In this document: positions 1 through 37,274 of the stretch, piece after piece
How positions within the stretch are numbered: position 1 is the first letter of the stretch
Layout: every line of letters starts with the position of its first letter
From: a virus
Direction: 5' to 3' (one strand)
Virus record (IMG/VR): IMGVR_UViG_3300021378_000071
Coordinates: 1-37,274 of that record
Length of the DNA: 37,274 nt
The notes under the pieces: model-generated
The model's input: the letters and a program-made list of their open reading frames with translations, nothing else
Database searches by the model: none
What the model was told of the DNA's origin: nothing
Program-made: the position numbers and the translations under genes

Positions 1-147
1 CCATTATTAAAACAAACCATATTGAGTCGACGAGTGATGAGGCGCCCCTCACGCTGGTTCTCTGAACCATAGAGTCATCTGAATCTACTGTTAAACCTTG
101 TTTGTTTAAATGATGGATGGTAAGCGTGCAGCAGTTTAACCTGGCGC
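1..147. repeat. terminal overlap, left copy
   Basis: These 147 bases recur as a direct repeat at 37128-37274 with substitutions at 19 (a; t at 37146) and 143 (g; a at 37270). Both copies lie inside the primase-helicase reading frame, and joining them keeps that frame open. The simplest reading is that the contig is circular and the two ends overlap. A T7-like packaged terminal repeat is less likely because such repeats normally lie outside genes. Confidence 0.9.
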
Positions 148-1627
148 TTATGTTTGCACAGTAAGATCCCCAAAGCTGCCCCGCCTCATTACTACTAGAA
201 ACATTACCAGTGGTAAATGCTTGAAGCGGATCAAAACAAACTAACTTTAAATCTGGTATAACTTGCAGCTCCTCAACCAAATCTTGTGCAAGCTGAGTAA
301 CACCTTCTTCCTTTAACAATATCATTGGTTCTTTTTGTTCAGGCACTGGAAAAATATAAACATCATATTCACTTTTAAACCTGTTACCGTTTGGATCTAA
401 TAGATCTAGTCTTCTATGTATCTCTGGAATATCATCTTCAGCTGAAAACAAAATCACGTTTCCATGTTCCTTTACATCTTTACCCCACCAACGACCACCA
501 CCACACGCTATTCTTAATGCTAACTGAATTACACTCAAAGACTTTCCAACTCCACCAGACGCCGCTAATAGTCCAGGCTTACCCATTGGTATTAAACCAT
601 CTACTAAAAACTTCTGTGGCTCTGGCTTACCGACTAGGTTTCTGATCGCATACTTTTGTATGCCTAACTTGTGTTCCATGAGTTCAGCTTTGACTTTGTC
701 TAAACCATGTTTAAGATACAGGTCATTATAATCACCGCGCTCGCTAGGCAGACGCACGGCTACGTTAGGTATTGCAGCTGCACATTCCTGGGCTTTCTTT
801 TCACCCACGCCGTTATCATCGTGGTCTAGGGCTAAAATAATTCTAGCACCCGTTAACTTGCGAAATTTAGAGACTGCATCCAATGTAAAATTGGCACTAA
901 ACACGCAAGCCACGGGAATTTGGGTAGCTTCATATATTGTTGCAGATGTTGAGTAACCTTCAGCTACTATCAACCTTTCACAATTAGCTAATTCATTAAA
1001 TGTAATTCCAATAAGAAAAACATTACCTTTGATTTCTGATGCGGAGGCAAACTTTTTACCCCCTTTTTTATCTATGTACTGTATAGATCTGATGGCGCCT
1101 GTAGTAGAATACACGGGAACAATTAAACACCCGTTAGATTGTTTCAACCCATAATTTTTAACTTTTTTATTCGTGAGATAATCATGTTCAATAACATTTT
1201 GACATTTTTCAAATTTTTCCCCTACCTCTATAGCCACCTCATCTTGCCGAGCTTGTCTCTTAATTTTCTCTTCCTTCGCAGCCTTTTCCATTTTCTTCTG
1301 TAAGGCTTCTCTATCTACCTGGCTTAATGTAGACGTATCAACAGAACTCCACCTTCCCTCAAATCCTGTTTTCCAGTTGCCAAAAGTTGCAAAGTGATGG
1401 CCGTTTAGGCTGTTGACTACATACCATCCTGACCTGGCACCACCCAAATCTGGTTTCATGCCTGGTAATGCTGTCGGAACTCTAACTATTGTTCCAGATG
1501 CTTCCAAATGATTTACCTGCAAGCCTTGCGCCTGCATCTCATTTATTAAATCGTTTATTGTTTTGGTTTTTTTATCAGTTGTTTCAAATAATATGTTTCT
1601 ATCGTTGCAGTATTTTTTTAGATCCAT
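1..1627 (-). CDS. Toprim primase / RepA-type helicase, N-terminal 542 residues
   Basis: This is a bifunctional primase-helicase that would prime and unwind DNA at the phage fork. The start is ATG at 1627; the frame runs off base 1 and continues at the right end of the window (stop 36925), giving 609 residues in the circular genome. Residues about 67-95 carry the GWYVV...FGNWKTG pattern that precedes Toprim_3 domains in plasmid-type primases. The Toprim residues are E223 (VAEGYS) and D268/D270 (ALDHDD). A RecA/RepA-type ATPase follows, with Walker A ASGGVGKS (356-363), SAED (395-398), Walker B VCFDP (D466) and IHHLNK (504-509). No N-terminal zinc ribbon is visible. The start overlaps the upstream gene by 29 bases. 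No DNA polymerase gene accompanies it, so the host replicase is presumably recruited. Confidence 0.88.
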   Translation of the reverse strand, partial: MDLKKYCNDRNILFETTDKKTKTINDLINEMQAQGLQVNHLEASGTIVRVPTALPGMKPDLGGARSGWYVVNSLNGHHFATFGNWKTGFEGRWSSVDTSTLSQVDREALQKKMEKAAKEEKIKRQARQDEVAIEVGEKFEKCQNVIEHDYLTNKKVKNYGLKQSNGCLIVPVYSTTGAIRSIQYIDKKGGKKFASASEIKGNVFLIGITFNELANCERLIVAEGYSTSATIYEATQIPVACVFSANFTLDAVSKFRKLTGARIILALDHDDNGVGEKKAQECAAAIPNVAVRLPSERGDYNDLYLKHGLDKVKAELMEHKLGIQKYAIRNLVGKPEPQKFLVDGLIPMGKPGLLAASGGVGKSLSVIQLALRIACGGGRWWGKDVKEHGNVILFSAEDDIPEIHRRLDLLDPNGNRFKSEYDVYIFPVPEQKEPMILLKEEGVTQLAQDLVEELQVIPDLKLVCFDPLQAFTTGNVSSSNEAGQLWGSYCANISARLNCCTLTIHHLNKQGLTVDSDDSMVQRTSVRGASSLVDSIWFVLIM

Positions 1628-1994
1628 TTAAAGCTCTCTCATCATCTTCCTCGGCTCTGGCGTTAGCCCAGTTTAGATATTCTCTTATAATTTTAACAAA
1701 TACTTTTTTTCTATCTTCACGTTTCCATTTATGTAATGGATTTTCTTTGTTATCAATTAATAATTTTTTATATAATTCTTTGGTGGATGCTATAGCGTAC
1801 TCTGTACCGATGTCATTAAGTTGCGCCTTGTTAGGGAGGCGTTCGCCTTCACCTAGTTTTTTTAAATGAGCCATACAGCATGCTCCAATCCAGTGTTCTT
1901 TATCTTGGTATAAAAATGGCCCCGCTGGGGATTTACAATATCCGCACAGCGTGGGCCTATCCTCTTTAAGATTAAAACGGCGCGTCTTCGTCAT
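1599..1994 (-). CDS. small zinc-finger-like protein in replication operon
   Basis: The 131-residue product starts with a basic stretch and then CGYCKSPAG (C18, C21). A HWIGACC segment follows near residues 34-40. Together these could form a CxxC...H/CC zinc site. The C-terminal half is charged and probably helical. It sits between the SSB-like gene and the primase-helicase, overlapping the first by 23 bases and the second by 29, so it should be co-translated with the replication proteins. I do not recognise the family. A DNA- or protein-binding accessory role at the fork is only inferred from position. Confidence 0.7.
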   Translation of the reverse strand: MTKTRRFNLKEDRPTLCGYCKSPAGPFLYQDKEHWIGACCMAHLKKLGEGERLPNKAQLNDIGTEYAIASTKELYKKLLIDNKENPLHKWKREDRKKVFVKIIREYLNWANARAEEDDERALNGSKKILQR

Positions 1995-2469
1995 CTAAAG
2001 TTGTTGATCCCATTTTTTCCAGATCAGCAGCTGAAGGTGATGCCTCTATAGGCTTCTCGCTTACCGTTTTTTGTTTTTTATCAGTAGGTTCCCATGTTCG
2101 TCCCCAGTCCTGGTCAACTTCAAAAAAGGTACTATCTTTTTTTTGTTTAATAACCGCAGAAACACTTTTACCCATGAAGGCGCTTTCAGTGTCACTAGGT
2201 AGCTCTTTCAAACCCATTGCTTTACACATTGCCAGTAAAGATTTCAATCCATTCTGCGCATGTTTTTCTTCTTGATGCCTTGTAGTGAATAAAGCATCAA
2301 CAGTTTGGCCAGTATCTTCTACTTCGAACTTTGCGCTATAACCTTCCCAGTTTGGATTGTTATCACTAGTTAATTCTTTTTCACCTTGAAAGTGCAAAAC
2401 GTATCTTCCAGGTTTTAAATTAACTCTGCCGTCAGTATCGGCTTCTACTTTATAATTACTAAAATCCAT
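1972..2469 (-). CDS. single-stranded DNA-binding-like protein
   Basis: The protein is 165 residues long. The first 115 residues look like an all-beta domain, followed by a low-complexity linker rich in K, S and P. It ends in an acidic tip closing with DDEDAPF. That tail closely resembles the DDDIPF-type tip with which bacterial and phage SSBs dock partner proteins. A good Shine-Dalgarno (AAAGGAG) lies 7 bases before the ATG. It is placed between a Sak4-like recombinase and the primase-helicase, where an SSB is expected. The OB fold is inferred, not visible as a motif. A DUF669-like family is the alternative; these are also thought to bind ssDNA. Confidence 0.65.
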   Translation of the reverse strand: MDFSNYKVEADTDGRVNLKPGRYVLHFQGEKELTSDNNPNWEGYSAKFEVEDTGQTVDALFTTRHQEEKHAQNGLKSLLAMCKAMGLKELPSDTESAFMGKSVSAVIKQKKDSTFFEVDQDWGRTWEPTDKKQKTVSEKPIEASPSAADLEKMGSTTLDDEDAPF

Positions 2470-2484
2470 AATTTACTCCTTTTT

Positions 2485-2613
2485 TTAAATCCAACATTTA
2501 TATTCAACGCAATCATCCTCTTCAGATCCGCAGTAGTTACAATAACCATCTGTGTACTGTGGATCATTACCAGGATCAAACTCGTTGTATTCTTCTATAA
2601 TTATTTCGTTCAT
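2485..2613 (-). CDS. tiny cysteine-rich (zinc-ribbon-like) protein
   Basis: This is a 42-residue frame. Its ATG overlaps the stop of the Sak4-like gene as ATGA, and a strong AGGAG lies 8 bases upstream. The protein is acidic and contains CNYCGSEEDDC plus one more cysteine near the C-terminus, enough for a single small zinc ribbon. The next gene begins 16 bases after its stop. The coupling and ribosome site make it a believable gene despite its size. Function is unknown. Confidence 0.6.
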   Translation of the reverse strand: MNEIIIEEYNEFDPGNDPQYTDGYCNYCGSEEDDCVEYKCWI

Positions 2614-3335
2614 TTCAACATCTCCTTTCTAATTGTCTCCCAATTCATTGGAATTTCATCTGGAAGGTTATATCTGTTTTTAGCTAAAAAAGCTGGCTCT
2701 TCATTGGTATATACAATTCTGTCACCGCTGATAGTTTTAGTAGTCATACCGCCGCTCTTACCTTGCACCTTTACAGTGCCAAGTTTTTTTGCTGCAAAGA
2801 AACATGCGTCTGAATGTTCTAATAATAATGCCGCAGCTTTTCTATGCAACTTAAGAGAGTATCTATCGTAAGGTTCTATTCTGGGATCTTCTACTTTTCT
2901 TACTTCGCTGTGACATATCTGAAATATCATCATGCCTTTCTCTCTTAATATATTAAGAGCGTCAATGTACTTGCGCCAGTACTTAAGGGTTTCGGTAAAC
3001 CCTTTTCCGAAACTTGGTTGGTCTATTGATTTCCAACCGTTGTCCTGGCAAGCCTTCTCCCATAATAAATTTTCCAACCAATCAAGAGAATCAATACATA
3101 CTGTTTGAAAGTCATGCTCCTCAGTAGCTAGCTCGTTTAGATTTTCCATCACGTCCTGGTAACTCTTACAACGAATGTTGTCCATTTCTATTTTACCTAA
3201 ACCATCTTCCACATCTAATAAGATAGGGTTTCTAGTTTGTGAGGCTAAAAATGTTTTACCAACAGCTGGTCCACCATGCACAATTATTCTTGGAGGTTTC
3301 TGTTTAGATTTTTTTCTTATATCAGCTAAACTCAT
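2610..3335 (-). CDS. Sak4-like RecA-fold ATPase (phage nucleotide-binding protein)
   Basis: The 241-residue protein has a P-loop at residues 21-28 (GGPAVGKT), a DVEDG segment at 41-45 and a Walker B-like VCIDS strand (D82). This order is typical of the AAA_24 / Sak4 group, minimal RecA-like phage ATPases that promote strand annealing with a phage SSB. An SSB-like gene follows two genes downstream, which fits. The product would act in recombination-dependent replication or repair of phage DNA. It is coupled at both ends by ATGA overlaps, to the 81-residue gene upstream and the 42-residue gene downstream. Confidence 0.8.
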   Translation of the reverse strand: MSLADIRKKSKQKPPRIIVHGGPAVGKTFLASQTRNPILLDVEDGLGKIEMDNIRCKSYQDVMENLNELATEEHDFQTVCIDSLDWLENLLWEKACQDNGWKSIDQPSFGKGFTETLKYWRKYIDALNILREKGMMIFQICHSEVRKVEDPRIEPYDRYSLKLHRKAAALLLEHSDACFFAAKKLGTVKVQGKSGGMTTKTISGDRIVYTNEEPAFLAKNRYNLPDEIPMNWETIRKEMLK

Positions 3336-3577
3336 TCTGCTACCTCTATTACTGTTTCGCTTTCAAGTGACTCTTTAAGCCTTTTTGAAAAACCAGCTCT
3401 TGCCATGTCAAGTATCTCTACTTCAAAATTAGCATTACCAATAAGCTCATTCTTTCGGTTTTCTATTACACCTAGCTTGTTATATAACAAACCCTGCTCA
3501 TCGTTAAGATCGTCAACTTTATATTGCTTACCGCCTTCTTCAAAGCTAAAGGTTTTTACTTCTTCATTATTGCTCAT
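3332..3577 (-). CDS. small charged protein, possibly DUF6447-like
   Basis: An 81-residue, acidic, mostly helical protein. Its beginning (FEEGGKQYKVDDLNDE) resembles small phage proteins that carry a short beta hairpin followed by a helix and are annotated DUF6447, but I am not certain of the match. ATGA overlaps link it to the nuclease gene upstream and the Sak4-like gene downstream. This position suggests an accessory to the recombination proteins. No catalytic motif is visible. Confidence 0.7.
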   Translation of the reverse strand: MSNNEEVKTFSFEEGGKQYKVDDLNDEQGLLYNKLGVIENRKNELIGNANFEVEILDMARAGFSKRLKESLESETVIEVAE

Positions 3578-4305
3578 TTTTTTTCCTTGTTATTAAGTTT
3601 ATATAAATCGCAGATGCTTCTTGCGTTACACCAGCGACAATGATCCCCAAATACATATTTAGGGTTTTCCTCTTCACACGCAGCAACTGCGGGCTGTAAG
3701 AAATCGTAGGCCCAATCCACTAAAAACTCAGCGGTTGTGTGCCATGTCTTGATGGGGCCACCGCCCCATGTTGCTCTTGGTTGTACGATAGTAATTTCTA
3801 CTTCAGTATCTTCACTACCGTATCTTGATAATGCGCCTAGGGCGTATATCATAGCTTGTTTGTTGTTATCTGGACTGACAGGAAACTTACCAGTTTTAAG
3901 GTCGATAACGCACATTCTCTTAGGGGTTACGATTAGCGCGTCAGCATAACCATATAAGTTATCTGAAATCTCTTCCAGTCTAACCTTTTGTTCAACAAGC
4001 AGTCTCCCGTCAATTTCTTTGGTACGATTTTGAACATAATCAACATAGACTTTTGCGCAATCTATCATGTCTTGATCTACCTCTATTTCAAAATCCTCAA
4101 CTAATTCTTTTTTACCTAACCAATAATCTTCTAAACTAACATCTACCAAAAAACCCTTTAGCAGTTGTTCTGTCATGGAGTGTATTAATGTTCCTACCGC
4201 CGCAGGTACGCCAACTTGGTAGTTAACTTTAGCAGCTAACTTAGGCATGCCTGGACAATTAGTCCATTTATCAGCTGAAGATGGGCTAAGTAAAGCGTGC
4301 TTCAT
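3574..4305 (-). CDS. PD-(D/E)XK nuclease, DUF2800 / Cas4-like with Fe-S cysteines
   Basis: The 243-residue protein begins with the LSPSSADKW..CPG pattern of DUF2800 / RecB-type phage nucleases. Visible catalytic elements are H42 (GTLIH), D122 (GYADAL), D135 and K137 (IDLKTGK), then Q150 with AMIYA. C17 together with C223, C226 and C232 (CRWCNARSIC) matches the spaced four-cysteine arrangement that holds a 4Fe-4S cluster in Cas4, AddB and Dna2 nucleases. A role as exonuclease feeding the Sak4/SSB annealing pair is inferred. Its 3' end overlaps the next gene as ATGA, and its start overlaps the HTH gene by 20 bases. Confidence 0.85.
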   Translation of the reverse strand: MKHALLSPSSADKWTNCPGMPKLAAKVNYQVGVPAAVGTLIHSMTEQLLKGFLVDVSLEDYWLGKKELVEDFEIEVDQDMIDCAKVYVDYVQNRTKEIDGRLLVEQKVRLEEISDNLYGYADALIVTPKRMCVIDLKTGKFPVSPDNNKQAMIYALGALSRYGSEDTEVEITIVQPRATWGGGPIKTWHTTAEFLVDWAYDFLQPAVAACEEENPKYVFGDHCRWCNARSICDLYKLNNKEKK

Positions 4306-4489
4306 TAGATACCTTTGCTTTCTCTTCTTCTTTTAGGATCTCCTCTATATCATAAACAACTTTACCAGCTAGTTTTAGATAGTTAGGTCCCATTTTTTTG
4401 TTTCTCCAGTTCTCTATGGTTCTTGGAGATCGCATCCAGCGTTCAGCTAATTGCTTGGTATCAATAAACTTTTTTTCACTATTACTCAT
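4286..4489 (-). CDS. helix-turn-helix regulator, MerR/AlpA/excisionase-like
   Basis: A 67-residue protein. DTKQLAERW..SPRTIENWR is a clear helix-turn-helix, followed by LAGKVVYDIEEI, the wing-plus-helix of the HTH_17 (excisionase/AlpA) group. It is the first gene of the leftward replication operon and its promoter region contains a near-palindrome (4533-4544), so autoregulation is plausible. With no integrase in the genome, an excisionase role is unlikely. A transcription regulator or an initiator accessory fits better. Confidence 0.8.
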   Translation of the reverse strand: MSNSEKKFIDTKQLAERWMRSPRTIENWRNKKMGPNYLKLAGKVVYDIEEILKEEEKAKVSNEARFT

Positions 4490-4519
4490 TTTTTATTCCT
4501 TTTTGTGTTCAGTTGCATT

Positions 4520-4548
4520 ATGATATACTCTCTTCTACGAAGAAACAA
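4520..4548 (-). promoter_or_regulatory. putative leftward promoter with embedded operator-like palindrome
   Basis: On the minus strand TTGTTT (4548-4543) and TATCAT (4525-4520) are separated by 17 bases, a reasonable sigma70-like match about 30 bases before the HTH gene. The spacer holds the near-palindrome TTCTACGAAGAA (plus strand 4533-4544, one mismatched pair). Repression by the HTH protein is an inference. The same divergent gap must also serve the rightward gene at 4575, for which TATACT at 4524-4529 is a possible -10. Confidence 0.4.
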
Positions 4549-4574
4549 GTATAAAATATAAAAAAGGAAATATT

Positions 4575-4892
4575 ATGAGTATAGACAACATAACACCAGA
4601 AGAATGGGACCAATCTATAGATAGACTTGCAACCAATAACCAGGTAGGTGGTGAACATTATAACAAATTAAGAATACAGCCTATTGATTATATTTATGCA
4701 AACAATTTATCTTATAACTTGGGAAGTTGCTTAAAGTATATAACTAGAAGCAAGGGTGACAGTCAAGATAAAATAAAAGATCTATTAAAAGCAAAACACT
4801 TTATAGATCTTGAGTTAGAAATGGTGCATGGAGTAGACAATGATGGTAACAACATTGGGGCTTACTCCGTGGAGGTAACAATAAATAAGTGA
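4575..4892 (+). CDS. DUF3310 protein (SaV-like)
   Basis: The 105-residue product contains VGGEHY near residue 24 followed by QPIDYIYANNL and GSCLKYITR, the hallmark of DUF3310. This family is common in tailed phages and sometimes labelled nucleotide kinase, although its activity is not firmly established. AAAAGGAAA lies before the ATG. It reads divergently from the replication operon and is followed 7 bases later by another small gene, forming a two-gene rightward unit. A role in early nucleotide metabolism is the usual guess. Confidence 0.8.
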   Translation: MSIDNITPEEWDQSIDRLATNNQVGGEHYNKLRIQPIDYIYANNLSYNLGSCLKYITRSKGDSQDKIKDLLKAKHFIDLELEMVHGVDNDGNNIGAYSVEVTINK

Positions 4893-4899
4893 GAAGATT

Positions 4900-5115
4900 A
4901 TGAATTTTGATCAATTTAATGATCCAATATACGAAGAAAGAAACGGAAGAAAACCAATATATGTAAACAAACATCTTGCTAGAAAGTTTAAAGATTTTTG
5001 TAAGAATGAACAGAAACAACCGCATGAAGTGGCTGAGTATCTAATATCTTTAGGTATAAACTCTGTAACACATTACAAAGATCCTATGGTGTCTGTTGAC
5101 ATTGAAGCTCTTTAA
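4900..5115 (+). CDS. small protein, possible ribbon-helix-helix
   Basis: A 71-residue protein. After a disordered acidic start it has KPIYVNKHLARKF, then a KQPHEVAEYLISLGI stretch, a strand-helix-helix pattern suggestive of a ribbon-helix-helix DNA-binding fold, but without a decisive motif. It follows the DUF3310 gene by 7 bases and is probably co-transcribed. Its last 32 bases overlap the end of the convergent nuclease gene at 5084, so rightward transcription here must run against the late operon. Confidence 0.65.
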   Translation: MNFDQFNDPIYEERNGRKPIYVNKHLARKFKDFCKNEQKQPHEVAEYLISLGINSVTHYKDPMVSVDIEAL

Positions 5116-5497
5116 ATAGATCTTCTGTATTTTGCAACGAATCTGTTGCTTGGATATCTTTGTCTTCAATGGTTATCTGTTTTTTACCACAAGGGAAAGA
5201 AAATATTACCTTCTGACAGTTTAACGCAACCAAAGCATAAACATCTATATCACCTTTATTATAAAACCTATTTTTGGAATGAGAACCACAACGCAAATCA
5301 AACCGCCAGTTTTTTCTAGCTTTCTCTATTTGTTTTTGTGTTTTGACCTGGCACTTGTAAAGAGTCTGGCCAACCTCAAAGATGATGTCGGCTTTAGATC
5401 CGTGTGGCATCACGGTAACGGTGTCAGAAAAAGCAGAAAGCACCGAGGCTACTAAATATTCTCCAGATCGGCCAACTCTTTCTGATTGGCGGGACAT
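5084..5497 (-). CDS. PD-(D/E)XK endonuclease-like protein
   Basis: The 137-residue protein shows GRSGEYLVASVL (E13), then SKADIIFE (D37) and YKCQVKTQ (Q50, K52). This is the order of a PD-(D/E)XK fold similar to Holliday-junction resolvases, except that Q replaces the usual E before x-K. Q is tolerated in some families, so activity is likely but not certain. It is the last gene of the leftward late operon, 4 bases after the virion gene. A role in resolving branched DNA or degrading host DNA is inferred. It is one of three PD-(D/E)XK proteins in this genome. Confidence 0.72.
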   Translation of the reverse strand: MSRQSERVGRSGEYLVASVLSAFSDTVTVMPHGSKADIIFEVGQTLYKCQVKTQKQIEKARKNWRFDLRCGSHSKNRFYNKGDIDVYALVALNCQKVIFSFPCGKKQITIEDKDIQATDSLQNTEDLFKELQCQQTP

Positions 5498-5501
5498 TTG
5501 G

Positions 5502-7028
5502 CTAATTCAGTAAGCTGTTTAAATACTCCAACCTTTGTAAATCTTCTGGAGACATTTGCTCTTCCTGTTCTCTACCTATTGCAGAACCAAGTCTTGATGC
5601 CCTGGCTGTTGGCAACACGGCTTGAGGAGGAATTGCACCAAATGCTCTTCTTGTTTGCCCTGCTTTTAGCGCAGCCTCACCCATAAGCCTGGGTGATTGA
5701 AAAGGTAAGGTTGCTGCCAATCCTGGTTCGAAAAATGATGCTATGGCTGTTCCAGAGCCAACTGCACCCTGTAAACCTCTTGGTCGGAACTCACTTAAAG
5801 CTTGTCCAGCGAGATCTGGTAAAAGATCTGGATCTAATTTATTTAACATATCCAATCTATTGCCATAAGATGTGTTGACATTATTTCTCATCGTTGACTG
5901 TAATTTTCTTAAAGTAGTTCCAGCTGCACCTTTTTTATTTAATGACAATTCTTTTGCTAGTTGTATTTCTAAGTTTAACGCCTCTTCATAAGGCCTCATA
6001 ACATCTGCATATCCTGGTACTTGATCTAAAATTTCATTTTTTACTTTAGATCTTATGTCTGCAACAATTCTTTGCTCACCCTTTGCTTTTGCTTGTAATG
6101 GATATAAATCGTCTATTTTTCTTTTTAATATATCTAAACCTTCTGCGGTATGGGTTTTTGGATTTGATGCAAACTCATCAACAACATTTTTTACATCTTG
6201 TAATTTTTTGATTGTAGGAGTGTCGTATTTTGGTATGCCTTCATAAAAAGAATCAGCGAAAAGCTCGCTCATTTGTTTTTGTATTGGTGCAAAGTCTATG
6301 GGTTGTTCCGCAAGCTTCAATCCTTTTATACCACTTGTATATTCAGCAGCTCTTTGAGATCCCATGTCTTTTAAAGCAACAAATGCTCTATCAACAACAT
6401 CCAATTGCCCTGTATCTTCTCGCATGTTTCTTATAAATCTTTCTTGAGCAGATCCGCCTGTTGCACCAGCTTTAAAAGCTTGGCCTATCGCTTCTGATCC
6501 CACGCCAGTTGTTAATCCTAAAGTTTCTTTTGCTGCGGTGCTTACAGGGCCAGCAACCTTTTGTGCGCCTTTTAATGATAATCTTACTGGATCTATGGCT
6601 TGTCCAACCTTACCAACCTTTTCTGCTGTAGCAGCTAATTTTGGTGCTTTTGCTGCAATAGTAGCTCCACCTGTTAATACAACTGATGCGTCAGCTAAAA
6701 AACCAGCAGGATCTTTAGCAAAAGTTTGTTTTATATTTTCTAAACCACCATATCTATTTGCAAAGTATTGACCTACAGCCCTGGCTGTTTTTTCATCTTT
6801 TTGCTCTCCAGGTATGGCTAATTCAACTATTCCTTTTCCTAACGCATAAACTGATTTTGCTGTTGTTATGGGTTGTAATAATGGGGTTACTATATCTTTA
6901 CCAAGTTGTAATGTGCTTCCTGGTAAATTTTGTATAGCCTGTTTTAAGATTGGTTGCTCAACTCTAGGTGCTGTAGCGACAACCTCTTCAACCTCCTGTA
7001 CTTTTAAAAGATCATCATATAAAGACAT
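5502..7028 (-). CDS. putative internal/ejection virion protein
   Basis: A 508-residue, alanine-rich protein predicted to be largely helical. It has hydrophobic or small-residue stretches around residues 110-135 (FLADASVVLTGGATIAAK), amphipathic helices in the middle and a charged C-terminal helix. I recognise no enzyme motif. In short-tailed phages the genes that follow the tail hub and fibres often encode large helical proteins ejected with the DNA, and this one sits exactly there, last but one in the late operon. The assignment is by position and composition. Confidence 0.6.
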   Translation of the reverse strand: MSLYDDLLKVQEVEEVVATAPRVEQPILKQAIQNLPGSTLQLGKDIVTPLLQPITTAKSVYALGKGIVELAIPGEQKDEKTARAVGQYFANRYGGLENIKQTFAKDPAGFLADASVVLTGGATIAAKAPKLAATAEKVGKVGQAIDPVRLSLKGAQKVAGPVSTAAKETLGLTTGVGSEAIGQAFKAGATGGSAQERFIRNMREDTGQLDVVDRAFVALKDMGSQRAAEYTSGIKGLKLAEQPIDFAPIQKQMSELFADSFYEGIPKYDTPTIKKLQDVKNVVDEFASNPKTHTAEGLDILKRKIDDLYPLQAKAKGEQRIVADIRSKVKNEILDQVPGYADVMRPYEEALNLEIQLAKELSLNKKGAAGTTLRKLQSTMRNNVNTSYGNRLDMLNKLDPDLLPDLAGQALSEFRPRGLQGAVGSGTAIASFFEPGLAATLPFQSPRLMGEAALKAGQTRRAFGAIPPQAVLPTARASRLGSAIGREQEEQMSPEDLQRLEYLNSLLN

Positions 7029-7033
7029 TTATA

Positions 7034-8215
7034 TTATCGTCCTCCGCTTTCTTGTTCTTTTAATAGTTTTGCATATCTTAAAATAGACTGTTTTTCCTCT
7101 GTAGTAGGAGCTTCTTTATATCTATTAAGCACCTCTTCGCTTGTCATGGATTTATATTCATCAAACAATACTGAATCCAGGATGCTATCAAAAGTTACAT
7201 CATCTTTTTCATAGCCTTGAAGTGTTCCCTTTTCCATAAAATAAGCAACCTGGTTATTTCTATTTTGTTTAATTGACTCTAATTTTGCTTTAAGTCTTTG
7301 TAACCTGTTTACATTTTGCTCTTCTGGAAGACTTATATTAAAACTGGTATTTACAAGTCTTTCAGCTTCTCTTTGAGTAAATTGCGCACCTAAAGTTTCC
7401 CTTAATGATTGATATGTAAGCTCACTTATATCATCTAAAAATCCAGCAGCCGCGGGAGCTAGTACAGGCCTTAATCTTTCTGGAATAAAAGCAAATCCAG
7501 GGCCAGACAAATTTTCCTCGCCAGAATATAATCTAGCAATTTTGTTTTCTATGTTAGCTAAGTTTGCATCTGCTTGAGCAGATCCGCTGGCGAGCCATTT
7601 TTCTGCTGTTTGTGTAAATCTGTCGTCAAGTTTTTTCTCTCCAGGAGTTAAGAGTAAACCACCAGATTTAGCTTTTTGTCTTGACTCTTCAACTTTTCCC
7701 ACGACGTCTGGATCAAATTTTGAAGCGCCAGTTATAGCCAAAAACTGATTTTTTTTAACAGGATCTGTAATTGTTTGCGCAAATAAATAGTTTTGTATTG
7801 CAGCTGTGTCATCTACCTCGTCCGCGGGAGTGTCTACGTCTAATACAGGCTTGCCTGTATCAACATAATAATGAATACCGCCTTGCTGAACTGTTTTCCT
7901 GGGTTGTTGTTTAAAAGACTGCATTACTGCTTGAGACTTCAATGGCGTACTTAGTTGTTTATAAAAATTCTTTTGTGTTTCTGGAATGTCCAGGGCATCA
8001 ATTGCTGCGTTTAAACTTCTTTCATTTCTAATTCTTGCATCTTCTGCATCTTCTGCTGCATATTGCTTTTGTATACCAGATACTGTTGCAAAAGGATCTC
8101 CGCCTTTTAACGCAGTTCCTGTTGCAGAAAGCGCCATACCAAGTCTTCTTTGTTTTGCAATTGCTTGATCGTATTCCTCTTGCGTTAAGGGTGTTTTTGG
8201 TTTTCCTATTCCCAT
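7034..8215 (-). CDS. putative internal virion protein
   Basis: A 393-residue, mostly helical, charged protein. It begins with MGIGKPKTPLTQEEYDQAI and continues through many short amphipathic helices. No catalytic motif or signal peptide is visible. A glycine/proline-rich segment (SGPGFAFIPERLRP) lies near the middle. It is packed between two other probable virion proteins with gaps of 5 bases on each side, so it is probably part of the same tail/ejection assembly. Function beyond that is unknown. Confidence 0.6.
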   Translation of the reverse strand: MGIGKPKTPLTQEEYDQAIAKQRRLGMALSATGTALKGGDPFATVSGIQKQYAAEDAEDARIRNERSLNAAIDALDIPETQKNFYKQLSTPLKSQAVMQSFKQQPRKTVQQGGIHYYVDTGKPVLDVDTPADEVDDTAAIQNYLFAQTITDPVKKNQFLAITGASKFDPDVVGKVEESRQKAKSGGLLLTPGEKKLDDRFTQTAEKWLASGSAQADANLANIENKIARLYSGEENLSGPGFAFIPERLRPVLAPAAAGFLDDISELTYQSLRETLGAQFTQREAERLVNTSFNISLPEEQNVNRLQRLKAKLESIKQNRNNQVAYFMEKGTLQGYEKDDVTFDSILDSVLFDEYKSMTSEEVLNRYKEAPTTEEKQSILRYAKLLKEQESGGR

Positions 8216-8220
8216 GATAT

Positions 8221-9345
8221 TTACAAAGCTCCGTAATTAACCATGTAATAACCATCAGCGTGTTTAGTAACCGCCTCTGGCATATATTTTATTATTTCTT
8301 GTGCTATTACACCTGTTGTTGGACTGTTCACACCAAGTTCTTTGGCCCTGTCATTCCAGTCCCATGTATATAGGTTGTGTCCATTTTTAGACTTACCAAT
8401 TTTCTTTATGTTTTCTTTTAATCTTTCGTCTGATGGTGCAGCTGGGTTAAAATATCCACCAGATGCCAAAGCTCCTGCTAATTTTGCTGCATCGCCTAGG
8501 GTTCCCAATGGTGATCCAAATTTTTCTTCAACTTTGTTACTACCAATTAATGCTGGCATACCTTGTATACCCTGTCCAAACAATCCTAATTGATATGCTG
8601 GGTATTGTTGTTGTCTCATAAACTCGCTGAAGTCAAAGTCTCTGCCTTGTTGCTCTAGTCCTCTAGCCAAACCACCGTAACCACCAAGTAATCCTAGTGC
8701 TTGCGTTTGTCCGCCTAATAAACCACCCAGGAGTCCAGCTTGTTGTTGTCTGCTTCTTAGCTCCAGCTCGGGCGCGAGCATAGCCATCTGTTGTTGTCTT
8801 GCTATGTCAGACTCAGCAGCTCTTTGCGCTTGCTCGAATCCTGACTGTCGTAAACCTGCAACTGTTCTAGCTTCTTGTTCTTGTAAAGGTCTCAATGCTT
8901 CTTGCTCGTATATAGTTCCTCTTGATCCACCAAATGCACCAGATCGCATTGCCACATCTTGTGCTTGCTGTTGTTGTAAGTCTCTACGCCTAGCAAAGTC
9001 TTGTTCTGTTAGATCTATAACTTGTTGTTGATAAGGTGACTGATACGCGCCAATATCTACATCTAATAAAGATTGGACATCGCCTAACTGTGGAGCTTGT
9101 TGACCAGCTAATTGTTGTAGCTGTCCAGTAGGATCAAAGCCACCAAATGCACTACCAAACAAACCCTGTATACCAGCACCCATTTGTAACTCTTCTGGTG
9201 ATAAACCAGCAAACCTATCTCCAGTATAGCCCTGGAATGGTATGTCGGCAGCTTCTTGCGCTCTAGCTAAATAGTCTTGATAAGCATCTTTTTGCCAATC
9301 TGGTAGCGTTGCCGTGGTTTCTGTTTTTGTTTTTCCTTTACTCAT
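8221..9345 (-). CDS. Q-rich virion protein with C-terminal S74 chaperone domain
   Basis: A 374-residue protein. Residues about 1-300 are rich in glutamine, alanine and glycine with QQQ runs and predicted helix. The last 70 residues start with SDERLKENI and include GVIAQEIIKYMPEAV, the signature of the peptidase S74 intramolecular chaperone. That domain trimerises and then cleaves itself off fibre-like proteins before the conserved serine (SD). The ATG overlaps the previous stop as ATGA. An S74 domain on a non-fibrous helical body suggests a trimeric tail or ejection protein rather than a classical fibre. Confidence 0.72.
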   Translation of the reverse strand: MSKGKTKTETTATLPDWQKDAYQDYLARAQEAADIPFQGYTGDRFAGLSPEELQMGAGIQGLFGSAFGGFDPTGQLQQLAGQQAPQLGDVQSLLDVDIGAYQSPYQQQVIDLTEQDFARRRDLQQQQAQDVAMRSGAFGGSRGTIYEQEALRPLQEQEARTVAGLRQSGFEQAQRAAESDIARQQQMAMLAPELELRSRQQQAGLLGGLLGGQTQALGLLGGYGGLARGLEQQGRDFDFSEFMRQQQYPAYQLGLFGQGIQGMPALIGSNKVEEKFGSPLGTLGDAAKLAGALASGGYFNPAAPSDERLKENIKKIGKSKNGHNLYTWDWNDRAKELGVNSPTTGVIAQEIIKYMPEAVTKHADGYYMVNYGAL

Positions 9346-9719
9346 AAATCTTTTCTAATTAAATGTTCTGTTACAAATCCAAGATGTTTAAGCTTTCTTG
9401 TCCATCCTTTTCTGCCACCACCGTAAAGTCTTTTGACTCCACATTTTTTTGCGTACTCTTCTATGTGTGGCAACATCGCCTCTAACTCTTTATAGTCACC
9501 ACCACAAAAAAGTAAATTCATTGCGGTGTGCTGTGGAAATACTACAAACTCTGTTACAAATGCTGCATTATTGCTAGCCCAAAGTAGGAATATTCCTTCT
9601 CTTATTTTATCTTCTATGTCATCAATTGTATAGGCATCTTGATGTTTAACCGCTTTTGCTATAAGAGGTTTGGTTCTTATCCATTCCTCTTGCCAGCTTT
9701 CATTAATCGCCTTTTGCAT
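9342..9719 (-). CDS. GNAT-like small virion protein (T7 gp13-like group)
   Basis: The 125-residue protein ends with a GGGRKGWTRKLKHLGF segment, resembling the C-terminal part of GNAT-fold phage proteins that include T7 internal protein A. Those proteins usually lack acetyltransferase activity and help assemble the ejected proteins. The middle LLWASNNAAFVTEFVVF looks like the beta strands of that fold. It is followed immediately (ATGA) by the S74-bearing virion gene, which fits an assembly role. The enzymatic reading cannot be excluded. Confidence 0.6.
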   Translation of the reverse strand: MQKAINESWQEEWIRTKPLIAKAVKHQDAYTIDDIEDKIREGIFLLWASNNAAFVTEFVVFPQHTAMNLLFCGGDYKELEAMLPHIEEYAKKCGVKRLYGGGRKGWTRKLKHLGFVTEHLIRKDL

Positions 9720-10065
9720 ACTCTACTAGGCTTACTACTATGTTTAAATTTGTATGGTTAGCTTGTGCCTTTAATATTTCACCAGCTTTTAATACTAAGT
9801 CTCTGGTTAATAATTCATCTGTTGCGTGTGCGGTTATGTTGTGTTCTTTAAATATATGAAATACATTTGATCCAGAAGTAATAGATAAGTCTACGTTTGT
9901 TTGTTGGTTGCCATGGTCGCATACTAAAATGGATTCTATAATTGCAAAATCAAACTCATCACCTGATGGTGCTGTATATATAGTAGTTAAGTTAGTGGAG
10001 TTTAAATCTACCTTTGCATTAGTAACCTGTTGTATGTACTGGCTTTTGCTTTCTGGTGATATCAT
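9703..10065 (-). CDS. small beta-rich virion protein, unknown
   Basis: A 120-residue protein with alternating hydrophobic strands (TTIYTAPSGDEFDFAIIES, VDLSITSGSNVFHIF, NLNIVVSLVEY), suggesting a compact beta sandwich like those of tail or head accessory proteins. ATGA overlap connects it to the tail-hub gene upstream, and it overlaps the GNAT-like gene downstream by 17 bases. I do not recognise the family. A neck or hub accessory role is inferred from its place directly after the hub gene. Confidence 0.6.
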   Translation of the reverse strand: MISPESKSQYIQQVTNAKVDLNSTNLTTIYTAPSGDEFDFAIIESILVCDHGNQQTNVDLSITSGSNVFHIFKEHNITAHATDELLTRDLVLKAGEILKAQANHTNLNIVVSLVEYAKGD

Positions 10066-11585
10066 CTTCTACCTCTTGGTTTGCCGTCTACTCTTATTTT
10101 ACCAACTTGAAAATCTTGAGTTAGTGATCCTGTTACTTTCATAGATACTTGTCTTGCACTAAACCTTGCATCTGTATAACCATCATAACCATCAGTTTCA
10201 AAAGTAAAGTTACCGAAATCTGTTTCTGCGCCAAGTGGTGTGAACTTACCTTTAAATCCTACTGTGATACCTGGTAATGTTGCTGCTTCTTCATCTGGAA
10301 TAATCTGATTAACTTGCACCACTCTATCGCCATTGCCTATTTCTATGGGGGCGCTTTCACAAAATGGTACTTGCGTTCCTATGCCTGGTGAATTAAATAA
10401 AACTCTTTTGTCATGCTCATACACATTACCGTTTGAATCACATGATAACGGATAATCAAATACACCTTGGTCTACCCAACAACCTCTATCCATTGATCCT
10501 ATTGACCATACATTATCTAAGTAATTCCAAATAACATATTTGTTTGGTGTTGATTGGTAATCATCGCCAACTGGGAAAAACCACCAAATCTCATTAAAGT
10601 CTATGTTGTGTGTACCAAAAGTATTCTCTTGGTTGCTAACTCTTATGTTGTCAAAGATAAAATCATGTACATCTGATTTAAGTTCTCTTAGCTTACCATC
10701 AAATGTAAAGAATGAATTTTCACCTATCCAAGATAAAAAGCTACCAGATGATGCTATTGCTCTTGGACTGATTGCTTTACAACTTACACCAGCATCTTGT
10801 ATTCCATATACAAATGGTGAGCCTACATAATAAAGTCTATTAATACCAACATCTGTAAATATAATAATATCGTTCTGCCATTTAACTGCGTATAAAGCTC
10901 TACCGCCTGTTGGTATTTGCAGATCACCTGCTGTATTTCTAGCAGTAGATGTCCAGTTAGTGTTATCTTCTCTATCTGACCAAGATACTCTTCTTGGATC
11001 TGTGTATGATCCTATGGCTATTAAATGTCTTTCATTGCTAACTATAATAGCTTGACAGCCTATTGGAGAATTACTAATTTGTGTAGCTATAGTGTCTGGT
11101 GAACCTGAGCCTGCATTTGGCCTCCATTGGTATATCTTACCGTCACTAGAACAACAGAAGACTAAATGCTCTCCCCAGTTATCAAATGAAAAATGATCTA
11201 CTTTTAATGCAAGTGTAGATGCTGACCTGGCAACTCCATAATTCTCTTCGTCATAATCGTATGTACCGTAACCAGTTGAAGTGTTGACAGAATCACCCAC
11301 AAAACCTGATGGTGTTATATCTATCCAAGCATCTTCATAAAATACATAAACTTTTGTTCTTGTACCAACTGCTAAAACTTTTTCTCCGTCATTGGTTCTA
11401 TAAGAATACATAGCTATTGGTGTACCTGCTAAGGTAGTGTTTTCAAAGTTTGTCCAACCACCAATAGGTTTTAGATAACCGTTTTCAAAACGTACTAAAT
11501 CACCATCTACCCAACGTCCTTTGTTGGCATAGTCAGTACCGTTTTTTACTATTCCTGCGGGTGGTGTGATTGGGTATAGGGCCAT
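10062..11585 (-). CDS. tail hub / nozzle protein, P22 gp10-like
   Basis: A 507-residue all-beta protein. It starts ALYPITPPAG...GRWVDGDLVRFENGYLKPIGGW, the opening typical of phage DNA-stabilisation / tail-hub proteins of the P22 gp10 group. Repeated strands such as YSYRTNDGEKVLAVGT, HLVFCCSSDGKIYQW and RLYYVGSPFVYG look like beta-propeller blades. Such proteins form the hexameric hub under the portal-adaptor stack and close the short tail. Its presence, with no tube or tape-measure gene, is the main reason to call the virion podovirus-like. The exact family would need a profile search. Confidence 0.68.
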   Translation of the reverse strand: MALYPITPPAGIVKNGTDYANKGRWVDGDLVRFENGYLKPIGGWTNFENTTLAGTPIAMYSYRTNDGEKVLAVGTRTKVYVFYEDAWIDITPSGFVGDSVNTSTGYGTYDYDEENYGVARSASTLALKVDHFSFDNWGEHLVFCCSSDGKIYQWRPNAGSGSPDTIATQISNSPIGCQAIIVSNERHLIAIGSYTDPRRVSWSDREDNTNWTSTARNTAGDLQIPTGGRALYAVKWQNDIIIFTDVGINRLYYVGSPFVYGIQDAGVSCKAISPRAIASSGSFLSWIGENSFFTFDGKLRELKSDVHDFIFDNIRVSNQENTFGTHNIDFNEIWWFFPVGDDYQSTPNKYVIWNYLDNVWSIGSMDRGCWVDQGVFDYPLSCDSNGNVYEHDKRVLFNSPGIGTQVPFCESAPIEIGNGDRVVQVNQIIPDEEAATLPGITVGFKGKFTPLGAETDFGNFTFETDGYDGYTDARFSARQVSMKVTGSLTQDFQVGKIRVDGKPRGRR

Positions 11586-11594
11586 TGTCAGCTC

Positions 11595-12455
11595 CTATAC
11601 TGTACGTTTCCACATATAAGCAACTATGTAGGGTTGTAAGTTGTTATGCGCTTGTCCACCGCCTGTTGAACTTGAAGTGTAATCAACACCGCCTGTTGGT
11701 GTTCTGTTTTCTAATGCACCTGGTGCAGAGCCACCAGATGCAACGCCTATTGTTGTAGTATGCGTATGTGATGGTATTTCGCTAGTTGTCAATGTATGAG
11801 TTTTAGCACCGCCAGTCTCTTCTGCTGTATCAAAATCTGTGTCACTAGAATCTAAACCAACTATAACTTTACCAGCTCCAAAAGCTACCCAAGTACCAAA
11901 GCCAAGCAATGTTGCTGGATTGGTGCTTACACTTGCGTTGATATAAATAGATCCAACTGGATATACCTTTTCTAGTACGTTAGTACCATTAATCTGTAGC
12001 TCGCCACCAGTAGTATTTACATTACCACTAGCAGTTACAGTAGTTCCTGTTATTGTAGTTGCTGCAACAGTTGAGGCTGTAGTAGCACCGATAGCAGTAC
12101 CATCTATTGCGCCACCGTTTATATCTACTGTAGCTAATGTAGCTAAACCAGTTGTTGATAAAGTAGTAAACGCCCCAGTTGATGCTGAATTTGCACCGAT
12201 TGGAGATCCATCAATTGCACCGCCATTTACATCAATAGTTGTAAAAGATGCTGTACCAGTAGAGGTTAATGTTCCTGCTACTGTTAAGGTTTTACTGCTA
12301 CCAATATTTAAACCAACGCCAGTACCGTTACCAGCGTCTGCAAAGATATTATCAATTAAATCTAAATCGTTGTTTAATCTTGTTCCCCACTCGTTAGTAG
12401 CGCCTCCTACTTGTGGTTTTCTAAGGTTTAAATTAGTGGTATAGGTATCTGCCAT
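11595..12455 (-). CDS. tail fibre with C-terminal collar/receptor domain
   Basis: A 286-residue protein in three parts. The N-terminal 40 residues (MADTYTTNLNL..KP) are nearly the same as those of the long fibre at 15968 and probably plug into the same tail site. The middle is made of repeated T/A/G strands with GGAIDG and ASTGAFTT units, a triple-beta shaft. The end has VYPVGSIYINAS, then SEIPSHTHT and NNLQPYIV, as in phage collar / gp12-like tips where histidines bind metal and contact receptors. It is likely the shorter fibre or its distal tip. Confidence 0.8.
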   Translation of the reverse strand: MADTYTTNLNLRKPQVGGATNEWGTRLNNDLDLIDNIFADAGNGTGVGLNIGSSKTLTVAGTLTSTGTASFTTIDVNGGAIDGSPIGANSASTGAFTTLSTTGLATLATVDINGGAIDGTAIGATTASTVAATTITGTTVTASGNVNTTGGELQINGTNVLEKVYPVGSIYINASVSTNPATLLGFGTWVAFGAGKVIVGLDSSDTDFDTAEETGGAKTHTLTTSEIPSHTHTTTIGVASGGSAPGALENRTPTGGVDYTSSSTGGGQAHNNLQPYIVAYMWKRTV

Positions 12456-12460
12456 GATGC

Positions 12461-12568
12461 TTACTTCTTAAATTTGGATTTTATCAACTCAATCCATTCT
12501 GGTTTCTTTTTATATATTATAAACAATATTACGCCTGTTACGACAATTATCTGTATTAAGCTTTCCAT
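12461..12568 (-). CDS. 35-residue single-span membrane protein
   Basis: Begins with ATG at 12568, two bases after the stop of the upstream gene, with AGGA 7 bases before it, and ends 5 bases before the fibre start. Residues 4-19 (LIQIIVVTGVILFIIY) form one transmembrane helix, followed by a lysine-rich tail (YKKKP...KSKFKK). Coupling and ribosome site support translation. An N-out, basic-tail mini-membrane protein could be an accessory holin or pinholin, but that is inferred from topology alone. Confidence 0.55.
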   Translation of the reverse strand: MESLIQIIVVTGVILFIIYKKKPEWIELIKSKFKK

Positions 12569-12569
12569 A

Positions 12570-12926
12570 TTAAGATCCTATAGTTTTTGTTTCAGTGGTA
12601 GGTGTTATCTCCTCAGCTATTTTAGAGTCTAAAGCAGACTTTAAGTTTGCTACTTCCTCTTCACCCATAATACCTTCTACCCAACCAGTAACTGTTGCAT
12701 TGGTTAAGTCTGCAAAGGGTATAAAGTCTGAGCCAATATCATCAAGTGATAATGATTGTGTGCCATAAACACTAGCAGTATATGGTACTTCTTGACCATC
12801 TACTTCGTGTGTCTCGCTGCTCTCAGCGTTTAATCTCCAATGCACATTGTAAACTGTGTCACTGTGTTCTTCGTATGTGGGATAAACGTCTACTGTTTTG
12901 CAATCCCATGTGTATGTATTTGCCAT
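12570..12926 (-). CDS. small fibre-associated protein, conserved in marine phages
   Basis: The 118-residue protein opens MANTYTWDCKTVDVYPTY and ends EITPTTETKTIGS. I recognise this pattern from many uncultured marine phages, where the gene follows tail fibres. The body has beta strands and a FADLTNATVTGWVEG turn; the C-terminus is helical. It lies between the two fibre genes, 12 bases after the long one, so a fibre assembly partner or a decoration protein is likely. No enzyme motif is visible. Confidence 0.68.
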   Translation of the reverse strand: MANTYTWDCKTVDVYPTYEEHSDTVYNVHWRLNAESSETHEVDGQEVPYTASVYGTQSLSLDDIGSDFIPFADLTNATVTGWVEGIMGEEEVANLKSALDSKIAEEITPTTETKTIGS

Positions 12927-12938
12927 GTTATATTTCTC

Positions 12939-15900
12939 CTATATTGCTGCAATTATAAATGCTAGGAGTTCATTATACCTGACTCCTAACCTAGTTTGTT
13001 CAACCCCGTCATCATCTTCCCAGGTGCTAGATATAAACATACCATAGTCACCTGCATCAAGGCCTTCTGCTGTAAACGCATCTTGTAAATCTTGAGCCAT
13101 TATACCAAAGTGTATTCTAGCATCATCACCTTTATCAGCTACAGCAGACTTCCATCTGTACTTTTTAAGTAAACCTTTAGCTGCAACTGCAACTCTAGTT
13201 TCTGCTTCTGATAAATCTTCTATGTCTTGTTTTTCGTTTATGTCTGATGTTTGGATAGTTCCGTTGGTGGCGTATATGTCTTGGAATCTAGCACCTGAGT
13301 TACCTAAATCAATTAGATTATCGGCTGAACTACCATCATCATAACACGGTATAATATTCGTAACTGTGAAAGAGGTAAAACGTAATCCAACACCAGTATT
13401 AGTTCCATTTGTTCCAGCAGCTATAACTAATTGTGAACCGTTTGCACCATCTGGACAGCCGATATTTCCAACTGTTGTGCCGTCTTTGCGGAACTCTGCA
13501 ATAGTTCCGTCACTCGTTTGGCGATTAAAATATGCAGTTGCTTGTCCACTTGCTGCTGCAACTAAATACCCCTGCCCACCATTAAATGCTACTCCTTGTG
13601 TTGATGATGCTCCCAAAAGAGTGTTTGGAGCTGTAGTAGTTCCCACCAACAGATTGCCTGAATCATCAATGCGCATTCTTTCTGTTAAAGATGCACCGCT
13701 ATTAGTTTTAAAAGATAAAGCACCCGCAGCATTTCCAGTATTTGTATTAATACCAGCTATTTCAGCATGTGTTCTATTTCCGGGTTCTGTGCCAAATGCA
13801 ATAGTTTGTTCTTGGTTAAGTGTATTAGCTGCATCAAATATTCTAAATGTAGGTTCTGTACCTTCTATACATAAAATATGGTCAGGACTCGCAGTTCCTA
13901 TGCCAACATTTCCTGATGAGTCTATTCTCATGCGTTCTGTAGTTGCTGTTTGAAATTTAATACCACCTGTTTGTGAATTAAAAATAAGACCGCCACTTGT
14001 TGTTGAGCCAGTACTTAATATTCCTGCATCTGTCCAACTTGCTACACCTGTATAAGTAGATGATGTGGCAACAAGCCTTACATCATTTGCATCGCCACTT
14101 AAAATTAAATCTGCTCTTGCTGATGTTCCAGAGTTTGTATTTTCAATTTTATTAGCAATAATTCCATTTGTAGAACCTTGAGTATGTAGTTTCTCACTTG
14201 GCGAAGTTGTGCCTATTCCAACACGTTGACTGCTATCTATTCTGAGTGCTTCACTACCAGTATTACCACCTGTACCGAATGTCATGTAATTATCTGTGTA
14301 TGTAGAACCTCTATAACCACGAATCCATAAGTTAGGATTTGCTGCATCATTTGTGCTAGTACTAAAACCTAATTGACCATAAGTTCCTGCCGTGGTGCTG
14401 TTACGTTGTATTTTGATACCATCGCCATCAGTATCAGTTTTTACATGTAGTTTTGTACTTGGCGAATCAGTGCCAATTCCAACGTTTCCATCATAATTCA
14501 TGTGCAGAACTGTGCCACCTGATTCAGATATAAACTGGAAATCGCTACTGGTATGCCCTATGTCCCAATAAAAAGAGTTGTCTCTTGAAAACCTTATAGT
14601 CGGTGAACTTGAATCTGTTATGTGTAAATTTTTGGCTGGTGCTGTGTTGCCCAGTCCCACGTTTCCAGCAGTACTGATGGTCATTCTGCCTGAACCATTA
14701 GTTTTTAATTGTAGTTCATGGTTTGTGTCTGTACCTATAACACCTCTTGCAGATTGTGCTTGTAAATTAATTAAAGCACCACTAGCTCTTTCTATTTCTA
14801 TTTCACCATTACCTGAAGACAAAACATGAAGATTAGCGTTTGGCGAAGTTGTGCCAATTCCAACTGAGCCTGATGAATTAATAAAGAAACGAGTATTTGC
14901 ACCTTGCGATAAATAAAATTTATTTGCATAACTTGCTAACTGATATTCACCATTAGAATCTTTTAATGTTAAAGCAGCACCATTAGTACCGCTATTAATA
15001 GATGATATTTGCCTACCCCAACTTTGTGCATTTGTGGTGCTAGTTCCACCTACAAATAAATTTTCAGCACTAGCATCCCAGAATAAAGCTTGGGTAGTTC
15101 CTGTGTCATCGTAGAATGAGATGTCACCATTACCATCAACTGCTAATCTATTAGTCGTGTTGGTTAATAATCTAAAAGTTCCAGAATTACTGCCTAGATA
15201 AACCCCTGAATCTGCTCCAGATTCTAAACGCAACCATGTATTAGAAAGGTCACTGCTAAATGTTGCAGCTGTAGTTGATGCGGTGCCACTATCAACAGTC
15301 AAACCATCACTTGTAACTGTTCCTGTTACGTCTATGCCTGTGCTAGTCGTTTCTAGTTTTTTACTGTTATCGTAATAAAGTTCTGCTGCACCGTTATTTA
15401 AAAACTTAGCAAAAAGTTCACCAGTATTTGATTTAAGTTCTAAAGCTGTTGAGCCACCATATATAATTGGTGAACTTGTAGATACATAACTAATTAAATT
15501 TCCTGTTGCAATTATATTTCCTGAAACTTCTAAGGGTGCTGTTGGACTCGTAGTCCCAATACCCAATCTCTCAGCACTAGCATCCCAAAATAAACCTTGC
15601 GTTGAGCCTGTATCGTCATAGAAAGAGATGTCTCCGTTAGATGCTATATTTAATCTTTGTGTTGCAAAATCATTAGCACCAGTAATAAATTTAAAATGAC
15701 CTGCTGCATCTGTTGCTCTTATGTAATTTGTACCTGCTCTTGTAAAGTTTAATGATGATGCTGAGTTTGCGATGGCTATATCGCCTTGTGTAGTTTGTAC
15801 AGTCAACCCATCCAAGGTAACAGCACCCATAGATACTGCTGTACCACCTGAACCAAAGATTGCATCAAGAGAGTCTAAGTCTGCGTTAAGCGAAATACCC

Positions 15901-15968
15901 CAGGTATCTTCTGCCGCACCTGGTTCTGGTTTTGTTAAGTTTAGATTAGTTGTATATGTATCTGCCAT
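12939..15968 (-). CDS. long tail fibre with S74 auto-chaperone
   Basis: The 1009-residue protein is the main adhesin candidate. Residues 1-40 share the attachment module of the short fibre (MADTYTTNLNL). The shaft has many repeats of the NGDISFYDDTG, VGIGTTSP and RMRIDSSGNV type, usual in trimeric beta-helical fibres. From about residue 905 (TSDINEKQDIEDL) a peptidase S74 chaperone domain follows, with KYRWK, HFGIMAQDLQDAF and VRYNELLAF. It should drive trimerisation and cleave itself off at the serine. The protein stops soon after YNELLAFIIAAI without the longer coiled coil many homologues have. Confidence 0.88.
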   Translation of the reverse strand: MADTYTTNLNLTKPEPGAAEDTWGISLNADLDSLDAIFGSGGTAVSMGAVTLDGLTVQTTQGDIAIANSASSLNFTRAGTNYIRATDAAGHFKFITGANDFATQRLNIASNGDISFYDDTGSTQGLFWDASAERLGIGTTSPTAPLEVSGNIIATGNLISYVSTSSPIIYGGSTALELKSNTGELFAKFLNNGAAELYYDNSKKLETTSTGIDVTGTVTSDGLTVDSGTASTTAATFSSDLSNTWLRLESGADSGVYLGSNSGTFRLLTNTTNRLAVDGNGDISFYDDTGTTQALFWDASAENLFVGGTSTTNAQSWGRQISSINSGTNGAALTLKDSNGEYQLASYANKFYLSQGANTRFFINSSGSVGIGTTSPNANLHVLSSGNGEIEIERASGALINLQAQSARGVIGTDTNHELQLKTNGSGRMTISTAGNVGLGNTAPAKNLHITDSSSPTIRFSRDNSFYWDIGHTSSDFQFISESGGTVLHMNYDGNVGIGTDSPSTKLHVKTDTDGDGIKIQRNSTTAGTYGQLGFSTSTNDAANPNLWIRGYRGSTYTDNYMTFGTGGNTGSEALRIDSSQRVGIGTTSPSEKLHTQGSTNGIIANKIENTNSGTSARADLILSGDANDVRLVATSSTYTGVASWTDAGILSTGSTTSGGLIFNSQTGGIKFQTATTERMRIDSSGNVGIGTASPDHILCIEGTEPTFRIFDAANTLNQEQTIAFGTEPGNRTHAEIAGINTNTGNAAGALSFKTNSGASLTERMRIDDSGNLLVGTTTAPNTLLGASSTQGVAFNGGQGYLVAAASGQATAYFNRQTSDGTIAEFRKDGTTVGNIGCPDGANGSQLVIAAGTNGTNTGVGLRFTSFTVTNIIPCYDDGSSADNLIDLGNSGARFQDIYATNGTIQTSDINEKQDIEDLSEAETRVAVAAKGLLKKYRWKSAVADKGDDARIHFGIMAQDLQDAFTAEGLDAGDYGMFISSTWEDDDGVEQTRLGVRYNELLAFIIAAI

Positions 15969-16511
15969 TTAAGCTGCCTCTTGTTTGTCTAGTTCAGTCC
16001 AATTTGTTGATGGGTTACTTTGATCTGTCCATGTTGCACTTGCAACTATCTGATCTGTCCATGTATCGTCTGGAACAATTATATCTTCCCATTTTAGACC
16101 ACCAACAGCGACAAGGCTACTGGTTTGGTTGATCGTTGATGCGGCTGCAAATGTTGCTCTACCTGTTGCATCAAAGCCTGATGTTTGTGCAATGGTTGAG
16201 AAACCTGCTGCGGTTATAAATGCTTGTGAGTCAAAGTCTGATACTGCTGCAATCGTTGCATTAGCACCATGCGTTTTTCTGCCTATTGCATTAGCACCTG
16301 ATACAGCACTAATAGTTGCAACTGCTCTGTCAATCTGTGTACCAGTTGCAGTAAATCCTGAAACAGCCTGTATGACTGCTGTAGGTACATCTATTTGTGT
16401 TCCAACTGCGGTAAATCCGCTAGTTGCTGATATGGTTGCTTCGGCTTGTATAGCAAGATCGTTATACTTTGATCTTGAGTAGTAGCCTTTGTTATAGCCT
16501 ATACTGGCCAT
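15969..16511 (-). CDS. repeat-containing virion protein
   Basis: A 180-residue protein built on about six tandem 20-residue units from residue 22 to 145, of the pattern ATISAxSGFxAxGTQID, with the fourth unit (SDFDSQAF) the most diverged. The C-terminus holds three W-T-D/E units (TWTDQ, TWTDQ, NWTEL). The stop is directly followed by the long fibre start. The repeats look like beta-strand pairs that could stack into a short fibre or a decoration. The family is unknown to me, but similar repeat proteins are common in marine phage tail regions. Confidence 0.7.
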   Translation of the reverse strand: MASIGYNKGYYSRSKYNDLAIQAEATISATSGFTAVGTQIDVPTAVIQAVSGFTATGTQIDRAVATISAVSGANAIGRKTHGANATIAAVSDFDSQAFITAAGFSTIAQTSGFDATGRATFAAASTINQTSSLVAVGGLKWEDIIVPDDTWTDQIVASATWTDQSNPSTNWTELDKQEAA

Positions 16512-16515
16512 GATA

Positions 16516-16908
16516 TTAAGCCAGTGTTACGTCTAAATCACCAGTATTGAATCTAAATACATCTCCTGTACTAACAACTTTTGATGTAGTTAAGTTTGCA
16601 TATGCTAACAAATTACCTGATGATGAGGCATCAAAGATACCAACTGCAACGACTGTTCCGTAGTTTGCTGTAGCTGTTGGATATTCTATAGCAGCTGTAT
16701 TACTAGCTGTAGTTGGGTTAGTACCAGATACAGTAAATGCTCCTGACTGTCTTACATAACCGCCACCAGATACTTCAGTTCCACCGCCTGTGTCAGTTGG
16801 TGCTACTGTGTATAAAGCAACATATAATGTTGAGGGTGCTGTATAAGCATTGCCACCAAAGACGTGGTCTAGAACCTTGTCTTCTAAATAATCACTAAAT
16901 CCTGCCAT
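16516..16908 (-). CDS. small beta-rich tail/fibre protein (Gp80-like)
   Basis: The 130-residue protein contains STLYVALYTVAPTDTGGGTEVSGG, followed by GYVRQ, then NTAAIEYPTATANYGTVVAVGIFD. This matches a widespread phage family in which xVALxTxxPTDxGxGxEVSGGxYxR leads into a beta sandwich, usually annotated as a tail fibre or Gp80-like protein. It sits between the adaptor and the fibres, 4 bases before the repeat protein. A structural role is well supported; the precise place in the virion is not. Confidence 0.72.
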   Translation of the reverse strand: MAGFSDYLEDKVLDHVFGGNAYTAPSTLYVALYTVAPTDTGGGTEVSGGGYVRQSGAFTVSGTNPTTASNTAAIEYPTATANYGTVVAVGIFDASSSGNLLAYANLTTSKVVSTGDVFRFNTGDLDVTLA

Positions 16909-16917
16909 TCTGTTCTC

Positions 16918-17568
16918 CTAATTATTTTTAAAAATATAAGTATTTCTGCCTGACTTGCCATAAGTTCTTCGTCTTTGGATTAACGATCCTTTACCAAATT
17001 CAGCCTTCTCTTGTTCCATTCGCATCTCTTCTAAAGCTTTCTCAAACTGTGATGTGAATAAAGCAACTCTATCATCTTCCATAAGATAGATAGATGCGTG
17101 TTTTAAAGCACCATATAGGTATGCGTCTGGATATGATGTAGAAATAAAATTCGTTGTATTCGTATCACTCAAAGCATCTATAGAGCCGTAGTATGTTAAT
17201 TGTAACGTATAACTTGAGTCTGGTGTAGGTGCTAATTCAATTGTGTTATCTACCAAAGCGTAGTAAATGGGCTGTCCTGTAACATTACCATTTCCTTTTC
17301 TATAAACATCCATTGATTCTATAGACTGTTGAAACACTGGGCTAAAATCGTTGCCTTCTATTTGTACGTTAATAGCTTCTAGCCAATCAGTTGGTAATGA
17401 TAAATACTGACCGTCTGCTGTTGCAGTAGCCCTTTTTACCATATCTTTATTTCTTAATCTTCTATTAAACTCTGCTTCTGTTGCATCAATAAAAAAATCT
17501 AATTGGTTGGTTAAATCAGATCTGTTTAAGAAATTAGCAATATTAGTTTTTAGCTCGTTGTATGTCAT
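16918..17568 (-). CDS. head-tail adaptor protein (gp4/SU10 adaptor-like)
   Basis: A 216-residue protein beginning MTYNELKTNIANFLNRSDL, with FFIDATEAEFNRRLR and LSLPTDWLEAINVQ, then a TYYGSIDALSD turn and SYPDAYLYGALKHASIYLMEDD. This order marks the phage adaptor group (P22 gp4, T7 gp11 and SU10 adaptor relatives). The ring of twelve copies joins the portal to the tail hub. The gene lies after the capsid gene and before the fibres, as expected. Its start overlaps the small upstream gene as ATGA. Confidence 0.85.
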   Translation of the reverse strand: MTYNELKTNIANFLNRSDLTNQLDFFIDATEAEFNRRLRNKDMVKRATATADGQYLSLPTDWLEAINVQIEGNDFSPVFQQSIESMDVYRKGNGNVTGQPIYYALVDNTIELAPTPDSSYTLQLTYYGSIDALSDTNTTNFISTSYPDAYLYGALKHASIYLMEDDRVALFTSQFEKALEEMRMEQEKAEFGKGSLIQRRRTYGKSGRNTYIFKNN

Positions 17569-17855
17569 ACTTTACCTTTCCATGTTCTAAATGGTTTGTT
17601 GTCTGAATGGTTTAACCAGTCTTTCCATTTTGCAGAATCTTGCGCCCAACCTTCTCTTAAGGCTTGTTGGTATACAACCATTGGAACTTCTGCTATATGC
17701 CTAAGATCTTTACCTGGTGTCTGTTCAGACAATTGTTTTACATATTCTAAAGTAGGGTTAACGTCCTGTTTAGTATGGTATATAAACTTATTATCCTCTG
17801 TTGTAAATACAGATTTAAAGTTTTTTTTATGATCTATTACTGTGGTTTTTGCCAT
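17565..17855 (-). CDS. small conserved protein before adaptor
   Basis: A protein of 96 residues from the ATG at 17855. A GTG five codons upstream (17870) is possible but would begin right at the U-tract of the terminator. It contains VIDHKKNFKSVFTTEDNKFIYHT and ends NKPFRTWKGKV. It has mixed charge, one predicted central helix (ALREGWAQDSAKWKDWL) and no known motif. It follows the capsid terminator and overlaps the adaptor start as ATGA, so it is probably a neck accessory or assembly factor. The ribosome site is weak for either start. Confidence 0.65.
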   Translation of the reverse strand: MAKTTVIDHKKNFKSVFTTEDNKFIYHTKQDVNPTLEYVKQLSEQTPGKDLRHIAEVPMVVYQQALREGWAQDSAKWKDWLNHSDNKPFRTWKGKV

Positions 17856-17870
17856 GCTTAATTTTAGCAC

Positions 17871-17898
17871 AAAAAAAAGGGATGCCGAAACATCCCTT
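17871..17898 (-). terminator. intrinsic terminator after the capsid gene
   Basis: The minus strand has an 8-bp stem, AAGGGATG (17898-17891) with CATCCCTT (17884-17877), a 6-base loop (TTTCGG) and a run of T to 17871. It lies 20 bases after the capsid stop. It would let capsid mRNA end here while read-through supplies the lower-dose adaptor and tail genes. Confidence 0.85.
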
Positions 17899-17918
17899 AA
17901 AGTTATTGACTAACTATA

Positions 17919-18866
17919 TTAAGTAGTTAAGTCAGCAACGATGCCGTGTGCAGCTTCGTTACCTACTTCCAAACCATACTCAACTAAAAGTAATTTTGTC
18001 TGAGCATCGCCAACTGTAGCCATATCAACTGTTTTAAAGTCTCTTAAGTAAGAAACTTTAGCATATTCTGGATCTACTAAAAGCAATGATCTATCTCTAC
18101 TGAAGTTAGATGGTACGATTTTTAGCTCGCCAAAGTCTGAAGCATAAATAGAAACAGAAGCCTCTACTGTGTTTGCATCAATCATTTGTCTAGCTGAAGT
18201 TCTACCTGTGAAACCAGAAATAACTTGCTTGTTAACTGGACCACAAATTGCTAGTGAAGGCTCACCACCGTTTTGGAAGCAAGATTGTAAAACTGACTTT
18301 AATAAAGGTTCAGTTAAAGCTCTTCTGTCGCCAGTTGCTGCGTCAGTTGGAGCAACACCGTCACCACCACTTGCACCGCCAGTTCCTCTTGAAGCGTTAG
18401 ATGTAATCCAAGACTCAAAACCACCAGTTACTCTAGCTGTTGTAGAATCGCCAGTTGTCTTAGCACCTTTTTGACAAAGAGCTGTTTCCATATCTCTTTT
18501 CAAAGCTTTAGCCATAATAGCTAATTGGTGTGCCATTTCTGATCTTTTACCAGCTGGATCACTTGATTCCTGAGAACCAGATATTGTTGCGTCTCTTTTT
18601 GAAATCATTGCAACATTTATTTTCTTTTCTGTTGGAGTAGAAGCAGATGTGTTTTGATCTAATCTGAATCCCTCAATTTCACCAGTAGCATTTACTGTTG
18701 GTAGTGCTTCTGTTTGCCAATTAAAAACTACGTTCTTAATTGAGTTTTTTCCAATTGATGACATAAAAGGTGTTGTTGTTGGAGAAATGTTATATATAAC
18801 ATTGCTTAACTGTTCTCTGTTACCTTTTGCATCAAATGTACTGAATACATTGTTAATTTCGGCCAT
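17919..18866 (-). CDS. major capsid protein, SU10/DUF5309 type
   Basis: A 315-residue HK97-fold capsid candidate. NNVFSTFDAKGNREQLSNVIYNISPTTTPFMSSIG is the opening typical of the DUF5309 / SU10 capsid group, followed by NVVFNWQTEALP and RDATISGSQE. The C-terminal part has KIVPSNFSRDRSLLLVDPEYAKVSYLRDF, the P-domain strands and spine region. Immediately upstream lies a coiled-coil scaffold gene, and a strong terminator follows, both common for capsid genes. The DNA near the start carries TATAGGAAAATATC as a ribosome site. Confidence 0.92.
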   Translation of the reverse strand: MAEINNVFSTFDAKGNREQLSNVIYNISPTTTPFMSSIGKNSIKNVVFNWQTEALPTVNATGEIEGFRLDQNTSASTPTEKKINVAMISKRDATISGSQESSDPAGKRSEMAHQLAIMAKALKRDMETALCQKGAKTTGDSTTARVTGGFESWITSNASRGTGGASGGDGVAPTDAATGDRRALTEPLLKSVLQSCFQNGGEPSLAICGPVNKQVISGFTGRTSARQMIDANTVEASVSIYASDFGELKIVPSNFSRDRSLLLVDPEYAKVSYLRDFKTVDMATVGDAQTKLLLVEYGLEVGNEAAHGIVADLTT

Positions 18867-18889
18867 GATATTTTCCTATATTTAAAAGT

Positions 18890-19891
18890 TTATAATAATT
18901 GTTCAAAAACTTTAGCTGCATCTCGTACTTTGCCAGTCTGCGCTAATCGTTGTTTTGCTTTCTTAGCAGAGCTTACCGTTTTTCGTTTATTTGTAGTACC
19001 AGGTCTTGCAACTCTAGCTGGTGCTTTTTGTGTTGGTTTCTTCTTAACAGTTTCAGCGATTTTATCGCTTAACCATGCTTTTCTTAAACCAAGTAAAGCT
19101 CTCCAGTCATATACAGAGTTAATCTCTTCTTGGGTATATCCCAAGACATTGGTTGCGTAATTTGCAATTTCAGCTTTTTCTTTATTGGCAACCTCTTGGT
19201 TCTGCCATTCTGGAATAACCTCAAGCAACTTAGTCTGTCCTTCTTCAACTTGTTGTTGAATTAGTTTCTGCTGTTCAGCAAATGACTCCTGTTGAAGTCT
19301 TTGTTGTTCAGCCTGGACAGCTTCTAGCTTTTGCTTTTGTTCATCCCAAAGCTGTTTTTCTCTTACATAACCAACTGGATCATCTTCATATAATCGTTGC
19401 CAGTCTGGCTCTTCACCTAAAACACCCTTTAATTGGGCTTCCATTTTCGGTAATAACTGCGAATAGATCGCATCTCTTTGCTCTAACTCTGCTTGCTGCT
19501 GCTCAATAGTTTTACGCTGTTGAGAGAGTTCTTGAGTTTTACGCGTATAATCTTGCTGACGAGAATATCCATTGATGAGTTCCTCTTGCGTGACTTCTAC
19601 CTCTTGGCCATCTACCTTTACAGTAAATGTTTGAAGTTGCGGAGCTTCCTCTTCAACGTCTGTTTGTTCTTCTTCAACTTCTTCGTCATCTTCCAACTCA
19701 TCTATAATTTCTTGATCTATTTCATCTTCAACAAACTCAGAATCATCTTCAATGACCTCTTCTTCTGCTACATCTTGTTCTTCGACTGCATCTTCAACAT
19801 TATCCTCTTCAGGTGTTAGTATGCTTTCAAAAACAGACGCAGCTAAATCTGTGTCGCTTTGTAAAGCAGTCGGTTTTCCGTTATTGCTCAT
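18890..19891 (-). CDS. capsid scaffolding protein
   Basis: A 333-residue protein. Residues about 25-85 are extremely acidic (EEDNVEDAVEEQDVAEEEV and similar), followed by a small strand region (FTVKVDGQEVEVTQEELINGYSRQ). A long glutamine-rich coiled coil comes next, and then a basic C-terminus (KKKPTQKAPARVARPG). An acidic start, a central coiled coil and a basic capsid-binding tail directly before the capsid gene is the standard scaffold layout. The start codon and ribosome site lie in a hairpin (19890-19914) that may set its dose. Confidence 0.85.
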   Translation of the reverse strand: MSNNGKPTALQSDTDLAASVFESILTPEEDNVEDAVEEQDVAEEEVIEDDSEFVEDEIDQEIIDELEDDEEVEEEQTDVEEEAPQLQTFTVKVDGQEVEVTQEELINGYSRQQDYTRKTQELSQQRKTIEQQQAELEQRDAIYSQLLPKMEAQLKGVLGEEPDWQRLYEDDPVGYVREKQLWDEQKQKLEAVQAEQQRLQQESFAEQQKLIQQQVEEGQTKLLEVIPEWQNQEVANKEKAEIANYATNVLGYTQEEINSVYDWRALLGLRKAWLSDKIAETVKKKPTQKAPARVARPGTTNKRKTVSSAKKAKQRLAQTGKVRDAAKVFEQLL

Positions 19892-19914
19892 AAATACTCC
19901 TTATATGTATTTAT
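19890..19914 (-). promoter_or_regulatory. hairpin over the scaffold start codon
   Basis: The perfect 8-base arms ATAAATAC (19890-19897) and GTATTTAT (19907-19914) flank a 9-base loop. On the minus strand the start codon lies in the 3' arm and the AAGGAG ribosome site in the loop. The stem is only A/T pairs except one, so it would be weak, but the placement suggests translational tuning. Confidence 0.4.
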
Positions 19915-19951
19915 AAGTATTTTATATCAAGAATGTGTAAAAAGGAAAGTA

Positions 19952-20218
19952 TTAACCAATATTTCTAATTTTGTTGATGTTCGCTTTTGTAAGCTTTCCT
20001 TTCTCTGCCATGATACGCAGATGTCTTTCAACCTCTGGTAGTAGTAATAAAGACCTGTGTAAGTCTTCTCTTATGTTGACATCACCAATGTCTCTGGAGT
20101 TTAACCAGTGAGTGATGTATTCGTTTTTAAGATTTTCAGTTGCTTCTTTAAAAACATCTGACTCAAGTAATAATCGTGCTTGTTCAGCTTTTACAGCTTC
20201 TTCGTGTGTTACTGACAT
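19952..20218 (-). CDS. small helical protein upstream of scaffold
   Basis: An 88-residue, charged, all-helical protein (HEEAVKAEQARLLLESDVFKEATE ... WLNSRD ... ILRIMAEKGKLTK pattern). Many phages encode a similar small helical protein between the lysis genes or portal and the scaffold, with a tryptophan-containing WLNS turn. I do not know its function. It starts at a TAATG junction with the proline/glutamine-rich gene upstream and ends 60 bases before the scaffold start. I propose a head-assembly accessory, from position only. Confidence 0.65.
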   Translation of the reverse strand: MSVTHEEAVKAEQARLLLESDVFKEATENLKNEYITHWLNSRDIGDVNIREDLHRSLLLLPEVERHLRIMAEKGKLTKANINKIRNIG

Positions 20219-20622
20219 TATCTATATGAGTTAATTGGTGGTAAAGATATTCTTGAAGATGCCCTATCATATTGCGTTGGCTTCTCTATACCAATACCAG
20301 GTGTTTGTAATAAAGACTGTGGTTGTGTTTGTATTGGCTGTCTTGGTATTTCTGGTGGACTTAACAATGAAGGCACTTGCTGTTGGAACGAGGGTTGTTG
20401 AGCCATTGGCTGTTGCATACTGCCTTCTGCCATAATGTTTGCAATAGGCTGCTGTATAGACATTGGTTGTTGTACTCTAGCCATTGACTGTTTTTCTATT
20501 GGTAAATAGTTTGGCTTTGGTGGCATAAAATAATTACCAGAGTATGCCATTGGAGGAGTTTGTTGAAAGTTAGGGATTTCTCCCATTTGACCTAGTCTTG
20601 TTTGAAAAGCACCTTTGCTCAT
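20218..20622 (-). CDS. proline/glutamine-rich protein, unknown
   Basis: A 134-residue, low-complexity protein. Repeated MxQQPM, QQPI, QQPS and QTQPQS segments cover most of its length, with YFMPPKPNYLP near residue 32, so it is probably intrinsically disordered. It is linked as TAATG to the helical gene downstream, and its ATG lies one base after the upstream stop. The composition resembles flexible linkers in virion or assembly proteins. No family is recognised and no enzymatic role is suggested. Confidence 0.6.
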   Translation of the reverse strand: MSKGAFQTRLGQMGEIPNFQQTPPMAYSGNYFMPPKPNYLPIEKQSMARVQQPMSIQQPIANIMAEGSMQQPMAQQPSFQQQVPSLLSPPEIPRQPIQTQPQSLLQTPGIGIEKPTQYDRASSRISLPPINSYR

Positions 20623-20623
20623 A

Positions 20624-20857
20624 TTAACCTGTAATTAATTTATCCATTTTTTCGTCTAGCTTATCTAAACGATCTATAACTCTATCTATACTAATTGTTA
20701 GTTCAACTTTAGTTACATAATCTTTTGCAACTTCTTCGCGAGTCTTATTGAGTAGTATATCAACTCTTTTTAATTCTGTCGCGTTTGTTCTGATACCATG
20801 AATGATTGGAGCAATTACTAAAGTGATAATAATATTCCAATACGTTAATGGATCCAT
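20624..20857 (-). CDS. membrane-anchored coiled-coil protein, lysis accessory candidate
   Basis: A 77-residue protein from the ATG at 20857, which shares its A with the TGA of the endolysin (TGATG) and has GGAG six bases upstream. An upstream TTG would add four residues. Residues 5-21 (YWNIIITLVIAPIIHGI) form one membrane helix. The rest is a charged coiled coil ending DKLDEKMDKLITG. The position just after the endolysin and the N-terminal anchor suit a second holin or an inner-membrane spanin-like part. No outer-membrane spanin partner is obvious. Confidence 0.65.
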   Translation of the reverse strand: MDPLTYWNIIITLVIAPIIHGIRTNATELKRVDILLNKTREEVAKDYVTKVELTISIDRVIDRLDKLDEKMDKLITG

Positions 20858-21228
20858 CAATAACTCCAAATATGTGGTCTAGGTCTACCCTGTGAATCTT
20901 TAGATATATCAAGATGTATAAATCTTGCACCACCTTTTTGGTTTACACCAATACCAGTAAATCCAAAGTCTCTAGCTTTAGATATTATTTCTAATGCTTG
21001 TTTGCCTCTAACACCTATGTCTGCTGCTAAACCTAAAGCATGTGTACCAGGCTTTGATTTTTTAATTTCTACAGGATGGTCTGCGCATCTATAACCAGAT
21101 GTTATTTTAAATGGAAATCCTAGCTCTGTTCTTAGTTCTTGTAGTTTATCAACAAGCTCATGCTCTATTTTGTTTTCACCGCAATGCTTACAAGCAAATT
21201 CTTCTAGTACAAAGTTCTTCCAACTCAT
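20857..21228 (-). CDS. endolysin, M15 zinc peptidase
   Basis: A 123-residue peptidase of the M15A (D-Ala-D-Ala carboxypeptidase-like) group that cleaves peptide bonds in peptidoglycan cross-links. SGYRC (44-48), H63 and D70 (GTHALGLAAD) and FIHLD (H105, D107) give the H-x6-D...H zinc site and the catalytic acidic residue. No signal peptide is present, so release depends on a holin, and a 3TM holin gene lies directly upstream overlapping as ATGA. Length is normal for the single-domain phage enzymes. The gene ends at a TGATG junction with the membrane coiled-coil gene. Confidence 0.92.
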   Translation of the reverse strand: MSWKNFVLEEFACKHCGENKIEHELVDKLQELRTELGFPFKITSGYRCADHPVEIKKSKPGTHALGLAADIGVRGKQALEIISKARDFGFTGIGVNQKGGARFIHLDISKDSQGRPRPHIWSY

Positions 21229-21605
21229 TTTGTAACTCCTTTAGTTTTTTCAAATGTTCTAAGTCCTCCAAGACCTAGCATACCCATTAATACAGTCATT
21301 AGCGAACCCATGTCAAAAGTTGGTAAGTCAAATGATAGTCCTGCTGCTGATAGTCCAAATATAATAATAGGCTGTAATAAAAAATGATATAACATAGCAA
21401 TACCGCAAGTCCACCCCACAAAGGGCCGCCAGCCCGCAACAAATAAGGATTTATGTCCAGCTTCAATCTTGTTGATTTCAATCTGCGCCATATTCGCTTT
21501 ATGTAATTCTGTTTTAAGTTCATGGTTTAGTTTTGCTTGTAAGTCTTTATCTGGCACTAGCTTGCTAACAATGTCACCTACTGGTCCTATTAGTTTATCA
21601 ATCAT
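21225..21605 (-). CDS. holin, 3-TM / GTA holin-like
   Basis: A 126-residue protein. An amphipathic N-terminal half (DKDLQAKLNHELKTEL and EINKIEAGH) leads into GWRPFVGWTCGIAMLYHFLLQP, the signature of the 3TM holin family. Another membrane segment (PIIIFGLSAAGL) and a third (MTVLMGMLGLGGL) precede the FEKTKG end. The protein would open the inner membrane to the M15 endolysin encoded immediately after (ATGA overlap). This is the best-supported holin in the genome, although several other small membrane proteins are present. Confidence 0.88.
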   Translation of the reverse strand: MIDKLIGPVGDIVSKLVPDKDLQAKLNHELKTELHKANMAQIEINKIEAGHKSLFVAGWRPFVGWTCGIAMLYHFLLQPIIIFGLSAAGLSFDLPTFDMGSLMTVLMGMLGLGGLRTFEKTKGVTK

Positions 21606-21936
21606 CTTTTTTATGTAGTTTTAAAAAATACTCAGCATCTACCAATGCCAATGGTTTTGTTCTGTTTCTTTTAATTATAACCAAAGGTTCGTAATCTTTA
21701 CAGTTTTCTTGTGATTGTTCATAAGCTTTCCACACATTTACAGCTTCTTGATTTTTACACTCTACTGAATATGGAAATTGTTTGCGAGATTGCACGCCCA
21801 TGATGATATCTTCACCATTAGAACCCATTGGCCTTGATTCTAAATCTTCTGGATCAAATCCTAGTAGTTCAACAAGTTTATCTACCACCCATTGTTGCAA
21901 AGCTCTCCCTTTGGCTTTTGCAGATGATGGTTTCAC
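21598..21936 (-). CDS. Hjc-like PD-(D/E)XK nuclease
   Basis: A 112-residue protein with a GTG start (21936) that overlaps the stop of the tiny basic gene as GTGA. AKGRALQQWVVDKL (G10, R11), SNGEDIIMG (D43) and YSVECKNQE (E59, K61) give the GR...D...ExK order of Holliday-junction-resolvase-type phage nucleases. It would cut branched DNA before or during packaging. Its place beside the lysis genes is unusual but seen in other marine phages. It overlaps the holin start by 8 bases. Confidence 0.8.
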   Translation of the reverse strand: MKPSSAKAKGRALQQWVVDKLVELLGFDPEDLESRPMGSNGEDIIMGVQSRKQFPYSVECKNQEAVNVWKAYEQSQENCKDYEPLVIIKRNRTKPLALVDAEYFLKLHKKDD

Positions 21937-22013
21937 TTTTTAGTTTTTTTTACTTTTTTCTTTTTAGGTGGTCTACCTACTTTAGATCCGTATGTTCCTT
22001 TTCCTTTTGGCAT
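21933..22013 (-). CDS. 26-residue basic protein (MPKGKGTYGSK type)
   Basis: A tiny, strongly basic frame with the sequence pattern MPKGKGTYGSKVGRPPKKK followed by lysine-rich residues. I recognise similar short peptides in many marine phages. AGGAA lies 6 bases before its ATG at 22013, and its TGA overlaps the GTG of the nuclease gene. GRPPKKK resembles an AT-hook-like DNA-binding patch. It lies just 8 bases after the cyclase stop. Possibly packaged with DNA or a translation product regulating its neighbour; function is unknown. Confidence 0.6.
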   Translation of the reverse strand: MPKGKGTYGSKVGRPPKKKKVKKTKK

Positions 22014-22021
22014 AATTATTC

Positions 22022-23758
22022 CTATATTGTATAAATAACTAAAGGTTTTTCTTTGCCTTTAACTTTTATTGGTTTTAACAATTTTAACTCAATTTGCAAT
22101 TTATTTGCAGTAGATTCGCCAATCAATATATCTACACCCACCTCTTTGGTTGCTGACTCTAATCTTGCAGCTGTATTCACGCAATCACCAATAGCAGAAT
22201 AATCAAACCTAGTATCGCTACCCATATTACCAATAACAGCAGTTCCAGTATTTATACCTATGCCTATTTCAATACCAAGATCAGCTATTTTAATTTTGTC
22301 TTGTATTTCTTTTGCGCAAAGAACAGCTGCCTGTTCGTGATCTGGTATATCTATCGGAGCATTAAAGATTGCCATCATTGCATCACCAATATATTTATCT
22401 ACCATGCCATCATAAAACTTAACTGCATCTGCTTGAATGGTTAAAGCCTTGTTCATAATCTTGGTAACTTCTTCTGGTTCTAACTTTTCTGACAAAGATG
22501 TAAATCCTCTAACATCTGTAAATAAAAATGTGCAGTATTTTTTTTCGCCACCAAGTTTTAATAAGCTTGGATTGTCTTGCAATTGTTTAACTTGTCTTGG
22601 ATCTAAGTAATGTTCAAATTGTTTTTTTATCTGTTGACGTAATTTATATTGTTTTTTGTAGCTTAAATACAAAGCAACTGTAGAAACTAGTATCTGAGAG
22701 ATAAAAGTCCATGAAAAATCTAACAAAATACCTTTCTGAACGCTAAAAGCTCCTAAGAAGCCCGTGGTGAACAGGAAAATTATAGCGAGACTTATGCCCT
22801 TAACTATACTGAGATAATTAATTACAAGCCACGTCAACGACACGAAAATTAGCAAAATCAAAATTTCGGCTGATAAATGCCAGTTTGGAATCCTTGGCGA
22901 GTTTTCTATCAAGATTGACTCAGATAATGCTGTTTGAATTTTGTGTGGTTCTAATAATCCAGTCGGAGTTGCAATTTGTGGCATGATGCCTGGAGCAGTT
23001 ACGCCGACAAATACAAACTTACCAGCAACATCCATTTCTTGTAAATTGGTTTGTGGTGTGTCTACCCAGCTAATCCACTTACGACCTAAACTGTCGGTAG
23101 CAACTGGTGGCAATCCTTTGACGCGTATTTGTTCTATACCAAGATCATTTGTTTTTATAATATAAGTATCAGCACCAACCAATGCTTTCAATACCTCTGT
23201 GCCAAATGCAGGCACATAACCATCTGGTGTTCTTAACAATAACGGTATTCTTCTTACTAAGTTATCTACATCAGTAGGCGCAGTTGCAATCCCTTCCTGT
23301 GCATAAGTTGTTAATAACTTTATGTTTTGTATAACACCATTTGTAGTCATCCCACCTACATCATCACCAAGTATGACAGTTCCTGTAGTTGGTGGATAAT
23401 TACCATTAGGATTCTCAAACATCGCTAAAACAGAAGTGCCATACTTTAATGATTCTGCAAAGTAAGCATCACCACCCATGCGGTCTGGTTGTGGAAAACC
23501 TATAACGTAACCAACACCTATTGCGCCTTTAGCCATTATCTCTGTGTGTATTTCTCCTAGTCTTTTTCTTGGTAACGGCCAACCGCCTTCGTTAGCTATA
23601 TCTTCTTCTGTAATATTTAAAATAGTAAAGTAACCAGATGGTTGTTGCTCTGGTACTAGATAGTCAAATACTTTTAACTTTAATATTTCTGTCGGTGTTG
23701 ACTGATATAACAAAGGCAACACTAGTATTATAAGCATGATGAATAATAGACGTTTCAT
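22022..23758 (-). CDS. CHASE2-domain class III adenylate/guanylate cyclase
   Basis: A 578-residue membrane sensor enzyme that should turn ATP (or GTP) into the cyclic nucleotide. One N-terminal membrane helix (3-19) is followed by a periplasmic CHASE2 domain (about 25-290). Three more membrane helices (about 297-366) and a short linker (FEHYLDPRQVKQL) lead to the cyclase domain (about 405-578). All key residues are visible: metal-binding D415 (FTDVRGFT) and D459 (YIGDAMM), purine-specifying K455 and D525 (AIGDC), and transition-state N528 and R532 (VNTAAR). K with D at the specifying pair indicates adenylate. The ATG overlaps the FecR stop (TAATG). FecR-CHASE2 cyclase pairs are known in bacteria; in a phage this is unusual. 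The gene is intact, with no frameshift. Confidence 0.93.
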   Translation of the reverse strand: MKRLLFIMLIILVLPLLYQSTPTEILKLKVFDYLVPEQQPSGYFTILNITEEDIANEGGWPLPRKRLGEIHTEIMAKGAIGVGYVIGFPQPDRMGGDAYFAESLKYGTSVLAMFENPNGNYPPTTGTVILGDDVGGMTTNGVIQNIKLLTTYAQEGIATAPTDVDNLVRRIPLLLRTPDGYVPAFGTEVLKALVGADTYIIKTNDLGIEQIRVKGLPPVATDSLGRKWISWVDTPQTNLQEMDVAGKFVFVGVTAPGIMPQIATPTGLLEPHKIQTALSESILIENSPRIPNWHLSAEILILLIFVSLTWLVINYLSIVKGISLAIIFLFTTGFLGAFSVQKGILLDFSWTFISQILVSTVALYLSYKKQYKLRQQIKKQFEHYLDPRQVKQLQDNPSLLKLGGEKKYCTFLFTDVRGFTSLSEKLEPEEVTKIMNKALTIQADAVKFYDGMVDKYIGDAMMAIFNAPIDIPDHEQAAVLCAKEIQDKIKIADLGIEIGIGINTGTAVIGNMGSDTRFDYSAIGDCVNTAARLESATKEVGVDILIGESTANKLQIELKLLKPIKVKGKEKPLVIYTI

Positions 23759-24951
23759 TAATTGCTTTGGGTTATTTTAATAATGCTACCAGTACCACCA
23801 TTTATTTTTACAACTTTAGATGCACCATCTTGTATAAAAATAACTGTGTAACTAGCAGATGAATCTATATCTACTCTTGCTGTATCGTTTACGCTACGCA
23901 TAAGCGTTAGAACTTCGCCAGTTATGTATGATGTTATTTGCGTGTTCAGGTCTTGACCTAGTTTTGTACCAACAATGTTAATTGATGTAGCATCCTGTGC
24001 TAACTGATCTTCTTCTTGTATTTCTTGTAGTGCGTCTATTACATCTAACAAATCTTCTAAGAAGTTCACATCAAGATAATTTATATCTAGTTCTGTAAAC
24101 TCTAGCTCTCGTTCTGAATCTAAAAAGTCTTCTTCTAAGTAATCTATATCTAAATCATCAAAGTCTAATATGTTTGCTTTTTTGGTTTGTATGGTTTCTT
24201 CTGTAACCTTTTCTTGCTGTGGCGGGTTTACGATAAGCATGTTATCTATCAGCTCTAGTGTTAAATCTAGTATGACTGGTTTGCTTGGTGATTTTTCATA
24301 TACATCTACAGTTGTAGCTTCGTAAGGTTTATTTAGTGTAACTGTACCCATAGCTGTAGTTACTAATATTTCACCGCTAGATAAACCATTGATATCAGGC
24401 AATAGTATTAATAAACTGCGACCAGTCTCATCTACCGTTACCGTAAAGTCAGTACCTCTTATAGCTATGTTAGCTGTAGGCGTTTTTAAATCTATATTAT
24501 TTTTGTCTATCTTATTTAAACTACCTGTAATAAATCTTGCTGTGCCAAGACCAAAGGTGATAGCCATTTTGGATTTGCTAGGGTTAGGATCAAAGATATA
24601 TTCGTCTATAGTTAGTTGCGAGTGTTCAGTTAATTTAACTTTAGAATCATCTAAGAATGTAATAGCCATACGACCATTAGATGTAATAGCCTCATCGTTT
24701 TGCTGTATGTCAAAAGATTCTGTTGCCTGGTATGGCTTATCTCTTACAACTTGTGCTGAACCAGTTAGCTCAGATATATTTCCTACATCAACAGCTGGTT
24801 GTTGTTCCGCCGTCACTTTGAACGACGCAAACAGTACCGTTACTGCCAGTAGAGTTAATCTGTAACCAATCAGCAGCAAGAGTTGATGACTGTATGATGT
24901 TGAATGTTCTACTGTTTCCTGTTTGGTCAAGATAGAAGTATCCTCCCGCAT
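23758..24951 (-). CDS. secreted FecR-domain protein
   Basis: A 397-residue protein from the ATG at 24951, which has AGGA 7 bases upstream (a GTG at 24957 is also open). A hydrophobic export segment (LLLLIGYRLTLLAVTVLFASF) ends near TAEQQPA. Residues about 55-165 form a FecR domain (AITFLDDSKVKL, ITFGLGTARF, LKTPTANIAIRGTDFTV). From about 230 a strongly acidic region repeats LDIxYLxxxFL units (DLDIDYLEEDFL, ELDINYLDVNFL). It probably sits in the periplasm and informs the CHASE2 domain of the cyclase next door. Its first 164 bases overlap the curlin-like gene in another frame. Confidence 0.82.
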   Translation of the reverse strand: MREDTSILTKQETVEHSTSYSHQLLLLIGYRLTLLAVTVLFASFKVTAEQQPAVDVGNISELTGSAQVVRDKPYQATESFDIQQNDEAITSNGRMAITFLDDSKVKLTEHSQLTIDEYIFDPNPSKSKMAITFGLGTARFITGSLNKIDKNNIDLKTPTANIAIRGTDFTVTVDETGRSLLILLPDINGLSSGEILVTTAMGTVTLNKPYEATTVDVYEKSPSKPVILDLTLELIDNMLIVNPPQQEKVTEETIQTKKANILDFDDLDIDYLEEDFLDSERELEFTELDINYLDVNFLEDLLDVIDALQEIQEEDQLAQDATSINIVGTKLGQDLNTQITSYITGEVLTLMRSVNDTARVDIDSSASYTVIFIQDGASKVVKINGGTGSIIKITQSN

Positions 24952-25498
24952 ATCCACTTCCTGTAAAGTTTACTGTGTTGCTATCCCCGTCTACATCAAC
25001 ATAGTTAGTAGCACCATCATAGTTAATATCAAAATCAAAAGTATTACTGTCACCATTGATTATCCAATCTAAGTCTAGGTTTTCACTTAACGCACTTGTG
25101 CCAGTATCTAGTGTAAATGTGTTAGAGCTACCTGTTACATCAACATTGTAGTCTGATCCACTAATACCATAAGTATCTGTTGGATCTGCTTGTATAGTAA
25201 ATGTATTACTGTCACCGTCAAACTCAAAGAATCCTGTTACATTATCACCATAGATATCACCAAGAAATTTATTAGTATTACCTATTTGGTTGATATCTAG
25301 TGTTAAATTAATACCGTCAAGATCTAATGCTGTTAGTGTACCAGCTATAGAATTTAGACCGCCTATAATGTTAGATGAACCTAGTTGCTCTAGGTCTATG
25401 TTTGCTGTTGCACCAGCTTGTTCTACAAAGATTTCGTTGTCAGCCGCGAATAGCGGTAACGCAATCATCGTCGCAATCAATTGTTTTAAATTCTTCAT
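24788..25498 (-). CDS. secreted curlin-repeat-like (amyloid) protein
   Basis: A 236-residue protein with a Sec signal peptide (MKNLKQLIATMIALPLFAA). The mature part is glycine/asparagine/aspartate-rich with QxGxxN units (VEQAGATAN, LEQLGSSN, NQIGNTN) and later GDSNTFT, GSSNTFTL, GDSNTFDF and GDSNTVNF units. These resemble curlin repeats of CsgA/CsgB that stack as cross-beta amyloid. It ends with two cysteines (TVCVVQ...TTTSC), which E. coli curlins lack. It directly follows CsgG and overlaps it by 59 bases, so it is the probable export substrate. A secreted beta-solenoid of another kind is the alternative. Confidence 0.72.
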   Translation of the reverse strand: MKNLKQLIATMIALPLFAADNEIFVEQAGATANIDLEQLGSSNIIGGLNSIAGTLTALDLDGINLTLDINQIGNTNKFLGDIYGDNVTGFFEFDGDSNTFTIQADPTDTYGISGSDYNVDVTGSSNTFTLDTGTSALSENLDLDWIINGDSNTFDFDINYDGATNYVDVDGDSNTVNFTGSGYAGGYFYLDQTGNSRTFNIIQSSTLAADWLQINSTGSNGTVCVVQSDGGTTTSC

Positions 25499-26303
25499 AA
25501 CTCCAATATCCTCTATTTGTTCCTTCTTTTATAGTTTGTAAAACAGCAGTTTCTATCGCTGTTTGTAGTGCTATATTGATTGACTCGTTTCTGACTAAAC
25601 CGTTCTCTACTTCTACTAGTTCGGTTGAATCACTAATAAAACGAAAGATATCTTGATCTATAGATGCACTTAATATCGTTTTGGTTACTAGCACTTCTAG
25701 TAATACTTTACCCGTACTCACAGATACGGTACGCAATGAGATGGTAACTGTATCTTGTTTGTACTGCCTAGACATTCCTATTCCAAGGTATCTAGCTCCA
25801 GCACCACCACTCTTTACGTTACTTTCGTATGATATCACGCCACCTTGCATTATCAAACCCGCAAACATAAGTGGTTGTAATTTGGTGTCTTTTTTAAACT
25901 CCTGCCTGGTGCTTCTAATGATTTGTCTTTCTTTAGTTACATGGTCTAGGCCTACGCGTTCTACCACTTCAAAGAAACCATTATGATTTATACCAGCATG
26001 TTTTAATGCTCTGATTAAATAAGCATCTGGTGCTTGAGTTACCGCAGATGAAAAGGTTGCGTATGTGCTGTTGCTTCTGCGTTGACCAGTTTGGTCTGTG
26101 AATGATCCTGTATAGATTGCTACAACTGGTTTAGTTTTGTTATTTGTTTTTATGTTAGCGAGTTCTGGAACTAACAAAGATCCTATCTCTGGCTTTTCTA
26201 TTTTTTGTAGGGGTGGTAAATTGTTTTCTAACGGATCTATTATTATCGCGCAACTAGAAAGTAAAGTTGCCAATAGGCAAAGATATAGTCGTTGTATCAC
26301 CAT
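25440..26303 (-). CDS. csgG: CsgG curli secretion-channel lipoprotein
   Basis: A 287-residue CsgG family protein, close to the usual length. A lipoprotein signal ends in LLSSC with the lipidated C18. The body retains strong CsgG landmarks: VVAIYTGSFTDQTGQ, FSSAVTQAPDAYLIRAL, FFEVVERVGLDHVTKERQII, GGVISYESNVKSGGAGARYLGIG, TVSVSTGKVLLEV and TAIETAVLQTI. Nonameric CsgG forms an ungated outer-membrane pore that exports unfolded curlin subunits. It overlaps csgF upstream by 50 bases and the curlin-like gene downstream by 59, so the three should be made together. CsgE and CsgD are not seen. A role as a lysis or leakage pore is possible. Confidence 0.93.
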   Translation of the reverse strand: MVIQRLYLCLLATLLSSCAIIIDPLENNLPPLQKIEKPEIGSLLVPELANIKTNNKTKPVVAIYTGSFTDQTGQRRSNSTYATFSSAVTQAPDAYLIRALKHAGINHNGFFEVVERVGLDHVTKERQIIRSTRQEFKKDTKLQPLMFAGLIMQGGVISYESNVKSGGAGARYLGIGMSRQYKQDTVTISLRTVSVSTGKVLLEVLVTKTILSASIDQDIFRFISDSTELVEVENGLVRNESINIALQTAIETAVLQTIKEGTNRGYWSYEEFKTIDCDDDCVTAIRG

Positions 26304-26691
26304 TAGAATCCGTTATTGTTAAAGTTATTATACCGTCAACAACATTATACTCTATAGTGTTACCTTCTAACTCTAAAATACCACTAGTGCTTGCAGTTTC
26401 ACCAAATAAGTTTTCTACTAGTTGTCTTGATAACTGTGCATAGATTCTACTTTCTAAGTTTCTGATAAACCTAGCAAGTGTAGTATTTTCTTTGTCTCTT
26501 TCTATCTCATCTTGTAATGCTTTTATCTCTGCTTTGAGCGTCATCTTCCTGGTGTGCATTTGATTTTCTATAGTTAGATAGTGTGCAGATGTACCAACAC
26601 CAGAGAACGATGGTGACTTAAACTTATGCACCATTTCATCTGCTGATACAGATAAACATAATACTAATAAACTAATCTTTCCTTTTGTCAT
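26254..26691 (-). CDS. csgF: CsgF curli assembly protein
   Basis: A 145-residue protein with a short signal peptide (KISLLVLCLSVSA), followed by MVHKFKSPSFSG. This matches the FxNPxFGG start by which CsgF plugs into the CsgG pore. The middle is an extended charged helix (KAEIKALQDEIERDKENTTLARF), longer than in E. coli. The end, NTIEYNVVDGIITLTITDSNGDTTTISLP, fits the CsgF beta region. It precedes csgG, with which it overlaps by 50 bases, as expected for a pair acting in one complex. It likely anchors nucleation of the secreted fibre at the cell surface. Confidence 0.85.
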   Translation of the reverse strand: MTKGKISLLVLCLSVSADEMVHKFKSPSFSGVGTSAHYLTIENQMHTRKMTLKAEIKALQDEIERDKENTTLARFIRNLESRIYAQLSRQLVENLFGETASTSGILELEGNTIEYNVVDGIITLTITDSNGDTTTISLPIGNFTF

Positions 26692-27022
26692 CTCTTCTTG
26701 CCTTTGCTATTTTGTTGGTGTCTATCAATTGTGGTACACCAAGCATGGTTTTTATCATAGTGTCTTGTCTGATAATTTCATTATCTAGCGATCTAACTCT
26801 ATCTATCAATGCTACAAGAATACCATGTTGCGTGTCTAGTTTTGTGCCTAGTCTACCTTCCATAGCCGTTAATGATGTATTAACTTTTTCATCTACGGTA
26901 TCTAATTTTGTTTCCATGCCATCTATAATTCTGTTTATAAGTTTCCAAACAAACATGCCAAGACCTATGGCCGCAGCTATAGGGAAACCTAATTCGGTTA
27001 TTAGAGTAACAACATCGTTCAT
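26672..27022 (-). CDS. N-anchored coiled-coil membrane protein, holin-like
   Basis: A 116-residue protein. Residues 8-29 (ITELGFPIAAAIGLGMFVWKLI) form a single transmembrane helix. The rest is a long coiled coil (ETKLDTVDEKVNTSLTAME, GRLGTKLDTQHG, DRVRSLDNEII) with a basic end. Proteins of this pattern are common in marine phages and are sometimes called holin or holin-accessory. It stands directly before csgF and overlaps it by 20 bases, so it may be the first gene of the cargo. No catalytic residues are visible. Confidence 0.65.
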   Translation of the reverse strand: MNDVVTLITELGFPIAAAIGLGMFVWKLINRIIDGMETKLDTVDEKVNTSLTAMEGRLGTKLDTQHGILVALIDRVRSLDNEIIRQDTMIKTMLGVPQLIDTNKIAKARRDDKRKD

Positions 27023-27102
27023 TTAGATTTAGATAGTTTATCTTCTGTTTTTTGGAATGACCGTTCTAAAAATTTGTCTATAAGATAGCTTATAAACTTC
27101 AC
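27019..27102 (-). CDS. 27-residue peptide, overlap-coupled
   Basis: A short frame starting with GTG at 27102 inside the stop of the upstream basic gene (GTGA) and ending with a TGA inside the next ATG (ATGA). The product has an amphipathic helix (KFISYLIDKFLERSF) and a basic tail. Overlap at both ends makes translation plausible, but the ribosome site is weak. Function is unknown. Confidence 0.45.
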   Translation of the reverse strand: MKFISYLIDKFLERSFQKTEDKLSKSK

Positions 27103-27245
27103 TTCTTTTTAGCTGTTCTTTTTGCCTTTTTAAAAGCACTAGCTTTAGGTGCGCCTTTAGTTCCAGGCTTTCTCATCTTCTCATTAGAACCAGCTTTAAT
27201 TCTTTTTCTTTTAGCATGTATGTTTGCGTATAATCCTTTTGGCAT
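27099..27245 (-). CDS. 48-residue basic protein (MPKGLYANIHAKRKR type)
   Basis: A highly basic small protein whose opening MPKGLYANIHAKRKRIKAGS I recognise from many marine phages. About one residue in three is K or R, and MRKPGTKGAP lies near the middle. GATAATATG-type spacing with AGGAGATA lies just upstream. The region is where nucleoid-like or internal virion proteins are placed in related genomes. Possible DNA-condensing or packaging role; not proven. Confidence 0.68.
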   Translation of the reverse strand: MPKGLYANIHAKRKRIKAGSNEKMRKPGTKGAPKASAFKKAKRTAKKK

Positions 27246-27254
27246 ATTATCTCC

Positions 27255-27527
27255 TTACCATTTTACTTTGTTAGCCCAGTAAGCTGCGGACAACTTACCC
27301 TTTGCGATATTCTTAGCGTGTCTCGCTTTAAATGATTTTCTTCTAGCTTTACCTTTAGCAGTCATAGGATTTTTACCAGCACCACTAACACCTTGTTGAC
27401 CAAAGCGAATTAATTTAATTCTATCTCCAGACTTTGCTAGAACAGCGTGTGATTTGGTTTTGTGACCTGGAGTCCTTTTAGGTTTGTTGTAACCCGCAAA
27501 TCTTTCGCCTCTATATGTTAATGCCAT
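27255..27527 (-). CDS. basic conserved phage protein (DUF6321-like)
   Basis: A 90-residue protein, very basic, with RFAGYNKPKRTPGHKTKSHAV, IRFGQQGVSGAGKNPMTAKGKARRKSFKARHAKNIAKG and a final AYWANKVKW. This pattern is widespread among marine cyanophages and pelagic phages and is, as I recall, filed as DUF6321. Its abundance of lysine and arginine suggests binding to DNA or RNA. Location between portal-linked genes and the cargo points to virion assembly. Function is not established. Confidence 0.78.
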   Translation of the reverse strand: MALTYRGERFAGYNKPKRTPGHKTKSHAVLAKSGDRIKLIRFGQQGVSGAGKNPMTAKGKARRKSFKARHAKNIAKGKLSAAYWANKVKW

Positions 27528-27530
27528 AAC

Positions 27531-27716
27531 TTAATCATATCTTGAAACTACGTTTTTTACTATATTGCTAAATGTCTCGCTTTTTGACACAGCATCTGCG
27601 TCTAACTCAATTGCGTCATAATCAAAGTCCTGTTTCTTTAAAGATTCCTGCGGTATCTTCATAGACTTTTTTTGGTTGCCCAATTGGAGTTGTTGTATCA
27701 ATTTTTCCATATCCAT
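27531..27716 (-). CDS. small acidic protein overlapping the zeta-like gene
   Basis: A 61-residue protein whose ATG at 27716 has AAGGA 7 bases upstream; it overlaps the 3' end of the kinase gene by 95 bases in another frame. The N-terminus is glutamine/lysine-rich and the C-terminus acidic (FDYDAIELDADAVSKSE). A second ATG at 27662 would shorten the overlap. Its position just after a zeta-like kinase raises the idea of a small antidote, but there is no sequence similarity to support that. Confidence 0.5.
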   Translation of the reverse strand: MDMEKLIQQLQLGNQKKSMKIPQESLKKQDFDYDAIELDADAVSKSETFSNIVKNVVSRYD

Positions 27717-28764
27717 CTGCTATTCCTTCCTTTTTTAAAGTTTCGTAAGTTATGTTTGGTTTACCTTTGTACGCCTCTGCTGTTTTAGGATCAATTAAGC
27801 GGCCTTTTTTTACAAACCTTTTATTCATTCTAACCAAAGCCAAATCTGGATCTATTTCTGTTAAAACTAAATTTACTTTATATCCTTTATTTTTTAAATT
27901 TATAATTTCAGACTTCATTGCCTCTGGAGAACCTCCTACCCTTGGTATCACAAGGTTGTCTCCTCTTGAAATTGCAACATCAAGAACATTGTTAGATAGT
28001 ATTTTAGATTCGTGATGTGCTGCGTTTGCGCCAATACCGCCCTGGTATTCTGGCAAAACTTTTTTAGCCTCGTCTGAATCTATTATAGTGGCTTTATTTT
28101 TAATTGCTAGAGGGTTAGATATCGCGCTTTTGCCAGACGCTGGAGGACCTATTACAATGTTAGCCGTTTTCTGAGAGCTTGTATTTTTTTGCATTATATT
28201 TTTTGGTATTTTTTTACCCGTTTCTAAATATGCAAGCCTTCTCCCTCCTTTATAAAGCTCATCAATTGCATTTTCATAACCTGTAATTTTTTTATTTCCA
28301 AATTCAAAAGATCTTTTTGCAGTAAATTCTGGAGTGCCGTAATTTTGCATTAATCTGGTTTCTGGTATTTTATTCATATCATCTACAGCTTTTAGTATGG
28401 CTGGATTTTCTTGTGCAAGTTTGTACTTTTGTAAATCTGTGAGCTTTGTATCTTCTAAAATATTTTTTAAATCCTGCAACGCGTCTCTTTTCAACAAACC
28501 AGAGCCAACGGTTGCAGCTGCTTTAGCTGGAGCGCCTATAAAACCAAGTGCATCCATAGGAGTATCTGGGACAACAAAATCTTTTATTCCTCTACCTAGT
28601 TTTTGTAAATTAGCTATAACTGGATCTGGAGAGTATTGTTGTTTTTTGATTTTTTCAAGATCCAAGGGTGAAAGAGGAGCAGCAATACCAGTTCGGTTAG
28701 TTGGTTGTGGTTTTGAATAGGGTGTGGTTACACCTGTTTGCAAAATTTGGTTCAACTTATCCAT
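27622..28764 (-). CDS. zeta-toxin-like P-loop kinase with N-terminal extension
   Basis: A 380-residue protein. Residues about 1-195 are a helical, unrecognised extension (with a SYGTPEF-like turn). From 201 comes a zeta-toxin type kinase: ANIVIGPPASGKS with Walker A at 206-213, IIDSDEAKKVLPEY (D229, D231), HHESK (250-254), NLVIPRVGG and RMNKRF (R312, R316). Zeta toxins phosphorylate UDP-N-acetylglucosamine and stop wall synthesis; some members have other substrates. In phages such domains ride on packaged proteins. It sits three genes after portal. No epsilon antitoxin is seen. Start at a TAATG junction. Confidence 0.78.
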   Translation of the reverse strand: MDKLNQILQTGVTTPYSKPQPTNRTGIAAPLSPLDLEKIKKQQYSPDPVIANLQKLGRGIKDFVVPDTPMDALGFIGAPAKAAATVGSGLLKRDALQDLKNILEDTKLTDLQKYKLAQENPAILKAVDDMNKIPETRLMQNYGTPEFTAKRSFEFGNKKITGYENAIDELYKGGRRLAYLETGKKIPKNIMQKNTSSQKTANIVIGPPASGKSAISNPLAIKNKATIIDSDEAKKVLPEYQGGIGANAAHHESKILSNNVLDVAISRGDNLVIPRVGGSPEAMKSEIINLKNKGYKVNLVLTEIDPDLALVRMNKRFVKKGRLIDPKTAEAYKGKPNITYETLKKEGIADGYGKIDTTTPIGQPKKVYEDTAGIFKETGL

Positions 28765-28862
28765 TATTTCTTTTTCCTAGGTCTGCCTCTTTTTTTAATT
28801 ACAGGAGCTGGCTTCATTAGATTGTCTAACCATGACCAAAATTTGTTTAAATATTTTTTCAT
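28764..28862 (-). CDS. 32-residue basic protein with AT-hook-like tail
   Basis: Coupled at both ends by TAATG junctions (start 28862, stop 28764). A short amphipathic tryptophan-rich helix (NKFWSWLDNLMKP) is followed by a strongly basic end containing KKRGRPRK, an AT-hook-like motif for minor-groove binding. Similar mini-proteins occur after portal genes in marine phages. Likely packaged or assembly-linked; function is unknown. Confidence 0.6.
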   Translation of the reverse strand: MKKYLNKFWSWLDNLMKPAPVIKKRGRPRKKK

Positions 28863-29038
28863 TAATGTACCGTCCTTTCTTCGTAATAAATTATTTCAGA
28901 ATCTTCTGTCACTTCTCCGCCAGACATTACAGACATAATTTGCATTGCGTGATTTTTATTTTTTGCTTTAATCTCTTTACCAACATAAACCATATCGTCA
29001 ACAATTACTTCAATATCAAATATTTTGTTGTGGGACAT
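28862..29038 (-). CDS. small acidic protein after portal
   Basis: A 58-residue protein from the ATG at 29038, starting MSHNKIFDIEVIVDDM. An upstream ATG at 29074 would add 12 residues and deepen the overlap with the portal gene from 23 to 59 bases. The sequence looks like a small beta-alpha fold (EVIVDDMVYVGKEIKAKNK then HAMQIMSVMSGG) ending EDSEIIYYEERTVH. The stop overlaps the next ATG. Similar genes follow portals in other marine phages, but no function is known. Confidence 0.65.
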   Translation of the reverse strand: MSHNKIFDIEVIVDDMVYVGKEIKAKNKNHAMQIMSVMSGGEVTEDSEIIYYEERTVH

Positions 29039-31166
29039 TGTTTGTAAATAATCCTTGAGCTTGAGCTTTTGCATCTTGTCTCATTCCTTCTCTGTCTCTT
29101 TCCATAATTGCGTTTATTTCTGCGACATTAACTTGTGCGCCGTACTTAGCTTGCATTTCCACAACCTTAACTTTGAGTTGTGCTTCTTCTATGTCTCTTT
29201 GTCTGTCATCGTCCATGATGATTTTCATTCTGTCAGTTTCAGCGTCTATCATTGCCTTCTGTGCGCTAACTTGTGCCTTCATTGCTTCAGCCTGTGCAAG
29301 CATTTCAGCTGGATCTGGCTTCTGTTCTTCGGGTTGTTGCGGTGGCATCGGAGGAACTTCTGTATTTATGAAAGATGATGAGTCTTTAAACCCAGCCATT
29401 TCAATCATTTTAGTCAAAGTATTAGCATATTGCTGTAATGATACCAATGGATTCTGTGGTCCTAGCAATTGCATGATTTGTTCTTGTTTTTGCGCTACAT
29501 TTTGTAGAACTGCAAACTTTTCTTGGTCTGAAGACTTAGATATCGCTACATTTACGATAATATCCTTGTCATTATCCCAGTATCTTGGATCTACTGGTAC
29601 GAATTTGTTGTTTAATCTATACACATCTTGCGCGTTTTGGTGCTTGATTACCAAGTTATTAACGGTTTTAAAAATATCTTTGAGGCCACCTTCAGCAAAA
29701 TGTCTGCATATCAGCTCTACTCTTCCTTGTGCGCCACTCATAGTAGCCGATACAGCTGATGAGGTGCTAGATTGTAGAGCGTCTGCATTTAAGCCAGCTG
29801 ATGCTTTAGATACGCCAGTTCTATTTTCTTTGGCTTCGTCTAAATATCCTAATACTGGGAAAGCTTCTTTACCCACAAACGGCACAGCAAATGGTTGTAC
29901 CATTCCTGGCGCACGCATCCTAATAGGTTGCCCTATGTCGGTGTTTAATACGTCATCAATATTTACTTGCCCTTCAACAATACCCATTCTTGGGAAGATT
30001 GAATGACCTAGCGAGTCTAAAGTGTCACGCATAATCTGTGACTTAGCAGCTTGAATTGGTTTGATGTAATCCGCAGGACATGATCCTATAGCTGTGTGTG
30101 GTTCTGGATCTGGACAGAACATACATATTGGTAGTTCATCCCAAGGCTCTACATTTACAACATGGATGCCGTTGCCGATAGTACACACTCTAACTCTTTC
30201 GTCTATACCGTCACCATCAAAATCATAGAACAAGTAATGCTCTACATATAAAACATCTTTCCCGCCAGAGTCATTTCTGTTTGGGTACACCATATTGTCA
30301 AATGGGTTTCTTGCTTCTATCTCTTCAAAAGCTTCTGGATCTACCGCGCTTCCGCCGTAGCCAGCATGTTCTTCTACTTCTTCTTGGTCGTAACCCATTG
30401 CCACTAAATCAGAAACAGACTTGACCATTCTGTGTGCAACGTAAGATGCGGATTCAAGATCGCGTGCGTGCCTTGATAGCAATACTTCTTCTGGTGGTAT
30501 CGCTTCTATGCACACTTGGTTTTTTTGTTTTAATCTTCTGATAGTAAGATCATAACTTGTAGGAATTTCTTGGGTGATTTCTTCACCGCTTATTGGATCC
30601 ATTGTAGTAATGGTTTCTGTGATAGAAGACTCTTCTACAATCTCTACGTCTTTGTCTATGATGAGTGCTTGGTAGGATTGTGGATCTAAACCTGTGTATT
30701 CGTGCGTGGTAGCTTTAACAGCATCATCCCAAAATACTTTTACAAAACCAGTCTTTCTAACAAGTGCATCTTTGAAGGCATCGTATAAAACTTGGAACCC
30801 ATTATTTTTTTGTTGGATAATATAATTAATATAGTCAGTTTGCTGCTCGGCAAGTTCTATATCTTCTGGACCTTTAGGCACAAACTCCACCACTTTCTTA
30901 GTACCAAAGAAGGTACGCATGATAGACGGCAACATAAACAATATGCTTTCTCTAACATCGGTAGATATAAACTCTGACTGTAACGAGCTAGTTCCTTCTG
31001 GCTCATTGCCTAAATAATATTCTGTTGATTCAGCTCTGTCCGCACCGATTTGGTGTATAAAATCACTAGCATCATCCATCTCGGATTTAATAACGCCGAC
31101 AAGATTTTCCATGTTAGTTTCTTCTGAAACTTTAACTGACATTTCTTCTTTATATTGTTTTGCCAT
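29016..31166 (-). CDS. portal protein, P22-like
   Basis: A 716-residue portal. Landmarks are EFISTDVRESILFMLPSIMRTFF near residue 66, YDAFKDALVRKTGFVKVFWDD, ICMFCPDPEPHTAIGSCPADYIKPIQ, and a stem-like RTGVSKASAGLNADALQSSTSSAV. A long glutamine/lysine-rich coiled C-terminus (QAEAMKAQVSAQKA...) resembles the P22 barrel. Twelve copies form the DNA gate at the capsid vertex. The gene starts 3 bases after the terminase stop. Size and the coiled tail fit the P22/SU10-type portal rather than the shorter HK97 or lambda portals. Confidence 0.92.
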   Translation of the reverse strand: MAKQYKEEMSVKVSEETNMENLVGVIKSEMDDASDFIHQIGADRAESTEYYLGNEPEGTSSLQSEFISTDVRESILFMLPSIMRTFFGTKKVVEFVPKGPEDIELAEQQTDYINYIIQQKNNGFQVLYDAFKDALVRKTGFVKVFWDDAVKATTHEYTGLDPQSYQALIIDKDVEIVEESSITETITTMDPISGEEITQEIPTSYDLTIRRLKQKNQVCIEAIPPEEVLLSRHARDLESASYVAHRMVKSVSDLVAMGYDQEEVEEHAGYGGSAVDPEAFEEIEARNPFDNMVYPNRNDSGGKDVLYVEHYLFYDFDGDGIDERVRVCTIGNGIHVVNVEPWDELPICMFCPDPEPHTAIGSCPADYIKPIQAAKSQIMRDTLDSLGHSIFPRMGIVEGQVNIDDVLNTDIGQPIRMRAPGMVQPFAVPFVGKEAFPVLGYLDEAKENRTGVSKASAGLNADALQSSTSSAVSATMSGAQGRVELICRHFAEGGLKDIFKTVNNLVIKHQNAQDVYRLNNKFVPVDPRYWDNDKDIIVNVAISKSSDQEKFAVLQNVAQKQEQIMQLLGPQNPLVSLQQYANTLTKMIEMAGFKDSSSFINTEVPPMPPQQPEEQKPDPAEMLAQAEAMKAQVSAQKAMIDAETDRMKIIMDDDRQRDIEEAQLKVKVVEMQAKYGAQVNVAEINAIMERDREGMRQDAKAQAQGLFTNNVPQQNI

Positions 31167-31169
31167 AAA

Positions 31170-32702
31170 TTACCCTATTCTGATTATCCTAGATTTTAGT
31201 GGTTTCTTGAAATTATAACCTAAAAAGTTAACGCTTCCACCAAAACTTGCAGCGGAGGATGCCATGGTCAATGCAAGTGCATCTGCTTTGTCGGGCGATT
31301 TAATTCCGCGCTTGCGCATTTCATCTTTGCTTTCTATTTTTATTTTACCAGTAGAAGTGTATTTATAAAGGGGTGCAGCAAGTTCTGCAACGAGTTCATC
31401 GTCACTAGGAATCCTACAATCACGTTGGGTAAGCCAGTCTTTAATTGCAAACCATAGTTCCGCGCGCAAGTTTAAATAATTTTTTTTCGTGGCGGGTGCT
31501 TCAGCAACATTGACTCCGCGTACTGGTAAATTTTGTTCAGCCAATCTATCCACCACGCCCGCGCCTAGTCCGATTACATCAATTAATATTTCTTGCGGTC
31601 TTTCAATCGCAGTACATTCGTCATACATATTTTTTATCACACCACACAACTGCATAAGATCCATAGACTTAAATGACTTGATACTCATTACATGGTTACC
31701 TTGTCTAATACATAGCGCGGAGTTATCACCGCCGAATCTCGCGACATCCAATCCCCAGATAATCGGTGCGTTAGCAGTTAGTGATACATCCCTATCAATC
31801 GCAGCTCTCACTAATCCCATTGGTATGACAGTATCATCATCCGCCGATGGAAACTCGCCCATCACCTCCACGCGCGCGACGGTGGAATCTTCGCCGTACT
31901 GCTCAATCATCGTTTGAAACAGCTTTTGGTCTGTGCCTTCAACGGTGCGCGAGTCTATCTGTTCGTTCTTCCAGAAGGATTGCTTAGAGTTAAAGCTATC
32001 GTAGAATGGCCCAGTGTTTCGGCGCGGGTTGGAGAAAGTAAACCAGTACCTATCGCGCGTGGGTTCGGAGAAGAAGCCTTCGCTGACTGAGTAGATGGGG
32101 GAAGGAATACCCGATGCTTCATCCATGATTAAGCAAACTCCGTAGGAGGAGTGAATACCCGCGAAGGCGTCTGGGTTTTCCTCGCTCCATAACTGTGCTT
32201 GCGCGTAGTAGTAACCAGTATCTATCTTGAGGTCGTTAATCAGCGCATCTTCATACCATTGCGCGGGTTTAATCGTGGTTGCTGTTTTAGAAAACCAATG
32301 TGAATTTATTGATAGCGTGAGCCACTTACCTAACTCCGCCCAGGTTCTTGATCTAAGCTGTTGTTCGGTGTTAGCGGTAACAATAATGGTTGATCCCAAG
32401 CGCGTGGAGAGCATCCATAGAATGATCCAGGCAACTAAAGCAGATTTACCAATACCACGACCAGATGCTACAGCTAGTCTAAACATCTCTGGTAAATCTA
32501 ATACATTGTTACGCTCAATGTGTATTGCCATTTCTCGTAAAATTTTTTCTTGCCACTTTCTTGGTCCTTTGAAGTCTTCAAGGGGGGTGTCTTTTTGTCC
32601 CCATGGGAAGACATACTTAACAAAGTTTACTGGGTTGTCTTTAATTGGTCCTGACCATAGTTCGGTCATCAATTCGCGTTCTTGCTTTATTCCATATTTC
32701 AT
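31170..32702 (-). CDS. terminase large subunit
   Basis: A 510-residue packaging motor and nuclease. The ATPase has Walker A SGRGIGKS (80-87), LIMDEAS Walker B (D194, E195) and TFSNP coupling motif near 222. The RNase H-like nuclease shows D319 (WGLDVARFGGD), D375 (ILIDVIGLG) and D474 (PDKADAL). It is preceded by the small subunit across a 141-base structured gap and followed by portal with 3 bases between. Length is normal. It is the longest gene with several cgcg-rich codon runs, unlike its AT-rich neighbours, hinting at a different history for its central part. Confidence 0.93.
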   Translation of the reverse strand: MKYGIKQERELMTELWSGPIKDNPVNFVKYVFPWGQKDTPLEDFKGPRKWQEKILREMAIHIERNNVLDLPEMFRLAVASGRGIGKSALVAWIILWMLSTRLGSTIIVTANTEQQLRSRTWAELGKWLTLSINSHWFSKTATTIKPAQWYEDALINDLKIDTGYYYAQAQLWSEENPDAFAGIHSSYGVCLIMDEASGIPSPIYSVSEGFFSEPTRDRYWFTFSNPRRNTGPFYDSFNSKQSFWKNEQIDSRTVEGTDQKLFQTMIEQYGEDSTVARVEVMGEFPSADDDTVIPMGLVRAAIDRDVSLTANAPIIWGLDVARFGGDNSALCIRQGNHVMSIKSFKSMDLMQLCGVIKNMYDECTAIERPQEILIDVIGLGAGVVDRLAEQNLPVRGVNVAEAPATKKNYLNLRAELWFAIKDWLTQRDCRIPSDDELVAELAAPLYKYTSTGKIKIESKDEMRKRGIKSPDKADALALTMASSAASFGGSVNFLGYNFKKPLKSRIIRIG

Positions 32703-32755
32703 ATTAAAAAAAATTTTAGTTCATTAGTTCTGTATAAGAATCACCCGCAATAGAA

Positions 32756-32842
32756 AAAAGGGGGGGGCTAGATACTGATTTTCTTGAGAGAGTAGCATGG
32801 TTAAAAAATGAAGCTTAAAAAACTATGCTTGTATCTAACCCC
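32756..32842 (-). other. structured spacer between terS and terL, packaging-site candidate
   Basis: The arms GGGGCTAGATAC (32764-32775) and GTATCTAACCCC (32831-32842) form a 12-bp stem with one mismatch; on the minus strand this becomes a U-G wobble, so the RNA would pair fully. Inside, AGCAT and ATGCT form a second arm pair (32793-32797, 32825-32829). An 8-base G run (32760-32767) follows six A bases. It starts 2 bases from the terS stop. It may be a cos/pac recognition site or an RNA element controlling terL. Confidence 0.5.
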
Positions 32843-32843
32843 G

Positions 32844-33290
32844 TTATTCATTCACGCTCACGTTCACGCTCGCCCGCTCTGACGAAAGCTTTTTAGTTCC
32901 CGCGCTGCCTGGCTTGTGGTCTATCACGCGTGCCCGAGCCTGCGTGAGCACGTCGCCCAGGTTGAGATTATGTTCTACCGTCTGCTTGTCTGCCCAGGTA
33001 TCGCGGTCCGCTGATTTAAGGTAGAGCTGGATGCTGTTGAAGTCGCCGTCCTGGATCTTCTCCATGAGCTTTGAGGTTGCGAGCTGAAGTCCCTTCGCCT
33101 TGCCAGCGTCTAATCTCTCCTTTAATTCCGAATTTTTTTTGTTTCTATGTTTGTTAAACGTGTCCCAGCCCACCCCTAAACTTCTACAAATATCCATAAT
33201 TCCCATATTAAGAGACGCTAGATATTCAACACGATCATAGTCAATGACTATAGGTTTTCTTCCTCGTTTTTTTGGCATTTTCTCAGTCAT
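32844..33290 (-). CDS. terminase small subunit
   Basis: A 148-residue protein that should recognise the packaging site. The N-terminus is basic (KKRGRKP), followed by an HTH (LNMGIMDICRSLGVGWDTFNKHR) and then a charged helical part with LKSADRDTWADKQTVE typical of phage TerS that also appear in terminase gene pairs. The C-terminus is a polar tail. It is the first gene of the late leftward operon. A TATAAT hexamer (33306-33301 on the minus strand) stands before the ATG, without a good -35. The DNA of the 3' half is visibly richer in G and C than nearby genes. Confidence 0.8.
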   Translation of the reverse strand: MTEKMPKKRGRKPIVIDYDRVEYLASLNMGIMDICRSLGVGWDTFNKHRNKKNSELKERLDAGKAKGLQLATSKLMEKIQDGDFNSIQLYLKSADRDTWADKQTVEHNLNLGDVLTQARARVIDHKPGSAGTKKLSSERASVNVSVNE

Positions 33291-33358
33291 AATCCGATTA
33301 ATTATAGCTTAAATACAAGATTGTTAGCTATTTATTACTATTAATTAGTGTATAGGTG

Positions 33359-33388
33359 TTGACAATAGAGTAGTATAGTGTAATATAT
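33359..33388 (+). promoter_or_regulatory. rightward sigma70-like promoter
   Basis: A perfect TTGACA (33359-33364) is followed by AT-rich -10 candidates: TAATAT (33381-33386, spacing 16) or AATATA (33382-33387, spacing 17, with a TG at 33379-33380). The first gene of the rightward early operon starts at 33421 behind a strong AAAAGGAGG. The same gap must serve the divergent terminase operon. Confidence 0.7.
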
Positions 33389-33420
33389 AAATGTGGTTGT
33401 TAATTTAAAAGGAGGAAATA

Positions 33421-33849
33421 ATGGCTTACATTAACGCAGAAGAGGTAAAGGCAATAAGGAACGCCTTAAAGAAAAAGTTTCCAGATTATAAATTCAGTGT
33501 GACAAAAGATAGCGGAGGACTTGCCGTCAATGTTGCAATCATGGAAGGACCAGCATTTAAAGATGAAGAGGATAAATATAACGTGTATGAAGATAAATAC
33601 ACTCCTTTAGATCTTAATACTGGACATCATCAAATAAACCATGTCTGGTGCAAAGATCATTACCCAAACAACGGTGAGTTCTTTGAAGAGATAACCAAGA
33701 TAATCAAAACTGCTCCTTTTGAGGCAGGAGTTGGTGATCTTTGGTTTGATGAGAGTGACGCCATGATTGATTACTTTCATACAGCTTACTACTTTCACAT
33801 TGAGGTTGGTAAGTGGGACAAACATTTCAAAATTAAGGAGGTAGCATAA
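33421..33849 (+). CDS. LPD29-like early protein
   Basis: A 142-residue protein opening MAYINAEEVKAIRNALKKKFPDYKFSV, with VNVAIMEGPA and HHQINHVW in the middle and EITKIIKTA near 95. This arrangement recalls the LPD29 domain (a domain of large polyvalent proteins also found alone in phages and plasmids), tentatively. Function of the domain is not known; a role against host defence has been suggested for some relatives. It has a consensus ribosome site and follows a TTGACA promoter, so it should be among the earliest and strongest expressed proteins. The stop overlaps the next ATG. Confidence 0.72.
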   Translation: MAYINAEEVKAIRNALKKKFPDYKFSVTKDSGGLAVNVAIMEGPAFKDEEDKYNVYEDKYTPLDLNTGHHQINHVWCKDHYPNNGEFFEEITKIIKTAPFEAGVGDLWFDESDAMIDYFHTAYYFHIEVGKWDKHFKIKEVA

Positions 33850-34004
33850 TGAACCCGATTGGAGGATATGCATTATTTTTTGCAATAGATAGACTTGAAA
33901 TGACAATTGAAAACATCAAGTTTCAAAAAGGCCAGGTCTTTGACGATGATCTTGAGAAGCTTGAAATGATACTTGAGGCGTTAAAAAACAAGGAGGATAA
34001 ATAA
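33849..34004 (+). CDS. 51-residue acidic helical protein
   Basis: Starts at a TAATG junction (33849) and ends at a TAATG junction with the next gene (34004). The product is a helical, mainly acidic peptide (FFAIDRLEMTIENIKFQKG, DDDLEKLEMILEALK). No family is recognised. Double coupling within an operon of similar tiny genes supports it as real. Its size fits an early host-takeover protein. Confidence 0.6.
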   Translation: MNPIGGYALFFAIDRLEMTIENIKFQKGQVFDDDLEKLEMILEALKNKEDK

Positions 34005-34264
34005 TGGAATATAAATTCTACATAACAGGCAGCCATGGATACCTGGTTGTCAAACACAAAGAACTAGAAGAGCTAGGCATAGCGAGCAAGATCAGCCCGT
34101 TCAGCTACAAGATGGGTAACAAGGTTTACCTGGAGGAAGACTGTGACGCCTATATGTTTATGAATACTTACAAAGAGGTCAAAGAAGATCCAATGGTTAT
34201 TGACTGGATACATCAAGAAATACCAAAAGACAAAATGGCTAGATATGTGGAGGGAATTGCATGA
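34004..34264 (+). CDS. small early protein, unknown
   Basis: An 86-residue protein (EYKFYITGSHGYLVVKHKELEELGI then KMGNKVYLEEDCDAYMFMN), looking like a small mixed alpha/beta domain. I have seen similar proteins in marine phages without known function. AAGGAGGATAA gives a strong ribosome site that lies in the end of the previous gene. It overlaps the nucleotidase gene as ATGA. Confidence 0.7.
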   Translation: MEYKFYITGSHGYLVVKHKELEELGIASKISPFSYKMGNKVYLEEDCDAYMFMNTYKEVKEDPMVIDWIHQEIPKDKMARYVEGIA

Positions 34265-34728
34265 AGATATTTGTGGACATGGACGGAGTCTTAGCTGACT
34301 TCATCAAAGGAGTAGAAGGGCCAAAGTTTTTAAACGGCCCTTTAGATCCGAACATGTATGACTTTAGAAAAAAGGAACTAAGTGATAAAGGTTTGTTTTT
34401 AGAGTTACCAGTGTTACCAGGTACTCCAGCTCTAATTAAATACATCAAGGACACTGGCCTGTACTGGGAAATCCTAACAGCAACAGGTGATGTCAATAGA
34501 CAAAGAGTTGCAGCTGATAAGAACTTTTGGATTGGTAAACATATTGATCCAGGAGTGCTTGTAACATGCACCATTAAAGGCAAACATAAAGCAGCTTATG
34601 CCAGGGAGGATCACATATTAATTGATGATAGAGCGGACAACATCAACGCCTGGATACAAGCTGGCGGTATTGGGATCTTACATAAAGACGCCCAGGACAC
34701 TATAAAAAAACTGAAATTAATAGTGTAA
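34261..34728 (+). CDS. 5'(3')-deoxyribonucleotidase, HAD family
   Basis: A 155-residue HAD hydrolase. FVDMDGVLADF gives the nucleophile D6 and the acid D8; ILTATG is motif II and ILIDDRADNINAW the acidic metal-binding motif IV. The cap region ELPVLPGTPALIKYI is typical of the NT5C group that dephosphorylates deoxynucleotides. The enzyme would recycle or rebalance dNMP pools during infection. Length is close to phage relatives. The start overlaps the previous stop as ATGA. A promoter follows the stop by 5 bases, so this gene ends the first early transcription unit. Confidence 0.85.
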   Translation: MKIFVDMDGVLADFIKGVEGPKFLNGPLDPNMYDFRKKELSDKGLFLELPVLPGTPALIKYIKDTGLYWEILTATGDVNRQRVAADKNFWIGKHIDPGVLVTCTIKGKHKAAYAREDHILIDDRADNINAWIQAGGIGILHKDAQDTIKKLKLIV

Positions 34729-34733
34729 AAGAG

Positions 34734-34761
34734 TAGACATGTGCATATATAATGTTATAAT
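34734..34761 (+). promoter_or_regulatory. extended -10 rightward promoter
   Basis: TAGACA (34734-34739) and TATAAT (34756-34761) are 16 bases apart, and TG at 34753-34754 gives a TGnTATAAT extended -10. It stands between the nucleotidase gene and the next gene, whose ribosome site (AAGGAGG) starts 34786. Confidence 0.8.
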
Positions 34762-34797
34762 TATAGGGTAATGAGGTTGTTAAATAAGGAGGAAAAA

Positions 34798-35091
34798 ATG
34801 ACTAAGAAACACAAATGGGATGATCCAAGATATGTTGGCGGTATTGATACTGGTGACAGGATCTATTACAAGGGTGACATGGCCAACATACCTGGTTGGG
34901 GAACTGTTACCAAGGTTGTGCCTTGTGAGTATTACCACAAGACAATAACCATTGAGTTAGAAGATGGAAGAGTTCAGAATGTCAACCCTTACATGTTGGG
35001 TTGCCAGACCGAGGTTGATAAACCAATTTACAACCAGGGTGGTTTACAAAGACATGTGATGGCTTACAAAAAAACATGGGAGGTAGCGTAA
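34798..35091 (+). CDS. small beta-barrel-like early protein
   Basis: A 97-residue protein from the ATG at 34798, which has AAGGAGG 6 bases upstream (an earlier ATG at 34771 would lie within the leader). VGGIDTGDRIYYKGDMANIPGWGTVTKVV and TITIELEDGRVQNVNPYML look like an SH3-like small beta barrel. It is common in marine phage early regions. No function is known. It is the first gene after a strong promoter and overlaps the next gene by one base. Confidence 0.75.
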   Translation: MTKKHKWDDPRYVGGIDTGDRIYYKGDMANIPGWGTVTKVVPCEYYHKTITIELEDGRVQNVNPYMLGCQTEVDKPIYNQGGLQRHVMAYKKTWEVA

Positions 35092-35258
35092 TGAGAGAGT
35101 ATAAAGTTGTTTTTGGGAAAAACCCAATGAGACCAAAGGTTGTATATGTAAATGCAAACAATGCTGGTGAGGCTATAAAGTTTGTTATGGACACATACAA
35201 CGTCTATAGAAACATGATACACATGACAACTTGGGTAAATACAAAGGAGGTAGCGTAG
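35091..35258 (+). CDS. 55-residue early protein
   Basis: The ATG at 35091 overlaps the previous stop (TAATG), with GGGAGG upstream. The protein has EYKVVFGKNPMRPKVVYVNANNAGEAIKFVM, a beta-alpha arrangement seen in small phage proteins with a short VxAxNxxEAI helix. It is otherwise unassigned. A longer frame beginning at 35076 is less likely because it overlaps the previous gene more. It is followed by a GTG-started mini-gene (TAGTG overlap). Confidence 0.6.
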   Translation: MREYKVVFGKNPMRPKVVYVNANNAGEAIKFVMDTYNVYRNMIHMTTWVNTKEVA

Positions 35259-35347
35259 TGAACTTATTAAAAAAACTATTTAGAAAACCAGCCAGGCGTA
35301 AAGCTTGGCATGGTTCATATTTGATTAATCATTTCTTAAAAAACTAA
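35258..35347 (+). CDS. 29-residue basic peptide, GTG start
   Basis: Starts with GTG inside the upstream stop (TAGTG) and ends at TAATG with the next gene; AAGGAGG lies 8 bases before. The peptide is basic and amphipathic (LLKKLFRKPARRKAWHG). It could be an early antihost peptide, but this is guessed from size and position. Confidence 0.45.
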   Translation: MNLLKKLFRKPARRKAWHGSYLINHFLKN

Positions 35348-35451
35348 TGAGCAACACAATAGGAATAATAATAATAATCTCATTTATGGCCGTGTGTATG
35401 CACGGCGCATACCTAATAATTAAAGACAAGGAGCAAGAGAAAGATGAATAA
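35347..35451 (+). CDS. 34-residue single-span membrane peptide
   Basis: The ATG at 35347 overlaps the previous stop. Residues 5-25 (IGIIIIISFMAVCMHGAYLII) form one membrane helix; the tail is acidic and lysine-rich. The end overlaps the next gene by 8 bases. An inner-membrane early peptide could act on superinfection or host membrane proteins. No homologue is recognised. Confidence 0.5.
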   Translation: MSNTIGIIIIISFMAVCMHGAYLIIKDKEQEKDE

Positions 35452-35668
35452 TTTAATAGATACCAAAATGTCTGAATGGCATAAACAAGGCGATGTAACA
35501 AGCATGTTCAAATTTGCAACTATGTTATATATAACAGCTCCACAATCCCAAGAAGATAAACTTGATGAACTGAAAGATTGTGCAGAGGGCCTGGCATCTG
35601 ACATGAATGACATAGAATTAGCAAGAGCTAAAAAAGAAATAGAGGAAATACTAAACCATGAAGATTGA
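35444..35668 (+). CDS. 74-residue helical early protein
   Basis: A helical, acidic protein (SEWHKQGDVTSMFKFATML, then SQEDKLDELKDCAEGLASDM and LARAKKEIEEIL). The ATG has GGAGCAAGAGAAAG before it. It overlaps both neighbours by 8 and 11 bases. No known domain. Possibly a small adaptor or inhibitor of a host protein, by analogy with other tiny early phage proteins. Confidence 0.6.
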   Translation: MNNLIDTKMSEWHKQGDVTSMFKFATMLYITAPQSQEDKLDELKDCAEGLASDMNDIELARAKKEIEEILNHED

Positions 35669-35753
35669 CAGGCGCAAGATCCCAAAGCATTTAAGACATT
35701 TACCAGATAAAAATCTAATTGCATTAATAGAACTATTTAAGGGGAGACTATGA
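35658..35753 (+). CDS. 31-residue basic peptide
   Basis: Starts at ATG 35658 inside the previous gene and ends with TGA inside the next ATG (ATGA). The peptide (KIDRRKIPKHLRHLPDKN then LIALIELF) is basic with one hydrophobic helix. Tight overlaps support translation. Unknown function. Confidence 0.45.
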   Translation: MKIDRRKIPKHLRHLPDKNLIALIELFKGRL

Positions 35754-35935
35754 CATTTGACCAGGCGCTAGGAAAACTAGCAGCACATAAAGAAGATAAC
35801 AATATACCAGGTGAATTACCTTTTATATCCAGGAAGGAATCTAAATCAAACGATTCTAAAGACGTCTGGTTGCTTTTTGACACAAATGGTATCAAGGTAG
35901 CCATGGTAGATAATCATGGCGTCTACGGGCTTTAG
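35750..35935 (+). CDS. 61-residue early protein
   Basis: The ATG overlaps the previous stop and is preceded by AAGGGGAGA. The protein has TFDQALGKLAAHKEDNNI then PFISRKESK and KDVWLLFDTNGIKVAMVDNHG, a small mixed fold. No family known. Its 3' end is one base from the next ATG. Confidence 0.58.
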   Translation: MTFDQALGKLAAHKEDNNIPGELPFISRKESKSNDSKDVWLLFDTNGIKVAMVDNHGVYGL

Positions 35936-35936
35936 A

Positions 35937-36116
35937 ATGAACACAGAAGACATAATGAAACAAATGAGAGAAAAATACGGCTTGAAAAACATTTCTGGCT
36001 GGAAAAATAAGTTAACACCAGAAAAACTATTAAAAATAGTATCCAGGGATGACAGAGCAATTCTTAACCAAGCGTTTGCAAAAGATAAACGCTATCAACA
36101 CATTAACCAGGAGTAA
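35937..36116 (+). CDS. 59-residue early protein
   Basis: Taken from the ATG at 35937 (MNTEDIMKQMREKYGL); a frame from 35916 overlaps the previous gene and is less likely. Contents are LTPEKLLKIVSRDDRAILNQAFAKDKRY, a charged helical protein. No strong ribosome site, so re-initiation after the adjacent stop is likely. Function unknown. Confidence 0.55.
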   Translation: MNTEDIMKQMREKYGLKNISGWKNKLTPEKLLKIVSRDDRAILNQAFAKDKRYQHINQE

Positions 36117-36119
36117 CTA

Positions 36120-36248
36120 ATGGCGGGCAAAGGCAGCAGACCAAGGCCAATTCCAAATAGAAAGAAATATGAGTCAGAATTTGATAGAATATTTGGTAAA
36201 GGTAAAAAGAAAAAAGAACCAGGTAAAAACAAAGATAAGACGGGTTGA
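36120..36248 (+). CDS. 42-residue basic protein (MGKGSRPRPIPN type)
   Basis: The last rightward gene, ATG at 36120 with AGGAG six bases upstream. The start MAGKGSRPRPIPN and FDRIFGKGKKKK are familiar from numerous marine phage small proteins. The C-terminus is lysine-rich. It ends one base inside the outer arm of the hairpin (36247). Possibly binds nucleic acid. Function unknown. Confidence 0.65.
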   Translation: MAGKGSRPRPIPNRKKYESEFDRIFGKGKKKKEPGKNKDKTG

Positions 36249-36333
36249 TCTTTTAGATTAATCCATCCACGAGCGCGCACGGGATGCTCCCCCTCCTCAA
36301 CAACCTTCCGTGTGCGTTCACCTACAAAAGATC
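36247..36333. terminator. nested inverted repeat between convergent operons
   Basis: Outer arms GATCTTTT (36247-36254) and AAAAGATC (36326-36333) enclose inner arms CGCGCACGG (36274-36282) and CCGTGTGCG (36308-36316, one wobble). The rightward early genes end at its left edge and the leftward initiator gene ends at 36322. A bidirectional transcription stop is probable, although neither side has a good U-tract. Confidence 0.45.
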
Positions 36334-36756
36334 CACTAAACCAACCAACAAAAAATGCTTCTTCCCAGCAGGCTGAGACTTCCGCAATCTTTTCTGCTCA
36401 CCTTCTAGCACACACCAGACCACCTCTTTTTCAATTAACTCAGTCATAGCTCTTCCAGCAGTCTTCCTATTCACTCCCGTCATTTTTGCATAATAGCTAA
36501 TCGCATCGTGCGAAGACCAGCACTCATATCTCCAACGCTCACAAAGGGACCAGAGAATTAATTTAGCGCTCACGGACAAATCCGTTCTCCCGCACTCGCG
36601 CCTGTACCAATCCCAAACCACTCCCCTGGTTCTTATAAAATCACCCTCGCGTCTTGCTAGCTCTAACGGGACAAAGACTCCCGCTCGCTCCCGCTCGCTC
36701 GTGTGTGCCGTGATCCACCAGTGATCCTTGCTTACAGGTTTAAATCTTTTGTACAT
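36322..36756 (-). CDS. winged-helix replication initiator candidate
   Basis: A 144-residue protein from the ATG at 36756 (a TTG at 36792 would lie in a hairpin). Residues about 58-110 have SVSAKLILWSLCERWRYECWSSHDAISYYAKMTGVNRKTAGRAMTELIEK in form of short pieces: a SAKLILWSL helix, SHDAISYYAKMTGVNRKTAGRAM as recognition HTH, then LIEKEVVW as the wing. This is the usual pattern of phage replication initiators and O-type proteins. Iterons lie 88 bases upstream and the primase-helicase gene just beyond, so it may bind the origin and load the helicase. A transcription regulator is the alternative. Its base composition is richer in G+C than neighbours. Confidence 0.65.
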   Translation of the reverse strand: MYKRFKPVSKDHWWITAHTSERERAGVFVPLELARREGDFIRTRGVVWDWYRRECGRTDLSVSAKLILWSLCERWRYECWSSHDAISYYAKMTGVNRKTAGRAMTELIEKEVVWCVLEGEQKRLRKSQPAGKKHFLLVGLVDLL

Positions 36757-36780
36757 ATTTTTCTCTCTCTCTTGAAAGCT

Positions 36781-36799
36781 GAACCCCCTCAAGGGGTTC
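36781..36799 (-). promoter_or_regulatory. leader hairpin and -10 of the initiator gene
   Basis: GAACCCC and GGGGTTC form a 7-bp stem with a 5-base loop, 24 bases before the initiator ATG. A TATAAT (minus strand, 36826-36821) lies just upstream, and the iterons cover its -35 position. The mRNA leader would start with this hairpin, close to the GAGAGAGAG ribosome site, so it may limit initiator dose. Confidence 0.5.
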
Positions 36800-36843
36800 G
36801 CTTTCTCTATGTATAATTATATTATACGGATATTAGGGAGCTT

Positions 36844-36915
36844 CTTACTATAGTTGTGTCCCTATCTTACTAGAGTTATGTCCCTATCTTACTCAAGGTA
36901 TGTCCCTAACACTCC
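36844..36915. repeat. 22-bp iterons, replication origin candidate
   Basis: Two full tandem units, 36857-36878 and 36879-36900, each start TGTCCCTATCTTACT; a third partial TGTCCCTA starts at 36901, and the 13 bases before (36844-36856) match the end of the unit. The 22-bp period equals two DNA turns. It lies between the initiator candidate and the primase-helicase gene, exactly where an iteron-type origin would be. It also overlaps the -35 region of the initiator promoter. Confidence 0.72.
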
Positions 36916-36924
36916 CTATGGTTA

Positions 36925-37274
36925 TTAAAAATTGTCATATAAATTGTTTGGATCTAATGGTTCATTTAGTGGTTCTAAAACACCGTTGCGTCTGAATAAT
37001 GTCTTAGAGGAATAGTCAACGCCTCCACTGTTGGATTTGACAAGTGCGCCTCTAACCACCGCCATCCTATCGTAAGGCACATGTTGCTCTTCACAAATTC
37101 TTTCACAATCCTCTGCACTTGCCAGGGCCATTATTAAAACAAACCTTATTGAGTCGACGAGTGATGAGGCGCCCCTCACGCTGGTTCTCTGAACCATAGA
37201 GTCATCTGAATCTACTGTTAAACCTTGTTTGTTTAAATGATGGATGGTAAGCGTGCAGCAGTTTAACCTAGCGC
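36925..37274 (-). CDS. Toprim primase / RepA-type helicase, C-terminal end
   Basis: The C-terminal part of the primase-helicase that starts at 1627, ending with TAA at 36925. It carries the RGASSLVDSIRFVLIMAL segment that completes the RepA-like core and then about 65 residues ending in a short LNEPLDPNNLYDNF tail. Residues 494-542 are present twice in the window because of the terminal overlap. The codon at 37146-37144 is AGG (Arg), while the left copy has TGG (Trp) at 19-17. Arginine fits better with a possible arginine finger position, but this is not tested. Confidence 0.85.
   Translation of the reverse strand, partial: ARLNCCTLTIHHLNKQGLTVDSDDSMVQRTSVRGASSLVDSIRFVLIMALASAEDCERICEEQHVPYDRMAVVRGALVKSNSGGVDYSSKTLFRRNGVLEPLNEPLDPNNLYDNF
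37128..37274. repeat. terminal overlap, right copy
   Basis: Direct copy of bases 1-147 with two substitutions. The unique genome unit is therefore 1-37127. See the left copy for how the ends join. Confidence 0.9.

Follow-up and report, generated by a model that had tools for sequence, protein, structure and literature searches.

Introduction

A phage-borne set of curli (type VIII secretion) genes was described in 2022 in pelagiphages, i.e., in HTVC023P-type podophages and pelagimyophages (PMC9599517); the module is given there in the order CsgF, CsgG, a CsgA/B-like protein, FecR, and adenylate cyclase, with one short gene, sometimes two, ahead of CsgF. GenBank entries of the isolates HTVC008M (KC465899) and Melnitz (MZ577097) contain p116-type genes (the short genes ahead of CsgF, present as a pair in these phages), followed by CsgF, CsgG, a curlin-like protein, FecR, and a cyclase. 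Both isolates are myophages with large genomes of 141-147 kb; between their FecR and cyclase genes lies one for a further curlin-repeat protein (which in HTVC008M contains a PA14 domain), and no lysis gene is annotated beside their cassette. A related sensor arrangement has been reported for the Burkholderia BiofilmReg operon (PMC5192318), in which the gene for a predicted extracytoplasmic FecR protein lies immediately ahead of that for a CHASE2 sensor of the inner membrane; the output of that operon is a histidine kinase and a response regulator. The role of the published phage set is debated, with capture, exclusion, uptake, and lysis as candidates; ideas of sibling capture, superinfection exclusion, and timed lysis have already been published (PMC9599517, PMC9004378, and PMC7029224 among the sources), and for Melnitz the authors reported that neither cytometry nor TEM showed clumping (PMC9004378).

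We analysed a viral stretch of 37,274 nucleotides (hereafter "the window"), which is a further carrier of the phage-borne curli cassette of the pelagiphage kind. The original prediction for this stretch had suggested that the whole set was unreported; this was wrong, as PMC9599517 reports the set with FecR and cyclase and the two isolate entries also show it. What appears to be new, and seemingly undescribed before, is the position of the cassette beside lysis genes together with the joint exchange of the exported parts in one block; the words holin, endolysin, lysozyme, and spanin are absent from the main text of PMC9599517. These two features narrow the choice among the debated roles. The reading that we prefer, to which we assign about an even chance, is a late curli system by which the infected cell, near lysis, would acquire a β-solenoid fibre on its surface; in most cases a FecR/CHASE2-cyclase sensor would be part of it.

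Results and discussion

Composition and recurrence of the cassette

Five overlapping genes in one direction had been predicted at 22022-26691, and the ORF list of the window confirmed five overlapping ORFs, all on the (-) strand. Four of the five domain assignments were borne out by Pfam matches above the curated cut-off: CsgF (26254..26691; PF10614, 6.8e-19), CsgG, the outer-membrane pore lipoprotein (25440..26303; PF03783, 1.8e-45), a FecR-domain protein that is probably exported (23758..24957; PF04773, 7.4e-10), and a CHASE2 class III nucleotide cyclase (22022..23758; PF05226, 2.7e-27 and PF00211, 2.6e-20). The fifth, a curlin-like protein (crl; 24788..25498), is discussed below. Another (-) strand gene, p116 (26672..27022), lies one gene upstream of CsgF and belongs to the cassette, which thus has the six-member order p116, CsgF, CsgG, curlin-like substrate, FecR, and CHASE2 cyclase. 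Across six phage sequences, V21, H22, F24, P27, F29, and G31 of CsgF were invariant, as was the lipobox Cys18 of CsgG. The predicted location between portal and scaffold genes also held, with the SU10-type portal, a marker of the phage backbone, at 29016..31166 (-) (PF23899, 2e-193) and the scaffold/major head protein at 17919-19891 on the other flank. Upstream, the insertion site is flanked by a gene for a small protein, u90 (27255..27527, (-); phrog_7595, 8.1e-39), which is present in relatives with and without the cassette.

The window shares the gene order CsgF, CsgG, curlin-like gene, FecR, and cyclase with the module of PMC9599517 and differs from it in having no second curlin gene. It has an SU10-type portal, unlike HTVC023P, and belongs to another podovirus lineage: within bases 1-50000 of HTVC023P, only two of 25 window proteins (tail-type) had a match at E<=1e-3, the terminase, portal, and head protein had none, and the window terminase gave no alignment with the terminase of L218, an HTVC023P-type carrier. 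GC content was 38.0% in the window and 33.8% in the HTVC008M stretch.

With regard to recurrence in other phages, all six genes, and hence the five predicted to occur together, were present in 125 of the 127 viral loci that could be judged among the matches listed. CsgG, portal, or p116 served as queries for loci, and a locus was judged when it contained all six genes or when some were absent with 1.5 kb or more before and 2.5 kb or more after; shortened loci were excluded. As scans covered the best 80 loci each, the loci lean to close relatives, and, being related, they are not independent observations. The six genes are under purifying selection, with median dN/dS values of 0.04-0.14 (59-60 pairs each; 0.078 for crl). 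In the set used for dN/dS and identity, 17 ORFs were start-trimmed, ORFs with inner stops further along were dropped, the FecR of locus L087 was added by hand, and a 979-aa FecR-cyclase ORF (L265) was dropped.

The curlin-like protein and the pore

The prediction of a curlin repeat in crl was supported only through relatives, as the window protein itself had no PF07012 match at E<=1 (Pfam). Among eight phage cassette proteins, three passed the PF07012 cut-off (two from Melnitz, including the protein at the crl place at 8.6e-6, and the additional HTVC008M protein at 5.2e-8) and five fell below it, including the HTVC008M protein at the crl place (1.1) and that of L087 (0.36). Two csgG-adjacent bacterial proteins matched the phage crl profile (4.2e-5 and 1.5e-4) and also matched PF07012 (6.9e-17 and 3.6e-22). 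Invariant G-x-x-N positions were shared by 43 homologues, and the predicted structure (pLDDT 86) was built of β-strands arranged as a β-helix (best Z 17.7 over 192 residues at 2.8 Å); a Foldseek search with this model returned nothing at E<=0.001. CsgA is reported to be a β-solenoid, and β-solenoids are also described as frequent among non-fibre proteins (PMC10192328). From its sequence relatives and its model, crl is likely a divergent curlin-like protein and an export substrate of the cassette.

CsgE had no match in a Pfam scan of 30 window proteins, and its absence has been reported for pelagiphages. This would suit the proposal (PMC7029224, PMC9599517) that CsgG operating without CsgE is an open pore that admits large nutrients or siderophores to the infected cell, with the curlin-like gene being secondary. 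We consider such an uptake role highly improbable, given that the loci counted above retained crl with a dN/dS of 0.078 and that a lysis-gene neighbourhood would be odd for a feeding pore.

FecR and the CHASE2 cyclase

The FecR homologue of L087 begins at a hydrophobic, signal-like segment, and the true start of the window FecR is probably downstream of the listed GTG; a structure model of FecR was poor (mean pLDDT 51.5) and was discarded. In the cyclase, D415, K455, D459, and R532 were invariant across six phage proteins; we take D415 and D459 to be the metal-binding Asp pair, and K455 and R532 the catalytic Lys and Arg, of class III adenylate cyclases. An Asn ahead of R532 in the window protein is Ser in Melnitz. 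By these residues, the window protein qualifies as a predicted class III adenylate cyclase. No cAMP receptor turned up in the Pfam scan of 30 window proteins. One locus (L291), which is outside the 127-locus count, contained p116, CsgF, CsgG, crl, and FecR and no cyclase, indicating that the sensor is not essential. The window resembles BiofilmReg in its FecR and CHASE2 parts, whereas its output is a cyclase, attached to phage curli export.

Block exchange

A comparison of L087 with the window revealed nucleotide identities of 98.3% for p116 and 98.9% for the cyclase, as opposed to 71.7% for CsgF, 56.2% for CsgG, 65.7% for crl, and 69.9% for FecR; identities in the flanks were 99.0% (portal), 98.2% (RusA), and 98.4% (holin). 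Judged by these identities, CsgF-CsgG-curlin-FecR is swapped as a block between phages with flanking genes that are 98-99% identical. Spearman coefficients were 0.79 for cyclase and FecR and 0.78-0.79 for FecR and the block; the block edge is therefore not sharp overall, because the cyclase tracks FecR as FecR tracks the block. CsgF, CsgG, curlin, and FecR behave as one co-adapted allele and p116 varies separately, while the cyclase follows FecR, yet can be separated from it or even be absent. An extension of the late curli reading would be a lysis-coupled amyloid export system of marine podophages with a swappable, serotype-like exported half (pore, chaperone, fibre, and FecR) whose fibre would mark or shape what surrounds the lysing cell in a strain-specific manner, a p116 at the inner membrane that varies separately, and a loosely linked cyclase, such that FecR-CHASE2 would usually report on export through cAMP before the cell opens. 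This joint claim is tentative and rather doubtful, and L291, in which the cyclase is absent, makes it less probable.

The p116 gene

A gene before CsgF was published as a "histidine kinase" (PMC9599517); the window gene at that place, p116, shows no kinase family, and no Pfam kinase match was found at E<=1 in any of eight p116-type proteins (88-116 aa). We conclude that p116 is probably the gene so named, based on its position, on the count of such genes (one or two), and on carrier L218, whose terminase is of the HTVC023P type; the comparison with the kinase of that paper is by place rather than by sequence. If p116 was misnamed, a false lead for the signalling part of the system is removed. 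The 116-aa window protein (phrog_18771, 2.3e-16) has one N-terminal hydrophobic segment (hydropathy, six examples) and a tail that is charged and, by eye, coiled-coil-like. It matched only 6 of 50,697 phage records at E<=0.1, all six of them curli-bearing. Similarity of p116-type proteins to holins was weak (phrog_4898, 0.0011 in the window and 0.00011 in Melnitz; phrog_1296, 0.00082 in L151), and a YvrJ match was below the Pfam cut-off.

Lysis genes beside the cassette

Downstream of the cyclase, the window encodes, all on the (-) strand, a RusA-like nuclease as the next gene (21598..21936; phrog_244, 4.7e-19), followed by two lysis genes, a 3TM holin (21225..21605; PF11351, 3.4e-17 and phrog_3427 holin, 1.2e-28) and an M15 peptidase endolysin (20857..21228; PF08291, 8.3e-14 and phrog_894 endolysin, 1.2e-34). 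Of 82 loci among the matches listed, 66 encode an endolysin no more than 2.5 kb downstream from the cyclase gene; 12 further loci had only a candidate holin- or spanin-like gene, and in two the lysis genes were upstream of the cassette. Neighbour groups for these counts were built by BLAST linkage, the nearest neighbour often being only a candidate lysis gene, and the only Pfam-anchored groups were lysozyme (two members) and M15 and 3TM holin (window). The match of the HOL0 group to a holin was below the cut-off (Pfam, 0.078), and the spanin-like pair, which adjoins the cassette in at least 13 cases, matched no spanin family by Pfam. The 2.5 kb that follow the cyclase in the two myophages HTVC008M and Melnitz showed no lysis gene.

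Lysis genes adjoin the cassette in several arrangements and in backbones that have little else in common, which could indicate that the cassette is itself a lysis device; a role in lysis has already been proposed for Melnitz (PMC9004378). CsgG/CsgF, alone or together with the curlin-like protein, would then permeabilise or weaken the outer membrane, p116 would be a holin-type partner in the inner membrane, and the FecR/CHASE2 cyclase would act as a timer. The weak holin likeness of p116 is consistent with this, as are L151, where p116 occurs without other cassette genes directly ahead of a 3TM holin and an M15 endolysin, and L291, where HOL0-type and lysozyme-like proteins (named by sequence resemblance) directly follow FecR. 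On the other hand, among the matches listed, 33 of 62 SU10-portal loci spanning the site had no cassette (29 had one; these are not frequencies), and 26 of the 33 encoded an M15 endolysin, 22 of them with a 3TM holin too; the other seven were cut by a contig end or had no M15 match. As cassette-free relatives keep these genes, the cassette seems dispensable for lysis in these phages. In addition, at least 13 cassettes adjoin the spanin-like pair, and allelic variation of the exported genes would seem needless for an internal lysis machine. Overall, we regard a lysis device as possible but unlikely. Replacement of a spanin by the cassette was unsupported; a lipobox pattern applied from portal to scaffold listed no other candidate in 20 loci without and 21 loci with the cassette, this pattern being crude in that CsgG (partly filtered out) was also unlisted in 8 of the 21.

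The portal-to-lysis site is variable, measuring 0.7-3.2 kb in the 33 cassette-free SU10-portal loci and sometimes holding a zeta-like gene, and it might simply tolerate insertions, with the cassette being late-region cargo that has no special link to lysis. That six genes stay together, ordered and under purifying selection, in several backbones, and that lysis genes adjoin them in otherwise dissimilar backbones, makes mere cargo improbable.

A proposed late curli system on the cell surface

The late cell-surface curli reading is favoured by the gene families, their order and conservation, purifying selection, the lysis neighbours, block exchange, and the β-helix model. Judging from its position, the cassette would be made late, together with the lysis genes; CsgG/CsgF would form an outer-membrane pore, through which the curlin-like β-solenoid protein may be exported and then polymerise on the infected cell. 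The state of the pore or fibre could be signalled by periplasmic FecR to CHASE2, the sensor part of the inner-membrane cyclase, and the cyclase would produce cAMP. The late extracellular benefit might consist in keeping neighbours, debris, or virions round the lysing cell, or in shielding it from other phages. Several observations weaken this reading, including the window crl without PF07012, the commonness of solenoids, the Foldseek result, the lack of clumping in Melnitz, the lack of a CsgE match among the scanned window proteins, locus L291, the blurred block edge, and the myophages without lysis neighbours.

Bacterial counterparts

Six loci on genome contigs were considered for a bacterial origin and rejected: in five, the cassette lies in a MAG bin, is of the phage type, and includes p116 (among these, L291 has no cyclase, L293 gave no tblastn match with crl, and L290 is cut inside the cyclase), and the sixth (L294) had a CsgG match alone. 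Bacterial counterparts were sought in the class to which G001 belongs, G001 being a MAG with the title Rhodobacteraceae. Contigs C129 and C173 of G001 carry the phage cassette. CsgG matches were found in 12 of 289 genomes of the class, of which three strong genomes and three G001 contigs were examined and eight weaker ones (E 5e-18 to 2e-12) left out. The three bacterial loci all had CsgF followed by CsgG, as in the phages, and two of the three had a curlin-repeat protein; within 8-9 kb on either side, there was no match to the profiles of p116, cyclase, or FecR, the last of which included the 979-aa FecR-cyclase ORF and hence also matches cyclases. In 96 genomes of the class, FecR was within 1.5 kb of CHASE2 in 22 of 101 CHASE2 matches (G001 rows removed, leaving 101 CHASE2 and 121 FecR places). 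Set against the few genomes with CsgG and the bacterial curli loci without a sensor, these FecR-CHASE2 pairs suggest that the phage cassette joins two bacterial modules.

Composition of the cassette

On the minus strand of the window (GC 38.0%), genes at 22022-26691, the end of each overlapping the start of the next, encode CsgF, CsgG, a 236-aa curlin-like protein (crl), a FecR-domain protein and a CHASE2 cyclase. All but crl passed the Pfam cut-offs, in agreement with the original prediction; the curlin repeats predicted for the third protein gave no PF07012 match in the window protein itself, and its likeness to curlin came from relatives, G/N positions and fold. PF07012 cut-offs were passed by three of eight other phage cassette proteins, two from the myophage Melnitz (8.6e-6, 1.9e-4) and one from the myophage HTVC008M (5.2e-8), and missed by five, including the HTVC008M protein at the crl position. 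A phage crl profile matched two bacterial proteins adjoining csgG (4.2e-5, 1.5e-4), both with clear curlin repeats, and G40/N43, G73/N76, G95/N98, G123/N126, G149/N152 and G171/N174 were invariant in 43 phage crl homologues. An AlphaFold2 model (pLDDT 86) showed a repeated beta-strand fold resembling the SufB/SufD beta-helix (Z 17.7, 2.8 A, 192 residues); Foldseek with this model found nothing at E<=0.001. PMC10192328 reports a beta-solenoid fold for curlins and describes it as common in other proteins.

The window, a virus contig of 37,274 bases, is ordered terminase, SU10-type portal, zeta-like kinase, u90 (a small protein), cassette, RusA, 3TM holin, M15 endolysin, scaffold, major head protein and tail genes. 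Its portal was 43% identical to the best match among those listed from 50,697 phage records and 33% identical to that of Pelagibacter phage HTVC106P; the podophage HTVC023P (first 50,000 bases) was matched by just two of 25 window proteins, both tail-type. Locus L012 has a diverged version of the zeta-toxin-like kinase (27622-28764, between portal and u90); in L087 and L089 this gene is missing or replaced. By listed ORF ends, crl and FecR (window 24788-24957 and homologues) overlap by about 91 or 163 nt in 105 loci; the true FecR start probably lies downstream of the listed one.

Conservation and the sixth gene

Among the matches listed, 157 of 212 dereplicated loci (window counted) carried cassette genes, and the order p116-CsgF-CsgG-crl-FecR-cyclase, in which p116 (26672-27022) precedes CsgF, was complete in 125 of 127 judgeable loci (all six genes, or at least 1.5 kb of flank before and 2.5 kb after), so that the predicted co-occurrence in other phage contigs held. 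The exceptions were HTVC008M, whose curlin was missed by tblastn, and L151 (13308-14427), which has no other cassette gene than an intact p116, immediately ahead of a 3TM holin and M15 endolysin. The set had been thought unreported, a claim now refuted since HTVC008M and Melnitz bear it, PMC9599517 describes it in pelagiphages, and PMC7029224 and PMC9004378 already suggest roles in sibling capture, uptake and lysis timing. In L265 (3269-6208), a single 979-aa open frame joins FecR and cyclase, with a second cassette copy after it; either the two genes are truly fused there or the assembly is at fault.

The p116-type proteins belong to phrog_18771, some with weak holin-family similarity; in the 50,697 phage records p116 matched only the six curli carriers. 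No kinase family was found in any of eight tested (88-116 aa). Tandem pairs occurred in 15 loci (16 flagged, minus the repeated cassette of L265). The 'HK, sometimes two' published for pelagiphages (PMC9599517) is most likely p116, because L218, with two p116-type genes, has an HTVC023P-type terminase (61.8% to 023Pt_psg01, 57.9% to HTVC023P).

Lysis genes beside the cassette

A lysis-type gene started within 423 nt of the cyclase in 78 of the 82 loci that extend 2.5 kb or more past it, namely holin-like HOL0 with lysozyme (29), 3TM holin with M15 (25), a spanin-like pair with lysozyme (12), HOL0 alone (11) or the spanin-like pair alone (1); with the count limited to endolysins (lysozyme or M15, up to 2.5 kb past the cyclase), the figure was 66 of 82. 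PF00959 confirmed lysozyme in two members, and Pfam gave no confirmation for HOL0 or the spanin-like pair. Among the 82, HTVC008M and Melnitz had no lysis gene beside the cassette. Upstream of the cassette, L271 has HOL0 and lysozyme immediately adjacent and L202 a lysozyme at 1.1 kb. Because the loci are related, the adjacency amounts to a few independent contexts rather than 78; the carriers have different backbones, among them SU10-portal ones, HTVC023P-type ones and one whose internal virion protein belongs to phrog_511. Among the matches listed, 62 SU10-portal loci spanned the site, with the cassette in 29 and absent from 33. No report of this adjacency appeared in the literature searched. 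The MAG contig L291 (2125-4798), outside the 127, has the first five cassette genes and no cyclase; a HOL0-type and then a lysozyme-like protein directly follow FecR.

Exchange of the CsgF-to-FecR block

Between L087 and the window, portal, p116, cyclase, RusA and holin were 98-99% identical, whereas CsgF, CsgG, crl and FecR were just 56-72% identical, identity falling near 26660 and recovering near 23720; the zeta-like gene region differs as well. L162 and L164 carry nearly L087's alternative block (91-97% to L087), their cyclases being 88.5 and 87.7% alike. When identities were compared across 106 related loci (5,356 pairs), Spearman correlations were 0.76-0.79 within the four-gene block, 0.26-0.30 between p116 and the block genes, 0.40 between p116 and cyclase, 0.53-0.59 between cyclase and CsgF, CsgG or crl, and 0.79 between cyclase and FecR. 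FecR therefore varies with the genes on either side, as expected of a bridge, and by sequence identity the cyclase does not fall cleanly outside the exchanged block. Cyclase identity exceeded that of the block by 20 points or more in 25 pairs (12 loci), and block identity exceeded that of the cyclase by 12 points or more in 80 pairs (34 loci). Median dN/dS for the six genes was 0.04-0.14 (59-60 pairs per gene), values that are rough because dS was high (0.5-1.1).

From the observed gene identity, order, conservation, neighbours and exchange, we envisage that the cassette would be expressed late, the fibre exported, and FecR would signal to the cyclase. Adjoining lysis genes argue for late action, and it is an evenly balanced proposition that the cassette is a late surface fibre system. 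That it acts directly in lysis is unlikely; the lysis-type proteins directly after FecR in cyclase-less L291 and p116 before holin and endolysin in L151 favor such a role, but the exported parts vary as a block, which speaks for a role in something exposed and not for an internal lysis machine. The fuller version of the fibre reading, late lysis-coupled amyloid export with the exported half a swappable specificity cassette and a FecR-CHASE2 cAMP signal in most carriers, seems quite doubtful, slightly more so because the cyclase can be missing.

Bacterial relatives

CsgF and CsgG were present at three bacterial csgG loci in the class to which the Rhodobacteraceae-titled MAG G001 belongs, and the 8-9 kb around them gave no match to FecR, cyclase or p116. 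In 96 genomes of that class a FecR match lay within 1.5 kb of 22 of 101 CHASE2 matches (upstream on the same strand in 15 of the 22). This makes the phage cassette look like a combination of a curli core and a FecR-CHASE2 sensor pair. In Burkholderia, one operon encodes both a FecR protein and a kinase with a CHASE2 domain, and its response-regulator mutant lacked biofilm (PMC5192318). Phage-type cassettes inside bacterial MAGs (L290-L293, L295; titled Maricaulis twice, Rhodobacteraceae, Flavobacteriaceae and Pelagibacter) made up five of six matches from the search of genome contigs. G001 has four CsgG-bearing contigs, with p116 in all three that were read. A CsgG relative (39%) is also encoded by L004 (OR851715.1, 1499 bases; recorded as Salmonella phage S.Kent 1-2-1), an unverified low-coverage contig perhaps of bacterial origin.

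Follow-up and report, generated by a model that had tools for sequence, protein, structure and literature searches.

The replication schemes of plasmid RSF1010 and phage P4 are the closest described to the mechanism proposed here. In RSF1010, RepC acts on iterons, RepA unwinds the DNA, and RepB' primes at the ssi stem-loops (PMC4234260). Iterons are ~17-22 bp in size, and some IncQ plasmids carry only few of them (PMC4980987). The alpha protein of phage P4 is a TOPRIM-type primase fused to a helicase, and the repeats of the P4 origin are read by a winged-helix domain (PMC4234260). In phage lambda, the origin sits inside the O gene (PMC7157519); in pRN1, the structure of the origin is conserved but its sequence is not (PMC4234260); and in PLE, the origin and the DNA-binding domain form a module whose parts covary (PMC8263062).

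The DNA considered here (the window, i.e., the whole stretch of 37,274 nucleotides of the virus record IMGVR_UViG_3300021378_000071) contains a block at 36774-36920 that, together with the winged-helix gene downstream of it, is probably the replication origin of a phage with its candidate initiator. The features are:

1-1627, minus strand: main part of the primase-helicase gene (Toprim_3, 9.9e-8, and AAA_25, 1.8e-32)
36322-36756, minus strand: candidate initiator, 144 aa, with a winged-helix domain at about residues 41-140 (HTH_36 match)
36774-36805, minus strand: P2, 13-bp hairpin GAAAGC-GAACCCC(TTGAG)GGGGTTC-A-GCTTTC, in which a single base, the A at 36780, is bulged
36811-36827, minus strand: P1, AT-rich hairpin GTATAAT(ATA)ATTATAC, pairing in 45 distinct sequences
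36828-36834, minus strand: AATATCC element (TATATCC in most relatives) between array and P1, conserved upstream of the gene
36843-36864, minus strand: iteron 3 (TAGGGACACAACTATAGTAAGA), Tandem Repeats Finder array
36865-36886, minus strand: iteron 2 (TAGGGACATAACTCTAGTAAGA), Tandem Repeats Finder array
36887-36908, minus strand: iteron 1 (TAGGGACATACCTTGAGTAAGA), Tandem Repeats Finder array
36910-36920, minus strand: degenerate half-site CATAGGGAGTG, about one helical turn before iteron 1
36925-37127, minus strand: 3' end of the primase-helicase gene, which runs on across the join (complete 609-aa relative at L005 3006-4835)

With the oriV of RSF1010 (IncQ), this locus shares a protein of its own for the repeats, a hexameric helicase of the RepA type, short stem-loops, few iterons and, by inference, the use of the host replicase. 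It differs in that TOPRIM primase and helicase are united in one protein, that the 144-aa initiator has one detected winged-helix domain and no plasmid match, and that both hairpins are located ≤70 bp from the array, between it and the initiator gene, and in a phage. A TOPRIM primase-helicase and the combination of origin repeats with a winged helix are also found in P4, where, however, the winged helix is the C-terminus of alpha, whereas here it is encoded by a separate gene and the primase-helicase, with a helicase of RepA/AAA_25 type, extends only a little beyond the helicase core. A C-terminal winged-helix extension of the P4 alpha type is absent from the primase-helicases of the window's clade. 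Lambda O and the HTH_36-type replication proteins have in common with the candidate initiator a small winged-helix domain (with weak similarity) and iteron arrays, but the array in the window lies upstream of the gene and the match is below the family cut-off. The precedence of structure over sequence is shared with pRN1, which differs by its single 100-nt stem-loop and its lack of iterons, and the pairing of origin and DNA-binding protein in one module with PLE1, which differs by iterons of ~30 bp and a RepA with a RepA_N domain.

Tandem Repeats Finder reported one strong tandem array in the window, at 36843-36908 (period 22, 3.0 copies, 88% matches, score 97, compared with 49 for the runner-up repeat). 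A preliminary description had proposed an iteron-like array at 36844-36915 beside a winged-helix candidate initiator; its coordinates are within a few bases of those found here, and the HTH_36 gene does adjoin the array. The copies TCTTACTATAGTTGTGTCCCTA, TCTTACTAGAGTTATGTCCCTA and TCTTACTCAAGGTATGTCCCTA are spaced 22 and 22 bp apart, and their core, TAGGGACA on the initiator (minus) strand, is confined to these three units genome-wide. Self-identity at period 22 over the three copies was 0.886, compared with 0.694 for the best value elsewhere in the genome and 0.706 for the best of 100 dinucleotide-preserving shuffles (periods 15-30). The 22-bp repeat array is thereby confirmed as real, and its three direct repeats in constant helical phase are of the size expected for an iteron origin. 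The array is flanked by the 3' end of the primase-helicase gene, with its stop at 36925, on one side and by the initiator gene on the other, and ends 87 bp before the start codon of the latter. In close relatives, the conserved block is bounded upstream by the half-site at 36910-36920, irrespective of which gene precedes the block, and ACCATAGGGAGTG is common to close relatives whose upstream genes differ.

Relatives of the initiator were collected from two scans of viral contigs (90 loci; 80 of the 128 matches of the wider scan were kept) and from a scan of reference genomes (2 loci), which yielded 92 loci. Where upstream DNA was available (~70 loci), the region before the gene has a common anatomy, consisting of array, ATATCC, AT-rich hairpin, bulged hairpin, purine-rich stretch and start codon. 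Across 60 distinct array regions, mean self-identity was highest at lag 22 (0.52), and did not exceed 0.39 at any other lag between 4 and 49 (0.39 at lag 44 and 0.34 at lag 21). Ten representatives of divergent clades, among them L099 and L100 with 51-54% initiator identity, each had a significant best period (p≤0.01 vs their own shuffles) of 22 or, in L064 and L071, of 21. The spacing, on whose conservation in relatives the preliminary description had staked its reading, is thus kept at 21-22 bp across clades. Its expectation of conserved repeat units in homologues holds for period and structure only, the unit TGTCCCTATCTTACT itself being restricted to close relatives. In fact, the units are mutually unrecognisable (TAGGGACATA in the window, the dyad GGACAnnnTGTACC in L021, AACATATCC in L022, CTACAACGAC in L099 and GGGACAAAACTACCC in L100), and what the arrays have in common is two helical turns. 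Such a period would suit a complex of proteins whose binding sites must all face the same side of the helix; cooperative binding is lost in a known plasmid system when two iterons are set a half turn apart (PMC4980987). The orientation of half-sites varies between clades: in the upstream region of L021 (~4790-4880), the 22-bp units are dyads, and in L022-L027 the core has the opposite orientation. L099 (CAJQJC010000020.1) and L100 (NZID01000003.1) are part of MAGs labelled Pelagibacter and Crocinitomicaceae, respectively, which may reflect the binning of phage contigs rather than the host.

Array, hairpins and initiator remain together while the gene upstream changes. The preliminary description had placed the array between initiator and primase-helicase, which is correct for the window but not as a general rule, the end of the primase-helicase being immediately upstream in 21 of 66 distinct relative regions. 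In the others, a short ORF, a C5-methyltransferase, an N6/N4-methyltransferase, a Mom-like or an unclassified protein is encoded there. The slot between primase-helicase and array, empty in the window, thus appears exchangeable and often holds DNA-modification genes, Mom among them (PF25680, 3.5e-37). Slot genes, including Mom and C5- and N6/N4-methyltransferases, are located at:

L013, 4234-4827
L041, 3548-4831
L027, 3139-4317
L057, 146-1432
L078, 3903-4838
L100, 3489-4289

The ATATCC element and the two hairpins had been missed by the preliminary description. ATATCC precedes the initiator gene in every relative with DNA extending that far, mostly at a distance of 73-101 nt from the start codon, and the stretch of ATATCC and P1 beside the repeats is AT-rich. 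Because an alignment of the hairpins with MAFFT misplaces the arms of P1, pairs were counted outward from the loops, sequence by sequence. This procedure takes the best stem of each sequence and therefore leans towards pairing, which does not explain, however, why 12 different arms occur at one fixed place. P1 forms a stem of 7-9 bp in all 45 distinct sequences, its seven loop-proximal pairs being Watson-Crick in 315 of 315 cells with 2-3 pair types per position, and P2 has 12 inner arms and a single bulge in the 3' arm (43 of 45 distinct sequences). The hairpins thus covary, and since L009, L010 and L011 have nearly identical initiators but different P1 stems, the structure is kept while its letters turn over. 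Folded together as single-stranded DNA, P1 and P2 reach -16.4 kcal/mol (z = -7.2). Except for the loop-closing T-G, G-U pairs are nearly absent from the stems (three G-T cells in P2 and none in P1). This scarcity hints at a constraint on DNA rather than on RNA, which, as the sequences are related, is not proof. One weak terminator-like site is present on the plus strand at P2. A leader akin to the put antiterminator of HK022, with its two stem-loops, was also considered; the free drift of the sequence argues against it.

The candidate initiator matches HTH_36 (PF13730), which is a domain family and not a function, with E=2e-6 (27.9 bits; gathering score 25). The same domain was matched in 33 of 36 relatives and was the sole Pfam domain reported. 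A candidate DNA-binding initiator gene adjoins the array in every relative read. Weak matches to 'replication initiation protein' families were obtained with PHROGs (phrog_270, 5e-4). The AlphaFold2 model has a mean pLDDT of 68, and its fold matches are generic for winged-helix proteins, MarR and Fur regulators ranking equally high. Two 'initiator' chains, 4pql and 4pt7 (Z ~6), were given no weight, tied as they are with Fur and RNA polymerase subunits. The window's initiator had no hit to TIGR01610 (phage O protein N-terminal domain); the L100 initiator scored 16.7 bits (E 0.007) against a curated cut-off of 45.5. The initiator had no match in the cultured-phage collection searched, nor any at E≤0.1 when 72,556 plasmid records were searched by tblastn, and Pfam yielded HTH_36 only; it is thus not recognisable as a homologue of RepC of RSF1010/IncQ.

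The enzyme recruited to the origin is most likely the primase-helicase. Its helicase domain matches the structure of RSF1010 RepA (1g8y; E=2.5e-21, hmmsearch with the family profile) and is thus of the RepA-type hexameric class. As the origin at which RepA acts has iterons and stem-loops for priming (PMC4234260), this match was counted in favor of an origin. An AAA_25 primase-helicase was present in 14 of 14 viral records tested, while PolA and PolB matched in 0 of 14, some of which may be fragments. PHROGs revealed neither a polymerase nor an integrase among the window ORFs scanned, several of which have no family, and no reverse transcriptase was found; the earlier claim that the genome carries no DNA polymerase gene therefore agrees with these searches. 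The two contig ends (1-147 and 37128-37274) overlap by 147 bp inside the primase-helicase gene, with two mismatches (19/37146, A/T; 143/37270, G/A), and the gene split by them is a single ORF of 608-615 aa in most relatives read (up to 622 aa among the relatives). A circular genome is plausible because of this overlap and the undivided ORF of the relatives; IMG/VR-style end calling would label the contig linear. An exonuclease, a Sak4-like annealing ATPase and a 165-aa protein (1972-2469, minus strand) are encoded before the primase-helicase on the same strand. The latter is without a family match, and its C-terminus, DDEDAPF, resembles the acidic tip of SSB and is kept in relatives. A cluster of small plus-strand ORFs (33421-36248), opposite to the rest of the genome and mostly without families, includes a deoxyribonucleotidase-like gene (34261-34728; phrog_2643, 9e-31), and a look-alike of its last ORF (36120-36248) is found just upstream of the array in L100. 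GC skew, which had been suggested as a check, has detrended extremes at 31.9 kb and 36.26 kb. Both are switches of gene orientation; as the skew follows gene direction, it is uninformative on the origin and speaks neither for nor against it.

Alteromonas phage PB15, Idiomarinaceae phage 1N2-2 and Salicola phage CGphi29 encode a related Toprim_3/AAA_25 primase-helicase (~25% identity) and no match to the window's initiator. Directly 3' of this gene, each possesses a cluster of half-sites:

PB15, L108 6939-7200: GGTTCA, 13 in 262 bp vs 4 in the other 11.2 kb read
1N2-2, L109 6837-7080: GGTACA, 11 in 244 bp vs 2 in 7.2 kb
CGphi29, L110 6822-6990: GGGACA, 6 in 169 bp vs 5 in 11.1 kb

No origin is annotated in the stretches read. 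When PB15 and 1N2-2 are aligned, GGTTCA and GGTACA occupy corresponding positions, the core letter differing in concert, as expected if one protein reads every site. Like the locus in the window, these clusters lie by a related primase-helicase and hold foldable hairpins; unlike it, their half-sites occur in both orientations rather than as 22-bp tandem units. In addition, the primase-helicases of the three phages have a C-terminal extension that is absent from the window's clade. The simplest reading of these sequences is that origin recognition would reside in the helicase protein in PB15, 1N2-2 and CGphi29, and in a separate protein here. A comparison of the initiator with the C-terminal extension of PB15-type primase-helicases gave an hhalign probability of 0.3%, both profiles being very shallow; it speaks neither for nor against a split of one and the same domain.

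From these observations, we infer that several copies of the 144-aa initiator would line up along one face of the helix by binding to the 22-bp iterons, and that the complex would open the AT-rich stretch of ATATCC and P1, where the TOPRIM/AAA_25 primase-helicase could be loaded. The exposed strand may fold into P1 and P2, which would mark, by their structure, where the helicase is loaded or primers are made; priming would take place at or near the hairpins, and the primers would be extended by the host replicase. That the hairpins are read by their shape is less certain than the origin function itself. The conserved period, the covariation of P1 and P2, the cohesion of the module, the primase-helicase in all 14 records, with a PolA or PolB match in none, and the clusters of the cultured phages were counted for an origin. 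Counted against it were the generic fold matches, the weak PHROG matches (E ~5e-4) and the lack of an independent signal in GC skew. Likewise counted against it was that an array placed before the gene of a DNA-binding protein is typical of operators, too.

Self-repression is common among iteron Rep proteins, and in many iteron plasmids the origin doubles as the operator. An array serving as both origin and autoregulatory operator, which would be a special case of the origin proposed here and does not exclude it, is accordingly conceivable, if rather unlikely; the array does end close to the start codon. Yet neither a conserved promoter over the array nor an inverted operator copy of the iteron was found. 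The preliminary description had the array cover the initiator's own promoter, which is not borne out: between 36240 and 36960, no sigma-70-like site was found (1.0 expected), and the TATAAT of the window falls within the P1 hairpin and is not conserved in most relatives. Since the initiator gene is preceded by recombination and primase genes running in the same direction, it may be expressed by read-through. Overall, that description is thus partly supported.

Less probable still is that the region is operator and leader only, in which case the winged-helix protein would repress itself via the repeats, the hairpins would act in the 5' leader RNA (on translation, stability or termination), and replication would start elsewhere. 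In its favor, every relative read has array and hairpins immediately before the winged-helix gene, many repressors are among the fold matches of the initiator, and leader RNAs typically have hairpins ahead of a start codon. This is opposed by the missing sigma-70-like promoter, by the scarcity of G-U pairs, by Rfam (no match at the gathering threshold and one chance hit, E 3.2), and by PB15, 1N2-2 and CGphi29, whose clusters lie 3' of the primase-helicase without an adjoining regulator gene of such kind. Finally, a partition site, with the repeats as a centromere read by a TubR-like protein, is highly improbable, for although winged-helix proteins of the TubR type do bind iterated sites and TubR chain 6tey is among the generic Foldseek hits of the initiator, no tubulin-like, ParA-like or ParM-like family or integrase was found for the ORFs scanned (several being without family), and the constant company of the primase-helicase would be left unexplained.

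With a replication origin as the preferred reading, its overall kind is already known, while the candidate initiator family appears undescribed, with an origin conserved in spacing and structure and not in sequence. Literature searches returned no description of such an origin. We suggest, tentatively and with more doubt than confidence, that it represents a class of phage origin not yet described, with a small stand-alone winged-helix initiator that would read the origin (the job of the C-terminal part of the primase-helicase in related phages) and twin hairpins that would be recognised by shape, period and pairing being kept while the sequence drifts. For a group of uncultured marine phages, the locus provides a candidate origin that is mapped and open to testing, and a candidate initiator family without match in the cultured-phage and plasmid collections searched. 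The 21-22-bp lag, ATATCC, P1 and P2 are signatures by which origins may be found in viral contigs. As a natural experiment in origin evolution, these phages would illustrate how repeat sequences turn over wholly while spacing and hairpin pairing stay, and PB15, 1N2-2 and CGphi29, set beside the window, suggest that either the helicase protein or a separate protein can recognise the origin.
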